In this document: piece after piece, positions 1 through 61,088 of the stretch
Numbering within the stretch: the first letter of the stretch is position 1
Layout of the letters: each line of letters opens with the position of its first letter
DNA from: Burkholderiales bacterium
Lineage (GTDB): Bacteria; Pseudomonadota; Gammaproteobacteria; Burkholderiales; Casimicrobiaceae
DNA: 61,088 nucleotides
Assembly: GCA_025981645.1 (NCBI GenBank)
Contig: JAICXH010000004.1
Location: 1 to 61,088 of the forward strand
Direction of reading: 5' to 3'
Position numbers and translations under genes: made by a program
Notes under the pieces: model-generated
What the model saw: the letters and a program-made list of their open reading frames with translations, nothing else
Databases searched by the model: none
What the model was told of the DNA's origin: nothing

Positions 1-78
1 ATCGGTCCGCGCCGCGGCGTGCCAGCCCGCGCGCCCCGGCATGGTGGGGCCCAGAGGACGGCATCCATTTGACGATTG

Positions 79-456
79 TCAATTCGCCGCACGCCCCAGG
101 ATCACGTTGCGAAGCACGACGGCCTCGTTGTGCTCTCGATCGCGCGCGCCGTAAACAAGGGTGAGGGTCCCCTGGCGGGCGAGGCTGCGCAGCGCGGTCA
201 CCGCATCGCGCCGGCTGGCTAGCTCGGCGCGATAACGGATCCGGAAGTCGTCCCAGCGTGCGGGATCATGCCCGAACCAGCGGCGCAGCGCGTCGCTGGG
301 CGCGACATCCTTGACCCACATTCGCAGCGCCGCGTCCTCCTTGCGCACCCCGCGCGGCCACAGGCGATCCACCAGCACGCGAGACCCGTCGCCGGCCACA
401 GGAGCCTCATACGCGCGCTTCAGGCGCACGTTCGCGGCTGCAATTCGCTTCGACAA
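79..456 (-). CDS. DUF488 family protein
   Basis: The protein is about 125 residues. It carries the core typical of DUF488 proteins (VLVDRLWPRGV, then WVKDVAPS, then RWFGHDPARWDDF, and a C-terminal TLVYGARDREHNEA). The biochemical function of the family is not established. I chose a TTG start at 456 because AAGGAG lies seven bases upstream and the conserved domain begins a few residues later; a longer upstream reading frame is low-complexity and not domain-like. It lies downstream of the cupin gene on the same strand with a 56-base gap, so it may be the last gene of the RuBisCO-like/cupin unit. Family call is firm, role unknown. Confidence 0.85.
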   Translation of the reverse strand: MSKRIAAANVRLKRAYEAPVAGDGSRVLVDRLWPRGVRKEDAALRMWVKDVAPSDALRRWFGHDPARWDDFRIRYRAELASRRDAVTALRSLARQGTLTLVYGARDREHNEAVVLRNVILGRAAN

Positions 457-512
457 CGCCGATCTCCTTCGTTGTCCCCGCGTCGGACCTGCGGGACGGT
501 TCGACTCCGATG

Positions 513-977
513 CTACCGCAGAAACGCGGCGAGCGCGGAGCTGGCGCGCAAGCGCTCGAGCTCGGCCTCGTCGGGAAGCTCGGGGCGATCGCGCGCTGCG
601 TTGACCATGCAGAGAAAGCCGAGGGGATCGTCTGCACCCGCGTGGAACTGGTGCCACGTGACCGGCGGGACGGTGACGAGATCGAATGGCGCAACCGCGA
701 AGGTGTGCTCGCCAACCAGCGCGGCGCCGCGCCCACGCAGGATCAGCACCGCGTGAACGTGCTGATGGCGCTCGAGCGTCGAATAGCCTTCCGGCGCGAC
801 CTCGAAGTAACGCAGTTCCCCGGCGAGATCTTCGCGCGAGAACAGCGTCTGGCGCGTCACATCCCGAAACAGCGCGGCGCCGTCGTGCTTGTAGGCACGC
901 CGCTCGACGCCCTCCCACCGATACCCGTCGGGCCCGGACTCGAAACGCCGCAGCGGCACCTTCGCGCCTTCGCTCAT
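513..977 (-). CDS. Cupin-domain protein coupled to a RuBisCO-like protein
   Basis: This is a single-domain cupin of 154 residues. The first cupin motif has H71, H73 and H75 in ERHQHVHAVLILRGRG and the second has H109 in PPVTWHQF, so a metal-binding site is probably intact. The start at 977 has AAAGGA eight bases upstream and overlaps the stop of the RuBisCO-like gene as ATGA, which implies translational coupling. In Rhodospirillum rubrum a RuBisCO-like isomerase works with a cupin methylsulfurylase in the methylthioadenosine-isoprenoid shunt. The pairing here invites the same hypothesis, but I cannot confirm orthology. Other cupin reactions (isomerase, dioxygenase) are possible. Confidence 0.8.
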   Translation of the reverse strand: MSEGAKVPLRRFESGPDGYRWEGVERRAYKHDGAALFRDVTRQTLFSREDLAGELRYFEVAPEGYSTLERHQHVHAVLILRGRGAALVGEHTFAVAPFDLVTVPPVTWHQFHAGADDPLGFLCMVNAARDRPELPDEAELERLRASSALAAFLR

Positions 978-2131
978 GGCGAGTGTCCTTTCACCGCCGC
1001 GACGAACGCGCGGCATCGTTCGTAGATGCTACCCGCGCCGACGAGCAGGCTGCCTCCGACGAGCAGCATCGCATCGTCGCCGTAGACTGCGCCGACCTCG
1101 CGTGCCCGCGCGACGTCGATTCCGCCGGCAGGAACCGGAAGCGCTTGTGCGAGACCGTGCCATTCGGTGCGTGCGGAAGCGGCGATCGCGCGGCATTCCG
1201 ACAGCGGCAATCCGAAGCGGCCCCCGGCGTGCGGAAAAATCGTCGCATCGGCGCCAAATAGCCTGAACAGCCGGCCAAGGAGAAGCGGCCGCGCGATGCG
1301 CGCGCAGCCGGCGAGTGCCGGGTGCGCAAGGATAGGGGCGCCGAGCTCCCGCGCGAGGGTGGCGAGCGAAGCGACCCCGCTCACCATCGGCGCAAGCAGG
1401 AACATCCGTACGCCGCAATCGCGCGCAAGCATCGCCCGATCGAGCATCGAACGCAGATCGCCGGTCAACGAGGCTGCGTAGATGCAGCACCGGCCTTCGG
1501 CGCGGTTGGCGTCGTCGATTGCGCGCTGGATGCGCGGGACCCGTTCGGCGAACGGTGCGCTCGCCTGATCGGCGAGTCCGTGATCATCCTTGACGACGTC
1601 GATTCCCGATCGCGCAAAGATCGCCGCGAGCGCAGCGAGCTCGCCTACTGCGAGGCCCACCGGCTTCAGCGCAGTGCAGGTGAGGGGACCCCGCGAGACG
1701 CCCGTCGCCGCCCGGATCCCGGCGATGCCGTGTGCGGGACCGCCGAATCGCCGCGCGAAACCGGCAGGGATTCGCAGGTCCGCGAGCGCAACGTCATCCT
1801 GCAGCGAGCTGTTGCCGAACAGCATGTTGAGAAGCTGGCCGGCTTCGCCTCCGGTCGTCTCGACGGCGATCTCGAGCGTCACGTCGAACTCTTGGGGGTC
1901 GGCGTCCGCACGCTCGGTCGGTCGCGGCCGGATGTCGGCGACGCGCGCAATCACCTCGTCGCGTACGCGCCGGCTCGTCACCGCCGCGCGCGGCAGCTCG
2001 ACGCTCTGCTCGAGCGCGAGCGCCTCGGCACGCGCCTCGATGCTCGTCGGCGAAGCATGCACCCGGTAGATCGCTTCGATCCGGCGCGCTTCGCCGGCTT
2101 CGCCGTCGGCCGTTCCTCGTTCCGCGTCCAC
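974..2131 (-). CDS. RuBisCO-like protein (form IV)
   Basis: The protein is 385 residues and has the RuBisCO large-chain fold signatures. These are N107 in LFGNSS, K156 in TALKPVGL (RuBisCO K175 position), K181-D182-D183-H184 (K201-D-D203-E204 region), H270 in LAHPALAG (H294 region) and the phosphate loop VGGSLLVGAG near 358-367. The Glu after KDD is replaced by His and there is no loop-6 Lys; the region reads FPHAGGRFG. It is therefore not a carboxylase but a RuBisCO-like protein, a family including enolases and isomerases of methylthio-sugar phosphates and decarboxylases of apionate catabolism. The start is GTG at 2131 with a weak ribosome site. The cupin follows with ATGA overlap. Confidence 0.88.
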   Translation of the reverse strand: MDAERGTADGEAGEARRIEAIYRVHASPTSIEARAEALALEQSVELPRAAVTSRRVRDEVIARVADIRPRPTERADADPQEFDVTLEIAVETTGGEAGQLLNMLFGNSSLQDDVALADLRIPAGFARRFGGPAHGIAGIRAATGVSRGPLTCTALKPVGLAVGELAALAAIFARSGIDVVKDDHGLADQASAPFAERVPRIQRAIDDANRAEGRCCIYAASLTGDLRSMLDRAMLARDCGVRMFLLAPMVSGVASLATLARELGAPILAHPALAGCARIARPLLLGRLFRLFGADATIFPHAGGRFGLPLSECRAIAASARTEWHGLAQALPVPAGGIDVARAREVGAVYGDDAMLLVGGSLLVGAGSIYERCRAFVAAVKGHSP

Positions 2132-2190
2132 GCCGCGATTCTAGTCACTCTCGTCGCGCCTGGTCCGGCCGGTTATGATGCGGCCCTGTC

Positions 2191-3171
2191 ATGGCATTCT
2201 TCGACGTCTTCAACGGCGACGCCGACGGCATCTGCTCGCTGCACCAGCTTCGGCTCGTCACGCCGCGCGACGCGACGCTCGTCACCGGCGTCAAGCGCGA
2301 CATCGAGCTCGTCGGCCGCGCCGCCGCGCAGGCGGGGGACACGGTCACCGTGCTCGACGTGTCGCTCGACAGCAACCGCAAAGCGCTCGCGGCGCTGCTC
2401 GAGCGCAGCGTGCGCGTCGAGTACTTCGATCATCACTATGCGGGAGCGATTCCCGACGATCCGCTGCTGTCCGCGGCGATCGACACGTCGCCTTCAGTCT
2501 GCACGGGCATCCTGGTCGACCGGTATCTCGGCGGAGCCGCCCGAGGCTGGGCGGTCGTTGCGGCGTTCGGCGACGCGCTGGACGTCGCCGCACGCGGGCT
2601 CGCGTCCTCGATGGCGCTCGCCGCACGTGACGTCGAAGCGTTGCAATCGCTAGGCGAAGCGCTCGCCTACAACGCGTACGGAGACGTCGAAAGCGATCTC
2701 GTCGTACCTCCGCTCGAGCTCTACCGCGCGCTCGGCGGCTGGGCCGATCCACTGCGCTTTGCGCGCGAAGCCGGTGTGCTGACGGCGATCGATGCGAGCC
2801 GCCGCGACGACCTCGCGCGGGCTACGGCCCTCGAGCCGGCCCGGGTGCTCGCCGGGGCACGGGTGTTCGTGCTGCCCGATGCCGCGTGGAGCCGGCGCGT
2901 ACGAGGCATCCTCGCCAATCGCCTCGCCGCAGAGGCACCCGAGCTCGCCCACGCCGTGCTGACCGCCGACACGATGGACGGGTACGTGGTCAGCCTTCGC
3001 GCCCCGCTGACGCATCCCGAAGGCGCCGACCGGTTGTGCCGGGCATTCGCGACTGGCGGTGGCCGCAGTGGCGCGGGCGGCATCAATCACCTGGCGCAAG
3101 GCGAGCTCGAGCGATTCATCGATCGGCTCGGCGCCACGTGGCCGCGGCCGGGCGATACGGCAGCGGCGTAG
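2191..3171 (+). CDS. DHH-family phosphoesterase
   Basis: The protein is 326 residues. The N-terminal DHH domain has D10 and D12 in FNGDADG, a second Asp in VLDVS (D56) and D80-H81-H82 in EYFDHHYAG. Near the C-terminus GGGRSGAGGINHL (about 288-300) is the DHHA1-type substrate-binding loop. These residues bind Mn2+ in exopolyphosphatases, nanoRNases and related enzymes that cut phosphodiester or phosphoanhydride bonds. No accessory domain is visible, so the substrate (nanoRNA, pAp, cyclic dinucleotide or polyphosphate) cannot be assigned. The gene is divergent from the RuBisCO-like gene, with a TATGAT hexamer shortly upstream (2174-2179). Confidence 0.85.
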   Translation: MAFFDVFNGDADGICSLHQLRLVTPRDATLVTGVKRDIELVGRAAAQAGDTVTVLDVSLDSNRKALAALLERSVRVEYFDHHYAGAIPDDPLLSAAIDTSPSVCTGILVDRYLGGAARGWAVVAAFGDALDVAARGLASSMALAARDVEALQSLGEALAYNAYGDVESDLVVPPLELYRALGGWADPLRFAREAGVLTAIDASRRDDLARATALEPARVLAGARVFVLPDAAWSRRVRGILANRLAAEAPELAHAVLTADTMDGYVVSLRAPLTHPEGADRLCRAFATGGGRSGAGGINHLAQGELERFIDRLGATWPRPGDTAAA

Positions 3172-3181
3172 CATAGAGGCT

Positions 3182-3721
3182 ATGGCAACGAGTCCGGAAG
3201 CACCTGCGGGCGCCGGCGACGGGTCGAGTCGCCCGCTCAGCGAGGCCGAGATCTGCCGGGAGATCGTCGTCGGGACCGCAGACGCCGTGATCTTCGCCGA
3301 TCGCGAGGGCCGCATCAGGCTTTGGAACCGCGGCGCCGAGCTGCTGTTCGGTCACAAGGCGGCCGATGTGCTCGGCGAGAGCCTCGACATCATCATCCCC
3401 GAGCGGCTGCGCGAAGCGCACTGGAAGGGGTACGACGCCGCGCTCGCATCGGGCCGCACGAAGCTCGGGGGCCGCGTGCTCACCACCCGGTCGGTGCACA
3501 AGGACGGCCACAAGCTGTACGTCGACCTCGGCTTCGGGCTGGTGCACAACGCCGACGGCAGCGTCGCGGGCGCGTTCGCGACCGGGCGCGATTGCACTGC
3601 CCGCCACGTGGCCGACGTCGAGCTTCGCGCGCGGGTTGCCTCGCCCGAAACGACGCCGGCGCAGCGCACGGCCGCCGATGCGGGCGATCCGGCGAGAACG
3701 CGGGGCCCGGGCGCCGGCTGA
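3182..3721 (+). CDS. Single-PAS sensor protein, possibly heme-binding
   Basis: The protein is 179 residues: about 25 linker residues, one PAS domain (about 27-140) and a short helix starting ARHVADVELRARV. There is no kinase, cyclase or DNA-binding output. The segment IPERLREAHWKGYD with H80 resembles the heme-ligand helix of E. coli DOS (PRDLRPAHPEYI), and the strand after it (GRVLTTRSVHKDG) also resembles that protein, so gas or redox sensing through heme is plausible but inferred. The start at 3182 has GAGG just upstream; 10 bases separate it from the DHH gene. Its stop abuts the UspA gene, suggesting a PAS-UspA two-gene unit. Confidence 0.8.
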   Translation: MATSPEAPAGAGDGSSRPLSEAEICREIVVGTADAVIFADREGRIRLWNRGAELLFGHKAADVLGESLDIIIPERLREAHWKGYDAALASGRTKLGGRVLTTRSVHKDGHKLYVDLGFGLVHNADGSVAGAFATGRDCTARHVADVELRARVASPETTPAQRTAADAGDPARTRGPGAG

Positions 3722-3744
3722 CGGCAATCGAAAGGACCAGCACC

Positions 3745-4176
3745 ATCGTCACGATCATCCACCCCGTCGACGGCTCGGCATCGTCGTCGCGCGCGACCGA
3801 CGCGCTGATCGCGCATCTCGACTGGTTCCGCGAGCCGCCGTCGATCGTCCTCGTCACGGTCCACCTGCCGGTGCCCGCGCTGCCCCGCATGGGAGCGGTG
3901 GTCGGCAAAGGCGACCTCGAGCGCTACTACGACGAGGAATCCGACGCCATGCTGAAGCCTGCGCGTGAGCGCATGACGGCAGCCGGCATCGCGTTCGAGA
4001 TACGCAAGGTCGTCGGACCGGTGGGTGAATCGATCGTCAAGGCCGCCGACGCGGCGCGTGCCGATCTGATCTACATGGGAACGCGCGGCATGTCCGCGCT
4101 CGCCGGCATGGCGCTGGGCTCGACGGCGACGCGCGTTCTACATCTCGCGCGCATCCCGGTGGTGCTGATCCACTGA
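3745..4176 (+). CDS. Universal stress protein (UspA family)
   Basis: The protein is about 143 residues. It begins with the beta-strand IVTIIHPVDGS and ends with the UspA ATP-binding signature GTRG-x9-GS (MGTRGMSALAGMALGSTATR) and VVLIH. The normal first strand has no ATG, GTG or TTG before it in a sensible position. AAAGGA at 3731-3736 is followed eight bases later by in-frame ATC at 3745, and a CTG at 3718 overlaps the stop of the PAS gene, so the start is unusual; I used ATC. The next ATG (3890) would delete the nucleotide-binding strand. Likely role: ATP-binding stress or hypoxia adaptation protein. Family is certain, start uncertain. Confidence 0.82.
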   Translation: MVTIIHPVDGSASSSRATDALIAHLDWFREPPSIVLVTVHLPVPALPRMGAVVGKGDLERYYDEESDAMLKPARERMTAAGIAFEIRKVVGPVGESIVKAADAARADLIYMGTRGMSALAGMALGSTATRVLHLARIPVVLIH

Positions 4177-4234
4177 GCCCCGCGGTCGCCCGCGCGGATC
4201 ACGCGCCAGGGTGTACCGCGGAACTGGCAGGGCC

Positions 4235-4291
4235 AAAAAAACTGACGCCTTCGAAGTCCGATCCTTGACGGATCTCGATTCCTCGAAGGCG
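4235..4291 (-). terminator. Rho-independent terminator after the response regulator gene
   Basis: On the minus strand a stem with arms CGCCTTCGA (4246-4254) and TCGAAGGCG (4283-4291), extended by inner GATCC/GGATC pairing around a five-base loop, is followed by seven T residues (A-run at 4235-4241 on the plus strand). It lies about 170 bases past the stop of the response regulator, in the convergent gap with the UspA gene. No T-run follows on the plus strand, so it should act mainly on minus-strand transcripts. The rest of the 4177-4461 gap shows no gene. Confidence 0.75.
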
Positions 4292-4461
4292 CCAGACCCC
4301 CTCCCCCACCTCACAGCCACCTGGATCCGCGACACGAGGGGACCTCGCGCCGTGTCCGGCCGACACTGCCGTGCCGCCGGCTCGGCGAGCATAAGCGCTT
4401 CCCTCGGACGTGAAATCCGGGTAACTCGTGCGTATTTCCCTTAGAGGAACTGCTCGCGCCG

Positions 4462-5097
4462 CTAGCGCGGAGGCTCGGGCATCAGACCGAGGTCCATCGC
4501 GATCCGATACATCTCGGCCATTCGATCGACGCCGAGCTTGTCCATCAATCGCGCCTTGTGTACCTCGACGGTACGCGGGCTGATCGCGAGGTCGACGGCG
4601 ATCTCGCGGTTGTGGCGGCCGCGCACGATATGGTCGAAGATCTCGCGCTCGCGCGGCGTCAGCCGCCCGAGTCGCCACAGGAAAGCCTCGCGGCGCTCGG
4701 CGCTGGCGCGCGCCTCGGCCGCTGCCGCCAGCGCACCGTCGATCGTTCGCACGATCAGCGCCTCGTCGGCAGGCTTTTCGAGAAAGTCGAATGCCCCGGC
4801 CTTGAGACTCGCACGCGCGCTCGCCGCGTCGCCGTGCGCGGTAAGCACGATGATCGGCATCGCAATGCCTCGTGCCGCCATGCGCGCCTGCGCGGCGAGA
4901 CCATCCATGCCCGGCATCCGCAGGTCGAGCATCACGCAGCCAGAACGCTGCGGGTCGACCGCATCGAGGAAGGCCTCGGCGGTCTCGAAGCATTGGGTGG
5001 CGTAGCCGCGCAGCCCGAGGAGCAGCGAAAGTGAGTCGCGTACCGCCGCGTCGTCGTCGACGATGTAGACGGTCGCGTCGCGCGCAGCCATCGTCAT
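4462..5097 (-). CDS. FixJ/NarL-type response regulator
   Basis: The protein is 211 residues. The receiver domain (about 9-125) has acidic residues DDD at 14-16, phospho-acceptor D58 in MLDLRMPG, the T in VLTAHG and K in FLEKPA. The LuxR-type helix-turn-helix (about 145-190) includes LTPREREIFDHIVRGRHNREIA and ISPRTVEVHKARLMDKL. It is the DNA-binding partner of the histidine kinase immediately upstream, whose stop it overlaps as ATGA. The three-gene order nnrS-kinase-regulator suggests a respiratory or nitrogen-oxide signal, but this is inference. A terminator follows at 4235-4291. Confidence 0.92.
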   Translation of the reverse strand: MTMAARDATVYIVDDDAAVRDSLSLLLGLRGYATQCFETAEAFLDAVDPQRSGCVMLDLRMPGMDGLAAQARMAARGIAMPIIVLTAHGDAASARASLKAGAFDFLEKPADEALIVRTIDGALAAAAEARASAERREAFLWRLGRLTPREREIFDHIVRGRHNREIAVDLAISPRTVEVHKARLMDKLGVDRMAEMYRIAMDLGLMPEPPR

Positions 5098-6677
5098 GCA
5101 CTCGCCGGTAGCGTGAAGGCGAAGCTCGCGCCGCGATCCCGCTGCTCGTGCCAGAGGCGCCCGCCGTGACCCTCGACGATCGAGCGGCTGATCGCGAGCC
5201 CGAGTCCCATGCCCTCGGGCTTGCTGGTCGCGAACGGCTCGAACAGGCTGGTCGAACCGGGCATCGAAACGCCCGCGCCGTTGTCGGTGACGCTGATCCG
5301 AACGAAATCGGCGCCGTCGGGTGCGGCGAAGATCGCGAGCCTGCGGTCGGTCGGCGGCATGGTTTCGAGGGCGTCCATCGCGTTCGATACGAGATTATGA
5401 AGCACGATCTCGATCTGCGCGGGCGACGCGGAAACTCGCGCGAGGCCCGGGGCGCACGACGCCGTCACGTGCACGCGCGCGCGATCGAGCCGCTCGCGTG
5501 CGCCTCCCAGCACGGCACCGATCAGCGGCGCCACGTCGACCGGCTCGCGGCGACTCGAGCCGCCGCCGAAGAACTCGCGGAGGTTGCGCACGACTTCGGC
5601 GGCGCGGGTCACTTCGCGCATCACCTTTTCCATCGTCGTACGCAGCGCACCGTGCGCGCCCTGGTCGGAAAGCATCAGCTGACACGCGCGGACGTAGCTC
5701 CCGATCGCCGCCAGCGGCTGATTGAGCTCGTGCGCAAGCGCCGACGCCATCGCGCTCGCGCCGGCGAAGCGCAGGCCGCGTTCGACCTCCGCTTCGCGCT
5801 CGCGCAGGCGCCGCTCGACCTGCCGCCGCTCGCTGACCGCGAGACCGAGAATGAGACCGGTCAGCGCGACCGTCAGCAGCAGCATCTGGAACTCGAGTGC
5901 CGCTCCCGACATGAACCCGGCGAGGTCCATCCCGACCATCGTGCCGACCTGAATCAGCGCCGCCGCGATCACCGTCCCTTCGATGCCCCGGCGCATCGCG
6001 ACCCAGACAAGCGGAAGGAAGATCATGTAGAAGAGCTTGTGCTCGACCATCCAACCCGAGTAGAAGACGATCCACAGAACCCCCGCGATCGTCGCAACCT
6101 GCGCCAGCGCCTCGATCGGGCGCCCGGCGAGGCGCGGGCGCGGGCGACGCGTCAGGATGAGCAGCAGCGGCGTCGTCACGATGATGCCGATCAGATCGCC
6201 GATCCAGTAGGTCAGTGCGTTAAACGCGTAAGTCGCGGGCACCAGCAATCCCACGGCGACGTACCAGCCGACGTAGGCAAGCGCCATGACGCCACTGCCG
6301 ACGATCGCCGCACCGATGAACTCGACGCCGTCGCGCAGCGACGCGAAGTCGGCATTGAAGCCGCGCCGGTGAATCAACGCGGCCGCGGTACCGGTGTACA
6401 CGATCGCCGGCAACGCCGCCGCCACCACCAACACCCCAAGGCTGCCGTGCGGGCCGCGCAGCACCAGCTCGGTCGCCAGTGCCGCCACGAACAACCACGG
6501 CCCGTTTCGCGTTCCGGTGCGCAGCAGCAGGGCGAGGCTCAGGCCGGGAGGAGGATTCCACGGCGTGATGCCGAGCGCCGCGACCGCCGGAAAGAGATCG
6601 GTCGCACGATCGAGCGCGGCGTAGACGACGACATAAGCCGCGAGCAGCAGAGCCCCGCGAGCGCCGGCTCGCGACAC
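5094..6677 (-). CDS. MASE1-type membrane sensor histidine kinase
   Basis: The protein is about 527 residues from a GTG at 6677, two bases past the nnrS stop; a longer in-frame extension is unlikely. The N-terminal half contains multiple membrane segments with MASE1-like sequence (ITPWNPPPGLSLALLL, then YWIGDLIGIIVTTPLLL). A coiled linker follows (RQVERRLREREAEVERGL), then the phospho-acceptor box SALAHELNQPLAAIGSYVRA, N-box NLVSNAMDALE, and ATP-lid motifs DNGAGV and GMGLGLAISRSIVEGHGG. The kinase core resembles FixL/DctB-type enzymes. It pairs with the FixJ-like regulator (ATGA overlap). The ligand sensed by MASE1 domains is generally unknown. Confidence 0.88.
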   Translation of the reverse strand: MSRAGARGALLLAAYVVVYAALDRATDLFPAVAALGITPWNPPPGLSLALLLRTGTRNGPWLFVAALATELVLRGPHGSLGVLVVAAALPAIVYTGTAAALIHRRGFNADFASLRDGVEFIGAAIVGSGVMALAYVGWYVAVGLLVPATYAFNALTYWIGDLIGIIVTTPLLLILTRRPRPRLAGRPIEALAQVATIAGVLWIVFYSGWMVEHKLFYMIFLPLVWVAMRRGIEGTVIAAALIQVGTMVGMDLAGFMSGAALEFQMLLLTVALTGLILGLAVSERRQVERRLREREAEVERGLRFAGASAMASALAHELNQPLAAIGSYVRACQLMLSDQGAHGALRTTMEKVMREVTRAAEVVRNLREFFGGGSSRREPVDVAPLIGAVLGGARERLDRARVHVTASCAPGLARVSASPAQIEIVLHNLVSNAMDALETMPPTDRRLAIFAAPDGADFVRISVTDNGAGVSMPGSTSLFEPFATSKPEGMGLGLAISRSIVEGHGGRLWHEQRDRGASFAFTLPASA

Positions 6678-6678
6678 G

Positions 6679-7875
6679 TCAACCCGGCTTGCCGTCGAGA
6701 CGGGGCCGGGTGAGCACCGGCCAGTAACGGACCGCGTAGACCGCGAACCCGGCCGACCACAGACACCCCGAAACGACAATCGCCTCGACGTAGACCGCCG
6801 GCACGAGAAGCGGGACGAACACCCGCGTCACTGCCGCGGCGGCGATCAGCAGGTAAGCGCCGGTCTCGAAGCGGTCGGCGACGAGCGGCCGGCCGCTGTG
6901 ACCACGCGCAGTCCGCGTCATCATGCCGATCGTCAGCATGCCGATCGCGCCGGCGGTGAGTGCGTGCGTGGCGATCGGCAGCGGAATCCAGCCGACTTCG
7001 GCGGCCGCGCGGAGCGCCATGTAGACGGGAATCCACAGGTACCCCGCGTGCAGCACCCAGACGAGTGGCGCGCGCAGCGTCTGCCACGGTCGCCAGAGTA
7101 ATGCGCGCGTACCGAGCGTGAGCGCCCCGAGAACGAGCACCGCAACGCGCAGCGGCAGAGGGACCGGCACGAGGTCGACGACGAAGAGCGCGGCCGCGCA
7201 CAGCGGCGAAGCCCGCTCGATCACCGCGCGGCGCTGCGGTGTCGACCCCGGCACGCCATTCGTGGTGAACATCGGAATCACGCGTCCACCCATCACCGTC
7301 ATCACGATGAGGACGACGTCGAGGGCGCCCTGGATCGCATAGCGTTCGTCGACGCCGGCGACGCCGAGGCGCGCGAGTTGGAACACGAGATCGAGCGCAG
7401 CGAGGACGACGAAGAGTCCGGGGAAGAAGTAGTTGCGACGGTTGCCGCTCTGCACGAGCGGAATCGCGATCGCGACGGCGATCGCTAGCGGAAACGCGAC
7501 ATCGACGACCGCCGGAGCGACCCGCAGCGGCGTCAGCGCGAGAACGCGCGCGGCGAGCCAGATTGCGACGAGCAAGGCAAGCGCCGGGCCGGTCGCCGTT
7601 GGGCGCCCGCTCCAGTTGCGCACGGCGGTCAGCAGGAAGCCGGACATGACCGCAAGGGCGAAGCCGAAGAGCATCTCGTGCGCATGCCCCATCGGACCCG
7701 CGATCCAGGAGCCCTCGAGCGAGCCGGTGTACTCGGCGACCCAGAGCGGGACCGCGAGTGCCGCGAAGATGCTCGCAACGAGATAGAACGGGCGAAACCC
7801 GAGGCGCCACAGCGCAAAGGGCGTCGCTTCGATCCCCCTCGCTGCAAGCGCATTCAGGTGGACGGGATGAGCCAT
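6679..7875 (-). CDS. nnrS: NnrS family membrane protein
   Basis: The protein is about 398 residues with roughly twelve membrane segments. It has the family hallmark GHAHEMLFGFALAVMSGF and the internal motif GGRVIPMFTTNGVPG. NnrS is a heme- and copper-containing membrane protein that protects against nitric oxide, relieving NO-induced iron and metabolic stress. I chose the ATG at 7875, with AGGA just upstream, over an earlier ATG that adds 31 unconserved residues. The kinase gene begins two bases after its stop, so nnrS, kinase and regulator should be one operon. No convincing NsrR or FNR box is visible in the 166 bases upstream. Confidence 0.9.
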   Translation of the reverse strand: MAHPVHLNALAARGIEATPFALWRLGFRPFYLVASIFAALAVPLWVAEYTGSLEGSWIAGPMGHAHEMLFGFALAVMSGFLLTAVRNWSGRPTATGPALALLVAIWLAARVLALTPLRVAPAVVDVAFPLAIAVAIAIPLVQSGNRRNYFFPGLFVVLAALDLVFQLARLGVAGVDERYAIQGALDVVLIVMTVMGGRVIPMFTTNGVPGSTPQRRAVIERASPLCAAALFVVDLVPVPLPLRVAVLVLGALTLGTRALLWRPWQTLRAPLVWVLHAGYLWIPVYMALRAAAEVGWIPLPIATHALTAGAIGMLTIGMMTRTARGHSGRPLVADRFETGAYLLIAAAAVTRVFVPLLVPAVYVEAIVVSGCLWSAGFAVYAVRYWPVLTRPRLDGKPG

Positions 7876-8041
7876 GATCCTGGCTTTTCGCTTGGTCGGT
7901 GAGGCTTGCTCGCCAAGCCACGCAGTCATTGTATCGCCTGGGCCATCGGTCTCCCGGGTACGGCGCACCGCTCGGGCCGTCCAATCGACGCCGCAGCGTC
8001 ACCCTCGTCGCGCGTCGCTTCGCGCGCGCCAAGCAGAAAAC

Positions 8042-8593
8042 CTACCAGCCGAAACCCGGGAACGGCGACTGGTAACTCGAAACCCGGCCGGCGTCGGTGA
8101 AGAAGACCGATCCGCGCCCGGTGCCCGGATAGTAGTAGTACCAGACCAACCTCCCGTCGAGCACGAAGGTCGTTGAAGCCGCACCGATCAAGGCCTTGAT
8201 CGCCGCCTCGTCCATGCCGCTGTCGATCTGGTTCCAGCGTTCCTTCAAAAGCGCTTCGGGACTCACGTAGTCGAGGTTCGTGCCGGGCCGGGCCGCAGCA
8301 ATCGGCGCAGCCTGCGGAGCGGCTTGGGCGGCGCTTGGCGCGGACCGGGCAACCGGCGGTGCGACGGTCGCATCCGGGGCCGGCGGTACGACCGACGGTG
8401 CGACGGTCGCGTTCGGCGCCGGTCGGGCGTCGTGCGCTTCGAGCGCACTCACTCGCCGCTGCAGGTCCTGCACCATTTCGATCAGGGTCTTGACGTCCTT
8501 CCGCAGCGTTGCGTCATCGCCCTCGGCGGCCCGCGCGGCGGAGATTCCGGTGAGCGCGACGAACACGCTCGCCAGAACTGCGGCTCGGATCAT
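8042..8593 (-). CDS. Secreted protein with coiled coil and BamE/SmpA-like C-terminus
   Basis: The protein is 183 residues. It has a signal peptide (cleavage near ARAA-EG, residue 23), a short heptad helix (LRKDVKTLIEMVQDLQRRVSALEAH, broken here only for listing), an Ala/Pro-rich linker (about 57-105) and a C-terminal block. In that block WNQIDSGMDEAAIKALIG followed by VWYYYYPGTGRGSVFF resembles the small BamE/SmpA fold. It overlaps the preceding cytochrome c4 gene as ATGA, so the two are translated together. A periplasmic scaffold or assembly role for the cytochromes is possible but unproven. Family resemblance is by eye only. Confidence 0.6.
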   Translation of the reverse strand: MIRAAVLASVFVALTGISAARAAEGDDATLRKDVKTLIEMVQDLQRRVSALEAHDARPAPNATVAPSVVPPAPDATVAPPVARSAPSAAQAAPQAAPIAAARPGTNLDYVSPEALLKERWNQIDSGMDEAAIKALIGAASTTFVLDGRLVWYYYYPGTGRGSVFFTDAGRVSSYQSPFPGFGW

Positions 8594-9201
8594 TTGGACG
8601 CAGCGTAGGCCGCTGCTGCTCGTATCTGCTCGGGGCTCATCGTCCGGACGACGGCGGTCATGATCGGAGCGTTGACACGGGTCCCGGTTTGGAAGCCCTG
8701 GAGCTGAGCGACGAGATAGTCCGCGTGCTGTCCGCCGAGCCGCGGGAATGCGCCATTACCTTGCGCGTCCTTGCCGTGGCACGATGCGCAGGCGGGAACG
8801 CCCTGCGCGGCGATGCCCTCGTCGTAGATCTTCGCCCCCTCGACCATCACCGTCTTGTCGCCGACCTCTCCGGGCGCAGGCTTCTGCGCCGCATAGTAGT
8901 CCGCGAGGCCCTTGATCGCGGCATCGGAGAGCTGCGACGCCATGCCCCACATGTACGCCCGGGCATTCGGGTCGCCTCGCTCATGGCTGCGGAAGGCATC
9001 GAGCTGCAGGACGATGTAGTTTGCCTGCTGGCCGGCGAGATTGGGAAATACCGACGAGATACTTTGACCTTTCGGTCCGTGGCATGCTGAGCAGACGCCG
9101 GTGGCGAGCTCGGTTGCGCTCTGCTCGCTCGGCTGCGCGGGCACACCGCTCGCGCCGGTCGCGAGAACTGCAGCTGCTGCAAGTGCGAAGAACCATTTCA
9201 C
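8590..9201 (-). CDS. Diheme cytochrome c4-type protein
   Basis: The protein is 203 residues with a signal peptide (cut near VPA-QP) and two homologous c-type domains. Heme sites are CSACH (about residues 37-41) and CASCH (about 138-142), each followed by a distal Met region (YMWGMASQLSDAAIKGLADYY; APIMTAVVRTMSPEQIRAAAAYA). Such proteins carry electrons in the periplasm towards terminal oxidases or reductases. The gene follows the cytochrome-porin gene by 69 bases, an order reminiscent of cyc2-cyc1 in Acidithiobacillus, where Cyc1 is also a c4-type diheme protein. It overlaps the downstream BamE-like gene. Confidence 0.9.
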   Translation of the reverse strand: MKWFFALAAAAVLATGASGVPAQPSEQSATELATGVCSACHGPKGQSISSVFPNLAGQQANYIVLQLDAFRSHERGDPNARAYMWGMASQLSDAAIKGLADYYAAQKPAPGEVGDKTVMVEGAKIYDEGIAAQGVPACASCHGKDAQGNGAFPRLGGQHADYLVAQLQGFQTGTRVNAPIMTAVVRTMSPEQIRAAAAYAASK

Positions 9202-9270
9202 GGTCGTCGCTCCAGTAAGCCACCCAATGCACCGAGCGCCGTTGCGCCGTGCAATCGACGGCGCGCCGCG

Positions 9271-10638
9271 CTAGTAATTGAACCAGAAAAGCAGGTACGA
9301 CGTATCGTTGTCGCTCGCATTCCTCCCGTTTCCATCGTAATTCGAGCTCGCGCCATTGAACTTGCTGTACCCGGTGTATTGCAACGCCAGCTTGAGATTC
9401 TGGTAGGGAAGCCAGTCGAGCTCGCCGGTCCACCCGTTGCTGTTCGGGCTTCCGTTGGCGAAACCGACGACGGGAGCGCCGCTCGGATAGAGCAGCGCGT
9501 CCGACGATCCCGTCGTCCGGAAATATCCGAGCGCGGCGCCGTACTTGCGCTGGTAAAGATAGCTCGTCCCGATCCGGAACGTCTTCAGGCGATCGGAAGC
9601 GTTGGTGGACGCGCCCGCGCCGTAGGTGGAATCGAGCGTTTGCTTCTCGTCGATGTAGGTTGTGCTCACCGACACGATGTGGTCGTCGCCAATGTACTGG
9701 TACTGGCTGTCGAGCGCCCAGTCCTCGTACTTATTGGTAGGGCCCGAAAGGGCGATGCCGCCACCAGGGTGGATCTTCGCCACGACGCCATAGGCACCGA
9801 TCTCCCACGAGTGGCGACCCCACTGATGCTCGTAGGCAATGCGCCAATAGGGCGCAAGGTTGTTCACGACGTTGGTGCTGGTGCTGTCGAGCTGGGCCGC
9901 CGCCGGCGCCGAGTGATATCCCCCGAATTCCGCATAGACGGAGTTGTAGAGGTAGCCGTACATGCTGAGTCCCGCAACGCCCGCGTCGACGAGCCCACCG
10001 TCGAGCATCGTCACCGCGCCCGGCGACGGCGCAACGGAGCTGCGCTGGTCGAACGGCGTCTGCCAGGCCGGCGTCGAATTCCATGGATCTTGCACGGTAG
10101 GGTTGTTGTTGAGGCTCAGGCCCAACAGCAAGTTCTCGTTGATCGACCTGGCGTAGCGTATGTCGGTATTGTCCCAGCCGAACGTCCCCGAAGTCCCGTC
10201 GTAGGTCATCTGCACGAACGCCCCGAGGTTGGGTGCGATCCGCCCGGCATAGAACAGGCTTGCCTGCTGCGGAAACAACACCTGGCCGTTCTTCGCCAGC
10301 TCTCCGGGAAGCGTCGAGTCGGGCATCGCCGACTTCGTCCTCGTGTACGAGGTCTGGAACATGAACGACAGCGGTGCCAGCTGGTTCAGCAGCAGGGTCT
10401 CCTGCTTGTTCGGACTGATCCCGCTCACCTGCGGCAGATTGTCGATCGTGTACCCATTGAGCTTGAAACGCCGTCCGTACGGAGTCAGCTCGGGAAATGC
10501 CGTATGGCAGGCTTCGCAGGCCAATCCGGTCTGGCGGGCGTAGGAAGGTACCGCCTGCGCGGCCCCCGAACCCAACGCGCCGGCGACCGTCACCGCACAC
10601 GCGCACATGCGCACGCGTTTCCATCCAAGCTTGCTCAT
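9271..10638 (-). CDS. Fused monoheme cytochrome c-porin, Cyc2-like
   Basis: The protein is 455 residues. The signal peptide is cut near AQA-VP (29/30), then one heme site C41-EA-C44-H45 lies in a short N-terminal segment (PSYARQTGLACEACH, then PELTPYGRRFKLNGY). The remainder is a long chain of alternating amphipathic strands, ending LLFWFNY with an aromatic C-terminal residue as in outer-membrane barrels. This layout, and the P-x-ARx...CxxCH...GRxFKxNGY pattern, matches Cyc2, the outer-membrane Fe(II)-oxidising cytochrome-porin, and a wider undescribed set of cytochrome-porins. ATG at 10638 has GGGAG upstream. It starts an apparent operon with the c4 gene. Iron oxidation is a hypothesis. Confidence 0.7.
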   Translation of the reverse strand: MSKLGWKRVRMCACAVTVAGALGSGAAQAVPSYARQTGLACEACHTAFPELTPYGRRFKLNGYTIDNLPQVSGISPNKQETLLLNQLAPLSFMFQTSYTRTKSAMPDSTLPGELAKNGQVLFPQQASLFYAGRIAPNLGAFVQMTYDGTSGTFGWDNTDIRYARSINENLLLGLSLNNNPTVQDPWNSTPAWQTPFDQRSSVAPSPGAVTMLDGGLVDAGVAGLSMYGYLYNSVYAEFGGYHSAPAAAQLDSTSTNVVNNLAPYWRIAYEHQWGRHSWEIGAYGVVAKIHPGGGIALSGPTNKYEDWALDSQYQYIGDDHIVSVSTTYIDEKQTLDSTYGAGASTNASDRLKTFRIGTSYLYQRKYGAALGYFRTTGSSDALLYPSGAPVVGFANGSPNSNGWTGELDWLPYQNLKLALQYTGYSKFNGASSNYDGNGRNASDNDTSYLLFWFNY

Positions 10639-10703
10639 CCCTGGCTCCCGCTACAGCTCGGCCGACATTCGCTCGCCCGAGTGGGTCGACAATCGATTCA
10701 TCC

Positions 10704-10751
10704 ATTACAGTTTGTACGAGCTTCCCGTACCCGGATGTTGATCGAAGTCAA
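10704..10751 (-). promoter_or_regulatory. FNR/CRP-type box and class II promoter for the cytochrome-porin operon
   Basis: TTGATCGAAGTCAA at 10738-10751 matches the FNR consensus TTGAT-N4-ATCAA at nine of ten positions. On the minus strand TACAAA (10716-10711) is a fair -10 element. A start point about seven bases past it (near 10704) puts the box centre at about -41, the class II activator position where no -35 is needed. The box centre is about 106 bases before the ATG at 10638. This predicts activation by FNR, ANR or an NNR/DNR-type regulator under low oxygen or NO; which one binds cannot be read from the box. Confidence 0.65.
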
Positions 10752-10767
10752 TGGAGGCCGCAATGGC

Positions 10768-10788
10768 TGCACCCGATCTTCGGGTGCA
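10768..10788. terminator. Stem-loop, possible terminator of the CHRD gene
   Basis: TGCACCCGA (10768-10776) and TCGGGTGCA (10780-10788) form a perfect nine-base-pair stem around a TCT loop. It lies between the CHRD gene and the promoter of the next operon, where a terminator would be expected. No T-run follows on either strand, so termination would have to be inefficient or assisted. A regulator-binding palindrome is an alternative. Confidence 0.4.
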
Positions 10789-10977
10789 CGGCGGACGATC
10801 AGGACGGACGCGATGCCACGAGCGGCCGCGCGACCGGGAGGAGAGGCGGTGAGGCTGATCAGCTGGTCGGCGTCGAGGGGGGGCTCGAGTACAACCGGCT
10901 GTTCTCGCGGATCGTCAACCTCGCTCCGCCGCCGATCGGCGTCGGGCCGTCAGCGGCGGAGATCACGCCGGGAGGCG

Positions 10978-11415
10978 TCAGGGTTTGAGTACCGCGCGGA
11001 CCTCGCCGACCGGATGCGCGGCGCTGTGCACGTTGAAGTAGAGGTTGCCCGCCTTCAGTGCCGTCATCTGATCGGGAGTCAACTTCGCGCCGGGCGGCGC
11101 GACGAAGGTGTCGCCTTCCTTGGTAAACGGAACGATCACCTTGCCGACCGTGCCCGGCGGGCCCTCGTGGATGTGGGCCATCGTCGGGGTAAACCCGCTG
11201 ACGGTGATCTTGCCGCTGACTGCGCCGTCGTCGCCGACGGTGATCGTGCCCTGCGCCGATCCGCTCGACTCGACGGGAGGCACTTCCTGCGCTCCGGAAA
11301 GCTTGAGATGGAAATCTTCCGCGAGCGCCGCGCCCGACAACGCGACGCCGAGGGCGAGGGCTAGCGCGGCGACCGGCACGGCGATCACCCTCGTCGATCC
11401 TTGATTGAACTTCAT
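10978..11415 (-). CDS. Secreted CHRD-domain protein
   Basis: The protein is 145 residues with a signal peptide (cleavage near ALA-ED, about residue 33) and one CHRD domain. The domain runs from FHLKLSGAQEVPPVESSGSAQGTI through SGFTPTMAHIHEGPPGTVGKVIVPF to YFNVHSAAHPVGEVRAVLKP. CHRD was first described in chordin; bacterial members are exported and of unknown function, with conserved His residues (AHIHEGP, VHSAAHP) that might bind metal. ATG at 11415 has AGGAG six bases upstream; an upstream in-frame extension overlaps the tRNA gene and is not coding. It is divergent from the tRNA gene. Confidence 0.88.
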   Translation of the reverse strand: MKFNQGSTRVIAVPVAALALALGVALSGAALAEDFHLKLSGAQEVPPVESSGSAQGTITVGDDGAVSGKITVSGFTPTMAHIHEGPPGTVGKVIVPFTKEGDTFVAPPGAKLTPDQMTALKAGNLYFNVHSAAHPVGEVRAVLKP

Positions 11416-11512
11416 GCGAGGCTCCTGTGGTTGACGTGACGACTGCACACCCGGCGCGAAGCCGGGGCCGTAGCGCCCCGGATCTTCCCCCCGATACAAT
11501 CCCGCGTGCCAT

Positions 11513-11596
11513 GCCCGGGTGGTGAAACCGGTAGACACAGGGGACTTAAAATCCCCGGACCGCGAGGTCATGCGGGTTCGACCCCCGCCCCGGGTA
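11513..11596 (+). tRNA. tRNA-Leu (anticodon UAA)
   Basis: The 84-base molecule has acceptor arms GCCCGGG/CCCGGGT with discriminator A. The anticodon stem GGGGA/TCCCC holds loop CTTAAAA (anticodon TAA at 11547-11549), a class II variable arm is present, and the T arm is GCGGGTTCGACCCCCGC. CCA is not encoded. A TACAAT hexamer (11495-11500) about 13 bases upstream is a plausible -10. Confidence 0.95.
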
Positions 11597-11607
11597 CGTG
11601 TTCCTCG

Positions 11608-12282
11608 TCAGCGCGCGGCGCCCGGCATCGAGTTCTGGGCGATCCGCGCGAAATCACTCATCACGCGCTGCATCGTCTCGAACGCCGAGCCGCCCGAGCC
11701 GATGACGCCCTGCATTGCCGATATGACCTTCTGCATCTGGCGCAGGTCCGGAAGCATCGCCATCGCGGCGCGCGTCTCCCTCACTCCGGGAACGCCCGCC
11801 ATCTGACCCTCGATCAGCGCGAACAGCCGCTTCTGGATCTCGACGATGAGATCGAACATTTCGCTCCAGTAGTGCATAGACTTCTCGAGCGCTTCCTGCG
11901 CCGCTCCCTGCCCTGCCGCCATCAGGCCCTGCGCGTCGCGTGCTTCCGCCGCCGAGCGCGCGTGCTTCTGTCCGAACGCGCGAGCTTCCTCCTCGCCTTC
12001 GAGTTGCTTCCTGCGCAATTCGGTCGCACCCGCGATCGCCGTGTTGATGACGTCGAGCGCGAGCGCCGCGTTAGCCTTGTACAGCTCGACCGCCTGCTCC
12101 GGAGTCAACATCTTCGGCATCTTCGGCATTCCCGCGAATCCGCGTGCCGCGGAGGCGCCCGGCGTCGAACCTGCGGCAGGCGCCTTCGGCGGAGCCGCGC
12201 GTTTGCGGGCGGGAGCCTTGCGGGCAGGAGCCTTCGCGACGGATTTGGAAGAGGCGGTTCGACCAGTCGTTTTCCGGGGCAT
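11608..12282 (-). CDS. Phasin family protein with basic N-terminal tail
   Basis: The protein is 224 residues. Residues about 1-46 form an Ala/Lys/Pro-rich basic tail (AKAPARKAPARKRAAPPKAP) resembling the histone-H1-like tail of PhaF-type phasins, there at the C-terminus. The rest is helical and phasin-like (TPEQAVELYKANAALALDVI, then ELRRKQLEGEEEARAFGQKH, then YWSEMFDLIVEIQKRLFALI). Phasins coat polyhydroxyalkanoate granules; a basic tail could tie granules to DNA. ATG at 12282 has GAGGAG eight bases upstream. It lies just past tRNA-Leu and is convergent with it. The granule role rests on family resemblance; no PHA synthase is in the window. Confidence 0.75.
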   Translation of the reverse strand: MPRKTTGRTASSKSVAKAPARKAPARKRAAPPKAPAAGSTPGASAARGFAGMPKMPKMLTPEQAVELYKANAALALDVINTAIAGATELRRKQLEGEEEARAFGQKHARSAAEARDAQGLMAAGQGAAQEALEKSMHYWSEMFDLIVEIQKRLFALIEGQMAGVPGVRETRAAMAMLPDLRQMQKVISAMQGVIGSGGSAFETMQRVMSDFARIAQNSMPGAAR

Positions 12283-12410
12283 GAGCGTTCTCCTCGCGAG
12301 ATGAGTCGGAGCTTTCGGGCGTCCTGTCTGCTTTCCTGTCTGCTTGTAACGCCGGCCCCGGCCGCCGTCAAGGAAGCTCCGGGAGGGAACGGTACGAGGC
12401 AGCAGGGGGC

Positions 12411-12460
12411 TTGACCACAGGCCACCGCGGCCTATAATCGGTACCGTATATCCATACGGT
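12411..12460 (+). promoter_or_regulatory. lexA promoter with overlapping LexA-type operator
   Basis: TTGACC (12411-12416), a 16-base spacer and a perfect TATAAT (12433-12438) form a strong sigma-70 promoter. Right after the -10, ACCGTATATCCATACGGT (12443-12460) is a palindrome with seven-base arms covering the expected start point. A near-identical palindrome precedes dnaE2 (23581-23598). This fits LexA autorepression through a box different from the E. coli CTG-N10-CAG type. The leader to the GTG at 12506 is about 60 bases. Confidence 0.85.
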
Positions 12461-12505
12461 CATCGATCGAACTCGAGCCCGCTTCCACCCGTTGGCAGTC
12501 CCCAC

Positions 12506-13207
12506 GTGTCCGTCCCTCCCCGCCATCGCTCCGACCGCCGCTCCGCGTCGCGCGAGCACAGCGCCGCAGCGCCCGACGCGCTCCGGCTCACTGCACGCCA
12601 GCAAGAAATCCTCGACTGGATTCGCGCGCACCTCGAAGCTTCGGGCATGCCGCCGACCCGCGCCGAGATCGCCGCCGGGCTCGGCTTCTCCACCGCGAGC
12701 TCGGCCGAGGACCACCTGCAGGCGCTCGCCCGCAAGGGTGCACTCGAGATCATCCCCGGCGCTTCGCGCGGCCTGCGCCTGACGAACCCTCCCGGCCTTG
12801 CGCTGCCGGGCACGCTGCCGCTCGTGGGTCGCGTCGCCGCCGGGCATCCGATCCTCGCCGTCGAGCACATCGAGGCCCGCTACCGCGTCGATCCGTCGCT
12901 GTTCACGCCGCGGGCCGATTACCTCCTGCGCGTGCGCGGGCCGAGCATGCGCGACGCCGGCATCCTCGATGGCGATCTGCTCGCCGTGCATCGAACGTCC
13001 GACGCACGCAACGGCCAGATCGTCGTCGCGCGGATCGGTGGTGTCGGCGGCGACGAGGTGACGGTGAAGCGCCTGCGCAGGCGCGGGCGCGAGATTGCGC
13101 TCGTTCCCGAGAACGACGCGTTCGAACCGATCGTCGTCGACCCGCGAGCCACCGCCTTCGCCATCGAAGGCATCGGCGTCGGCCTCGTCCGCAGCGGAAG
13201 CTTCTGA
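12506..13207 (+). CDS. lexA: LexA repressor
   Basis: The protein is 233 residues from GTG at 12506, with about 24 extra N-terminal residues before the usual [16 protein letters not shown]. The winged helix-turn-helix (about 28-92) is followed by the self-cleavage site A112-G113 (GRVAAGHP) and the Ser-Lys dyad S147 ([14 protein letters not shown]) and K188 (EVTVKRL). It represses SOS genes until RecA filaments trigger autocleavage. There is no clear ribosome site and no ATG closer to the domain. Together with imuA, imuB and dnaE2 nearby it suggests local control of a mutagenesis set. Whether it is the only LexA of the genome cannot be known here. Confidence 0.93.
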
Positions 13208-13257
13208 CTCCGCTTCGTCGAAGGTCGCCCTTTCCTTTCATCCACGAGGAGACCTCC

Positions 13258-13719
13258 ATGGTTCAACCGATTCCCGCCGGCTATCACACGGTAACCCCGT
13301 ATCTGATGGTGCGCGAAGCCGCGCGTGCGATCGACTTCTATCGCAATGCGTTCGGCGCCAGCGAAGTGATGCGCTTCAACGGGCCGAACGGCCGCATCGC
13401 GCACGCCGAGATCAGGATCGGCGATTCGCACGTGATGCTCGCCGACGAGAACAGCACGCACCGCAGCCCGCAGACCCTCGGCGGCGCCGGGGTGAGCCTG
13501 ATGCTGTACGTCGAGAACGTCGACCGGACGTTCGCGCAGGCGGTCGCGGCCGGCGCCACGGTCGAGCGTCCGGTCGCCGACCAGTTCTATGGCGACCGCA
13601 TGGGGACGCTCGTCGATCCGTTCGGCCACACCTGGTCGATTGGCACGCACAAGGAGGACGTGTCGATGGAGGAAATGCAGCGGCGCATGGCGAAGCTGGG
13701 CGAACAGGGCGGCGCCTGA
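13258..13719 (+). CDS. VOC-family protein, PhnB-like
   Basis: The protein is 153 residues of the glyoxalase/bleomycin-resistance (VOC) superfamily, in the PhnB-like style. It opens YHTVTPYLMVREAARAIDFY, continues IRIGDSHVMLADEN, and closes GDRMGTLVDPFGHTWSIGTH. Such proteins bind a divalent metal or small ligand; no specific substrate can be read. AGGAG lies upstream of the ATG. It follows lexA by 50 bases and precedes a GST gene by 49, so the three may be co-transcribed from the lexA promoter. That would place small detoxification proteins under DNA-damage control, which is inference. Confidence 0.85.
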   Translation: MVQPIPAGYHTVTPYLMVREAARAIDFYRNAFGASEVMRFNGPNGRIAHAEIRIGDSHVMLADENSTHRSPQTLGGAGVSLMLYVENVDRTFAQAVAAGATVERPVADQFYGDRMGTLVDPFGHTWSIGTHKEDVSMEEMQRRMAKLGEQGGA

Positions 13720-13768
13720 CGAAACCGCGAAATCAGGACAGCGTCCGACACCACTCGGGAGAATCGGC

Positions 13769-14407
13769 ATGTACACGCTCTATGGCAAGAAGGGCGCGGG
13801 ATCGGCTGCGGTCGAGACGGCACTCGCGCTCGCGCACGCGCCGTACCGGATGATCGAGACCGCGTCATGGGAGCAGAACGACGACTTCGCCGGACTGCTC
13901 GAGCGCAATCCACTCGGCCAGATCCCCACGCTCGTGCTCGACGACGGCAGTGCGATGTCGGAGAGCGCGGCGATCCTGATCCATCTGGGCCTCGTCCATC
14001 CCGAAAGCGGGTTGCTGCCCATCGACGTCGCGGCGCGCGCACAGGTCGTCCGCGGCCTCGTGTTCATCGCAGCCAACTGCTACGCGGCGATCAGCATCAT
14101 CGACTTTCCCGAGCGCTGGTGCGAGAACGCCGACGGTGACGAAGCGGTACAGCAGCGCATCCGCGCCGGGACGCGCGCGCGCCTGCACCGTCACTGGGAG
14201 ATGTTTGCCGATGTTTTTCCGGCGCACCCGTGGCTGTCGGGCGAGCGCATCGGTGCCCTCGATCTGCTCGCTGCGGTGGTCTCGAAGTGGTCGGGTGCAC
14301 GCAAGCATCTCGAAGCGCACCGGCCCGCGTTCCACGAGACCTTGCTACACATCGAAGCGCATCCCGAAGTCGCCGCAGTCTTCGCCCGCAACTGGCCGCC
14401 GGGCTGA
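13769..14407 (+). CDS. Glutathione S-transferase family protein
   Basis: The protein is 212 residues. The thioredoxin-like N-domain has LYGKKGAGSAAVETALAL (catalytic region near residue 10), LERNPLGQIPTLVLDDG with the cis-Pro, and SESAAILIHL (glutathione gamma-Glu binding). The C-domain is helical with HPWLSGERIGALDLL. It probably conjugates or reduces electrophiles with glutathione; the substrate is unknown. ATG at 13769 has GGGAG upstream, and an upstream in-frame extension overlaps the VOC gene in another frame and is spurious. Confidence 0.88.
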   Translation: MYTLYGKKGAGSAAVETALALAHAPYRMIETASWEQNDDFAGLLERNPLGQIPTLVLDDGSAMSESAAILIHLGLVHPESGLLPIDVAARAQVVRGLVFIAANCYAAISIIDFPERWCENADGDEAVQQRIRAGTRARLHRHWEMFADVFPAHPWLSGERIGALDLLAAVVSKWSGARKHLEAHRPAFHETLLHIEAHPEVAAVFARNWPPG

Positions 14408-14479
14408 TCCGTCCGGTCTGATTCAATTCGCTCGTCGGATCGATGCGGCCCAGTCGTCAGCAGCCATCTGACCGTTCCG

Positions 14480-15226
14480 ATGAACCCGGCGCTCACCGAG
14501 GCGCTCGCGCATCCGGCGATCTGGCGCGGCGGCGATTGCGCGCCCGAGCCGGCTGCCGTCGCCACCGGCTTCGATGCGCTCGACGCCGTATTGCCGGGCG
14601 GGGGCTGGCCGCGCGCCGCGCTGACCGAGATCGTGCTCGAGCGCGAAGGCATCGGCGAGATCATGCTGACGCTGCCTGCGCTCGCACGGCTACAGGTCGA
14701 GGGAAGCCTCGTCGTGTGGATCGCTCCGCCCTACCGCCCCTATGCCCCCGCGCTGGCCGCTGCCGGGCTCGACCTTGCGCGCTTCGTCGTCGTGCGCGAC
14801 GTCGACGAGCGCGACGCATTGTGGGCCTGCGAGCAGGCGCTGCGTGCGCCCGAATGCGGCGCGGCGTTCATCTGGACGAGCACGCATGACGAGCGCGCAC
14901 TGCGCCGGCTCCAGGTCGCCGCCCGCGAAGGCCGGAGCTGGAGCGTAGTGTGGCGACGACCGGGCCGGCAGGCGAGCGCCGCCACGGCGCCGCTGCGTCT
15001 GGCACTCGCGCCGCACGAAGGACAACTCGCGGTGCGTGTCCTCAAGCGCCGCGGTGCCGAGCTGCCGCACCCGGTGCTGCTGGATCTCCGGCGGGAGCAA
15101 CGAGCATCCCCGCACTCGCTATCCGATCACCACAAACGACCGAAGCCGTCATCGCACCATGCTGTGGGCCTGCCTGTTCCTGCCGTCGCTCGCGCTCGAT
15201 GTCTTCGTGCGCAACGCCGCCGCTGA
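14480..15226 (+). CDS. imuA: ImuA, RecA-like translesion accessory protein
   Basis: The protein is 248 residues with RecA/SulA-like layout. VATGFDALDAVLPGGGWPRAALTEIV stands at the Walker A region, although the P-loop Lys is absent as usual in ImuA, then LVVWIAPPYRPYAPAL and an acidic strand near FVVVRDVDERDALWACEQAL. ImuA, ImuB and DnaE2 form the error-prone mutasome induced by DNA damage. Its last 68 bases overlap the imuB start. No copy of the ACCGTAT palindrome is seen in the 72 bases upstream, so it may be read from the lexA promoter or have a weak operator. Confidence 0.85.
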   Translation: MNPALTEALAHPAIWRGGDCAPEPAAVATGFDALDAVLPGGGWPRAALTEIVLEREGIGEIMLTLPALARLQVEGSLVVWIAPPYRPYAPALAAAGLDLARFVVVRDVDERDALWACEQALRAPECGAAFIWTSTHDERALRRLQVAAREGRSWSVVWRRPGRQASAATAPLRLALAPHEGQLAVRVLKRRGAELPHPVLLDLRREQRASPHSLSDHHKRPKPSSHHAVGLPVPAVARARCLRAQRRR

Positions 15227-16754
15227 CTCCGCGCAGCGATCGCGCGCACAACTGCCGCTCGCGCGGCCGGCAGTGGAACAGCCCCCGCTCATCATTCACG
15301 ACGGAGCCCGTCATCCCGTGGTGGTCGCGGCTAACGCCGCGGCGCAAAATGCCGGGATCCGCCGCGGCCAGCAAGTCTCCGTCGCACTTGCGCTCGCTCC
15401 CGATGTGCGGCTGCACGAGCGTGACCGTGAGGCCGAGGCCGATGCGCTCGCCGAGATCGCAACGCTCGCGCTCGCCTTCACGCCGCAGGCGAGCCTCGCG
15501 CCGCCTGCGGCGATCGTCGCCGAGGTCGGTGCGAGCGCGCGCCTGTTTGGCGGCGTCCCGCGTCTGCTCGAACATCTCGCGCAGCAGGTCCAAGCTCGCG
15601 GCTACCATGTGCGCAGCACCATCGCGCCCACACCGACGGCGGCGTGGCTGCTGGCGTGCGCAGGGGTCGCCGCCCCGGCGGCCGGAGCGACCCGGCCGAC
15701 TGCCCCGGTGATAACCACCGCGGTGACGACCATCGCGGTGACGACGCTCGCGCAACTGCCCGCGGCACTCGACGCCTTGCCGCTGGCGCTGCTCGATCTC
15801 GATGCGAATGCGCTCGCGACGCTGAACGCTGCGGGCGTGACGACGCTCGGCGCCGCGCGTCGCCTGCCGCGTGCAGCGCTCGCGCGACGCGTGGGCACCG
15901 TGCTCGTCGACGTGCTCGATCGCGCGTTCGGCGTGGCATCCGATCCGCGCGAGCCTTACCGGCCACCGCCGCGCTTTGAGCGCAGGCTGCCGCTGCCTGC
16001 TACAGTCGAAACCGTCGACGCCCTCGGTTTCGCCGTCAACCGCCTGCTGCACGATCTGTCGGGGTGGCTCGCGGCGCGCGGACTCGGCGCCATGCGGCTC
16101 ACGCTGACGCTCGTCCACGAGCGGCACCTGCGCGAACGCGGGCTGGCGCCGACCTCGGTCGCTTTCGCATTCGGTGCGCCGGCGCGCGCGCCCGCGCATC
16201 TCAACGCGGTGCTGCGCGAGCGGCTCGCCCGCATCGAGCTGCCCGCCGCCGTCGACACCCTCGTGCTCGTCAGCGACGAAACTGCGCCGCTCGCCGGCCG
16301 CAGCCTCGGCCTGCTTCCCGACGACGTCCGCTCTCCCGAAAGCGCATCCGATGCCGCAGCCGTGCCGCTTGTCGAGCGGCTGCGCTCGCGCCTGTCCGAC
16401 GACGCGGTCGTCGTGCTCGAAACCTGCGCCGAGCATCGCCCCGAATACGCGATGCGGATGATCGGTGCAGCGTCCATCGCGCCTGCCCGCGCACCGGTCT
16501 CCGATGCGCCGGTGCCGCCGCGTCCGCTATGGCTGCTCGACGCGATGCGGCCACTGCGCGCGGACATCGAGGCGAAGCCGTGGGTGCTGCGCGACGGGCC
16601 CGAGCGGATCGAATCAGGATGGTGGGACGGGCGCGACCTGCGACGCGATTATTTCGTCGCCGAATCTCCGCATGGAGAAACGGTCTGGATCTATCGCGAC
16701 CATCGCTACGGAACCGACGACGGCGAGTGGTTCATGCACGGCCTCTTCGCCTGA
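15159..16754 (+). CDS. imuB: ImuB, non-catalytic Y-family polymerase-like protein
   Basis: The protein is about 531 residues. It starts MLWACLFLPSLALDVFVR, where catalytic Y-family polymerases have the first metal-binding Asp, and lacks the palm DE pair. VVVAANAAAQNAGIRRGQQVSVALAL and VEVGASARLFGG-like segments show the Y-family fold, and the C-terminus has the ImuB tail ending YFVAESPHGETVWIYRDH and WFMHGLFA. ImuB is the beta-clamp-binding hub that recruits DnaE2. The start is the first ATG matching the family, inside the imuA end. dnaE2 is not adjacent but lies 6.8 kb downstream. Confidence 0.9.
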   Translation: MLWACLFLPSLALDVFVRNAAADSAQRSRAQLPLARPAVEQPPLIIHDGARHPVVVAANAAAQNAGIRRGQQVSVALALAPDVRLHERDREAEADALAEIATLALAFTPQASLAPPAAIVAEVGASARLFGGVPRLLEHLAQQVQARGYHVRSTIAPTPTAAWLLACAGVAAPAAGATRPTAPVITTAVTTIAVTTLAQLPAALDALPLALLDLDANALATLNAAGVTTLGAARRLPRAALARRVGTVLVDVLDRAFGVASDPREPYRPPPRFERRLPLPATVETVDALGFAVNRLLHDLSGWLAARGLGAMRLTLTLVHERHLRERGLAPTSVAFAFGAPARAPAHLNAVLRERLARIELPAAVDTLVLVSDETAPLAGRSLGLLPDDVRSPESASDAAAVPLVERLRSRLSDDAVVVLETCAEHRPEYAMRMIGAASIAPARAPVSDAPVPPRPLWLLDAMRPLRADIEAKPWVLRDGPERIESGWWDGRDLRRDYFVAESPHGETVWIYRDHRYGTDDGEWFMHGLFA

Positions 16755-16777
16755 ATCGACGACACCGTCAGCGGTGA

Positions 16778-17185
16778 TTACGCTCGCTGGTGCAGCTCGA
16801 TTACGTTGCGATCCGGATCGCGCACGAAGATCGCGCTGTCGCCGGTCTCGAAGCGCACCGGTCCACCGCTCAGCGCAATGCCCGCGGCTTCGAGCTCGCG
16901 CATCGCGGCCGCGAGATCGCGGCAAAGCAGCGCGAAATGCGTGATGCCCGGATGCTTCTCTTCGACGTCCATCAGCACGTTCGGCTCGCTCGACATTGGT
17001 GCGTTGAGCACGAGGTTGATCTCGATCCCGCTCGGATGCTCGAGGATCGCGACGGGCTCGGGGCCGATCGGTCCGGCGGTCTTGCGAAATCCGAGCCGCT
17101 GGTAGAACGCGACCGAGCGCGCGAGATCGTGCACGCGGATGCCGATGTGGGCGAGCCCGTCGATCGCGATCGCATGCTGTGCCAT
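16778..17185 (-). CDS. VOC-family protein (glyoxalase-like)
   Basis: The protein is 135 residues. It has the paired beta-alpha-beta-beta-beta layout: GLAHIGIRVHDLARSVAFYQRLGF, then EINLVLNAP, then GITHFALLCRDLAAAMRELEAAG, then FVRDPDRNVIELHQ. H14 region and E near the C-terminus (IELHQ) fit the metal-ligand positions of VOC enzymes. The substrate is not identifiable. The gene is convergent with imuB (23-base gap) and divergent from the DUF2853 gene. Confidence 0.82.
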   Translation of the reverse strand: MAQHAIAIDGLAHIGIRVHDLARSVAFYQRLGFRKTAGPIGPEPVAILEHPSGIEINLVLNAPMSSEPNVLMDVEEKHPGITHFALLCRDLAAAMRELEAAGIALSGGPVRFETGDSAIFVRDPDRNVIELHQRA

Positions 17186-17390
17186 GCCGATTTCCGTTGT
17201 CTTCAGCGAGGAGTCGAGGGTACCGCAGATCGCCTGAGGCGTCGGGTCGCGAATCCGGTGCGCCCAACGTCATGGCCGGAGCCGCCCGCCTGTTGTAAAA
17301 GCTGCCATGCGAGATGCCCGCGATCGCGCACGCACCGGCAGCTTGCGTGCTACGCTCGCCGAGTCACCATCAAGGTCAGGAGTCACAACA

Positions 17391-17705
17391 ATGAGCGAGC
17401 ACGTCGCCGACATCGCCAAGTTCACCAGCAACGTCAATGCGGATGCCGTAAAGGAGATCGTCCACTACTGCGGCATCGCCCTGCGCAGCCGTGATGCGTC
17501 GCTGGTGTCGACCTCCGACGCGAAGGAGCTCGAGACGATCCGCGACGGCTTCGCGGCGAAGAAGCTCGGTCTCGCCTCGGACGCTGCCGACGCCGCGATC
17601 AAGAAGGTCGCGGAGAAGATGAAGGGCGAGCACAACAAGAGCCGCGTGACGTTCTACTACCTGCTCGCCGAAGCGAGCGGCACGATGAGCAAGCTGGTCA
17701 AGTAG
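17391..17705 (+). CDS. DUF2853 family protein
   Basis: The protein is 104 residues, small, helical and charged: SEHVADIAKFTSNVNADAVKEIVHYCGIAL, then DAKELETIRDGFAAKKLGL, then KGEHNKSRVTFYYLLAEASG, ending KLVK. It matches my recollection of the DUF2853 family, whose function is unknown. AGGAG sits eight bases before ATG 17391. An upstream in-frame start would add a low-complexity leader. Its last eight bases overlap the 3' end of the nitronate monooxygenase gene on the other strand. Confidence 0.75.
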   Translation: MSEHVADIAKFTSNVNADAVKEIVHYCGIALRSRDASLVSTSDAKELETIRDGFAAKKLGLASDAADAAIKKVAEKMKGEHNKSRVTFYYLLAEASGTMSKLVK

Positions 17706-18702
17706 ACTGCTGGCTCGCCGCGCGGCCGGCGACGGCGCCGCCGCCGATCAGCGATACCGCGGCACGCAACTGCGTCTCCGCGTCGCGCGCGATGCGCTCG
17801 ACGAGTGCGCCGGCGTCGTCGACGCCATCGATGAGGTCGACCGCCTCGCCCGCCCAGACCATCGCGGTGTCGAAGTCGCCGTCCGCGGCAGCGCGGCGAA
17901 ACGCTGCGCGCTCGCCGCCGAGCGCGGCAGCGAGCGCATCGGCGCGGCCATCCCAGCGGCTCATGAAATCGTTGCGTAGCGCCCGCCCGGTGTAGGGGCC
18001 GGGCCAGGCGTAGTCGCGCACGATGTCGAACACGCGCGTGCGCTGCGTGCTGCCGCCGTCCGCGGCGACGATCCGCGCCTTCGCGGCCTCGTGCCCGAGC
18101 GACTCGCGCGCCGCGTAAAAGCGCGTGCCGATGAGCGCACCCGCGGCACCGAGTGCCAGCGCCGCGGCGAGGCCGCGCCCGTCGGCGATCCCACCGGCCG
18201 CGACGACCGGCGTCGGCGCGACGCGATCGACGACCGCCGGCACCAGCGGCAGCGTCGAGCGCTGGCCGCCATGTCCGCCGCCTTCGGTTCCCTGCGCGAC
18301 GATGACGTCGGCGCCCGCCTCCATCGCGAGCCGCGCCTCGTCGAGGCCCTGCACCTGGCAGATCAGCTTGCAACCCGCGCGGCGGATCGCGTCGACATGC
18401 GGACGCGGATCGCCGAACGAAAGCATGAACGCTGCAGGCTTGAACGAAAGCGCGAGGTCGAGCACCGCGGGGCCGATCGACCAGGTGATGAGGCCGACGC
18501 CCCATGGGCGCTTCGCGTGCTCGCGCACAAGCGAAAGCTCGCGCCGAAGCCACTCCGGATCGCCGTAGCCGCCGCCGACCAGTCCGAGGCCACCTGCGTT
18601 CGATACCGCGGCGGTGAGCGCACCGCCCGATACACCACCCATCGGCGCGAGGATGATCGGGTGGGCAAGGCCGAACAGACGAGTGAGCGCAGTGGTGAGC
18701 AT
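17698..18702 (-). CDS. Nitronate monooxygenase family FMN protein
   Basis: The protein is 334 residues, a TIM-barrel flavoprotein. It begins RLFGLAHPIILAPMGGVSGGALTAAVSNAGGLGLVGGG, has ICQVQGLDEARLAMEAGADVIVAQGTEGGGHGG (FMN-binding and catalytic His region) and VVAAGGIADGRGLAAALALGAAGALIGTRF. These enzymes oxidise nitroalkanes (propionate-3-nitronate and others) with O2. Some family members are instead enoyl-ACP reductases (FabK) or dioxygenase-like, so the substrate is not certain. It is the last gene before the convergent DUF2853 gene. Confidence 0.87.
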   Translation of the reverse strand: MLTTALTRLFGLAHPIILAPMGGVSGGALTAAVSNAGGLGLVGGGYGDPEWLRRELSLVREHAKRPWGVGLITWSIGPAVLDLALSFKPAAFMLSFGDPRPHVDAIRRAGCKLICQVQGLDEARLAMEAGADVIVAQGTEGGGHGGQRSTLPLVPAVVDRVAPTPVVAAGGIADGRGLAAALALGAAGALIGTRFYAARESLGHEAAKARIVAADGGSTQRTRVFDIVRDYAWPGPYTGRALRNDFMSRWDGRADALAAALGGERAAFRRAAADGDFDTAMVWAGEAVDLIDGVDDAGALVERIARDAETQLRAAVSLIGGGAVAGRAASQQST

Positions 18703-18751
18703 GGTGGCGAGTTTTCAGTGATCGCGACAGCGCGCTTGACGTACGCCGCAC

Positions 18752-19528
18752 TCAGATCCCGGCATACCACTGGTAGCCCTGATCCTCCCAGTAGCCGCCG
18801 TTGCCGTCGCCGATGCCGGCGTAGCTCGCGACGAGCTCGAGGCGCATCACGTACTTCGCGTGCTTGTAGCCGAGCTGACGCTCCACGCGCAGGCGGATCG
18901 GTGCACCGTTCGGGATCGGCAGTGTCTGGTCGTCGAGGCGATAGGCGAGGATCGTCTGCACGTGATAGGCATCGTCCATGCCGATGCTCTCGTAGTACGG
19001 GTCGGTGCCGTCGTCGTTCATCGGATCGGCGCAGTGGAACACGACATAGCGCGCATTACGCTTCGGCTCGACGAGATCGAGCAGTGCCGACAACCGCGCC
19101 CCCTGCCACTTCCCGACGGCGCTCCAGCCCTCGACGCAATCGTGGCGCGTGATCTGTGTGCGCGACGGCAATGCATGCAATTCGGCGAGCGTGAAGCTCC
19201 GCGGCTTTGCCACCAGGCCGTCGACGACGAGCTTGTAGTCGGCAAACCCGCTCGCCGCGAGCGTCTGGTAGGCCGGGTTATTCGGATTCGCGGTGCCGTT
19301 GCTGCGAAACGTCGGCGAGAGGTCCGCCTCCGCGTACTCCTGCGCCATCGCGCGGCGTCCGGTGACGACTTTTGCGACCGCGGCATTGAGATGCTCCGCG
19401 CTGCCGAGCACGCTCGCGACGGTGTCGCTCTGCGACAGCCGGTCGCAGCCCGCGAGACCGGCGGCCCCGAGGGCTGCACCGATCCCGGTCAGAAAGCGGC
19501 GGCGCGAGCGTTGCCGGAGCGGATCCAT
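18752..19528 (-). CDS. Tat-exported molybdopterin oxidoreductase (YedY/MsrP-like fold)
   Basis: The protein is 258 residues. The twin-arginine signal SRRRFLTGIGAALGAAGLAGC also contains an LAGC lipobox, so it could be a Tat-dependent lipoprotein. The sulfite-oxidase-type Mo domain runs from about residue 95 (YKLVVDGLVAKPRSFTLAEL), with the Mo-ligand C131 in TRHDCVEGWSAVGKWQGARL and the cofactor-binding C-terminal region GAPIRLRVERQLGYKHAKYV. It stops three bases after the downstream end of the cytochrome b gene, its likely electron partner. The partner is not MsrQ-like, so the substrate is probably not methionine sulfoxide; it remains unknown. Confidence 0.85.
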   Translation of the reverse strand: MDPLRQRSRRRFLTGIGAALGAAGLAGCDRLSQSDTVASVLGSAEHLNAAVAKVVTGRRAMAQEYAEADLSPTFRSNGTANPNNPAYQTLAASGFADYKLVVDGLVAKPRSFTLAELHALPSRTQITRHDCVEGWSAVGKWQGARLSALLDLVEPKRNARYVVFHCADPMNDDGTDPYYESIGMDDAYHVQTILAYRLDDQTLPIPNGAPIRLRVERQLGYKHAKYVMRLELVASYAGIGDGNGGYWEDQGYQWYAGI

Positions 19529-19531
19529 CGC

Positions 19532-20446
19532 TTATCTCTCTTCCAGCGGGGCGTCGGCCGCCATCCGTTGCACCGTTACGTGACCGGCGGGCGCCTGCGG
19601 CACTCGATAGCGCCCGGTGATCATCGAGCGCAGATTGTTCCAGAGCCCCGTCACGATCACCTCGAAGACGTGGACGAGCACGAACACGACGAGCAGCCAC
19701 GCGACGATGAAATGGATCGAGCGCACCGACTGACGCCCGCCGAACCAGCCGACCCAGCCCCCGAACAGCGTGTCGAGCCGCGGCGAGAGCCCCAATCCCA
19801 TCAGGACAATCAGTGGCAACAACACGAAGATCACCGTCAGGTACGCGATCTTCTGCAGAACGTTGTAGCGCTTCGCGTCGTCTCCCGACGGGTGCCGGAA
19901 GCGCAGGTGATCGACGATCGAGCGGCCGATCCCCGCGAGATCCCTGCGCGTCGGCGCGAGATCGCGCGCGAGGTGCCGGCTCACGATCGTGTAGAGGACA
20001 TACGCGAGGCCGTTGACGAGGAAAATCCACGCGAAGAAGAAATGCCAGGCACGCGCCATCGCGAGCCACTGGTGGCTCGGCACGCTGAGCCACGCCGGGA
20101 ACGCCTGCGCGTACGCCTGGCCGTCGTCGGACGACACGCCGAGCACGCCGGTGGTGTCGAACTCGTGGCCGAGGATACGCGTGTAGCCGCTCATTGCGCC
20201 GTTCGCGTCCATGCGCGCGCCGATCTCGAGCCACGGCGGCGCGCCGCTGTACGACGAGTTTCCCCAGTACAGCGCTGGATGGGCCGTGAAGATGTTGAGC
20301 CCGCTCATCAGCATCATCGCGAGCGCGATCACGTTGATCCAGTGCATGATCCGCACCGCCAGTGTATGTCGGTAATGGAGCGGACGCGCGCGCGCGGCAG
20401 GCCGGGGTTCCGCCATCACGGTCGCCGTCGAGGTCGTCTCGTTCAT
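19532..20446 (-). CDS. Cytochrome b561-type membrane protein
   Basis: The protein is 304 residues with about four membrane helices and paired His heme ligands: RIMHWINVIALAMMLMSG, then WLAMARAWHFFFAWIFLVNGLAYVLY, then SIHFIVAWLLVVFVLVHVFEVIVTG. This is the di-heme cytochrome b of Ni,Fe-hydrogenase/formate dehydrogenase type. A periplasmic loop between the first helices (about 60-130) is longer than usual. Its partner is the Tat-exported Mo protein four bases downstream, so the pair probably exchanges electrons between a periplasmic substrate and the quinone pool. Confidence 0.85.
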   Translation of the reverse strand: MNETTSTATVMAEPRPAARARPLHYRHTLAVRIMHWINVIALAMMLMSGLNIFTAHPALYWGNSSYSGAPPWLEIGARMDANGAMSGYTRILGHEFDTTGVLGVSSDDGQAYAQAFPAWLSVPSHQWLAMARAWHFFFAWIFLVNGLAYVLYTIVSRHLARDLAPTRRDLAGIGRSIVDHLRFRHPSGDDAKRYNVLQKIAYLTVIFVLLPLIVLMGLGLSPRLDTLFGGWVGWFGGRQSVRSIHFIVAWLLVVFVLVHVFEVIVTGLWNNLRSMITGRYRVPQAPAGHVTVQRMAADAPLEER

Positions 20447-20540
20447 GCGTATGCTTCGAGTCCGGAAGGATATTCGGAAGGAGCGGGCACGCGGTTACAC
20501 GACAGTCGCCGCCATGACCGCAAGCTTACGCCGACAGCGG

Positions 20541-21764
20541 TCAACCCTTGCCGTCCAGCCGTGGCAGGTGGTGCCCCGATACCTGGAACGCGATCCAGGC
20601 CGCGACGGTGAGACCGGCGCCGGTCAGGAACGTTGCCGACGGGCCGAACGACTGCCATAACGCACCCGCGAGCGCACTCGCCGCAAGCAACCCGACGCCC
20701 GACAGCAGATTGAAGACGCCGAACGCGGTGCCGCGAAGATTCGCTGGAGCGGTCCCCGCGACCAGTGCCGCAAGAAGCCCCTGCGTCAGCGCCATGTGCA
20801 GGCCCCACAACGCCGCCCCGCTCAGTGCGCCTGCCTCGCCCGCAACCAGTGCGAGCACCACGTCGCTCGCCACCAGCGCGAGCATCCCCGCGGACAGAAG
20901 CCGCGCGCCCTGCCCGCGATCGGCCGCGCGTCCCGCCGGGTAGGCGACAAGCGCATAGACGAGCGACATCGCAACCATCACCCAGGGTGCGCCCATCGTG
21001 CCCATGCCGTCGCTTTGCCCGCGAAGCACCAGGAACGCCTCGGAAAAGCGCGCGAAGGTCAGAGTGAACGCGATGCCGGTGACGAGCCAGTAGCGATGGT
21101 CGAGCTTGCCGATATCGCGCCACGAAATCCGCTTCGGTGCGGTCGCAAGCGCGCGCGGTCGATGGGGCTCGTGGACGCCGAACACGATCAGCGTAAAACA
21201 CAGCACCGCTGGCACGACCGCGACCCAGAAGGCGAGGCGGAAGTGGCCGGCGAACCAGCCCATCGCCGCCACGGCGAGAAGCGGCCCCGCAACCGCGCCG
21301 ACGGTGTCGAGCGCCTGGCGCAGGCCGAACGCCGCTCCGCGCAATTCGGGAGGGGTCAGGTCGGCGACAAGCGCGTCGCGCGGCGCGCCGCGGATGCCCT
21401 TGCCGACGCGATCGGCGAAGCGCGCGCCGATGACCCAGGCGAGCGTAGGGACGAGCGGAAACGCGAACTTCGTCAGTGCAGCGATGCCGTAGCCGGCAAG
21501 CACCAGCGGCTTGCGATGGCGCATGCGGTCCGACCAGTAGCCCGAGAAAACCTTGACGATCATCGCGATCGCTTCGGCGATCCCTTCGACGACGCCCACC
21601 AGTGTCACCGAGGCGCCGAGCGGTCCGACCATGTAGAGCGGCAACAGCGCGTGAATCAGCTCGCTCGAAGTATCCATCAGCAGGCTGACGAAGCCGAGCG
21701 CCCACACGCCACCTGGGATGCGGCCGGCGCCGCGTCGCAGCCCGACCGGCGCGAAAACGGTCAC
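20541..21764 (-). CDS. MFS transporter
   Basis: The protein is 407 residues with about twelve membrane segments. It begins WALGFVSLLMDTSSELIHALLPLY, has the motif-A-like loops SGYWSDRMRHRKPLVLAGYG and RFADRVGKGIRGAPRDALVADL, and AFGLRQALDTVGAVAGPLLA. This pattern is common in uncharacterised efflux-type MFS proteins with a conserved GKGIRxxPRDAL loop. The cargo cannot be assigned. It lies upstream of the cytochrome b gene on the same strand (94-base gap) and downstream of the carboxypeptidase gene. Confidence 0.85.
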   Translation of the reverse strand: MTVFAPVGLRRGAGRIPGGVWALGFVSLLMDTSSELIHALLPLYMVGPLGASVTLVGVVEGIAEAIAMIVKVFSGYWSDRMRHRKPLVLAGYGIAALTKFAFPLVPTLAWVIGARFADRVGKGIRGAPRDALVADLTPPELRGAAFGLRQALDTVGAVAGPLLAVAAMGWFAGHFRLAFWVAVVPAVLCFTLIVFGVHEPHRPRALATAPKRISWRDIGKLDHRYWLVTGIAFTLTFARFSEAFLVLRGQSDGMGTMGAPWVMVAMSLVYALVAYPAGRAADRGQGARLLSAGMLALVASDVVLALVAGEAGALSGAALWGLHMALTQGLLAALVAGTAPANLRGTAFGVFNLLSGVGLLAASALAGALWQSFGPSATFLTGAGLTVAAWIAFQVSGHHLPRLDGKG

Positions 21765-21796
21765 GAGTCGAACCCGAAACGCACGGACCGCACGCT

Positions 21797-23482
21797 CTAG
21801 CCGAGCGTCACCAACGTGCGCACGGCCCCGGCGCGATCGTGATGCGCGCGTATGCCGATGACGTCACCGCGGTTGCCCTGCACGACCCATTCGAGCTTCC
21901 TGCGACAGTCGGTCACCTCGTAGTCGGGCCAGAACGAGACTCCGGTGTGCTTGTAGGCCTTGCCCTCGAGCTGACCGGTGTCGTCGCGCAGCTTGCCTGC
22001 AACGAGATGCGCGCCCTCGGGCAGCTCGAAGTCGACGATGACTCCGCGCACCGTCTTGCGCGCGAGCGCGCGCTTCGTCACGTAGGTCGGCAGCCAGCCG
22101 GTGTTCTCGACGACCAGCGTGATCTTCCACGTGCCGTCGCCGGCGGCAACCGCAGCGGCGTGGACGAGCTCGAGACGCGGCGAGCACAGCGCCTGCCAGA
22201 GGATCCAGCGGGGGAAGCGCTCGACTTCCGCGCGAAGCCGCGACGGTGGCGGATTGCTGAACGCGTTGAAGCGGTCCCAGCCGCCGATCTCGACGCGGCC
22301 AAGCTGCGGATGATCGAAAGCCTTCCAGCCGTGGTGCGCCGCACCGTCGAGCTTCTCCTCGTTCCAGCGAAACAGCGTGAGATCGTCGTCGATCGAATGG
22401 TCGCGGAACCAGTCGATGTACTTGTAGTTCGCGATGCCCGCCTCGCGCATCGGCGACCAGATCTCGACCACCCACGAGAACATTCCCAAGTGCTCGTAGA
22501 TCCAGTCGGAGGTTCCGCCGATCACCTCCTTCGGGTGATAGCGGAACTCGTGGTAGACCGAGATCGCAGGATAGCCGGTGAGCTCGGTCCCCTTGCGTCC
22601 GGCGCGCTGGTAGAACCACAGGTCCTCGGCGTCCATCTCCTCGTCGGGAGCGTGCTCGAATGGGCGCAGCAACACGCCGGACCAGGTATGGAAGCTCGTC
22701 CCGCCGGTGAGGTTGGGATGGCGCACGACGAAATCGGCGACCGCGCGGATCTCCGGCTCGGAGGTTGGATAGGGCCCTGCTCCCTTCTGCTCGAACTCCT
22801 GGCGCCAGCTTCCAGGGAAGTTGCGATTGAGGTCGAGGCGCTCGCGCGGGCGCTTGATCTTCAGCGTGTGTCCGTCGTAGCCGTCGTAATGGCCTTCGGG
22901 CAGCACGTGGTAATACGTGCCCCCGGTCTCGGTCGGCTCGCGGCGCACGAGCAATCGCGGCTCCTGCGGATGCGCCTTCCACAGGCCGTTCGGGTCCGCG
23001 ATGCGCATCTGCAGGATGCGCCCATTACCATCGATGTCCTCGACGACCAGGCCGTCGGGCTCGTCCTCGTCGAACGGATACGGCCGCGTCGACGAGCGTA
23101 CCCATTTCGGCTGGTCGACGAGCGCCCATTCGGCGCCATCGGGATTGATCCGCGGACAGACATAGAACGCGCGCGTGTCGAGCGCGCGCGTGACCTCCGA
23201 GTCGCTTCCGTCGCGCGTCAGCAGCGTGTGCAGGAAAAAGAGCGCCGCCGTCGAGCCCGCGACCTCGGTCGCATGGATGTTGCCGTCGACCCAGAATGCC
23301 GGCTTGTCGGCGGCCGCGCCGGTCGCCTTGCGGGTGACGGTCAGCACCCAGATGTCGCGCCCTTCGAAGCTCCTGCCGATCGATTCGATCGCGACGAGGT
23401 CGGGATGCTCGCGCGCAAGCGCGTGGAGAAGTTCGGTCAGCTTAGCGTAGCGGTAGAAGCGGTCGAAGGCGATCTCGGGCAT
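21797..23482 (-). CDS. M14-family zinc carboxypeptidase
   Basis: The protein is about 561 residues. The zinc site is H70-x2-E73 (WVDGNIHATEVAG) plus the His of TGGTSFHTWSG. Substrate residues include NPDGAEWAL and LDLNRNFPGSW, and the catalytic Glu is likely in FSWVVEIWSP. A C-terminal beta-rich domain (about 430-561) follows. There is no clear signal peptide, so it may act in the cytoplasm. M14 enzymes remove C-terminal residues from peptides or murein peptides. ATG 23482 was chosen because the fold starts there; the longer frame upstream is spurious. It is divergent from dnaE2. Confidence 0.85.
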   Translation of the reverse strand: MPEIAFDRFYRYAKLTELLHALAREHPDLVAIESIGRSFEGRDIWVLTVTRKATGAAADKPAFWVDGNIHATEVAGSTAALFFLHTLLTRDGSDSEVTRALDTRAFYVCPRINPDGAEWALVDQPKWVRSSTRPYPFDEDEPDGLVVEDIDGNGRILQMRIADPNGLWKAHPQEPRLLVRREPTETGGTYYHVLPEGHYDGYDGHTLKIKRPRERLDLNRNFPGSWRQEFEQKGAGPYPTSEPEIRAVADFVVRHPNLTGGTSFHTWSGVLLRPFEHAPDEEMDAEDLWFYQRAGRKGTELTGYPAISVYHEFRYHPKEVIGGTSDWIYEHLGMFSWVVEIWSPMREAGIANYKYIDWFRDHSIDDDLTLFRWNEEKLDGAAHHGWKAFDHPQLGRVEIGGWDRFNAFSNPPPSRLRAEVERFPRWILWQALCSPRLELVHAAAVAAGDGTWKITLVVENTGWLPTYVTKRALARKTVRGVIVDFELPEGAHLVAGKLRDDTGQLEGKAYKHTGVSFWPDYEVTDCRRKLEWVVQGNRGDVIGIRAHHDRAGAVRTLVTLG

Positions 23483-23580
23483 CGGTAGGCGGCGTTCGAG
23501 AAGAAGTCCCGATCTTACGCGAGACGTCCGCGCAGCCATGGTAGCGGTCGGGCCCGACATCTGGCCGGTCCGTTGCAAAT

Positions 23581-23598
23581 ACCGTATATTTGTACGGT
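23581..23598 (+). promoter_or_regulatory. LexA-type operator at dnaE2
   Basis: ACCGTATATTTGTACGGT abuts the ATG of dnaE2 at 23599 and matches the lexA operator at 14 of 18 positions, with identical outer ACCGTATAT and TACGGT blocks. The central TATATT (23585-23590) could itself be the -10 element, which would make the dnaE2 mRNA nearly leaderless. No Shine-Dalgarno is visible before ATG. The carboxypeptidase gene diverges 99 bases away and might share control. Confidence 0.8.
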
Positions 23599-26500
23599 AT
23601 GTCGTCCCCCGATCTCCTCCCCGCCTACGCCGAGCTCCATTGCCGATCGAACTTTTCGTTCCTGTGCGGGGCGTCGCACCCCGAGGAGCTCGTCGAGCGC
23701 GCGGCGGCCCAGGGTTATGCGGCGCTCGCGCTGACCGACGAGTGCTCACTCGCCGGCGTCGTGCGTGCGCATCTCGCGGCAAAGGAAGCCGGGCTCGCGC
23801 TGGTCGTGGGCAGCCAGTTCGCGCTCGCCGACGGCACTCGGCTCGTCCTCCTCGCTCACAATCGCGCAAGCTACGGCGACCTCGCCCAACTCATCACGCG
23901 TGGCCGCCGCAACGCGGTCAAGGGCAGCTACCGGCTGACGCGCGACGACGTTGCCGCGACGGCCTCGTCGTGCCTCGCGCTGTGGCTGCCGCGGCTCGAT
24001 GCCTGCGCCGCCGGCGACGCCGGGGCCTGGGTGCGCGAAACCTTTGCCGGCCACGCGTGGATCGGCGTCGGGCTGTTTGCGCAATCACGCGACCGCGCGC
24101 GCCTCGCCTGCGCACAGGCGCTGTCGCAGGTGAGCAGGCTGCCGCTCACGGCCGCGGGCGACGTCCACATGCACGTCCGCGCACGCCGCGCGCTGCAGGA
24201 CACGCTGACGGCGATCCGGCTGAAGACCTCGGTCGCGTCCTGCGGACATGCGCTCTTCGCGAACGGCGAGCGCCATCTGCGTGCGCGCGCACGCCTTGCC
24301 ACCGTCTATCCGCCCGAGCTCCTTGCCGAGACCGTCGCCATCGCCCGCCGCTGCGCCTTCTCACCCGATACGCTGCGCTACGAGTATCCGGAGGAGATCG
24401 TCCCCTCCGGCGAGACGCCGGCATCGTGGCTGCGCAAGCGCGTCGAAGCGGGTCTCGTCCGCCGCTACGGGCGGGAAGCGGCGTGCCCGCGGGTCCAGGA
24501 GCAGCGCGATCCACCCGAGTGCTCCGGATCCTGCGGCCCGTCGCGGCTTTCCGCTGTGCGCGCGCAGATCGAGCACGAGCTCGCGCTGATCGCCGAACTC
24601 CGCTACGAGCCGTATTTCCTCACCGTCGACGAGATCGTCAGCTTTGCGCGCTCGCGCGGCATCCTCTGCCAGGGTCGCGGCTCGGCGGCCAATTCGGCCG
24701 TCTGCTATGCGCTCGGCATCACCGAGGTCGATCCGGCGCGAAGCTCGATGCTGTTCGAGCGCTTCATCAGCCGCGAGCGCAACGAGCCACCCGACATCGA
24801 CGTCGACTTCGAGCACCAGCGGCGCGAGGAAGTGATCCAGCACATCTACGCAAAATACGGCCGCCACCGCGCAGCGCTCGCCGCGACGCTCATCACCTAC
24901 CGGCCGAAGAGCGCGCTGCGCGACGTCGGGCGCGCGCTCGGGCTCGGCCCCGATGAGGTCGATCGCCTCGCCGGCGCCTTCGCGTGGTGGGACGGGCGCG
25001 CGATCCACCCTGAGCGCATCCGCGAAGCGGGCTTCGATCCGGGTCACCCGGCGCTCCGCCGCGTCGTGACGCTCGCCGGTCAGCTGCTCGGCTTTCCGCG
25101 CCACCTGTCGCAGCACGTCGGCGGCTTCGTCATCGCGCGCGACTCGCTCGAGCGGCTGGTGCCAATCGAGAACGCCGCGATGGAAGAGCGCACCGTCATC
25201 CAGTGGGACAAGGACGACCTCGATGCGATGGGCCTGCTCAAGGTCGACTGCCTGGCGCTCGGCATGCTCTCGGCGATCCGCCGCGCGCTCGACCTGATCG
25301 GCACCGGATTCGACGCGCCTGCTGAACACGATGCGTTTGCGACGGCACCTGCGCGGCCGCTGCGGATGCAGGACATTCCGCCCGAAGACCCCGCGGTCTA
25401 CGCGATGATCCAGCGCGCCGACACGATCGGCGTGTTCCAGATCGAATCGCGCGCACAGCAGTCGATGCTGCCGCGCCTCTTGCCACGCACGTTCTACGAC
25501 CTTGTGATCGAAGTCGCGATAGTGCGGCCAGGCCCGATCCAGGGTGGCATGGTGCATCCCTACCTCAAGCGCCGCCAGGGCAAGGAACCGGTCAGCTACC
25601 CGAGCGAAGCCGTCAAGGGCGTGCTCGAGCGCACGCTCGGCGTGCCGATCTTCCAGGAGCAGGTGATGCAGCTCGCTATCGTCGCAGCCGGGTTCACTCC
25701 GGGCGAAGCCGACCGGCTGCGCCGCTCGATGGCTGCGTGGAAACGGCGCGGCGGTCTGCAGGGCTTCGAAGAGCGGCTGGTCGAGGGTATGGGTGTGCGC
25801 GGCTACGACCGCAGGTTCGCGCAGCAGATCTACCAGCAGATCCTCGGCTTCGGCGAATACGGCTTCCCCGAGTCGCACGCTGCGTCGTTCGCGCTGCTCG
25901 TCTACGTGTCGGCGTGGCTCAAGCTCCACGCGCCGGCCGCGTTCTGCGCGGCGCTTCTCAATTCGCAGCCGATGGGCTTCTACGCTCCCGCCCAGCTCGT
26001 CGCCGACGCGCGCCGGCACGGCGTCGACGTGCGCGCGCCGGACGCCACGACGAGCGAGTGGGATTGCACGCTCGAGCGGCCTGACCGCCCCACGGCCTCG
26101 GATCCAACGGCCCAGGATCTCGCAGCCTTCGGCAACGCGCCCGGCCCCGTCCTGCAGCTCGGGTTGCGGATGGTGAGCGGGCTCTCGGAGCACGGCGCGC
26201 AGCGGATCGTCGCCGCGCGCCGCGAGCAGGCATTCGCGAGTGTCGCCGATCTCGCCACGCGCGCGAAGCTCGATGCGCGCGATCTCACTGCCCTCGCCGA
26301 CGCCGATGCGCTCGCGCCGATCGCCGGTGATCGGCACGCTGCCGCATGGAGCGCCGCCGGGGTCGAACGATTGCCGCCGCTCTTCGTCGGCACGACGATC
26401 GACGAGGCCGCACCTGCGCTCGCCGCGCCGACCGAGGGCGAGGACATTGTTGCCGACTATCGCCGCCTCGGCCTGACGCTGCGCCGGCACCCGCTCGCCC

Positions 26501-26850
26501 TGCTGCGCGACCGGCTGCGTCGGCGTCGTCTCCTACGCGCGGATGAGATCGTCACTACCCCACACGGCCGTCTCGTGCGCACCGCGGGCATCGTCATCGG
26601 CCGCCAGCGTCCCGACACGGCGAGCGGCGTCGTGTTCGTCACGCTCGAGGACGAGACCGGCACCACCAACGTGATCGTCTGGCGCAGCCTCGGCGAGCGT
26701 CAGCGCCGCGAACTGCTGCAGGCGCGACTGCTCGCCGTCTACGGCCGCGTCGAGCGCGAGGGCGCGGTCGTGCACGTGCTCGCCGGCCGCCTCGCCGACC
26801 TCACTCCGCTCCTCGGCGAACTTCCGACGCGGTCACGCGATTTCCACTGA
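23599..26850 (+). CDS. dnaE2: Error-prone DNA polymerase DnaE2
   Basis: The protein is about 1083 residues, the usual DnaE2 length and shorter than DnaE1. The PHP domain opens [22 protein letters not shown] and has [16 protein letters not shown]. The C-family core carries [19 protein letters not shown] and the catalytic [16 protein letters not shown], then [16 protein letters not shown]-terminal OB fold contains [19 protein letters not shown]. With ImuA and ImuB it performs damage-induced mutagenic lesion bypass. ATG 23599 follows the operator directly; TTG 23590 is an alternative inside the operator. Separation from imuAB is unusual. Confidence 0.95.
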
Positions 26851-26902
26851 GCGAAGGGCGCGTCTCGGGGCGCGGCGACCGCACCCCCGACTCCACGCCC
26901 GC

Positions 26903-26930
26903 ATCATCAACCCCGAATCATCAACCCCAA
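26903..26930. repeat. Two 14-base tandem units in the dnaE2/xdhC gap
   Basis: ATCATCAACCCCGA (26903-26916) and ATCATCAACCCCAA (26917-26930) differ at one base and are followed by ATCAACGGCGCTGTCCCCGGG. The convergent gap (26851-26954) otherwise shows no gene and no clear hairpin-plus-T terminator. The GGGGACAGCGCC-type tail (minus strand) reminds me of dispersed intergenic repeats, but copy number cannot be tested here. Confidence 0.5.
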
Positions 26931-26954
26931 ATCAACGGCGCTGTCCCCGGGACG

Positions 26955-27971
26955 TCAGAGCGCGCTGCCGCACACCGGCGTCGGCTCGAAGCGTTCCTTC
27001 GCCGTCGCCACCGGCGCGATCTCCCGGACATCAACGCCATTGCGCACCGCTGTGATCTCCGCGAGGATCGAGATCGCGATCTCGGGCGGCGTGCGGCTGC
27101 CGATGTAGAGCCCGATCGGCCCGTGCAGGCGCGCGATCTGCGCGGCAGTCAGATCGAACTCGCGCAGTCGCTCGCGCCGCCGCGCGTTGTTCGCCCGCGA
27201 ACCGAGCGCCCCGACGTAGAACGCCGGCGACTTCAGCGCCTCCATCAACGCGAGATCGTCGAGCTTCGGATCGTGCGTGAGCGCGACCACGGCACAGCGC
27301 TCGTCGAGGTGCATCGCCTGCACGGTGTCGTCGGGCATCGTGCGCACCAGCGTCACGCCGGGAACGTCCCAAGTGTCGGTGTACTCCTCGCGCGGGTCGC
27401 ACACGGTGACCTGATAGTCGAGGCCGACCGCGATCTGCGCGAGATAGCGAGAGAGCTGCGAGGCGCCGATCACCAGCATCCGGTAACGCGGGCCGTGGAT
27501 CGTGACGAGCACCTCCCCGTCGAAGGTGAGGCCGGCAGCCGCACTCGCCTTGCGCAGCGACCACGTGCCGTCGGCGAGCGTGAGCCGCCGCTCGGTGAGG
27601 CGCCCGGCCTCGACTTCGGCGAGAAGCGCGCGAACGCCCGATTCGCGCGTCAACGGCTCGAGCACGAGACGAATCGTCCCGCCGCAGGGTAGGCCGAAAC
27701 GCCGCGCGTCGTCCGCCGACACGCCGTAGGTGACGACCTCGCAGCGCGTCGACCGCATGCCTTCGCGGCGCGTGCGGTCGATGATGTCGTCCTCGATGCA
27801 TCCGCCCGACACCGATCCGGCGACGAGCCCGTCGTCTCGAACGGCGAGCATCGCACCTTCCGGCCGTGGCGAGCTTCCCCAAGTCTTGACCACGGTGACG
27901 AGAAGCACGCGATGGCCCCCATCGAGCCAGTCTGCGCTTTTCTTCAGAACCTCGAGATCGACACTGTCCAT
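26955..27971 (-). CDS. xdhC: XdhC-family molybdenum cofactor maturation protein
   Basis: The protein is 338 residues. The XdhC/CoxI domain has VKTWGSSPRPEGAMLAVRDDG and AGSVSGGCIEDDII with the conserved Cys that handles sulfur or cofactor. The C-terminal Rossmann domain has RMLVIGASQLSRYLAQIA and VVALTHDPKLDDLAL, then VGALGSRANNARRRERL. Such proteins bind Mo cofactor, assist its sulfuration and insert it into xanthine-oxidase-type enzymes. It sits 43 bases downstream of coxG, the last gene of the molybdenum hydroxylase cluster, whose large subunit is the obvious client. Confidence 0.9.
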   Translation of the reverse strand: MDSVDLEVLKKSADWLDGGHRVLLVTVVKTWGSSPRPEGAMLAVRDDGLVAGSVSGGCIEDDIIDRTRREGMRSTRCEVVTYGVSADDARRFGLPCGGTIRLVLEPLTRESGVRALLAEVEAGRLTERRLTLADGTWSLRKASAAAGLTFDGEVLVTIHGPRYRMLVIGASQLSRYLAQIAVGLDYQVTVCDPREEYTDTWDVPGVTLVRTMPDDTVQAMHLDERCAVVALTHDPKLDDLALMEALKSPAFYVGALGSRANNARRRERLREFDLTAAQIARLHGPIGLYIGSRTPPEIAISILAEITAVRNGVDVREIAPVATAKERFEPTPVCGSAL

Positions 27972-28014
27972 GATCGTTGCTCTCTGCGCTGCGCCGGTTC
28001 CACCGCCGGCCGCT

Positions 28015-28635
28015 TCAGCGCGAATTGTGCAGGTAAAGAATGATCAGCACGATCACGATGACGATGATCGCCGCATAACGGATCCACGGTGCGCCTCCGG
28101 CGGGCGCGATCGGCGTCGCACCGGCACCAGGGGACGCCTGCCCGGCGCTCGGCGCCGCACCCTCGACCGACGTTGCACTTTCGGCCATCACCCGCGGGCC
28201 GAGATGCGCCGCGAAGCGTGCGAAGAAGTCGTCGGCCATTTTCGCCGCCGCGCCATCGACGAGGCGCGAGCCGATCTGCGCGAGCTTGCCGCCGACCTGC
28301 GCCTTGACGACATACGTGAGCGCCGTCTCGGCCGCCCCCGACGGGGCCAGCGAGACGCGTGCTTCGCCCTTCGCGAATCCGGCGGCGCCGCCCTGCCCTT
28401 CGAAGTGCAGCGTGTAGGCATTGGGCGCATCGACGTCGGTCATCGTCATCCGCCCATTGAAGCGCGCCGAGACCGGCCCGATGCGCGCGGCGATCACCAC
28501 CTTGAACGCACCATCGTCGGTGCGCTCGAACGATTCACAACCCGCCAGGCAGGCTTTGAGCACATCCGGATCATTGAGGGCTTCCCAGACCGCGGGAGTT
28601 GCGGCAGGCACGACACGCGTGTTCGACAGGTCCAT
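28015..28635 (-). CDS. coxG: CoxG-like SRPBCC protein with C-terminal membrane anchor
   Basis: The protein is 206 residues. The CoxG/SRPBCC domain (about 1-145) includes VPAATPAVWEALNDPDVLKACLAGCESF and GRMTMTDVDAPNAYTLHFEGQGGAAGFAKGEA. A Pro/Ala linker follows, and a single helix near the end (WIRYAAIIVIVIVLIILYLHNSR) anchors it. In Oligotropha, CoxG recruits CO dehydrogenase to the membrane; here it would tether the cox-type enzyme to the inner membrane. It lies 15 bases past coxE. Confidence 0.88.
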   Translation of the reverse strand: MDLSNTRVVPAATPAVWEALNDPDVLKACLAGCESFERTDDGAFKVVIAARIGPVSARFNGRMTMTDVDAPNAYTLHFEGQGGAAGFAKGEARVSLAPSGAAETALTYVVKAQVGGKLAQIGSRLVDGAAAKMADDFFARFAAHLGPRVMAESATSVEGAAPSAGQASPGAGATPIAPAGGAPWIRYAAIIVIVIVLIILYLHNSR

Positions 28636-28650
28636 GGTGGAGGGGTTCTC

Positions 28651-29868
28651 TCAATGCCGCGTCGTGGCCGTCACCGCGCGTGCCTTCGGCCGGGTCAGCG
28701 CGTTGGCGAGGTCCTGCAGCGACTCGAGGTTGTGGACGGGGAGGAAATCGTCGACATGCGGCAGCAATGCGCGAATGCCCGCCGGGCGCGCCTCGAAGCC
28801 GGCATAGCGCAGCAGCGGATTGAGCCAGACGAGCCGCGCGCACGACTTCGCGAGCCGGTCGGCCTCGAACGCGAGGCCGTCGCCTGCATCGGCGTCGAGC
28901 CCATCGCTGATCAGCAGCACGACGGCGTTCTGGCCGAGGAGCCGGCGCGACCAGCGGCGATTGAATTCGGCGAGGCAGCGCCCGATGCGCGTGCCCCCCG
29001 CCCAATCTTCGACGGCATCGGAGACCCGCGCCAGCGCGACGTCGACGTCGCGGTGACGGAGCTGGCGCGTGATATTGGTGAGACGCGTGCCGAAGGTCAG
29101 CACCTGTACCCGATGCCGGTCGTTGGCGAGCGCATGGACGAAATGAAGCAGCATCCGCGCGTAACGATCCATCGACCCCGAGATGTCGCACAGCACGACG
29201 AGCGGCGGCGGACGGCGGCGACGCTCGCGGAAGCGCAGCGGCGCGAGCGTTCCGGCGGCGCCGATGCTGCGCCGCAGGCTCGCGCGCAGATCGACGCGGT
29301 GGCCGCGCGCCGCAGGCTGGGTACGGCGAACGCGGCGTTCGGGAAGCGGTAGCTCGAGACGGCGCATGATCGCACGCACCGTGGCGAGCTCATCGCGCGA
29401 CATCGTCGCGAAGTCCTTCGTCTGCAGCACCTCGTGGGCGGAAAACGTGAACGCCGCGTCGAGATCGGTTTCCTGCGGCGCCCTGTCGGAAGGCGCCGGC
29501 GGTGGGGGCAGCAGCGCCTGCGCAAGCCGCGCCGGGAGCTCGTCGCGCGGATCGGTCGCGAGGCCCTGGACCTTGGGCAGCAGCTCGGCCATCATCTTTT
29601 CGAGCAGCCGCGGGTTGCGCCAGAACACGTCGAACGCCTGCTCGAAGATCGCGAGGTGTTCGCGCCGGGATACCAGCACCGCGGCAAGCGCCTCGCGAAA
29701 ATCGGTCCGCTGCGAAACACCGACCGCCTCGACCGCGGCGAGCGCGTCGATCACCTTCGCCGGGCCGACCGGCAGCCCCGCGACGCGCAGCAGGCGGACG
29801 AAATGAAGGACGTTGTCGGCGAGGCGCGGTCGGTGGCGAGCGGTTTCCAGGCTAGCCGGACCGGCCAT
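28651..29868 (-). CDS. coxE: CoxE-like VWA-domain protein
   Basis: The protein is about 405 residues. A helical N-terminal half (RLADNVLHFVRLLRVAGLPVGPAKVIDAL) precedes a von Willebrand A domain with MIDAS motif DISGSMDRYARMLLHFVHAL, GGTRIGRCLAEF and LLISDGLDAD. CoxE works with the MoxR ATPase CoxD in installing the active-site metal sulfur of cox-type hydroxylases. ATG 29868 has GAGGAG seven bases upstream and overlaps the coxD end by 17 bases. Confidence 0.9.
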   Translation of the reverse strand: MAGPASLETARHRPRLADNVLHFVRLLRVAGLPVGPAKVIDALAAVEAVGVSQRTDFREALAAVLVSRREHLAIFEQAFDVFWRNPRLLEKMMAELLPKVQGLATDPRDELPARLAQALLPPPPAPSDRAPQETDLDAAFTFSAHEVLQTKDFATMSRDELATVRAIMRRLELPLPERRVRRTQPAARGHRVDLRASLRRSIGAAGTLAPLRFRERRRRPPPLVVLCDISGSMDRYARMLLHFVHALANDRHRVQVLTFGTRLTNITRQLRHRDVDVALARVSDAVEDWAGGTRIGRCLAEFNRRWSRRLLGQNAVVLLISDGLDADAGDGLAFEADRLAKSCARLVWLNPLLRYAGFEARPAGIRALLPHVDDFLPVHNLESLQDLANALTRPKARAVTATTRH

Positions 29869-30895
29869 TGCCAGCCTCCTCGGCCGTCGCCTCGCGTGCG
29901 AGCCGCGCGGCGACCTCGGGCGTGATCGCGGTGACATCGTCCTGATACTTGAGGAGCGCACCCAGCGTGTCGGCGATCGTCTCCTTGTCGAGCGCGATGC
30001 GATCGAGCGCCACCAGCGCCTCGGCCCAGTCGAGCGTCTCGGCGACGCCTGGGGCCTTGAAGAGATCGAGATGGCGCAGCCGCTGCGTCACCGCGACCAC
30101 CTGCCGCGCGAGCGCGTCCGAGACATGCGGGCACTTGCTCCGCACGATCTCGAGCTCACGCGTCGCATCCGGATAATCGACCCAGTGGTAGAGGCAGCGC
30201 CGCTTGATCGCATCGTGGATCTCACGCGTGCGATTCGACGTGATGATCACCACCGGCGGGGTTACCGCGCGGATCGTGCCGAGCTCGGGAATGGTCACCT
30301 GGTAATCGGAGAGCACTTCGAGCAGATACGCCTCGAACGGTTCGTCGGCGCGATCGAGTTCGTCGATCAGCAGCACCGGCGCGACACCGTCGGCAGGCGC
30401 CAGCGCATCGAGGAGCGGACGTCGCAGCAGGAAGCGCTCGCTGAAGATGTCGGAGGCGAGTTGCGACCGGTCGTCGACAGCCGCCCCGCGCACGTGTCCG
30501 GCGGCCTCGGCGAGCCGGATCTCGATCATCTGCCTCGGATAGTTCCACTCGTACACCGCCGACGATGCATCGAGCCCCTCGTAGCACTGCAGGCGCACGA
30601 GACGGCGCCCGAGGCCGGCGGCCAGGACCTTCGCGATCTCCGTCTTGCCGACGCCGGCCTCGCCTTCGAGAAACAGCGGTCGACCGAGCTTCAGCGCCAG
30701 GAACACCGCCGTCGCGAGCCTGCGATCGGCGACGTAGTGCTCGTGCGCGAGAAGCGCCAGCGTCGCGTCGACGTCGCCAGGCACGCCGGCGCGTCCGGGC
30801 GGCGCGGAACCAGGAGCGAGACCCAAAGCCGGGGTCGCGGCGTGCGCCGGATCCAGCGCCGCACCCGCAATCGCAGTCGCCGGGGTCGCCAACAC
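29852..30895 (-). CDS. coxD: CoxD-like MoxR AAA+ ATPase
   Basis: The protein is 347 residues from GTG 30895, which has AGGGA just upstream. The MoxR core has Walker A EGEAGVGKTEIAKVL, Walker B VLLIDELDRADEPFEAYLLE, sensor-1 VVIITSNRTREIHDA and an arginine-finger region AIKRRCLYHW. About 40 Ala/Pro-rich residues precede it. In CO dehydrogenase systems CoxD drives maturation of the Mo/Cu centre. Its partner CoxE overlaps it directly downstream. Confidence 0.92.
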   Translation of the reverse strand: MLATPATAIAGAALDPAHAATPALGLAPGSAPPGRAGVPGDVDATLALLAHEHYVADRRLATAVFLALKLGRPLFLEGEAGVGKTEIAKVLAAGLGRRLVRLQCYEGLDASSAVYEWNYPRQMIEIRLAEAAGHVRGAAVDDRSQLASDIFSERFLLRRPLLDALAPADGVAPVLLIDELDRADEPFEAYLLEVLSDYQVTIPELGTIRAVTPPVVIITSNRTREIHDAIKRRCLYHWVDYPDATRELEIVRSKCPHVSDALARQVVAVTQRLRHLDLFKAPGVAETLDWAEALVALDRIALDKETIADTLGALLKYQDDVTAITPEVAARLAREATAEEAGNGRSG

Positions 30896-30901
30896 CGTCC
30901 C

Positions 30902-31693
30902 TCAGGCGGCGGCGACCGCGCGCGACGCAATCACCGGTACGAGGTGCGCGCGGTACGCGGCCGATGCGTGCAGATCATTGTTCAGCCCCGCCGCATCGAC
31001 GCGCGCGGCTTTCGCCGCGTCGGGCGTGAACGACTTCGCGAGCGCAGCCTCGAGCGACGCCGCGCGGAACACCGACGGTGCGGCTCCGGTCACCGCGACG
31101 CGCACGCTGCCGTCGCCGAGCTGGGCGACGAACACTCCGACGAGTGCGAAGCGCGACGCCGGGTTGGGAAACTTCGCATAGGCGGCCTTCTTCGGCGTCG
31201 GAAACGACACTGCGGTGATGATCTCGTCCGCCGCGAGCGCCGTTTCGTACATGCCCTTGAAGAAGTCATCGGCGGCAATCCGTCGCTTGTGCGTAACCAC
31301 CGTCGCGCCCAATCCCAGCACCGCCGCGGGCCAGTCGGCTGCCGGGTCGTTGTTGGCGAGCGAGCCACCGATCGTGCCCATGTTGCGAACCTGGCGATCG
31401 CCGATGCCCTCGGCGAGCGCCGCCAGCGCCGGGATCGTCCGCTTCACCTCCGCCGCCGACGCGATGTCGGCATGGCGGGTCATCGCGCCGATCGCGAGCG
31501 CCCCACCCTCGACGCGGATGCCGGCGAGCTCGGGGATGCCCGCGAGATCGACGAGCGTCCCCGGCTGCGCGAGGCGCAGCTTCATCGCCGCAATCAGACT
31601 CTGCCCGCCCGCAAGCGCCTTCCCGCCGGACTTCGCGATCAGACCCGATGCCTCTGTGGCCGACTTCGCCTTCTGATATTCGACTGCGTACAT
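30902..31693 (-). CDS. coxM: Molybdenum hydroxylase FAD-binding subunit (CoxM-like)
   Basis: The protein is 263 residues. FAD-binding motifs are AGGQSLIAAMKLR (about 27-39) and RNMGTIGGSLANNDPAADW; a CO-dehydrogenase flavoprotein C-terminal domain follows (PNPASRFALVGVFVAQLGDG, then AVTGAAPSVFRAASLEAAL). It passes electrons from the Fe-S subunit to the quinone pool or another acceptor. ATG 31693 has GGAGG seven bases upstream. The cluster order is S-L-M-D-E-G on the minus strand, as in form II cox clusters. Confidence 0.92.
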   Translation of the reverse strand: MYAVEYQKAKSATEASGLIAKSGGKALAGGQSLIAAMKLRLAQPGTLVDLAGIPELAGIRVEGGALAIGAMTRHADIASAAEVKRTIPALAALAEGIGDRQVRNMGTIGGSLANNDPAADWPAAVLGLGATVVTHKRRIAADDFFKGMYETALAADEIITAVSFPTPKKAAYAKFPNPASRFALVGVFVAQLGDGSVRVAVTGAAPSVFRAASLEAALAKSFTPDAAKAARVDAAGLNNDLHASAAYRAHLVPVIASRAVAAA

Positions 31694-31727
31694 GATCGTA
31701 TCCTCCGTCTTCGCCGCGAGGCAGCGC

Positions 31728-34100
<2,373 letters not shown>

Positions 34101-34111
34101 GGTCCGCTCCT

Positions 34112-34582
34112 TCACCGGCTCATCGCGGCGGCGCCCTGCTGAACCGCCTTGACGATGTTGTGATACCCGGTGCAGCGGCAGAGGTTGCCCTCGAGCTGCG
34201 CCCGGATCGTCGCCTCGTCGGCGCCCGGGTGGCGCTGCACGAGATCGATCGCGCTCATCACCATCCCCGGCGTGCAGAACCCGCACTGCAGGCCGTGGCA
34301 TTCCTTGAACGCCGCTTGCATCGGATGCAGGTCGCCGTTCCCGGCGAGCCCTTCGATCGTCGTGACCTTTGCGCCGTTCGCCTGCAGCGCAAGGAGGTTG
34401 CACGCCTTCACGGCACGGCCGTCGAGATGGATCGTGCACGCGCCACATTGCGCAGTGTCGCAGCCGACGTGCGTGCCGGTGAGCCCGAGATTCACGCGCA
34501 GGAAATCGACGAGCAGCGTGCGCGGATCGATCTCCGCACTCACTGCCGCACCATTGACCGTCATCGAAATCGCAATGCCCAT
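34112..34582 (-). CDS. coxS: Molybdenum hydroxylase 2Fe-2S subunit (CoxS-like)
   Basis: The protein is 156 residues. A ferredoxin-type cluster is bound by C41, C46, C49 and C61, and the second, helical-domain cluster by C100, C103, C135 and C137 ([10 protein letters not shown] and [11 protein letters not shown]). It relays electrons from the Mo site to FAD. I chose ATG 34582, which has GGAG ten bases upstream; ATG 34597 would add five residues. The start overlaps the decayed cytochrome reading frame, suggesting that coxS was brought next to it by rearrangement. Confidence 0.92.
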
Positions 34583-34761
34583 GGCCGCTTGCTCCATTCT
34601 GCGTGGATGGGTGAGCCCGTAGGTGCCGTTCCGCGCGAGCGCGCTGACGGGTTCTGGATGGTCTTGAGGAACGCGATGATGTTACCGATCTGCCGATCGG
34701 TCAGCAATCCTTTCCAGGTCGCCCGACCCCGGCCGGCATTGCCGCGTCGGGCGGGTCGAGC
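34561..34761 (-). pseudogene. C-terminal remnant of a c-type cytochrome
   Basis: Between the cytochrome c4 stop and coxS, the minus strand reads in one frame ...[20 protein letters not shown] then [10 protein letters not shown], without a start codon or heme site. The LTDxQIxxIIAFLKT pattern is the C-terminal helix of many class I cytochromes c. The frame runs on into the coxS start and stops there. It looks like the tail of a deleted cytochrome gene. A chance resemblance is possible given only about 25 informative residues. Confidence 0.55.
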
Positions 34762-34762
34762 C

Positions 34763-35362
34763 TCAGTTCAGGTTCGCGATGTACTCGGCAAGGTTGTCGA
34801 TCTCTGCGTCGGTGAGCGTCGCCGCAACGCTCGTCATGTTCCCGCCGTCGTTGGTGCGGCGCTTCGCTCGGAAGTCCTCGAGCTGCTTCTTTACGTACGC
34901 GTAGTGCTGGCCGGCAACGCGCGGGATCTCGTTCTGGCCGCTGAAGTTGCCGAGATGGCACATCGAGCAGAGATCGGCGTCGGCCTTCTTCCGTCCGGCG
35001 TCGACCTTCGCAGGATCAGGCTTGAATCCGTTCGGCTCCTGCTTCTGCTTCGAGAACCACTCGGCGAGCGCGAGCATGCTCTCCGGCGTGAGCGTTGCCG
35101 CGATCGGATCCATCGACGCGTCGTGACGTCGCCCGGCCTTGAAATCCCTGAGCTCGAGGTAGAGATAGCGCGCGGTCTGGCCGGCGAGGATCGGATACAA
35201 CGGGTTGGTCGAATTGCCGGTCGCCGTGTGGCAGGCGGCGCAGACGACGACCTGCGGCGGCGCTCCCGCAGGCAATGCGGCCTGCGCCAAAGCGTGCGCC
35301 GCAGACACGACGACGACGACCGACAGCGCGACCGCGAAGGACGACTTGACCAATGCGCGCAT
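34763..35362 (-). CDS. Diheme cytochrome c4-like protein
   Basis: The protein is about 199 residues with a signal peptide (cut near ALAQA) and two c-type domains. The sites are CAACH (about 41-45) and CSMCH (about 131-135), with distal Met candidates in HDASMDPIAATLTPESMLAL and GNMTSVAATLTDAEIDNLAEYI. It is 129 bases downstream of the PQQ dehydrogenase on the same strand and is its likely electron acceptor. Start: ATG 35362 with AGGGA upstream; a GTG one codon earlier is equivalent. Confidence 0.88.
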   Translation of the reverse strand: MRALVKSSFAVALSVVVVVSAAHALAQAALPAGAPPQVVVCAACHTATGNSTNPLYPILAGQTARYLYLELRDFKAGRRHDASMDPIAATLTPESMLALAEWFSKQKQEPNGFKPDPAKVDAGRKKADADLCSMCHLGNFSGQNEIPRVAGQHYAYVKKQLEDFRAKRRTNDGGNMTSVAATLTDAEIDNLAEYIANLN

Positions 35363-35491
35363 CACGATTCCCTGCGTCCGATCATACGCGAGGGCTCCCG
35401 CGCGGCGCCGTTGACTGCTTGCGGTGACACTCCGAAATGACGCCGGGGCTGCCGCGTGACCGCGACAGCCCCGGCGAAAGACGACCTTCGG

Positions 35492-37210
35492 TTACTGCAG
35501 CGAAAACACGTACACGCTGTTGCCGCGCTTGGCGTCGATCTGGTTGTTGCCGCCGGCGGCGACCGCGACATACTGCTTGCCGCCGACCATGTACGACACC
35601 GCGGGCGCATTGACACCGGCGCCGCAATTGAACTTCCAGAGCTCCTTGCCGCTGCGCGCGTCATAGGCCTTGAACCAGCCGTTCGCCTCGCCGTTGAAGA
35701 CGAGGTCGCCCGCCGTAGCGAGCACGCCGCCGATCAGCGGCTGCGGGGTCTTGACGCCCCAGACCACCTTGCCGGTGTCGAGATTCACGGCGACGAGGTG
35801 GCCCCATTGCGCCTCACCCTCGATCGTCTTGAACGCGCCGCCGAGCCACAGCTTCCCGCCCGGATACGCGGCGTCGGCGACCTGATAGGTCATCGGCTGA
35901 TGCAGGTTCGCGGCATACGCCATGTGGAGCTTCGGAATGATCGCCATCGGCGACCACTCGACCCCGCCGTTCGCGCCCGGAAGCATCCGCGCGCCCGTCG
36001 CGGTCGGGAGCGTCCACATGTTCTCCTGCGGAATCATCGCCTGCGAGAAGCGAATGAGGTGCCCGGTCGCACGATCATTGACGTAGATGTGGCCGGTCTT
36101 GCCGCCGTGGATCGCAACATCGACCATCTTTCCGTGCTCGTCCTTCGCCTGCGTGAGAATGACCGGGCTGACGGCATCGAGGTCCCACACGTCGTGCGCG
36201 ATGTACTGGAAGTGCCACTTGTAGGTGCCCTTGTCGAGGTCGACGGCGACCATCGAATCGGTATAGAGGTTGTCACCCGGCCGGATCGCGCCGTAGAGGT
36301 CAGGCGACGGATTGCCGACGACAAAGATCACCGTCCGCGTCTTCAGATCGACCGCAGGGGCCATCCACACGCCGCCGCCCAGACGCTCGTAGAAGTTGCC
36401 GTCCTTGGCGAGCGCGGCCTTCTCGGCGGCGATGTCGCGATGCATGTCGCGCCCCGTCGCGTCCTTGGTCGCCCACACGCCTTCCTGGCCCTTGTCGGGA
36501 ATCGTGTGGAAGGTCCACAGCAGCTTGCCGTCGGCCTGGCTGTACGCCTTGACGAAGCCGCGGATGCCGTACTCGCCGCCGTTGGTGCCGATCAGGATCT
36601 TGCCGTCGACGGCGACCGGCGCCATCGTTTCCGAGTAGCCCTTGTCGGGATCGGCGATCTGCGTCTCCCACAGCACCTTGCCCGTCTTCGCGTCAAGGGC
36701 AACGAGCTTGGCGTCGAGCGTGCCGAGGAAGAGGCGATCACCGGCGATCGCGACCCCGCGATTGTTCGGGCCGCAGCAATAGGTCGCGATCGGACCCATC
36801 TTGTGCTTGTATTCCCAGTATTCCTCGCCGGTCGTCGCATTGATCGCAAACACGTGGTCGTACGACGTCGTGAGGAACATCACGCCATCGACGACGATCG
36901 GCGCAGTCTCCATCGACTCCAGCATGTCGGTCTGGAACACGAACGCCGGGCGCAATTTCGAGACGTTGTGCGTGTTGACGAGTGCCCCGGGGTAGTAGCG
37001 CGTCTGCGCGTAGCTGCCGTTCGAGTGCAGCCAGTCGCGCGTATCGGTCCCGGCATGCGTCAGCATGGCGTCCGACACCGGGGCGAGCTTGGGCGACATC
37101 GGTGCGACGGAGGTCGTCGCGCTTCCGCCGACCTCCTGCGCGCCCGCCTGGCTGGCGAACGCAAGACCGACAGCCGCGACGCAAAAGGCTATGTTTCTGC
37201 GGTACGACAT
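35492..37210 (-). CDS. PQQ-dependent alcohol dehydrogenase, lanthanide-type metal site
   Basis: The protein is about 572 residues with a signal peptide (cut near QAGAQ) and an eight-blade quinoprotein propeller with tryptophan-docking repeats ([29 protein letters not shown]). The vicinal disulfide C145-C146 lies in YCCGPNNRG. Metal ligands are E213 (NGGEYGIRG), N300 (VGNPSPD) and catalytic D343; D345 two residues on (VWDLDAV) is the additional Asp of lanthanide-using XoxF/ExaF enzymes, where calcium enzymes have Ala or similar. Oxidises an alcohol in the periplasm. ATG 37210 has GGGGAG eight bases upstream. Followed by a cytochrome c4. Confidence 0.9.
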
Positions 37211-37398
37211 GATGGACACTCCCCGATCGGATGACGGTTCTCCGGCCGCCTCGCGCGCGCGGGGCGGACCGTGCAGTTTGGAACGCGCAACAGGGGGTTT
37301 ATAGTGCGTTTCTCGGCAGGTGGCAATCGGTGCGCATGCTGCGTTGCAGCAGCCGGCGAAACGGGCCCCGCCAAGTGGCGAACGCAGGAGTCCACCCG

Positions 37399-38202
37399 AT
37401 GCTCACTTCATCGATAGCGCCCATGTCCCGTCCGCGTGCGCGTGCCATCGCCCGTACGACGCCGGTCGCGGCACTGTTCGTTGCCGGCACGCTGGCGCTC
37501 GCGACGCCGCCCGCGCAGTCCGCCACAACCGCGACCGGCGCGACGCTCGCCAAGCCTGCCGCAGCGGCGCCTGCCGTTTCCGCCACGGATGCCGCCGGCC
37601 ACCCTTCGGCCGACCCGTTCGCAGTCAATCTGCGCCTGCTTTCCGCCGTGCGGCGCGAAGACGCCGCGGCGATCGCGCAGGCGTTGCGCGACGGCGCTTC
37701 GATCGACTTCCGCAATCGCCTCGGCGAGACCCCGCTCCTCACGCTGTTGAAGAAGAACCGGCCCGACCTTGCCGCAGCGCTGCTCGCCTCGGGGGCCGAC
37801 GTCAACCTCGCCGCGATCAACGGCATCACGCCGCTGATGGCAGCCTCCTACAACGGCATCACGTCGGCCGTCGAGGCGCTTCTCGACAAGGGGGCAGCGA
37901 CCTCGCCGATCGATCGCACCGGCAAGAACGCGATGACCTACGCCGCAGGCGAGGGGCATACCGACATCGTGCGCCTGCTGATCGCGCGTGGTGTCGACCC
38001 GAACGCGACCTATCGCAACCACCTCACCGCCCTGATGTGGGCGGCAGGCTATGGGCATACCGACACCGTACAGGCGCTGATCGCCGCCGGTGCGCGCGCC
38101 GATGTCGCCGACGATCGCGGCAAGACTGCGGTCGACATCGCGCGCGACGGAGGCTTTACCGCGACGGTGGCCGCCCTGGCCGGACAGGGCGACGCGCACT
38201 GA
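37399..38202 (+). CDS. Secreted ankyrin-repeat protein
   Basis: The protein is 267 residues. A signal peptide ([20 protein letters not shown]) and an Ala-rich stretch precede about five ankyrin repeats (about 75-260), e.g. [67 protein letters not shown] and [24 protein letters not shown]. It would mediate protein contacts in the periplasm. It is divergent from the PQQ dehydrogenase gene and may share its 188-base promoter region, so partnership with that enzyme or its cytochrome is plausible. AGGAG lies upstream of ATG 37399. Confidence 0.87.
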
Positions 38203-38245
38203 TCGATCGAATGCACCGCGCGCGGCCCGACGCGCGACCGCGAGG

Positions 38246-40381
38246 CTAGAGCATGACCCTCACGGTCGCCCCGACGAACCAGTTGCGTCCCGGAGCCGGC
38301 TCGAAATAGCGCCTGTTGCTGTCGTTGACGATCACCGAGCCCGAGTAGTTGCGATCGAACAGGTTGTTGACCCGGGCGAACGCGGTCATCGTCGTCGTGC
38401 CGATCTTCGCACCGTAGCCGACGCGCGCATTGACTGCGGTGTAGCTCGGGGCCGCGTCGGAGTTGAGTTCGTTCACGTAGAGCTTGTCAGCGTACTGCGC
38501 CTCGAGCGCCGCGTTGACGCCGACGCTGCCCTGCGGGGCCCAGGCAAGCTCGGCCCAGGCCTCGCGCGACGGAACGCCTGGCAGACGCGCACCCGCGGAG
38601 ACGGTTGCCGGAGGCGTCCCCGACACGTACGAGTCGGCGAACACTGCGCGCAACCACGTCAACGCGACGCGCCCGTGCAGCCCGTGCCCGAGCGTCGCGT
38701 CCCACAGCGCCTCGGCTCCTTGCCGATGGGTCGCGCTGGCGTTCTTGTAGGTCGTGCGTCCGCCAATCGCCTGGTCAACGACGATCTCGTTGCGCGTGTC
38801 GGTGTCGAACCACGCGAGGTTGAACCGCTGGCGCTCGTGCGACACGAACTTGGCGCCGACTTCGAACGCGCGGCTCGTCGCCGGCTGCAGCGCGAAGTTG
38901 AGCCCGGTGCCGCTATCGCGGTACGCGATCTCGGTGAACGTCGGCGTCTCGAACCCTTCACCGTAGCTCGTGTACAGATTGAGCTCGTCGGTTGCGTGGA
39001 ACACGATGCCGGCGACCGGGCTCGTGTTGCTGAAGCTGCGGTTGCCACTGTCGTTGCCGTTGGCAGCAGTGACGTAGTGATCGACTGACGCATAGCGGAC
39101 GCTGCTCGCGCGCACGCCTGCGGTCGCCGACCAGCGTGGCACAAACTCCCACTCGGCCTGAGCGAAGGCGTCGGTACCGGTCACGTCGTCGGTCTCGTCG
39201 CGCCGCAGGTCGCCCATCGCGCCGAAATTGTTGACGTAGCCGCGCCGCAACTGGTTCTGCCGGTTCCAGTCGCCGCCGAGCGTGAGCGTCAGCGGGCGTC
39301 CGAGCGCCGGGGCCCGCCATACAAGCCTCGCGCCGACGCCACCGAAGTTGCCGTCGAGATCGGTGATGCCGCCCGACGACGCGTCGCTCGAGCCGGTGAA
39401 CGCGAGGTACTGGCGCACGAGGCGCCTTCCGCCATAGGCGTCGACGTGCACATCGAGCGCATCCGACAGCGCGTGGTCGACCGCGATGCCCCCCTGCCCC
39501 TGATTGATCGTCTTGCGCGTGTCGAACAGGATCGCTGCATGGTCGACGCCGCGCGGGTCGCTCGACCACTCGGCGCGGGTCAGGCCGAGCGGATCCTCGG
39601 TCTCGGGCTGGTACTGCGTATTGCCGATCACCGTGATACGGGTCGACGAATCGACGCTCATCACGAGCTTCGCGTTGGTGAGGTCCCGCCGCGCGCGCGA
39701 GTGATCGCGATACCCGCTCGTCTGGAACTCGCTGCCGGCGACGACGTATCCAAGTCGGTCGCGGGTGCCGGAAAACTTCGTCCCCAACGTCCACTGGCCA
39801 TAGCTCCCACCGCCGCCGTTCACCGTCGCGATGGGCTCGGCCGACGGATCCTCGGTGAAGATCGAAATCACCCCTCCGGAAGCGTTGCCGTAGAGGGCGG
39901 AAAACGGGCCGCGCAGGACCTCGATGCGCTTCGCGGAGAGCAAGCTGAAACTGCCGGTCTGGCCCTGGCCGTCCGGCATCGTCGCGGGAATGCCATCCTG
40001 GTAGATGCGCACGCCGCGCACGCCGAAGGTCGCACGCGCGCCGAAGCCCCGCGAGCTGATTTGCAGGTCCTGCGCATAGTTCTGGCGATTCGCCGCGAAC
40101 ACGCCCGGGATCCGAACCAGCGACTCGGACAGATTCACCTGCGGCTCGCCATCGTGAATGGCCGCGGCGTCGATCACGTCGATCGACGCAGGAACATCGA
40201 AGATTTTCTCCGCGTGCCGCGTCGCGGTGACGGTGATCGATTCCAGCGAGCCCGCGGCGCCGGAGGTTTGTGCGGCGGCGATCCCGGAGACCAAGGCGAG
40301 CACGACGAAAACGCCCGCGAGGACGCGCGGTCGCGCCGAGTGCGGCGTGGCGCGGTGGAAAGCCGATCCTATCCGTTGCAT
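38246..40381 (-). CDS. pqqU: TonB-dependent receptor closely resembling PQQ receptor PqqU (YncD)
   Basis: The protein is about 711 residues with a signal peptide (VLALVSGIAAAQ), a plug domain and a 22-strand barrel. Stretches such as NRQNYAQDLQISSRGFG, DGIPATMPDGQGQT, EVLRGPFSALYGNASGGV, GYRDHSRA, TRKTIN and the end SVIVNDSNRRYFEPAPGRN are very close to E. coli YncD as I remember it, which imports PQQ. This is stronger than generic TonB-receptor similarity. The nearby PQQ dehydrogenase (1 kb away) supports the role; no pqq biosynthesis gene is in the window. Start 40381 or ATG 40390; no clear ribosome site. Confidence 0.8.
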   Translation of the reverse strand: MQRIGSAFHRATPHSARPRVLAGVFVVLALVSGIAAAQTSGAAGSLESITVTATRHAEKIFDVPASIDVIDAAAIHDGEPQVNLSESLVRIPGVFAANRQNYAQDLQISSRGFGARATFGVRGVRIYQDGIPATMPDGQGQTGSFSLLSAKRIEVLRGPFSALYGNASGGVISIFTEDPSAEPIATVNGGGGSYGQWTLGTKFSGTRDRLGYVVAGSEFQTSGYRDHSRARRDLTNAKLVMSVDSSTRITVIGNTQYQPETEDPLGLTRAEWSSDPRGVDHAAILFDTRKTINQGQGGIAVDHALSDALDVHVDAYGGRRLVRQYLAFTGSSDASSGGITDLDGNFGGVGARLVWRAPALGRPLTLTLGGDWNRQNQLRRGYVNNFGAMGDLRRDETDDVTGTDAFAQAEWEFVPRWSATAGVRASSVRYASVDHYVTAANGNDSGNRSFSNTSPVAGIVFHATDELNLYTSYGEGFETPTFTEIAYRDSGTGLNFALQPATSRAFEVGAKFVSHERQRFNLAWFDTDTRNEIVVDQAIGGRTTYKNASATHRQGAEALWDATLGHGLHGRVALTWLRAVFADSYVSGTPPATVSAGARLPGVPSREAWAELAWAPQGSVGVNAALEAQYADKLYVNELNSDAAPSYTAVNARVGYGAKIGTTTMTAFARVNNLFDRNYSGSVIVNDSNRRYFEPAPGRNWFVGATVRVML

Positions 40382-40669
40382 CGGACACATGGTCGAGCTG
40401 CCGGCTCGTCTACGATGCCGGCTGCGCAGCGACTTCGCGATCTCGCTGCACACGGATCCGGGAATCCGGCCCCGACACGCCGTGCTCGCTGTTCCGAAAC
40501 GATACAGCCGGAGGGCCCGAGTCCAAGGGAGACCTGGCGACAGCATGATGTCGACACGATGGCGATGATCCGGTCTCACCAGAACCTTCCGTCGCGTCCG
40601 TATGCGTGCGCCGCAATCGATCCTCCGCACCCCGCACTCGCCCCGCTGCGCAGCGCAACCCGTCTACGC

Positions 40670-42970
40670 ATGACGCAGAGGGTCTACGATGCCCGCAGGA
40701 CCCGCGCCGCGGCGAGTGTTGCCGTGATGCTCGCGGCGACAGCGTGCTGGCCATCCGGCGCACGCGCGGAAAACGCCGCCGAAGCACTCGAATTGCCCAG
40801 TGTGCAGGTGGTCGCGACCACACCCCTTCCGGGGCTCGGGGTGCCGCTTCGCGACGTCCCGGCAAACGTGCAGATCCTCGGTCAAGATACCCTCGGAGCT
40901 GGGCAGGGTCTGTCGCTTTCGCAGCTCCTCGGCGCCACCGCGGGGAGCGTCGACATCGGGTCCGGCCAGGGCAACCGGTTCCAGCAATCGCTCGATTTTC
41001 GCGGACTCACCGCATCGCCGCTGCTGGGCACTCCCGAAGGTCTGTCGGTCTTCCAGGATGGCATCCGGATCAACGAGGCGTTCGGCGATACCGTCAACTG
41101 GGACCTCCTGCCGCGCTCGGCGATTTCCAGCGTTCAGCTCATTCCGGGAACGATGCCGGCCTACGGCCTCAATACGCTCGGCGGCGCGATCGCAATCTAC
41201 ACCAAGAGCGGCGCGGCGTACCCGGGTGCGTCGGTCGATCTCTCCGGAGGATCGTTCGGGCTTCGCGACGTCGAGCTCGAAGCCGGCGGCGCGCGAGGCA
41301 AGCTGGACGGGTTCGTCACCGTACACGTCGCCGACGACTCAGGATGGGCCGAGCACAATCCTTCGCACCTCAAGCAGCTCTTCGGCAAGCTTGGCTTCCA
41401 GGACGACCGCAGCGATCTCGATGTCAGCCTTACCCTCGCCGACAACCGCCTGCAGGGAACACAGACGCTTCCACTCGCGTTTCTGGATACGCCTCGCGCA
41501 GCGTACACCTGGCCGGACGAAAACGACAATCGGCTTGAATTCCTGACTGTGAAAGGAAGCCGTTTCCTGACCGAGAATCTGCTCGTCGGCGGCAACGCGT
41601 ACTACCGTCATTTTCGGTCGATGAACCTCAGCAGCAACGTGAACGACGATTACGGCGATCCCGACGATCCGCAGGATTCTGGGTACGAGGCGCTGAACGA
41701 CCGCTCGCACATCGACCAGCGGAGTTGGGGGGCTGGGCTGCAAGTGACCTGGACCGGGACCTTCGCCGGCTTTCGACACCAGCTTGCGGCTGGTGCGGGG
41801 GGTGACTTCGGACGCACGCATTTCTACCAGGACGAGGAGCTTGCGAACTTCACCTCCGACCGCGGCATCACGGGTGCCGGCAATTACTACTCACTGACCG
41901 ACGCCGAGTTGCGCAACGCGTATACCGGGCTCTTCGCCACCGACACCGTCACGGTCTCGCCGCACTGGACGCTGACCGTCGCCGGACGATACAACTACGC
42001 GCGGGTGACCATCGCGGACCGCAGCGGCAACGCACCCGAGCTCGACGGCGAGCACTCGTTCTCACGCTTCAATCCTGCGCTCGGAATCAATTTCAATCCT
42101 TTGCCGAGCCTGACGGTCTACGGCGCGTACAGCGAGGGCATGCGCGCACCGTCGCCGATCGAGCTGACCTGCGCTGACCCGTCGGCGCCGTGCAAGCTTC
42201 CCAACGAATTTCTCGCCGATCCGCCGCTTGCGATGGTGGTCTCAAAGACCATTGAAGCGGGTGCGCGTGGCAAAGTCGACGCGTCTACGGACTGGTCGGC
42301 CGCGGTATATCGGACTGACCTCGCCAACGACATCGAATTCATCGCCGCCGGCGCCGGCTCGTCGAACGCCGGCTACTTTCAGAACGTTGGCACGACGCGC
42401 CGGCAGGGCTTCGAGCTGGGCGCCACCCGCAAAGCTGGCCCTCTGCGAATCAGCGCGCATTTCAATCATCTCGATGCGACGTTTCGCAGCCGCTTTCTCG
42501 CATCGTCGGCCGACAATTCGGACGCCGATTCCGACGGAGGGATCGTCGTGCGTCCGGGAGATCGGATCCCGGGCATCCCCGCGAACACGCTGAAGCTCGG
42601 GTTCGAATATGCCAGTGAGCCCTTCTCGTTCGGCGCCGCGATGACGGCGATATCAGGCCAGTACGCGCACGGCGACGAGAACAACGCCGATCGACGCGGC
42701 CGGATTCCCGGATACGCGGTATTCTCTCTCGACGCGAGTTACGACGCGTCGCCGAAGCTTCAGTTTTACGCCCGCATCGATAACCTGTTCGACCGGAGCT
42801 ATTACGACTTCGGCGTGCTCGGATCGAACGTATTCACGGGACCTGGCCGCAGCTTCGGGCCAGCGAACGGAGTTGCGCCGGTTTCCGATCAGTTCCGGGC
42901 GGTGGGCGCTCCGCGCAGTGCCGTCATCGGACTGCGCTATCGATTCGGCGACGGGCGGCCGGGTCGCTGA
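40670..42970 (+). CDS. TonB-dependent outer-membrane receptor
   Basis: The protein is about 766 residues: signal peptide (VAVMLAATACWPSGARA), plug (VPLRDVPANVQILGQDTL, DFRGLTASPLLGTPEGLSVFQDGIRINEAFGD, IPGTMPAYGLNTLGGAIAI) and barrel ending SAVIGLRYRFGDGRPGR. The ligand is not identifiable from sequence; it does not share the PqqU-specific blocks. It is divergent from pqqU and convergent with the heme-copper oxidase accessory gene, overlapping it by 47 bases. Copper, a siderophore-like metal complex or an organic substrate are all open. ATG 40670 fits the signal peptide; the reading frame stays open 1.2 kb upstream by chance. Confidence 0.85.
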   Translation: MTQRVYDARRTRAAASVAVMLAATACWPSGARAENAAEALELPSVQVVATTPLPGLGVPLRDVPANVQILGQDTLGAGQGLSLSQLLGATAGSVDIGSGQGNRFQQSLDFRGLTASPLLGTPEGLSVFQDGIRINEAFGDTVNWDLLPRSAISSVQLIPGTMPAYGLNTLGGAIAIYTKSGAAYPGASVDLSGGSFGLRDVELEAGGARGKLDGFVTVHVADDSGWAEHNPSHLKQLFGKLGFQDDRSDLDVSLTLADNRLQGTQTLPLAFLDTPRAAYTWPDENDNRLEFLTVKGSRFLTENLLVGGNAYYRHFRSMNLSSNVNDDYGDPDDPQDSGYEALNDRSHIDQRSWGAGLQVTWTGTFAGFRHQLAAGAGGDFGRTHFYQDEELANFTSDRGITGAGNYYSLTDAELRNAYTGLFATDTVTVSPHWTLTVAGRYNYARVTIADRSGNAPELDGEHSFSRFNPALGINFNPLPSLTVYGAYSEGMRAPSPIELTCADPSAPCKLPNEFLADPPLAMVVSKTIEAGARGKVDASTDWSAAVYRTDLANDIEFIAAGAGSSNAGYFQNVGTTRRQGFELGATRKAGPLRISAHFNHLDATFRSRFLASSADNSDADSDGGIVVRPGDRIPGIPANTLKLGFEYASEPFSFGAAMTAISGQYAHGDENNADRRGRIPGYAVFSLDASYDASPKLQFYARIDNLFDRSYYDFGVLGSNVFTGPGRSFGPANGVAPVSDQFRAVGAPRSAVIGLRYRFGDGRPGR

Positions 42971-43574
42971 GCAAGCTGGAATGCCCGAACAACGGCGTCC
43001 AGGCCGCAGCGATCCCCCACGCAATACCGGCTGCGACCAACAGCGCGCCAGTGCGCTGCTGGTCGCCCTGAAGATACGCCGAGCAGAGTCGCTCCTGCGC
43101 CGCGACGTAACCCCACCCGAATCGAAGCAGCGTCGCGATCACCTCGACATGAATCAGCGCGCGCGCGATCACCGGAACGCGTGACCACGAAATCGCGGCC
43201 ACGACACCCAGCGGGAAAACAAGCGTCGCAAACTTGAGTGCGTCCCAACCCGCATCGAGGCGGGCGGCGTCGAGGCTTCGCGGAAGCATCCACAGGAGCA
43301 TCGAGAAGCTCGCAACGATAAGGCCGGTAACTCCGCCGACGTTGCACCCGTCGACGCATCGTCGCAGGCGTCCCATTGCGCCGCCCGCGGGCGCGTCGCG
43401 CCAGGCGACGCCTAGCCACCAACCCGAAAGAGCGAGGAGTGGCATCTGAATCAGCATCTGCCCCGCCATCGTGGCTTCGAGCAGATTGCGCAGCGGGGGC
43501 GAGAACAGCGCGACCGGGAGTACCGCGCCGAAGAGTTCGCGCGGACGGTGAATCGCCGACACAATCACGCTCAT
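42924..43574 (-). CDS. Uncharacterised membrane protein of the heme-copper oxidase operon
   Basis: The protein is 216 residues with about six membrane segments (LFGAVLPVALFSPPLRNLLEATMAGQM, LIQMPLLALSGWWLGVAW, VGGVTGLIVASFSMLLWML, FATLVFPLGVVAAISW, GALLVAAGIAWGIAAAWTPLFG). It vaguely recalls the CtaG/caa3 assembly type (membrane His/Met patches), but I do not recognise the family. It overlaps the SCO gene as ATGA and closes the operon, so a role in copper delivery or assembly of the oxidase is likely. Its 3' end overlaps the convergent TonB receptor. Confidence 0.7.
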   Translation of the reverse strand: MSVIVSAIHRPRELFGAVLPVALFSPPLRNLLEATMAGQMLIQMPLLALSGWWLGVAWRDAPAGGAMGRLRRCVDGCNVGGVTGLIVASFSMLLWMLPRSLDAARLDAGWDALKFATLVFPLGVVAAISWSRVPVIARALIHVEVIATLLRFGWGYVAAQERLCSAYLQGDQQRTGALLVAAGIAWGIAAAWTPLFGHSSLLSDPAARRRIDSAVR

Positions 43575-44278
43575 CCGGCGACACCCGCTGCGCGCCCCGG
43601 ATTGCGCCCTGCTGCTACCCCTGCTGCGAGCTCGCCTGCAATCCTTGCACGCAGCCACGCCGCCGTCCGCGCAGGGTCGTCCGCGTTCAGAATGGCGGCC
43701 AGTCGTCGCCGCGGGTCGACAACCGCGATCGCCTCATTGTGAACGAAACCTCCCCGGCCGTCGGCGATCACCACCACTCCGAACGCATCGAGCCACTGGC
43801 CGACATCTGCGGCGGCGAGCGGCGCGGCCGCCTCACGTCCTGCGATCGGCGCTCCGTCACGGGCAAGAAAGGCGCGCAGGCGCGCCGCGTCATCATGCGC
43901 GGGGTCGAATGACACCGATAGCAGTCGCACCGTCCCCGCCTCGACCTCGGGCGCGAGCAACTGCGCAAGCCGCGCATCGGAGGAACCGCGTGCAACGCAG
44001 AGCGATTCGCAGCGCGTGTAGATGAAGTCGACGAGGATCCACGGCGCGCGCAGATCGGCGAGGCTCGCGACGCGGCCGTCAGCGAAACGAAGCGGCAGTC
44101 CCGGCGCGGCTTGCGGATGTGCGAGCACCGCCTCCCGTCGCGCCGATTCACGCGTGAAGGCCGTGAAGCCCCCGGTCGCCGCGTACGTGATGGCAAGGCC
44201 GGCGCCGAAGGCGACGAGGCTCGCAGCGAGCGTCGCCACGACGCCCGGCGCAAGCCGCCACGCGCGCGGGGCCAGCAC
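43571..44278 (-). CDS. SCO1/SenC-type copper chaperone
   Basis: The protein is about 235 residues from GTG 44278, three bases after the oxidase stop. One membrane anchor (GVVATLAASLVAFGAGLAITYAA) precedes a thioredoxin-like domain with the copper motif C90-ESL-C94 (DFIYTRCESLC) and a later His (GGFVHNEAIAVVDP). It probably metallates the CuA site of subunit II. No clear ribosome site is seen, so translation is probably coupled. It sits between the catalytic subunit gene and an unknown membrane protein. Confidence 0.85.
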   Translation of the reverse strand: MLAPRAWRLAPGVVATLAASLVAFGAGLAITYAATGGFTAFTRESARREAVLAHPQAAPGLPLRFADGRVASLADLRAPWILVDFIYTRCESLCVARGSSDARLAQLLAPEVEAGTVRLLSVSFDPAHDDAARLRAFLARDGAPIAGREAAAPLAAADVGQWLDAFGVVVIADGRGGFVHNEAIAVVDPRRRLAAILNADDPARTAAWLRARIAGELAAGVAAGRNPGRAAGVAG

Positions 44279-44280
44279 CG

Positions 44281-45753
44281 CTAGGCCGAGAGCGACGCTC
44301 GCGGCAGCCGCGCGAGGATCCGGCCGCCAAGGAACAGTACCGCAAGCAGCACGATCGTACCCGCGACGGCGCCCGCCTGCGCGTAGCCGATCCACGGCGC
44401 GTCATAGGATGCGAAGCGACGCGGAATGCCGTGGAAGCCGCTGTCGAGGAACACGAAGCAGAACAACACTCCGGCGATCACATAGCCCCAGAACACGACG
44501 CGATCGACGAGCGAGTTCGCGCTCTGCTCGCGCGTGCATGCGTAGAGCAGGCTTCCCAGCACCATCGGCACGACACCGAGCAACAGGTAGAAGTGGAAGT
44601 GCCCCGGCACCCAGAGCGTGTTGTGCATCACGAGATTCACGCGGATGGTTCCATCGATGATCGCCGGGATCACGCCAGCGGCCCAGCCGAACACGCCGAA
44701 CACGAGGAGGCGCAACGGCGTATCCCACTTCACCCCGCTTCGATACAGGTTGACGAGCGCTCCCCACGCGGTCACGAGAAGTACCGGAATGCCGGAGAGG
44801 TAGGAGACGATCTGGCCGGTTGCGGCCGCCCAGCGCGGCATCGCGTAGTCCATCAGGAGATGGTGGGGATAGACCGAGAGCACCAGCAGCACGACCGCCG
44901 CCCACGAGCCGAGAAAGGCACGGTTGACCTTCCACGGTCTGCCGGTGTAGCGCGGGATGATCTCGTAGACGCCGATCACCGCCATGTAGATGGTGACGTT
45001 GATGAACACGTGTCCGAAGAAGTAGATCAGGTTCTTCATCAGCAGCGCATCCAGCGCGATGCCTGGCACGTAGAGCGAAATCAGCGTCATGATCAGAACC
45101 ACCGCGCCGCCGACGATGCCGAGCACGTTCACGATGATCGCCATCGTGCTCGCGACGACGGTCGCAGGATGCGCCGGATCCACCTTGCCGGAAATGAGTT
45201 GATCGAGCCCGAGGCCGCGCGCGAGGCTGCCGTAGCGGCGGATGATCGCGAGCGCGCAGTCGGCGTAGAAAATCAGGAATCCGACTCCGATCAGCAGATA
45301 ACCAACCATGAACGCCGCCGCCGCGTTGGCGCTCCAGAGTCCCATGCTGTGCGCCGGCAGCGGGTAGAGGAAGGTCCACGCGCCCGCGAAGTCGCCGAGG
45401 CCGATCGAAAGCAGAATCAGCACCACACCGGCGAGTGAGAGTCCCATCATCGCAAGGAACGCCGACGTGGTGAGCTCGACGTAGCGGCGCAGGAAGTACC
45501 ACATCACCGCCGCGCCGGCGAGGCCTGCGGTGCCGACCATGCCGGCCCCGTGCAAGGTCAGGACCTCGTAGAAGTAGTTCGGCGGAATGCCGAGCCAGGC
45601 ACCCTGGGTCGCGCGCATCACGACCCCGGCGAGCATCATAAGCAGGAAGACCAGGATTCCGACGGCGGCATAGAGCTGGAAGGCAAACTTCGCCTTCGGT
45701 GTATCGGGCGTTACAGGCTGGGCAGGCGCAACGGATGCGGGGTAGGCAGACAT
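44281..45753 (-). CDS. B-type heme-copper oxidase-family subunit I lacking the active-site Tyr (candidate NO reductase)
   Basis: The protein is 490 residues with about twelve membrane helices, aligning by eye with Thermus ba3 subunit I. H68 (LTLHGAGM) and H387 bind the low-spin heme, H385 (WVPGHFHFYL) the high-spin heme, H248 (FFGHVFIN), H297 and H298 (YPHHLLMDY) the CuB or FeB site. The cross-linked Tyr of O2 reductases (GHPIVY, four after the first His) is N252 here. No Tyr is at the cbb3 position either. With NsrR upstream, this favours NO reduction over O2 reduction, though unusual oxidase chemistry is not excluded. AGGAG precedes ATG 45753. Confidence 0.87.
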   Translation of the reverse strand: MSAYPASVAPAQPVTPDTPKAKFAFQLYAAVGILVFLLMMLAGVVMRATQGAWLGIPPNYFYEVLTLHGAGMVGTAGLAGAAVMWYFLRRYVELTTSAFLAMMGLSLAGVVLILLSIGLGDFAGAWTFLYPLPAHSMGLWSANAAAAFMVGYLLIGVGFLIFYADCALAIIRRYGSLARGLGLDQLISGKVDPAHPATVVASTMAIIVNVLGIVGGAVVLIMTLISLYVPGIALDALLMKNLIYFFGHVFINVTIYMAVIGVYEIIPRYTGRPWKVNRAFLGSWAAVVLLVLSVYPHHLLMDYAMPRWAAATGQIVSYLSGIPVLLVTAWGALVNLYRSGVKWDTPLRLLVFGVFGWAAGVIPAIIDGTIRVNLVMHNTLWVPGHFHFYLLLGVVPMVLGSLLYACTREQSANSLVDRVVFWGYVIAGVLFCFVFLDSGFHGIPRRFASYDAPWIGYAQAGAVAGTIVLLAVLFLGGRILARLPRASLSA

Positions 45754-45766
45754 GGCGGCGTTCTCC

Positions 45767-46297
45767 TCAGGACCCGGCAACGACCTTGACGACGGCACGC
45801 ATGTTCGAATGCGCGATGCCGCAATATTCGAGGCAGAGCACCTGGTACTCGCCAGGGGTATCGAAGCGGATGCGAAGTCGGTTGACGTAGCCAGGCATCA
45901 CCTGTGCCTGCGCGACGACGTGGGTCGCATCGCGATAGAGCGCGAAACCATGATTGACGTCGGCGCTGTGCAGATCGAACTCGACCATTTTGCCGACCGG
46001 GACGGTATCGGGGACGATGTCCCAGCTCCACTGACGCGCCGTCGCCTGCACGACGACATCGGCCGGACCAACATCGCTCGCGTAGGCCCGAAGCGGCCAA
46101 TGGCGCAAGGTCCCTACCGAGATCAACACGCCTGCGACCAGCATCAGCCACACCAGCGGCCCGCGCCAGCGGTATCCGCGCGCGGCAACTGTCGCGGCGT
46201 CGGCTCGATCCGCTCCGGACTTGGCGCACACCCACAGAAACACGACCGCGACCAGCGCCATCAGTACCAATGACAATTCCCACGCGACCTGTTGCAT
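45767..46297 (-). CDS. Heme-copper oxidase-family subunit II with CuA site
   Basis: The protein is 176 residues. Two N-terminal membrane helices (WELSLVLMALVAVVFLWVC and PLVWLMLVAGVLISVGTL) precede a cupredoxin domain with conserved QWSWD (near W90). A complete CuA ligand set follows: H116, C155, C159, H163 and M166 (CLEYCGIAHSNM). It accepts electrons from a soluble cytochrome c for subunit I, which follows by 13 bases. ATG 46297 is preceded by AAGGAGG six bases away, better than the upstream in-frame ATG. nsrR lies 102 bases upstream on the same strand. Confidence 0.92.
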   Translation of the reverse strand: MQQVAWELSLVLMALVAVVFLWVCAKSGADRADAATVAARGYRWRGPLVWLMLVAGVLISVGTLRHWPLRAYASDVGPADVVVQATARQWSWDIVPDTVPVGKMVEFDLHSADVNHGFALYRDATHVVAQAQVMPGYVNRLRIRFDTPGEYQVLCLEYCGIAHSNMRAVVKVVAGS

Positions 46298-46399
46298 GAT
46301 TTCCTCCTTGATCACGAAGACGTCAAAGCGGATGCGGCTCTTGTTATCCGGTCCTTCTCCTACCCATGCCTAAGCGAGCGGTGCATCGCTTCGCACCAA

Positions 46400-46846
46400 T
46401 CACGCCGCCTGCACGATGCGCAGCGTCGCGAACCGCGTCGCGAAAGGCCGGTCCGCGACCAGATCAGCGAGCGTGTACCCCCGAAGCGCGGCGACGAAGG
46501 CATCGGCTGCCGTTGAAAGCGCGAGTTTCAGCGTGCATGGTCCCCGCAGCACGCAGCTCTGGGCCTCGCAGTCGATAATCGACAGGTCGCGCTCCATCCG
46601 CGCGACGACGTCACCGACGTTGATCCGTGTGGGCGCCCGTCCGAGGGCGATACCGCCATGACGACCCTGCGCCGTGACGAGGAACCCCTCCTTCGCGAGC
46701 AGGTGCACGACCTTGCGCAGATGCTCGTGCGAAACCCGGTAGAAGCGCGCCACCTCGCGCATCGTCACGCGTGACGGCTCGGCCGGCTTCTGAGCCAGAT
46801 AGAGGAGCACGCGAAGGGAGAGATCAGTGAAGCGGGAGAGTTGCAT
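46400..46846 (-). CDS. nsrR: NsrR-type Rrf2-family NO-sensing repressor
   Basis: The protein is 148 residues. The winged helix starts MQLSRFTDLSLRVLLYLA with D8, followed by VSHEHLRKVVHLLAKEGFLVTAQGRHGGIALG. C93, C98 and C104 have the E. coli NsrR spacing (C91, C96, C102), and GYTLADLV near the end is also NsrR-like. It binds a 4Fe-4S cluster that is destroyed by NO, releasing target promoters. A GATGT-N9-ACATC box precedes it (46865-46883). The heme-copper oxidase operon starts 102 bases downstream, on the same strand. Confidence 0.92.
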   Translation of the reverse strand: MQLSRFTDLSLRVLLYLAQKPAEPSRVTMREVARFYRVSHEHLRKVVHLLAKEGFLVTAQGRHGGIALGRAPTRINVGDVVARMERDLSIIDCEAQSCVLRGPCTLKLALSTAADAFVAALRGYTLADLVADRPFATRFATLRIVQAA

Positions 46847-46864
46847 GCGGGCGCACCGGCATTC

Positions 46865-46883
46865 GATGTGCGCATGCTACATC
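46865..46883. promoter_or_regulatory. Candidate NsrR operator upstream of nsrR
   Basis: GATGT (46865-46869), nine bases and ACATC (46879-46883) reproduce arms and spacing of the NsrR site (GATGT-ATTTnAAAT-ACATC), although the A/T-rich centre is replaced by GCGCATGCT. It lies 18 bases before the nsrR start codon and overlaps the 3' end of the MFS gene. It predicts autorepression of nsrR and, by read-through, NO-induced expression of the oxidase operon. Confidence 0.65.
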
Positions 46884-48082
46884 GTTTCAGCCGGAAGTCC
46901 AGCCCCGTCAAGGCCCACCCCCTCCGAGCGCGGGAGGAACATCACGACGACCAGTGTCACCAGCGCGGTTGCGGCCATCAGTAGCAGGAGCGCGTGGAAT
47001 CCGGCCACCTTCACGACTGGGCCGAGCGCCCATACCGCGAGCGAGCTCACGCCGAACGCGACGGTGAGGCGCATGCCCGAGACGCGCGAGCGCATCGTGT
47101 CGTCGACGTAGCGCACGATCAGCGCGTCGGTGAAGGGGATCGCACCGAAGACCGCGATCATGAAGGCGATCATCAGCGCGAACAGGCTCCAGCCCTGCGC
47201 GCCCGCTGCGACGGCGAACAGGGGGATCTGCGTCGCGACGATCGCCGCATAGAGGAGCTTCACCGGAACGCGGTCGAGCAGCGCCCCCACCGTTACCTGC
47301 GCGAGCGCACCTGCGACGTACACCGCGGCGAGGAGCGCGCCGAGCAGCGCCGGATCCTCGACGATTCCGCGGAAGCGCTCGCGCAGCAGTTCACCATTGC
47401 CGTTGGTCGTGAAGTTGAACAACAGGCTCCCCGAGATCGACGCGACGGTGATCACCGTGAACACATGGGCGAGCGCACGCCGCGGCAGCATCGACCGCGT
47501 CACCTCGCGCCGGGCGGGCGCGACGGCCTCGGGCGGGGACACCCAAACGAATGCGGCTCCGCAGACGAAGGACAGCAGTGCCGGCACCGCGAATGCCGCG
47601 CGCCATCCGGCGTACTTGACGATGAAGCCCGTCACCACGGCCGACAGCGCGACGCCAAGGTTGCCGGCGAGCCCGTTGACACCGATGACGAAACCCGGAC
47701 GCGGGGCATCGCGAACCAGCATCGGAATGCCGACCGGGTGATAGATCGCCGCGAAGGCGCCGAGCAAGGTCAGTGCCGCGGCGAGCTGCCACGCGTTGCG
47801 GGTGAACGCGACGCCAATTGCGGCGAGCCCGATGCCGAAAAAGAAGATCAGCATCATCCGCCGCCTGCCCCAGAGATCGCCGAGACGCCCTGCCGGCAGC
47901 GAGCCTATCCCAAACAGTGCGAATGCGCCGGCGCCCCAGGGCATCAGGTCCTCCCAGCGCGCGAAGCCGAACTCCGCAGCCATCGGCCCCACCGCCGAGG
48001 CGAAGATCAGCAGGAACATGTGGTCGATCGCGTGGCCCGCGTTGAGGAGCAGGCCTGCCGCGCGCGTCGGACGTCCGCTCAT
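46877..48082 (-). CDS. MFS transporter
   Basis: The protein is about 401 residues with twelve predicted membrane segments. It opens LLLNAGHAIDHMFLLIFASAVGPMAAEFG, has motif A in GRLGDLWGRRRMMLIF and the mid-protein GVNGLAGNLGVALSAVVTGFIVKYAGWRAAF. The cargo is unknown. ATG 48082 was chosen because it opens the first helix. The stop of the 2-hydroxyacid dehydrogenase gene lies eight bases before it, and the ABC-importer genes are further upstream on the same strand, so it may belong to that metabolic unit rather than to nsrR. Confidence 0.82.
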   Translation of the reverse strand: MSGRPTRAAGLLLNAGHAIDHMFLLIFASAVGPMAAEFGFARWEDLMPWGAGAFALFGIGSLPAGRLGDLWGRRRMMLIFFFGIGLAAIGVAFTRNAWQLAAALTLLGAFAAIYHPVGIPMLVRDAPRPGFVIGVNGLAGNLGVALSAVVTGFIVKYAGWRAAFAVPALLSFVCGAAFVWVSPPEAVAPARREVTRSMLPRRALAHVFTVITVASISGSLLFNFTTNGNGELLRERFRGIVEDPALLGALLAAVYVAGALAQVTVGALLDRVPVKLLYAAIVATQIPLFAVAAGAQGWSLFALMIAFMIAVFGAIPFTDALIVRYVDDTMRSRVSGMRLTVAFGVSSLAVWALGPVVKVAGFHALLLLMAATALVTLVVVMFLPRSEGVGLDGAGLPAETM

Positions 48083-48089
48083 CACGAGA

Positions 48090-48998
48090 TCACGCTCCCG
48101 CCGCGAGCGAGCTGGCGACGGCATCGGCGACCATGTCCGATACGCGGCGCTCCGACTCCATCGTTCGGCCGGCAATGTGCGGCGTCAGCAGCAGGTGCGG
48201 GCACCCCTCGAGCGGCGACCCGGCCGGCAGCGGCTCGCTGCCGAACACGTCGAGCGCGGCACCGCGGAGCCGCCCTGAGGCCAGTGCTGCGGCGACGGCA
48301 GTCTCGTCGACGATCCCGCCCCGCGCGGTGTTGACGAGGACGGCATCGCTGCGCAGCAGTCCGACGCGGCGCGCGTCGACGAGCCCGCGCGTAGCTGCGG
48401 TGAGTGGCAGGTGCAGGCTCACGACGTCGGCTCGATGCAACAGGTCGTCGAGCGCCCAGGGCTCGGTTTGCGTCTCGGCCCAGATCGGGTCGTCGTCGCC
48501 GAGCGCCGGGTCGTGCGCGATCGCGCGCATTCCGGCCGCGCGCGCGAGCGCCCCGGTCGTCCGACCGATGCTGCCGAAACCGACGAGTCCGATCGTCCTC
48601 CCACCGATCTCGCCGCCGCCGGCGAGCTCGCTGCGCGGCCAGCGCCCGGCCGCCACGGCGGCAGTCGACGCGAACGCGCCGCGGAGCAGAATGAGCGCCG
48701 CGGCGAGCACGTACTCGGCGACCGCGCGCGCATTGGCGCCGATCGCCGGAATCACCTCGATCTTGCGTGCGGCACATGCGTCGACATCGATGTTGTCGAG
48801 GCCGACGCCAAGCCGTCCCACGACGGAAAGCCGCAGCGCCGAACCGACGAGTTCCGCGTCGACCCGCGTCGCATTGCGGACGATCAGCGCATCGGCTTCA
48901 CCGACTGCGTCGCGCAGCTTCGCGGGCTCCGAAGCGAGCGCCGGCTCGTAGCGGACCGCGAACTGCCGCGCGAGGCGCGCGACCGCGCCCTCGTCCAT
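48090..48998 (-). CDS. D-2-hydroxyacid dehydrogenase
   Basis: The protein is 302 residues from ATG 48998. The NAD-binding domain has TIGLVGFGSIGRTTGALARAAGM, then VVSLHLPLTAATRGLV, then VNTARGGIVDETAVAAAL with the catalytic Arg region, Glu in ALDVFGSEP and His in LLTPHIAG. It reduces or oxidises 2-keto/2-hydroxy acids. The family's first strand ([12 protein letters not shown]) is encoded upstream of that ATG; the only possible start there is CTG 49025, which overlaps the preceding VOC stop as CTGA. The true protein may thus be nine residues longer. Confidence 0.87.
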   Translation of the reverse strand: MDEGAVARLARQFAVRYEPALASEPAKLRDAVGEADALIVRNATRVDAELVGSALRLSVVGRLGVGLDNIDVDACAARKIEVIPAIGANARAVAEYVLAAALILLRGAFASTAAVAAGRWPRSELAGGGEIGGRTIGLVGFGSIGRTTGALARAAGMRAIAHDPALGDDDPIWAETQTEPWALDDLLHRADVVSLHLPLTAATRGLVDARRVGLLRSDAVLVNTARGGIVDETAVAAALASGRLRGAALDVFGSEPLPAGSPLEGCPHLLLTPHIAGRTMESERRVSDMVADAVASSLAAGA

Positions 48999-49021
48999 GT
49001 CCTCGCTGACGACGATGCGCT

Positions 49022-49456
49022 TCAGGTGGCGAACAGCTGGTCGATGTCGGCGAATGCCTTGAACTCGAGTGCATTGCCGAACGGGTCGAGGAAGAACATC
49101 GTCGCCTGCTCGCCTGCCTCACCGCGAAAGCGCACGTAGGGCTCGATGACGAAATTGACGCCTGCGGCACGGAAACGTCCGGCGAGCCGGTCCCAGGTCT
49201 CGCGATCGGTGACGACACCGAAGTGGCGCACCGGCACTGCGTGCCCGTCGACGTGGCTCGTCGCCTCGTGCATCGCCGCGCGGTCGACCTTGTGGGCGAC
49301 GATCTGATGGCCGAAGAAGTCGAAGTCGACCCATGCATCGCTGCTGCGGCCCTCGGCGCAACCGAGGAACTCGCCGTAGAAGCGCCGCGCCTCGGCGAGA
49401 TCGGTGACCGGAAAGGCGAGATGGAACCGCGGATAGTTCGGGGTTGGTCGATGCAT
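49022..49456 (-). CDS. VOC-family dioxygenase-like protein
   Basis: The protein is 144 residues. [30 protein letters not shown] opens the first module; [22 protein letters not shown] and [24 protein letters not shown] close the second. H12, H78 and E133 are at plausible metal-ligand positions, so it may be an active metal-dependent enzyme. The substrate is unknown. It follows the ABC permease gene by 29 bases and abuts the hydroxyacid dehydrogenase, suggesting shared catabolism of the imported compound. The longer frame upstream of 49456 lies antisense-free but overlaps the permease and is not conserved-looking. Confidence 0.82.
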
Positions 49457-49485
49457 GGTCACGATGGCGTCGGGGCTCCACCCGA

Positions 49486-50364
49486 TCAGTTCTGCAGCCC
49501 CCATTTTCGCACGGTACGCGCCTCGAGCGTGCGAAAGACCACGTTCTCGACGATGAGCCCGATCACGATGACGGTGAAGAGGCCCGCAAAGACACTCGGG
49601 ATCTCGAGCTGGTTCTTGTTCTCGTAGATGTACCAGCCGAGTCCACCCGACCCTGAGGACACGCCGAACACGAGCTCGGCGGCGATCAGCGTCCGCCACG
49701 CGAACGCCCAGCCGATCTTGAGCCCGGTGAGAATGCTGGGAAACGCTGCGGGAATCAGGATCCGCGCGACGTAGGGAAGCCCGCGCAGCCCGTAGTTTCG
49801 CCCGACCATCCGCAGCGTGTTCGACACCGCCAGGAACCCCGAGTGGGTGTTGAGCGAAACCGCCCACAGTACCGAGTGGATGATCACGAAGACGATGCTT
49901 CCCTCCCCCAGCCCGAACCAGATCAGCGCGAGCGGCAGGAGGGCGATCGCCGGCAGCGGATTGAACATCGACGTCAGGAGCTCGAGAAGATCGGTGCCGA
50001 TGCGCGTCGAGATCGCCACGACAGTCAGCACCGCCGCGCAGACGATCCCCGCCGCGTAGCCCTTCAGGAGCACCTTCACCGAGGTCATCGCCTTGACGAA
50101 GAGGTCGCCGCCGAGCATGCCGTGAACGAACGCCTGCACCGTCGCCGAGAAGGTCGGGAACAGGAGGGGGTTGTGGAGCTGGCGTGCGTAGAGCTCCCAG
50201 GCGACGGCGAGCACGACGATCAGCGCGAGCTTGCGTACGGCGCCAATGTTCAGAATGCGCTCACTGGCCGACAGCGGCTTCTGCACGATGCCGAAGGCGC
50301 CCGCGGCGACCGGCTCGCGAACGATCTCGGGTCGATGCGGGGGAACGACGGTAGCTGCGCTCAT
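49486..50364 (-). CDS. ABC importer permease (nitrate/sulfonate/taurine type)
   Basis: The protein is 292 residues with about six membrane segments. It has the BPD-type motif AFWRT-like EAL region ([26 protein letters not shown]) and [26 protein letters not shown], typical of SsuC/TauC/NrtB. It pairs with the ATPase, whose stop it overlaps as ATGA, and the substrate-binding protein two genes upstream. Substrate unknown: compounds of this transporter class include sulfonates, nitrate, pyrimidine precursors and aromatic acids. Confidence 0.9.
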
Positions 50365-51161
50365 CCATGCTCCTCGTGCGGGGTGGCGGGCTCGACGGCG
50401 TCGGCGAAGAGCATCGCGTGGATGCGCTTCTCGAGCGCCCCGACCGCGACGCCGTCGGCGCCGGGAGCGAGGCTGTCGAGCTCGGCCTTGACCTGACCGG
50501 GGTGCGGCGAGAGCAGCAGGATGCGGCTGCCGACCCTGATCGCTTCGGGGATCGAGTGCGTGACGAAGAGCACGGTGAAGCGCGTACCTTCCCACAGCGC
50601 CAGGAGCTCGTCCTGCATGCGCCTGCGGGTCAGCGCGTCGAGCGCCGCGAACGGCTCGTCCATCAGCAGGATCGCGGGCTCCATCGCCATCCCGCGCGCG
50701 ATCGCGACACGCTGCTTCATGCCGCCCGACAGCGTATGCGGATAGCTGTCGGCGAAGCGCGTGAGGTTCACCTTGGCGATGTAGTGGAGCGCCTTCTCCT
50801 CGGCTTCGCGCCGCGCCATTCTGCCGCCCGAGCGGAGCGGGAACATCACGTTCTCCTTCACCGTCCGCCACGGCAGCAACTGGTCGAACTCCTGGAACAC
50901 CATCATGCGATCGGGCCCCGGCCGTCGCACGACGTCGCCCTTCAGCCTGATCTCGCCCTCGACCGGTTGCAGGTAGCCGCCGACCGCCTTCAGCAAAGTC
51001 GATTTGCCGCAGCCGGAAGGGCCGAGCAGGATGAAGCGATCGCCCGGGTAGACGTCGAAGTCGACGCGGTAGGTCGCGGTGACCAGACGGTCACGCGTTT
51101 TGTACTGCAGCGTGACGCCGCTGACGGCGAGGAGCGGGCGAGCCGCTTCGGACGACGTCAC
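50361..51161 (-). CDS. ABC importer ATP-binding protein
   Basis: The protein is 266 residues from GTG 51161, overlapping the stop of the ammonia-lyase-like gene as GTGA. Walker A LLGPSGCGKSTLL, Q-loop VFQEFDQLLPWRTVKENV, signature HTLSGGMKQRVAIARG, Walker B ILLMDEPFAALDALTR and the switch His (FVTHSIPEAI) are intact. It energises the permease encoded directly downstream. Its sequence is of the SsuB/TauB/NrtD type. Confidence 0.93.
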   Translation of the reverse strand: MTSSEAARPLLAVSGVTLQYKTRDRLVTATYRVDFDVYPGDRFILLGPSGCGKSTLLKAVGGYLQPVEGEIRLKGDVVRRPGPDRMMVFQEFDQLLPWRTVKENVMFPLRSGGRMARREAEEKALHYIAKVNLTRFADSYPHTLSGGMKQRVAIARGMAMEPAILLMDEPFAALDALTRRRMQDELLALWEGTRFTVLFVTHSIPEAIRVGSRILLLSPHPGQVKAELDSLAPGADGVAVGALEKRIHAMLFADAVEPATPHEEHG

Positions 51162-52132
51162 GCGTGCTGCCAGCAAAGCCGGTCGAGCCCGACGTTGCCC
51201 CCCGAGAGAACGACGCCGATTCGCAGGCCGGCGAAGCGGGCCCGATGCTCGAGGAGGCAGGCGAGCGGCACCGCCCCGGAAGGCTCGACGACCTGCTTCA
51301 TCCGCTCGAACAGCATGCGCATCGCGGCAACGATTGCGTCCTCGCTGCAGGTGACGATCCCCTCGACGCCTGCCCTCAACGCGGCAAGCGTGCGCGGCGA
51401 CAAGGTCGTGCGCAGGCCGTCGGCAATCGTCGTCGTCGGGGCCAGTGTCTCGACGCGACCGCTCGCAAAGCTCCGCGCGGCATCGTCGGCATTGGCCGGT
51501 TCGGCGCCGAACACCTGCATTCGCGGCGCGACCGCGCGCACGGCGATTGCAGTACCCGACAGCAGCCCACCTCCGCCGCAGGGCGCGATCACCGCGTCGA
51601 GCTCGGGAAGGTCCTCGACCAGCTCGAGCGCGGCGGTCCCCTGCCCGGCGATCACGCGCGGGTCGTCGAACGGATGGATCAGCGTCGCGCCGCACTCGCG
51701 GGCGACTTCCGCGCACGCCGACTCGCGCGCGGCGACGGTCGGCGCGCACAGGCGCACCTGCGCGCCGAAGCGGCGGACGTTCGCCTGCTTTACCGCAGGG
51801 GCGTTTTCAGGCATCACGACCCAGGCCGGGATGCCGCGCCGTGCCGCCGCATAGGCGAGCGCCGCGCCGTGGTTGCCCGACGAGTGGGTGACGACCCCGC
51901 GCGCCGCTTCGGCGTCGTCGAGCGAGAAGACCGCGTTGCACGCGCCGCGCGCCTTGAACGCGCCGATCTTCTGCAGATGCTCGCCCTTGAAATGAAGCGA
52001 TGCGCCGACGTCGGCGTCGACCGACGCCGAGGTCAGCACCGGCGTGCGGTGCACGAGCGCGGTGATCCGTCGCTGCGCTGCCCGGATCGCTGCGAGGTCC
52101 GGCAGCGCAAGGGCGTCGCCGGCGGACGCCAT
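51158..52132 (-). CDS. PLP-dependent threonine dehydratase/serine racemase-like enzyme
   Basis: The protein is 324 residues of the fold-type II PLP family. The Schiff-base Lys is in HLQKIGAFKARGACNA, the asparagine loop is VVTHSSGNHGAALAYAA, the phosphate-binding loop is APCGGGGLLSGTAIAV, and the C-terminal Ser/Gly loop is VVLSGGNVGLDRL. EPSGAVPLA gives the metal-site region of serine racemase and threo-3-hydroxyaspartate ammonia-lyase. It lacks the regulatory ACT domain of biosynthetic IlvA. Embedded between the binding protein and ATPase genes, it probably deaminates the imported hydroxy-amino acid or a derivative. Confidence 0.85.
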   Translation of the reverse strand: MASAGDALALPDLAAIRAAQRRITALVHRTPVLTSASVDADVGASLHFKGEHLQKIGAFKARGACNAVFSLDDAEAARGVVTHSSGNHGAALAYAAARRGIPAWVVMPENAPAVKQANVRRFGAQVRLCAPTVAARESACAEVARECGATLIHPFDDPRVIAGQGTAALELVEDLPELDAVIAPCGGGGLLSGTAIAVRAVAPRMQVFGAEPANADDAARSFASGRVETLAPTTTIADGLRTTLSPRTLAALRAGVEGIVTCSEDAIVAAMRMLFERMKQVVEPSGAVPLACLLEHRARFAGLRIGVVLSGGNVGLDRLCWQHA

Positions 52133-53142
52133 CAGCTCCCCGGAAGGCCCTGCGCGTTGGGGAAGAACATTTCCTTCCACGACGCCGGCTTCACCTTGAT
52201 CGAATGGATCTTGTACATGAAGTCGACGTATTTCATCACGTTGTGCGGCGTCGTCGTATAGACGATCGCGGGATCGTCGAGCATCTTCATGATGCTGTCG
52301 AGGCTGCTTTTGTCCTTCGAGATCCTGAGATAGGTCTCGGCCGCAGCGCGCTTGTCGTTGTTGATCGTCGCGGTCGCCTCGTCGAGTGCGGCGACAAATG
52401 CCGCGTATACCTTCGGGTTCTCGCTGTGGAACTTCGACGTCGTCCAGATGACGTTGAACGTCGCCGGCCCGCCGAGCACGTCGAACGAGCTGAATACCTT
52501 GTGCATCCCCGGGTGCTCGAGCTCCTCGTACTGGAACGGCGGCGAGCTGAGGTGCGCGGTGATCTCGGACCTGCCCGACAGCAGCGCCGTTAGCCCGTCG
52601 GGATGCGACATCGACACCGTCAGATGGTCGAGCTTGAACTCCTGGCCGGGACCGAACGCCTGCTCGGCCGCCATCTGCAGCGTGACCGCCTGGATCGACA
52701 CCTTGACCGCCGGCAGCGCGATCTTGTCCTTGTCAGTGAAGTCCTTCACCGTCTTCACGTTCGGGTTGTTGGTGACCAGGAAGAGCGGCATCGAGTTGAT
52801 CGCCGCGACCGCCTTCACGTCGAGATTGCCGCGCGTCTTCGCCCACAGCGTGGTGAACGGGCCGACGCCGCCGGAGGCGAACTGCAGGTTGCCGGACAGG
52901 AGCGCGTCGTTCATCACCGCCCCGCTCGCGAATTTCGACCAGTCGACCTTGACGTCGATGCCTGAGGCCTTCGCATGCTTTTCGATGAGTTTCTGGTCCT
53001 CCATGATCATCAGCGGCAGATAGCTGATCCCGTACTGTCGCGAGACGTGGATCGCGGTCGTCTCGCCGCGCGCCGGTCCCGCGGCGAGCACGATCGCCAC
53101 GGCGAAGACGACCATCGCGGCCCTAACCATCACTTGGTTCAT
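52132..53142 (-). CDS. ABC importer substrate-binding protein (SsuA/THI5-like)
   Basis: The protein is 336 residues with a signal peptide (AMVVFAVAIVLAAGPARG-ET). The NMT1/SsuA-type fold shows AIHVSRQYGISYLPLMIMEDQKL, FASGAVMNDALLSGNLQFASGGVGPF and LTVSMSHPDGLTALLSGRSEI. The ligand pocket cannot be typed by eye; it resembles proteins binding sulfonates, nitrate or pyrimidine-like molecules. AGGAGG lies seven bases before ATG 53142. It is the first gene of an operon (binding protein, lyase, ATPase, permease, VOC, dehydrogenase, MFS). Its stop overlaps the next start as TGATG. Confidence 0.9.
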   Translation of the reverse strand: MNQVMVRAAMVVFAVAIVLAAGPARGETTAIHVSRQYGISYLPLMIMEDQKLIEKHAKASGIDVKVDWSKFASGAVMNDALLSGNLQFASGGVGPFTTLWAKTRGNLDVKAVAAINSMPLFLVTNNPNVKTVKDFTDKDKIALPAVKVSIQAVTLQMAAEQAFGPGQEFKLDHLTVSMSHPDGLTALLSGRSEITAHLSSPPFQYEELEHPGMHKVFSSFDVLGGPATFNVIWTTSKFHSENPKVYAAFVAALDEATATINNDKRAAAETYLRISKDKSSLDSIMKMLDDPAIVYTTTPHNVMKYVDFMYKIHSIKVKPASWKEMFFPNAQGLPGS

Positions 53143-53208
53143 CGGGTATTCCTCCTCTGCGCGGATCGTAGTGGTTCGCGCCGACAGCGTCAAACCGGGC
53201 TCGCGCGA

Positions 53209-53835
53209 TCAGCCTGGCGGCGGCAGGTCGAGTTCGGCCTGCGCCACCGGTGCGAACGAGCGCCGATGCGCCTCGCAGGGCCCGTGGCGGGCGAGCGCCG
53301 CGAGGTGCTCTCGCGTCCCGTAGCCCTTGTGCCGCGCGAATCCGTAGATGGGGTACTGGCGGTCGAGATCGGCCAGCATCGCATCGCGCACCGTCTTGGC
53401 GAGAATCGACGCGGCGGAGATCACCGGAACGTCGCGGTCTCCCTTCACGATCGCGCGGACCGGGCACGCGAGCAGCGGGCAGCGGTCGCCGTCGATGAGC
53501 GCCTCGTCGGGCTCGATCGCGAGGGCGTCGACCGCGCGCCGCATCGCGAGCAACGTCGCCTGCAGGATGTTGAGCGCATCGATTTCGGCAACGTCGCTTT
53601 GCGCGACCGCCCAGGCGAGCGCGCGTTCGCGGATGCGAACGGCGAGCCCTGCCCGCGCGCGCGCGCCGAGGAGCTTCGAATCGCGCAGCCCGTCGATCGG
53701 CCGCGCATCGTCGAGGATCACTGCGGCGGCGACCACGGGGCCGGCAAGCGGGCCGCGTCCCGCCTCGTCGACTCCGGCGACGCGGTGCGCAATCGGCGGA
53801 TGGGGCGTACGGCGTGCAGCCGCGCTCGCGCTCAC
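53209..53835 (-). CDS. rnhB: Ribonuclease HII
   Basis: The protein is 208 residues. The motif [20 protein letters not shown] gives the first catalytic Asp-Glu pair, the third acidic residue is in DSKLLGAR or DALNIL, and [16 protein letters not shown] with [11 protein letters not shown] completes the RNase HII pattern. It nicks RNA in DNA, including single ribonucleotides. The ATG overlaps the lpxB stop as ATGA; lpxB-rnhB is a standard order at the end of the lpx operon. Confidence 0.95.
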
Positions 53836-55040
53836 GCTGCGCGTCGTTCACGCCGCCCGCCGCCGGCGCGCTGCCCGATCGCGAGGTCGAGTTCCGCGAG
53901 CACCGCCGCGCCGGCGACCGCGCCGGTATCGACGGCGAGACGCCGGCCGAACTCGCCGAACAGGTTCTCGAGCCTCCTCCTCGTCACCGTGTCGTCGAAC
54001 AGGTTGAGCGCCGCGCGCGCGAGATTTGCGGGCGTCGCGTCCTCCTGCAGGAGCTCGGGGACCACGAAGTGCCCGGCGAGCACGTTCGGCAGCCCGACCC
54101 AGGGGACGATAAGCCTGCGCCGGACGATCGCCGCGGTGAGCGAGCTTACGCGGTAGAAGATGACGTGCGGACAGCGCGCGAGCGCAGCTTCGAGGGTCGC
54201 CGTGCCCGACGCGACGAGCGCCACGTCGGCGGCGCGCAGCGCGTCACCGGCGTGGCCGTAGAGGATCGTCAGCGGAAGCCCTTCGTGGCCGCTGCGCTGC
54301 TGGGCGTCGACGAACGCGTCGCGTGTGGTGCGCGAGACGACCGGGACGACGAAGCGGGCGTCCGGGCGCGCTTCGGCGATGCGCGCTGCGGCGTCGAGAA
54401 CGAGCCTCGCATGCATCTCGATCTCCGAGAGCCTGCTTCCCGGCAGCAGCGCGAAAAGCGGTGCGGCGCCCTTGTACTGCAGCACGTCGCGCGCTGCCCG
54501 CCGCGTTCCCGGTCCGGCCGCTTCGGCAGCGAGCGGATGTCCGACGAAGGTGACCGGGATGCCTGCCTCCTCGTAGAGTGGAACCTCGAATGGAAAAAGC
54601 GCGAGCATCCGGTCTACCGCGCGATCGATGCTGCGCAGCCGCTCGCGCCGCCACGCCCACACCGACGGACTGACGAAGTGGACGGTACGCACACCGCGGC
54701 GCTTGAGGCGCCGCTCGAGGCCGAGGTTGAAATCGGGCGCGTCGACGCCGACGAAGACGGGGACCGCGTCGCGGAGGAACCGCCGCGCGACGCGCCGGCG
54801 CAGCGCAACCAGTCCGGGCAGGTGCGCGAGCACCTCGACGAAACCACGCACGGCGAGGCGCTCCATCGGCGCCCAAGCTTCGCAACCCTCGGCCTGCATC
54901 TGCGGGCCGGCGATTCCGGCGAAGCGCACGTCGCTCCTGCGCGCGCGCACGCCGCGGATCAGCGCAGCGGCGAGTGCGTCACCCGACGCTTCGCCAGCGA
55001 CGATGCCGAGCGTGACGCCCGTCGCGCGGTCAGCGCACAA
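53832..55040 (-). CDS. lpxB: Lipid-A-disaccharide synthase
   Basis: The protein is about 402 residues from TTG 55040, which overlaps the lpxA end by 11 bases. It begins [20 protein letters not shown] and has [45 protein letters not shown] and [14 protein letters not shown]. It joins UDP-diacyl-glucosamine to lipid X to form the lipid A disaccharide. The exact start is uncertain because GTG or ATG codons are lacking near the conserved N-terminus. Length is slightly above the usual 380-390. Confidence 0.95.
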
Positions 55041-55806
55041 TGCCTCGCCCCGGCTGCGCGATGAAATCCACCAACGGAGCGAGCAGCGGGACATCGGCGG
55101 CCGCTCGTGCGAGCTCGCCGCGCGCCTCGTCGAGCGCGAGCCCCGAGCGATACAGCGTCCGATAGGCGCGTCGAACGGCCGCGATGTCGGCGGGCGCGAA
55201 GCCACGCCGGCGCAGGCCTTCGTTGTTCGTTCCGGCCGGCTTCGCCGGATAGCCCGACACGGTGACGAACGGCGGCACGTCCTGCAGCACGATCGCCCCG
55301 GCGGCGATCATCGCGTGCGCCCCGATGCGGCAGAACTGGTGCACCCCGGCATAGGCTCCGAGCACGGCGTAGTCGCCGATCGTCACGTGGCCGGCAATCT
55401 GGGCATTGTTCGAGAACGTCGTCGCGTTGCCGACGACGCAGTCGTGGGCGACGTGCGCATAGGCGAGAAACAGGTTGCCGTTGCCGATCGTCGTGTCGCC
55501 GCGATCCTGCGCCGTCCCCGCGTGGATCGAGACGTACTCCCTGATCACGTTGTCGTCGCCGATCGTCGTCGTCGTCGCTTCGCCGCCGTACTTGCGGTCC
55601 TGCGGAATGTCGCCTACCGAGGCGAACTGGAACACGCGATTGCGAGCACCGAGTGTCGTGCGCCCGAGGATCACCGCGTGCGGTCCGACGCGGCTCCCCG
55701 CGCCGATACGCACGGCCGCACCGACGATCGAGTACGGACCGATCTCGACGTCGTCGGCAAGCTGGGCGCCGGGCTCGACCAGCGCGGTCGGGTGAATCGT
55801 GGCCAC
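55030..55806 (-). CDS. lpxA: UDP-N-acetylglucosamine acyltransferase
   Basis: The protein is 258 residues from GTG 55806, two bases past the fabZ stop. It has left-handed beta-helix hexapeptide repeats (IHPTALVEPGAQLADDVEIGPYSIVG and IGDDNVIREYVSIHAGT), the catalytic His region FLAYAHVAHDCVVGN and QFCRIGAHAMIAAGAIV. It transfers a hydroxyacyl chain from acyl-ACP to UDP-GlcNAc, the first step of lipid A synthesis. Length matches the family. Confidence 0.95.
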   Translation of the reverse strand: MATIHPTALVEPGAQLADDVEIGPYSIVGAAVRIGAGSRVGPHAVILGRTTLGARNRVFQFASVGDIPQDRKYGGEATTTTIGDDNVIREYVSIHAGTAQDRGDTTIGNGNLFLAYAHVAHDCVVGNATTFSNNAQIAGHVTIGDYAVLGAYAGVHQFCRIGAHAMIAAGAIVLQDVPPFVTVSGYPAKPAGTNNEGLRRRGFAPADIAAVRRAYRTLYRSGLALDEARGELARAAADVPLLAPLVDFIAQPGRGIVR

Positions 55807-55807
55807 G

Positions 55808-56278
55808 TCAGCGGGCAGGAAGGCCCGGGGGAGGCGGCGCGTTGCGGATCGCCGCGAGCAGCGTCGCCTCGCAGACCAGCTGGTCGCCGACGCTCGCGCG
55901 CGTCCGGAAGCGCCCAATGCCGCGCACCGCGCGCTCGAGCTCGGCTTCGAGGAGCAGCGTATCGCCCGGGACCACCTGGCGCTTGAAGCGCGCGCCGTCG
56001 ATGCCCGCGAAGAGGACGAGTTGGCTGCCGTCCTGGCGCGCCACGTCGGAGAGCATCGTGAGCAGCCCCGCGACCTGCGCCATCGACTCGATGACGAGCA
56101 CGCCCGGCATCACCGGGTTGCCCGGGAAATGCCCATGGAAGAAGGGCTCGTTTACCGTGACGTTCTTGATCGCCCGGATGAACTTGGCGGCTTCCCATTC
56201 GAGTACCCGGTCGACCAGCAGCATCGGGTACCGGTGCGGGAGCAGCCGCTCGATCATTGCCGCGTCGAGTTCACTCAC
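55808..56278 (-). CDS. fabZ: 3-hydroxyacyl-ACP dehydratase FabZ
   Basis: The protein is 156 residues from GTG 56278, which overlaps the lpxD stop. [21 protein letters not shown], the catalytic His in [26 protein letters not shown] and [18 protein letters not shown] are the hallmark sequences. It dehydrates 3-hydroxyacyl-ACP in fatty-acid elongation, competing with LpxA and LpxD for the same substrate pool, which explains its place in the lpx operon. Confidence 0.95.
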
Positions 56279-57347
56279 CCTGATGTCCCCCTGTCGGTTC
56301 GTGCTTCCCGTCGCGTCCGCGCATCCGCTCGAGCGCACGGACGCGCGCGACGAGCTCGCGAAGATGGCGCACGTGCGCGACGACGCGCTTCCTTTCGGAG
56401 TGCCGAAGCCCCGGAAAGGCGCCAGTGTAGACGCCCGCAGCGGCGATCGACTCGGACACCAGCGTCGCCGCCGAAATCACCGTCCCGGCGGCGATTTCGA
56501 GGTGGCCGGAGAACATCGCCGCACCGCCGATCCGGCAATCGGGCCCGATTCGGGTCGAGCCGGCGATTCCGACGCAGCCGGCAATCGCCGTCCGAGCGCC
56601 GATCACGCAGTTGTGCCCGATCTGGATCTGGTTGTCGAGCTTCGCGCCGTTGTCGATCACCGTATCGCCGATCGCGCCGCGATCGATCGTGGTATTGGCG
56701 CCGATCTCGACGTCGGCGCCGATCACGACGCGTCCGATCTGCGGAATCTTGATCCAGCCATCGGGCCCGTGCGCGAGCCCGAAGCCGTCGGCCCCGATCA
56801 CCGCGCCGCTGTGGACGAGCGTGCGGGCGCCGATCGAGCAGCGCGGGTAGACGTGCACGCCCGCATCGAGCACCGCATCGTCGCCGACGACCGCGTTCTC
56901 GCCGATCGTGCAGTGGCTGCCGATCGCCGCGCGCTCGCCGATCGACGCGCCCGCAGCGATCACGGCGAGCGGGCCGATCGCAGCACTCGCCGCGACCCGT
57001 GCGGCCGGATCGATGACCGCCGTCGCGTGGCGGCCAGCGCGATGCGGCTTCGGCGGATAGAGCAGCCTCGCGACCCTGGCGTAGGTCACATACGGATCGG
57101 CGACGACGAGCCGCGGGAGCGCGGTTGTCGCGGCGTCGCCCGGGCCGACGATCACCGCCGACGCGCGAGTCGCCGCAAGCTGGCTGCGATACCGCGAGTC
57201 GGCGAGGAAGGCGATGGCACCCGGACCCGCTCCGTCGAGCGCCGCCACGCGGTCGATCGATGTCGCCCCGTCGCCTTCGACGGTGGCGTCGCAGAGTCGA
57301 CCAAGCTCGTCGAGACGAATCGGCCCGCCCGGAGCGCGCCCGGTCAT
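56271..57347 (-). CDS. lpxD: UDP-3-O-acylglucosamine N-acyltransferase
   Basis: The protein is 358 residues. An N-terminal uridine-binding domain (about 1-100, with [24 protein letters not shown]) precedes a beta-helix of hexapeptide repeats ([26 protein letters not shown] and so on). The catalytic His is in [16 protein letters not shown]-terminal helix follows ([24 protein letters not shown]). It adds the second acyl chain in lipid A synthesis. The gene starts four bases after the skp stop. Confidence 0.95.
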
Positions 57348-57351
57348 CGGA

Positions 57352-57858
57352 CTACTTGTCGGAAAGCGCCTTGATCACCTTGTCGGTGATATCGATGCGC
57401 TGGCTCGCATAGACGACCGGGTCCTGCAGGATCAGGTCGTATTTTTCGCTCGTGGCGATCTGCTGGATCACCTTGTTCGCACGGTCCTGCAGCGCCGAGA
57501 TCTCCTCGTTCTTGCGCAGATTGATGTCCTCGCGGAACTCGCGCTGCATCCGCTGCAGGTCGCGCGACTCGTTGGCGAGGTCGCGCTCCTTGCCACGCCG
57601 GTCCGCGTCGGACATCGTCGCGCCGTCGCGGTCGAGCGACGCCTGCAGGTCGCGCACCTGTTTTGCGAGCTTCTGAATCTCGGCGTCGCGTGCGGCAAAC
57701 TCTTTTTCGATCTTGGCCTGCGCGCGCTTCGCCGGCGCCGCCTCACGGAACAGCCGCTCGGTGTTGACGAAGCCGATCTTGTAGTCGGCGGCCGAGCTCG
57801 CGCCGGCCGCAGCCAGCAGCGTAACGGCCATCGTGGTGATCATCCATCGCTTCAACAC
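57352..57858 (-). CDS. skp: Periplasmic chaperone Skp/OmpH
   Basis: The protein is 168 residues with a signal peptide (cut near ASSAA-DY), a short beta-strand ([15 protein letters not shown]) and a long charged coiled coil (about 45-135), then the closing strand [19 protein letters not shown]. It holds unfolded outer-membrane proteins for BamA, whose gene ends 37 bases upstream. Standard member of the bamA-skp-lpxD order. Confidence 0.94.
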
Positions 57859-57894
57859 TTCAAATCCTCCGCATCCCCGGCGCCTGCCGGGATG

Positions 57895-60207
57895 TCAGAA
57901 CGCTGTGCCGGCCTGGAACTGGAAGCGCTGCTCGTGATCGCCCGGCTTCTTGTTCACTGGAATGGCGTAGCTGAACTTGAGCGGCCCGACCGGCGAATTC
58001 CAGGACACGCCTGCACCCACCGAGTAGCGGAACGACTCGAACTGCGGCTGACGGCCGTCGGCCCAGATCTCGCCGGCGTCGGCGAACACGCTCGCACGCA
58101 CCGCCTTGTCGCCCTTCAGGATCGGATAGAACATCTCGGCGTTGCCGACGACCTTGCGCCGCCCGCCGAGCGCGTTGCCCTGGCTGTCCTGCGGACCCAG
58201 CGACGCGACGTCGTAGCCGCGCACCGAGTTCGCGCCGCCCGCGAAGAACGCCTTGAAGAACGGCAGCGGCTTGCCGGAAAGCCCGTCTCCGTAGCCGACG
58301 TCACCGCGCAGCATCAGCACGAGGTCGCCGTACACCGGCCAGTACTGCGAGTGCGAGTACTCGGCCTTGTAGTACGCGAGGTCGCCGAACGGCAGCCCCA
58401 TCTCGACGGTCACGCTCTGCAGCCGGCCGCGGGTCGGGAACTGGATGTCGTCGCGCGTATCGCGCGACCAGCCGACCGAGGCGATGAAGGCATTGGTGTT
58501 CTTGCCAAATTCGTTCACGAACTGATCGTAGACCGGCGGGCTGTTGCTGAACAGGTTGATCTCGGTGTGCTCGACGCGCCCGCCGAAGTTGATCGTGTCG
58601 GTCTCCGTCACCGGAACGCCGAAGCCGACCGCCGCGCCCAGCGTGTGCGAGGAGTATTGCGAGATTGCGAGCCCGGTCGGATCGAGGTTGCGCTGGTACG
58701 CCTCGAGCGTCCTCGATACGCCGTCGACAGTGTAATACGGCTGGGTGAAGATCGCCGAGTAGGTGCGGTCGAAGCGCCCGGTATTGGCGGCGAGCGTCAG
58801 CGCGTTGCCGCTGCCGAAGATGTTCTGTTGCGAAATCGAAGCGTTGAGGACGACACCTTCGTCGCTCGAATAGCCGACGCCCGCGAGCAGGCTCCCTGTG
58901 TTGCGCTCGGTGACCGCGACGTCGACATCGACCTGGTCCGAGGTGCCCGGTACCGGCGGCGTCTCGATGTTGACGTCGTCGAAGTAGCCGAGGTGCTTGA
59001 TCCGCTCCTTCGAGCGCTCGATCCGCGGACCGTCGTACCACGCGTCCTCGAGCTGGCGCATCTCGCGGCGGATCACCACGTCACGGGTTTTGGCATTGCC
59101 GCTGATGCTGATCCGACGCACGTACGCGCGCCGGCCTGGATCGACGAAGAACGTGAACGACGCCTTCGAGTCCTTGAGGTCGAGTTCGGGGACCGCGTTG
59201 ACGTTGGCGAACGCGTAACCGTCCGCGCCGAGACGCTCGCTCATGTCCTTCGCCGACGCCTGCAGCTTCGCGCGCGAGAACACGTCGCCCTTGTGGAGCT
59301 GGACCAGCTTCTCGAGCTCGGACGCAGGAACGACGAGGTCGCCGGCGACGCGGATGTCGCCGACGGTGAAGCGCGGACCCTCGGTGATGTTGACCGCGAT
59401 GTGGATGTGCCCCTTGTCGGGGCTGATCGACACCTGGGTCGAGTCGATGTTCATTTCGAGGTAGCCTCGGTCCTGGTAGAAGCTGCGCAGCTTCTCGAGG
59501 TCTCCCGACAGCTTCTGCTTCGAGTACTGGTCGTCCTTCGTGTACCAGGTGAGCCACCCGGGCGTCGTCAGCGTCATCTGCGAGAGCAGCGTTTTCTCGC
59601 TGTACTCCTTCGCCCCGATGATGTTGATCTGCGCGATCTTGGCGGTGTCGCCCTCCTTGATCGTGAAGTTGATCGCGACCCGGTTGCGCTCCTGCGGCGT
59701 CACCGTCGTCTGGATCGCCGCGGCGTACTTGCCGCGCGTGATGTACTGGCGCTTCAGCTCCTGCTCGGCGCGGTCGAGCAGCGATCGGTCGAAGATGCGC
59801 GCTTCGGCGAGCCCGATCTCCTTCATCGCCTTCTTGATCGTGTCGGTGTCGAACTCCTTGTTGCCGACATAGGTGATCGAGCTGATCGTCGGGCGCTCGA
59901 CGACCGCGACGATCAGCACATTGCCCTGCTGCTCGAGACGGACATCGCGGAAGAATCCGGTCGCGTACAGGGCCTTCACGGCATCCGAGATCTTCTGGTC
60001 GTCGACGCGGTCTCCGACCTTGATCGGCAGGTAGTTGAACACCGTGCCCGGCTCGGTGCGCTGCACGCCCTCGACGCGGATGTCGCGCACGATGAATGGC
60101 TCGATCGACCATGCCGCGATCGGAGCGAGCGACGCGAAGGCGAGCAAGGCGACCCGCGCCCAGGTGCGGATGCGGCCGGGCCGATCAGAACAGACGCGAA
60201 ACGTCAT
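57895..60207 (-). CDS. bamA: Outer-membrane assembly factor BamA
   Basis: The protein is 770 residues: signal peptide (ARVALLAFASLAPIAAWS), five POTRA domains (about 25-420) and the Omp85 barrel. Conserved barrel sequences include GANSVRGYDVASLGPQD (the VRGF/Y-like loop-6 motif) and the end HEQRFQFQAGTAF with terminal Phe as beta-signal. It inserts barrel proteins into the outer membrane. The start overlaps the rseP end by 23 bases, as often seen. Length is near the usual 760-810. Confidence 0.96.
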   Translation of the reverse strand: MTFRVCSDRPGRIRTWARVALLAFASLAPIAAWSIEPFIVRDIRVEGVQRTEPGTVFNYLPIKVGDRVDDQKISDAVKALYATGFFRDVRLEQQGNVLIVAVVERPTISSITYVGNKEFDTDTIKKAMKEIGLAEARIFDRSLLDRAEQELKRQYITRGKYAAAIQTTVTPQERNRVAINFTIKEGDTAKIAQINIIGAKEYSEKTLLSQMTLTTPGWLTWYTKDDQYSKQKLSGDLEKLRSFYQDRGYLEMNIDSTQVSISPDKGHIHIAVNITEGPRFTVGDIRVAGDLVVPASELEKLVQLHKGDVFSRAKLQASAKDMSERLGADGYAFANVNAVPELDLKDSKASFTFFVDPGRRAYVRRISISGNAKTRDVVIRREMRQLEDAWYDGPRIERSKERIKHLGYFDDVNIETPPVPGTSDQVDVDVAVTERNTGSLLAGVGYSSDEGVVLNASISQQNIFGSGNALTLAANTGRFDRTYSAIFTQPYYTVDGVSRTLEAYQRNLDPTGLAISQYSSHTLGAAVGFGVPVTETDTINFGGRVEHTEINLFSNSPPVYDQFVNEFGKNTNAFIASVGWSRDTRDDIQFPTRGRLQSVTVEMGLPFGDLAYYKAEYSHSQYWPVYGDLVLMLRGDVGYGDGLSGKPLPFFKAFFAGGANSVRGYDVASLGPQDSQGNALGGRRKVVGNAEMFYPILKGDKAVRASVFADAGEIWADGRQPQFESFRYSVGAGVSWNSPVGPLKFSYAIPVNKKPGDHEQRFQFQAGTAF

Positions 60208-61088
60208 TGAAGAGAGCCAGGGCCATCAGCACCGCGAGCATCGCCATGCCGATGCGTTGACCGACCTCGATGGCGTGGTCGGAAACAGGACTACCTTTGA
60301 CAATTTCGGCGAGATAATACAGCAAATGCCCCCCATCCAACAGCGGGATGGGCAGCAGGTTGAGCACGCCCAGGCTGATGCTGATCAGCGCGAGGTAGCC
60401 GAGGAACGCGAGCAGGCCGGCCTGCGCCGACTCACCGGCGATGTCGGCCATCGTGATCGGACCGCTGATGTTGCGAAGCGACGCATTGCCGGTGACGATC
60501 CGGCCCAGCATCCGCACGGTGAACAGCGACAGCTCGCCGGTCTTCGCGAAGCCGGCGCCGAGCGCGGCGAACGGGCGATACCGGACGACGACAGCGAGAC
60601 GCGCCGCCTCGGCGGGGTCGACGCGCAGGCGCACGCCGGCGAGTCCGATCCTCTTCCCGTCCTGGTCGACGGCCTCGGGGGTGAGCGGCACGTCGAGTTC
60701 GCGCCCGTCGCGCAACACACGATAGTCGAGCTTCACCGACGGGTGGGCGTTGGTGGCGCGTGCGACGTCCGCCGGCGAGTGCATCGGCACGCCGTCGACG
60801 GCGACGATGCGGTCGCCGGAGTGCAATCCCGCCGCCTCCGCCGGCTTGCCCGGGAGCACCGCGTCGACGATCGGTGGTCCGAGATCGACGACGAGACCGA
60901 GCTTCGCAAGCGGATCTCCTTCCCAGTCGTCGTCGGTCAGCCCGCCGAGCGACAGCTCGCGGGCGACGGGCTCCGACGCGACGTCGCTGCGCGCAAGAGA
61001 CAGTTGCACGGCCGCCTGCCCCTGCGCGCGCAACAGACGCCAGCGCAGTTCCTGGACGCTGCGGACCGGATCGCCGTCGACCGCGGTC
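60185..61088 (-). CDS. rseP: Site-2 zinc protease RseP, 5' end outside the window
   Basis: Only the C-terminal about 300 residues are present; the reading frame continues to the window edge (AVDGDPVRSVQELRWRLLRAQ), so the gene starts beyond 61088. A PDZ domain is visible (PPIVDAVLPGKPAEAAGLHSGDRIVAVDG) and the C-terminal zinc-ligand helix LGVLNLLPIPLLDGGHLLYYLAEIV. The HExxH helix lies off the edge. RseP cleaves anti-sigma factor RseA and signal-peptide remnants. It heads the rseP-bamA-skp-lpx operon here. Confidence 0.93.
   Translation of the reverse strand, partial: TAVDGDPVRSVQELRWRLLRAQGQAAVQLSLARSDVASEPVARELSLGGLTDDDWEGDPLAKLGLVVDLGPPIVDAVLPGKPAEAAGLHSGDRIVAVDGVPMHSPADVARATNAHPSVKLDYRVLRDGRELDVPLTPEAVDQDGKRIGLAGVRLRVDPAEAARLAVVVRYRPFAALGAGFAKTGELSLFTVRMLGRIVTGNASLRNISGPITMADIAGESAQAGLLAFLGYLALISISLGVLNLLPIPLLDGGHLLYYLAEIVKGSPVSDHAIEVGQRIGMAMLAVLMALALFNDVSRLF

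What the first reader, a model, noticed from the sequence alone, without database searches (positions are those of the whole stretch)
44281..46846. NsrR-linked CuA heme-copper enzyme without the catalytic Tyr: candidate non-canonical NO reductase
Subunit I keeps all six metal-binding His (H68, H248, H297, H298, H385, H387) in the ba3-like B-family frame, but the Tyr that cross-links to H248 in oxygen reductases is N252. I see no Tyr at the cbb3 helix-VII position. Subunit II has a full CuA set. The gene directly upstream is an NsrR with D8 and three Cys at the right spacing. Established: the His-Tyr cross-link is needed for O2 reduction, and heme-copper NO reductases lack it; NsrR controls NO detoxification. 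Inference: this operon (CuA subunit, catalytic subunit, SCO, unknown membrane protein) encodes a CuA-type NO reductase.
Basis: partly seen in the sequence, partly recalled or inferred. Interest (0 to 1): 0.88.

Follow-up and report, generated by a model that had tools for sequence, protein, structure and literature searches.

The report
Known sNOR nitric oxide reductase operon
This operon encodes sNOR, a copper-containing relative of respiratory oxidases already known from nitrifying bacteria and thought to turn nitric oxide into nitrous oxide; the example itself is ordinary, but comparing it with relatives shows nitric-oxide-type regulators on many such operons, which bears on an open dispute about what the enzyme does.

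Summary
The window carries nsrR-norS-norY-senC-orf1 (46846 to 42924, minus strand); the last four genes are the norSY-senC-orf1 cluster known as sNOR in ammonia oxidisers. NorY is 53-56% identical to NorY of Nitrosomonas and Nitrococcus and groups with them in a quick tree, outside the Tyr-bearing oxidases. In 81 of 81 aligned NorY the six His are kept and the residue four after the CuB His is Asn; it aligns with Tyr237 of Thermus ba3, and that slot is Glu in this genome's own cNorB.

What I did not find in print is family-wide regulatory evidence: an NsrR-box match of 12 or more of 14 lies upstream of norS in 10 of 80 loci against 0 of 1,794 control windows, and perfect DNR/FNR-type boxes in 5 of 80 against 0 of 1,794. 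The window's own box is weak (11 of 14). This favours NO reduction over the published rival, a high-affinity O2 oxidase. In the passages I read, sNOR activity remains a proposal. New member of a known kind.

The parts
46865..46883 (.). weak candidate NsrR box, 11 of 14 consensus positions, 18 bp before the nsrR start codon
   Evidence: 27 of 1,794 control windows of 200 bp reach the same score, so weak on its own
46400..46846 (-). nsrR, Rrf2-family regulator, 148 aa, D8 C93 C98 C104
45767..46297 (-). norS, subunit II with full CuA ligand set, 176 aa
44281..45753 (-). norY, catalytic subunit I, 490 aa, six His ligands kept, Asn in place of the cross-linking Tyr
44998..45000 (-). codon of N252, equivalent to Tyr237 of ba3
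43571..44278 (-). senC, SCO1/SenC family copper protein, C90 C94 H180 (start codon GTG inferred)
   Evidence: the three ligands in 86 of 86 aligned rows
42924..43574 (-). orf1, membrane protein of 216 aa, possibly an assembly factor
   Evidence: no Pfam match of its own

Best explanation
The operon encodes sNOR, a B-family-like heme-copper enzyme. Electrons pass, probably from cytochrome c, through CuA in NorS to the hemes of NorY, where two NO are reduced to N2O at the heme/CuB site. SenC, and perhaps Orf1, help load copper. NsrR represses the operon until NO reacts with its Fe-S cluster. Shown here: gene content and order, metal ligands, N252, tree placement, and NsrR linkage and NsrR-box enrichment over the family. 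Inferred: electron donor, substrate, repression at this locus, and the roles of SenC and Orf1.
For: Same four-gene order in the named loci: NorS in 79 of 80, SenC in 80 of 80, Orf1 in 79 of 80, the two misses at locus ends, with Nitrosomonas and Nitrococcus among them. N252 and six His in 81 of 81. The H+4 slot is Tyr in the ba3 and A-family rows shown, Glu in cNorB, Gln in L100, Asn in NorY and Thermomicrobium. The purified CuA NOR of Bacillus azotoformans has the same Tyr-to-Asn change (PMC3475470). NsrR boxes of 12 or more in 10 of 80 against 0 of 1,794, commoner where nsrR is nearby (8 of 16 against 2 of 64); changed-spacing and reversed boxes show no such excess. An nsrR-like gene in 16 of 83 loci and a formate/nitrite channel gene in 16 of 83.
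Against: PMC6967387 reports sNOR transcripts up 2.7- to 10.8-fold under O2 limitation and argues for a high-affinity O2 oxidase. Most loci have neither a strong NsrR box nor nsrR nearby. The first run of the box test, with other random windows, gave 12 of 84 against 1 of 1,525 windows and 1 of 1,680 shuffles. The window's own box is weak and precedes nsrR, not norS; the sister species lacks both there. The genome already has a cNorB, and NirK and NirS were not found, so the NO source is unclear.
Confidence: 0.75

Rival explanations
1. sNOR is a high-affinity B-type O2 oxidase used when O2 is scarce and NO is present; NO reduction is at most a side reaction.
For: Proposed for N. europaea from transcription under O2 limitation and from phylogeny (PMC6967387 passages). 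NorY keeps the six His and the CuA partner of oxidases, and Y263 equals Y248 of ba3. The DNR-type boxes cannot be told from FNR boxes, which respond to O2.
Against: No Tyr at either known cross-link slot in 81 of 81; Y295 not conserved. The ba3 K-channel positions recalled as S309 and T312 are Val here (V324 and V327 are 90% or more conserved). NsrR boxes, nsrR genes and formate/nitrite channel genes beside the cluster point to N oxides.
Confidence: 0.13
2. The enzyme reduces both NO and O2 in the cell and serves mainly as an electron sink.
For: PMC3772326 suggests sNOR as an overflow electron sink in N. oceani (passage); side reactions between NO and O2 reduction are stated for the superfamily in PMC6967387 (passage).
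Against: Loss of the Tyr in every member aligned.
Confidence: 0.1
3. At this locus nsrR is only a neighbour and does not control norSY.
For: The box precedes nsrR, and no box of 11 or more lies in the 200 bp before norS; the sister species L008 keeps norSY without nsrR there.
Against: Same strand, 102 bp apart, and the pair recurs in other arrangements in relatives.
Confidence: 0.25

Closest known systems
sNOR (norSY-senC-orf1) of Nitrosomonas, Nitrosospira, Nitrosococcus and Nitrococcus
   Same: Gene set and order; NorY 53-56% identical to the Nitrosomonas and Nitrococcus loci; Asn at the Tyr slot; CuA set.
   Different: Here nsrR lies directly upstream on the same strand, an arrangement seen in no other of the 83 loci compared; N. 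europaea has its nsrR with nirK instead (PMC4940428).
bNOR / qCuANOR of Bacillus azotoformans
   Same: CuA subunit II, Tyr-to-Asn in subunit I, linked SenC and a membrane protein (PMC3475470).
   Different: Treated as a separate family from sNOR in PMC11388526; I had no bNOR sequence to compare.
T. thermophilus ba3 oxidase
   Same: His set and Y248 (here Y263); 23% identity over 412 aa.
   Different: Tyr237 is Asn; S309 and T312 are Val.
cNOR (NorB) of the same genome
   Same: Same superfamily; an acidic or amide residue, not Tyr, at the H+4 slot.
   Different: NorB has Glu; blastp against NorY finds only short weak matches.

Membership tests
sNOR | norS-norY-senC-orf1 gene order | tested here: met
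sNOR | NorY groups with nitrifier NorY | tested here: met
   (quick tree; NorY rows one side of a branch, support 79; 81 with Thermomicrobium)
sNOR | six His kept, Asn at the Tyr slot | tested here: met
sNOR | NO reductase activity | not testable with these tools
   needs purified enzyme or mutants
ba3-type (B-family) O2 reductase | Tyr cross-linked to the CuB His | tested here: not met
   N252, 81 of 81
C-family (cbb3) O2 reductase | Tyr on helix VII in place of helix VI (slot recalled) | tested here: not met
   V291, 81 of 81
cNOR/qNOR | NorB Glu at the H+4 slot | tested here: not met
   Asn in NorY, Glu in the genome's own NorB
bNOR (qCuANOR) | groups with Bacillota bNOR | not tested
   no bNOR sequence was obtained
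NsrR | Rrf2 fold with D8 and three Cys at C-x4-C-x5-C (spacing recalled) | tested here: met
   below the NCBIfam cut-off
NsrR | operator gATGyAT-N5-ATrCATc | tested here: inconclusive
   11 of 14 in the window; strong boxes in relatives

The most novel reading that the evidence does not exclude
sNOR as a family is a dedicated, NO-induced NO reductase. Several lineages have separately put it under NO sensors (NsrR boxes, DNR-type boxes, nsrR nearby in three arrangements), and NorY has lost both the catalytic Tyr and two ba3 K-channel residues, so its proton path must be rebuilt. This would settle the published dispute in favour of NO reduction, and well beyond nitrifiers: loci labelled Gemmatimonadota, Armatimonadota, Myxococcota and Thermomicrobiota carry it.
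Probability: 0.5. Interest if true: 0.5.

Novelty: new member of a known kind. Interest (0 to 1): 0.36.

Why it matters
The papers I read name sNOR an NO reductase in nitrifiers, yet its activity is disputed, and public records call it an oxidase (for example 'cbb3-type cytochrome c oxidase subunit I' in Ruegeria and Thermomicrobium). Control by NO sensors in several lineages is a cheap, testable argument that it consumes NO and makes N2O, a greenhouse gas, in organisms whose standard annotation would miss it.

Tried and rejected
Y295, beside the CuB His pair, as a stand-in redox Tyr: rejected, Tyr in 49 and Phe in 32 of 81. A genome-wide NsrR-regulon scan with a loose box: 47 sites in 2.76 Mb, too many to use. 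Foldseek to decide A- or B-family: the NorY model (pLDDT 89, pTM 0.91) matches A-family oxidases and ba3 (rank 39) at similar TM-scores, so it does not decide. A search of solved structures with residues 55-310 of NorY found no oxidase, only one chance hit at E = 1, not followed. Orf1: no fold match with E <= 0.001; hhalign against the Thermomicrobium CtaG gave probability 7.8%; DUF1404 matches weakly in 22 of 74 relatives and CtaG in 1 of 74. A CtaG-like role is a guess. NirK and NirS: no match in this 87% complete genome. NosZ: the one model searched rang only on the CuA part of NorS; the other NosZ model was not searched.

Papers, and what I saw: PMC3475470, passages and part 1 of section 15; PMC11388526, PMC6967387, PMC1274295, PMC4940428, PMC3772326, PMC3764937 and PMC7285500, passages only; all others, search listings. 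Murali et al. 2024 (PNAS) was not held and is known to me only as cited in PMC11388526. The seven searches listed no paper that I saw to state NsrR boxes upstream of norSY, but most listed papers were not opened and the library is incomplete; nearest is the N. oceani table with NsrR (Noc2967) beside SenC-NorY-NorS (Noc2969-2971).

Full report
What is there. On the minus strand the window reads nsrR (46846-46400), norS (46297-45767), norY (45753-44281), senC (about 44278-43571) and orf1 (43574-42924). The Pfam families are Rrf2, COX2, COX1 and SCO1-SenC; orf1 has no match of its own. The window lies in a 2.76 Mb, 87% complete assembly, G000.

In an alignment of the window with the 80 named loci, the six His and N252 are invariant, 81 of 81. 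N252 is Tyr237 of T. thermophilus ba3 and the Tyr of A-family oxidases; the same slot is Glu in this genome's own cNorB, Gln in a Defluviimonas plasmid enzyme and Asn in Thermomicrobium. The cbb3 slot, placed from memory, is V291 in 81 of 81. NorS keeps the CuA ligands in 85 of 85 aligned rows, its Glu in 84, and SenC keeps two Cys and a His in 86 of 86; these rows include the window and a few near-duplicates. NsrR has D8, C93, C98 and C104.

What it is. The scan of named genomes kept 80 loci (a cap; 155 stretches encoded a relative), among them N. europaea (54%), Nitrosomonas Nm33 (56%) and Nitrococcus mobilis (55%). The genes lie in the same order and strand; NorS was found in 79 of 80, SenC in 80 and Orf1 in 79, the two misses at locus ends. 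PMC4940428 lists norSY-senC-orf1 as NE0683-86 in N. europaea. In a quick tree of 89 rows the window pairs with L008 (support 99) in a group of eight (99) among the NorY rows. These are one side of a branch (79; 81 with Thermomicrobium); ba3, the Gln enzyme and the A-family lie outside. The program warned of long branches. So it is sNOR. In a sample of the phylum, 6 of 398 genomes, the window's own counted, have a match at 1e-60.

Does it reduce NO? PMC3475470 identifies the genes of the purified B. azotoformans qCuANOR, notes the same Tyr-to-Asn change, and says that the cluster occurs in N. eutropha as sNOR. PMC11388526 counts sNOR among proposed NORs. PMC6967387 suggests a high-affinity O2 oxidase, while noting indirect evidence for NO reduction in Nitrococcus. 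The sequence evidence here favours NO: no Tyr at either known slot, Y295 not conserved, and the ba3 K-channel positions recalled as S309 and T312 are V324 and V327, though Y248 is kept as Y263. The mapping rests on an alignment at about 23% identity.

Regulation. With the NsrR consensus of PMC1274295, the best match in the 200 bp upstream of norS reaches 12 of 14 in 10 of 80 loci, against 0 of 1,794 control windows from the same loci. Boxes with spacing changed by one, and a reversed box, reach 12 in 0 of 80. An earlier run with near-duplicates kept gave 12 of 84 against 1 of 1,525 windows and 1 of 1,680 shuffles. Matches of 12 or more occur in 8 of 16 loci with nsrR nearby and in 2 of 64 without. 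Perfect DNR/FNR-type boxes occur in 5 of 80 against 0 of 1,794; these do not separate NO-sensing DNR from O2-sensing FNR. An nsrR-like gene lies within the fetched flank in 16 of 83 loci (17 in the cluster, less a distant Rrf2 gene in L046): 11 downstream on the same strand, 4 divergent upstream, and the window upstream on the same strand. In 6 of the 18 scanned the Cys spacing is not C-x4-C-x5-C. Ruegeria and Parasedimentitalea plasmids also have a divergent Rrf2 gene. A formate/nitrite channel gene lies in the flank in 16 of 83 loci, Pfam-confirmed in the 5 that I scanned, and in Ruegeria and Thermomicrobium. The N. oceani NsrR locus tag near sNOR is already in a published table.

Limits for this window. 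Its own box scores 11 of 14, a level reached by 27 of 1,794 control windows, and precedes nsrR, not norS. In the sister locus L008 the flanks align at 84% and 77%, but window 46327-46905, holding nsrR and the box, is absent (113 bp stand there instead); the nearest NsrR elsewhere in that genome is 48% identical. So nsrR was gained here or lost there.

Context. The genome has two A-family oxidases, a cNorB and narG. NirK and NirS were not found, nor NosZ with the one model searched; absence is weak at 87% completeness. The other two Rrf2 proteins over the cut-off are only 25-27% identical to this NsrR. Orf1 may be a copper-insertion factor: DUF1404 matches weakly in 22 of 74 relatives, and Thermomicrobium has a clear CtaG in its cluster, but the fold search found nothing.

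Verdict. The useful addition is the regulatory evidence across the family.

Noticed in passing
window 46327-46905 against L008 3313-3425: nsrR and its candidate box are absent from the otherwise syntenic sister locus: a gain or loss of the regulator between close species.
   Followed up: partly
window about 40235-43029 against L008 6709-6974: A plus-strand TonB-receptor-like gene beside the operon is also missing from the sister locus (the name is my reading of the sequence).
   Followed up: no
L100 3223-8826 (Defluviimonas plasmid NZ_CP156080.1): A ba3-like subunit I with Gln at the Tyr slot, beside a CuA-type subunit II, heme o synthase, SCO and a cytochrome b protein; looks like eNOR (recalled), annotated as cbb3-type oxidase.
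   Followed up: partly
L093 4998-6428 and L094 4938-6422: sNOR-like subunits of Ruegeria pomeroyi and Thermomicrobium roseum are annotated 'cbb3-type cytochrome c oxidase subunit I'.
   Followed up: yes
G000 C48:14807-16003 (L090): The same genome carries a canonical cNorB, so it has two kinds of NO reductase, plus narG on C58.
   Followed up: partly
L003, L024, L038, L006, upstream of norS: NsrR boxes of 13-14 of 14; in L003/L024 (same sequence) with no nsrR nearby.
   Followed up: yes
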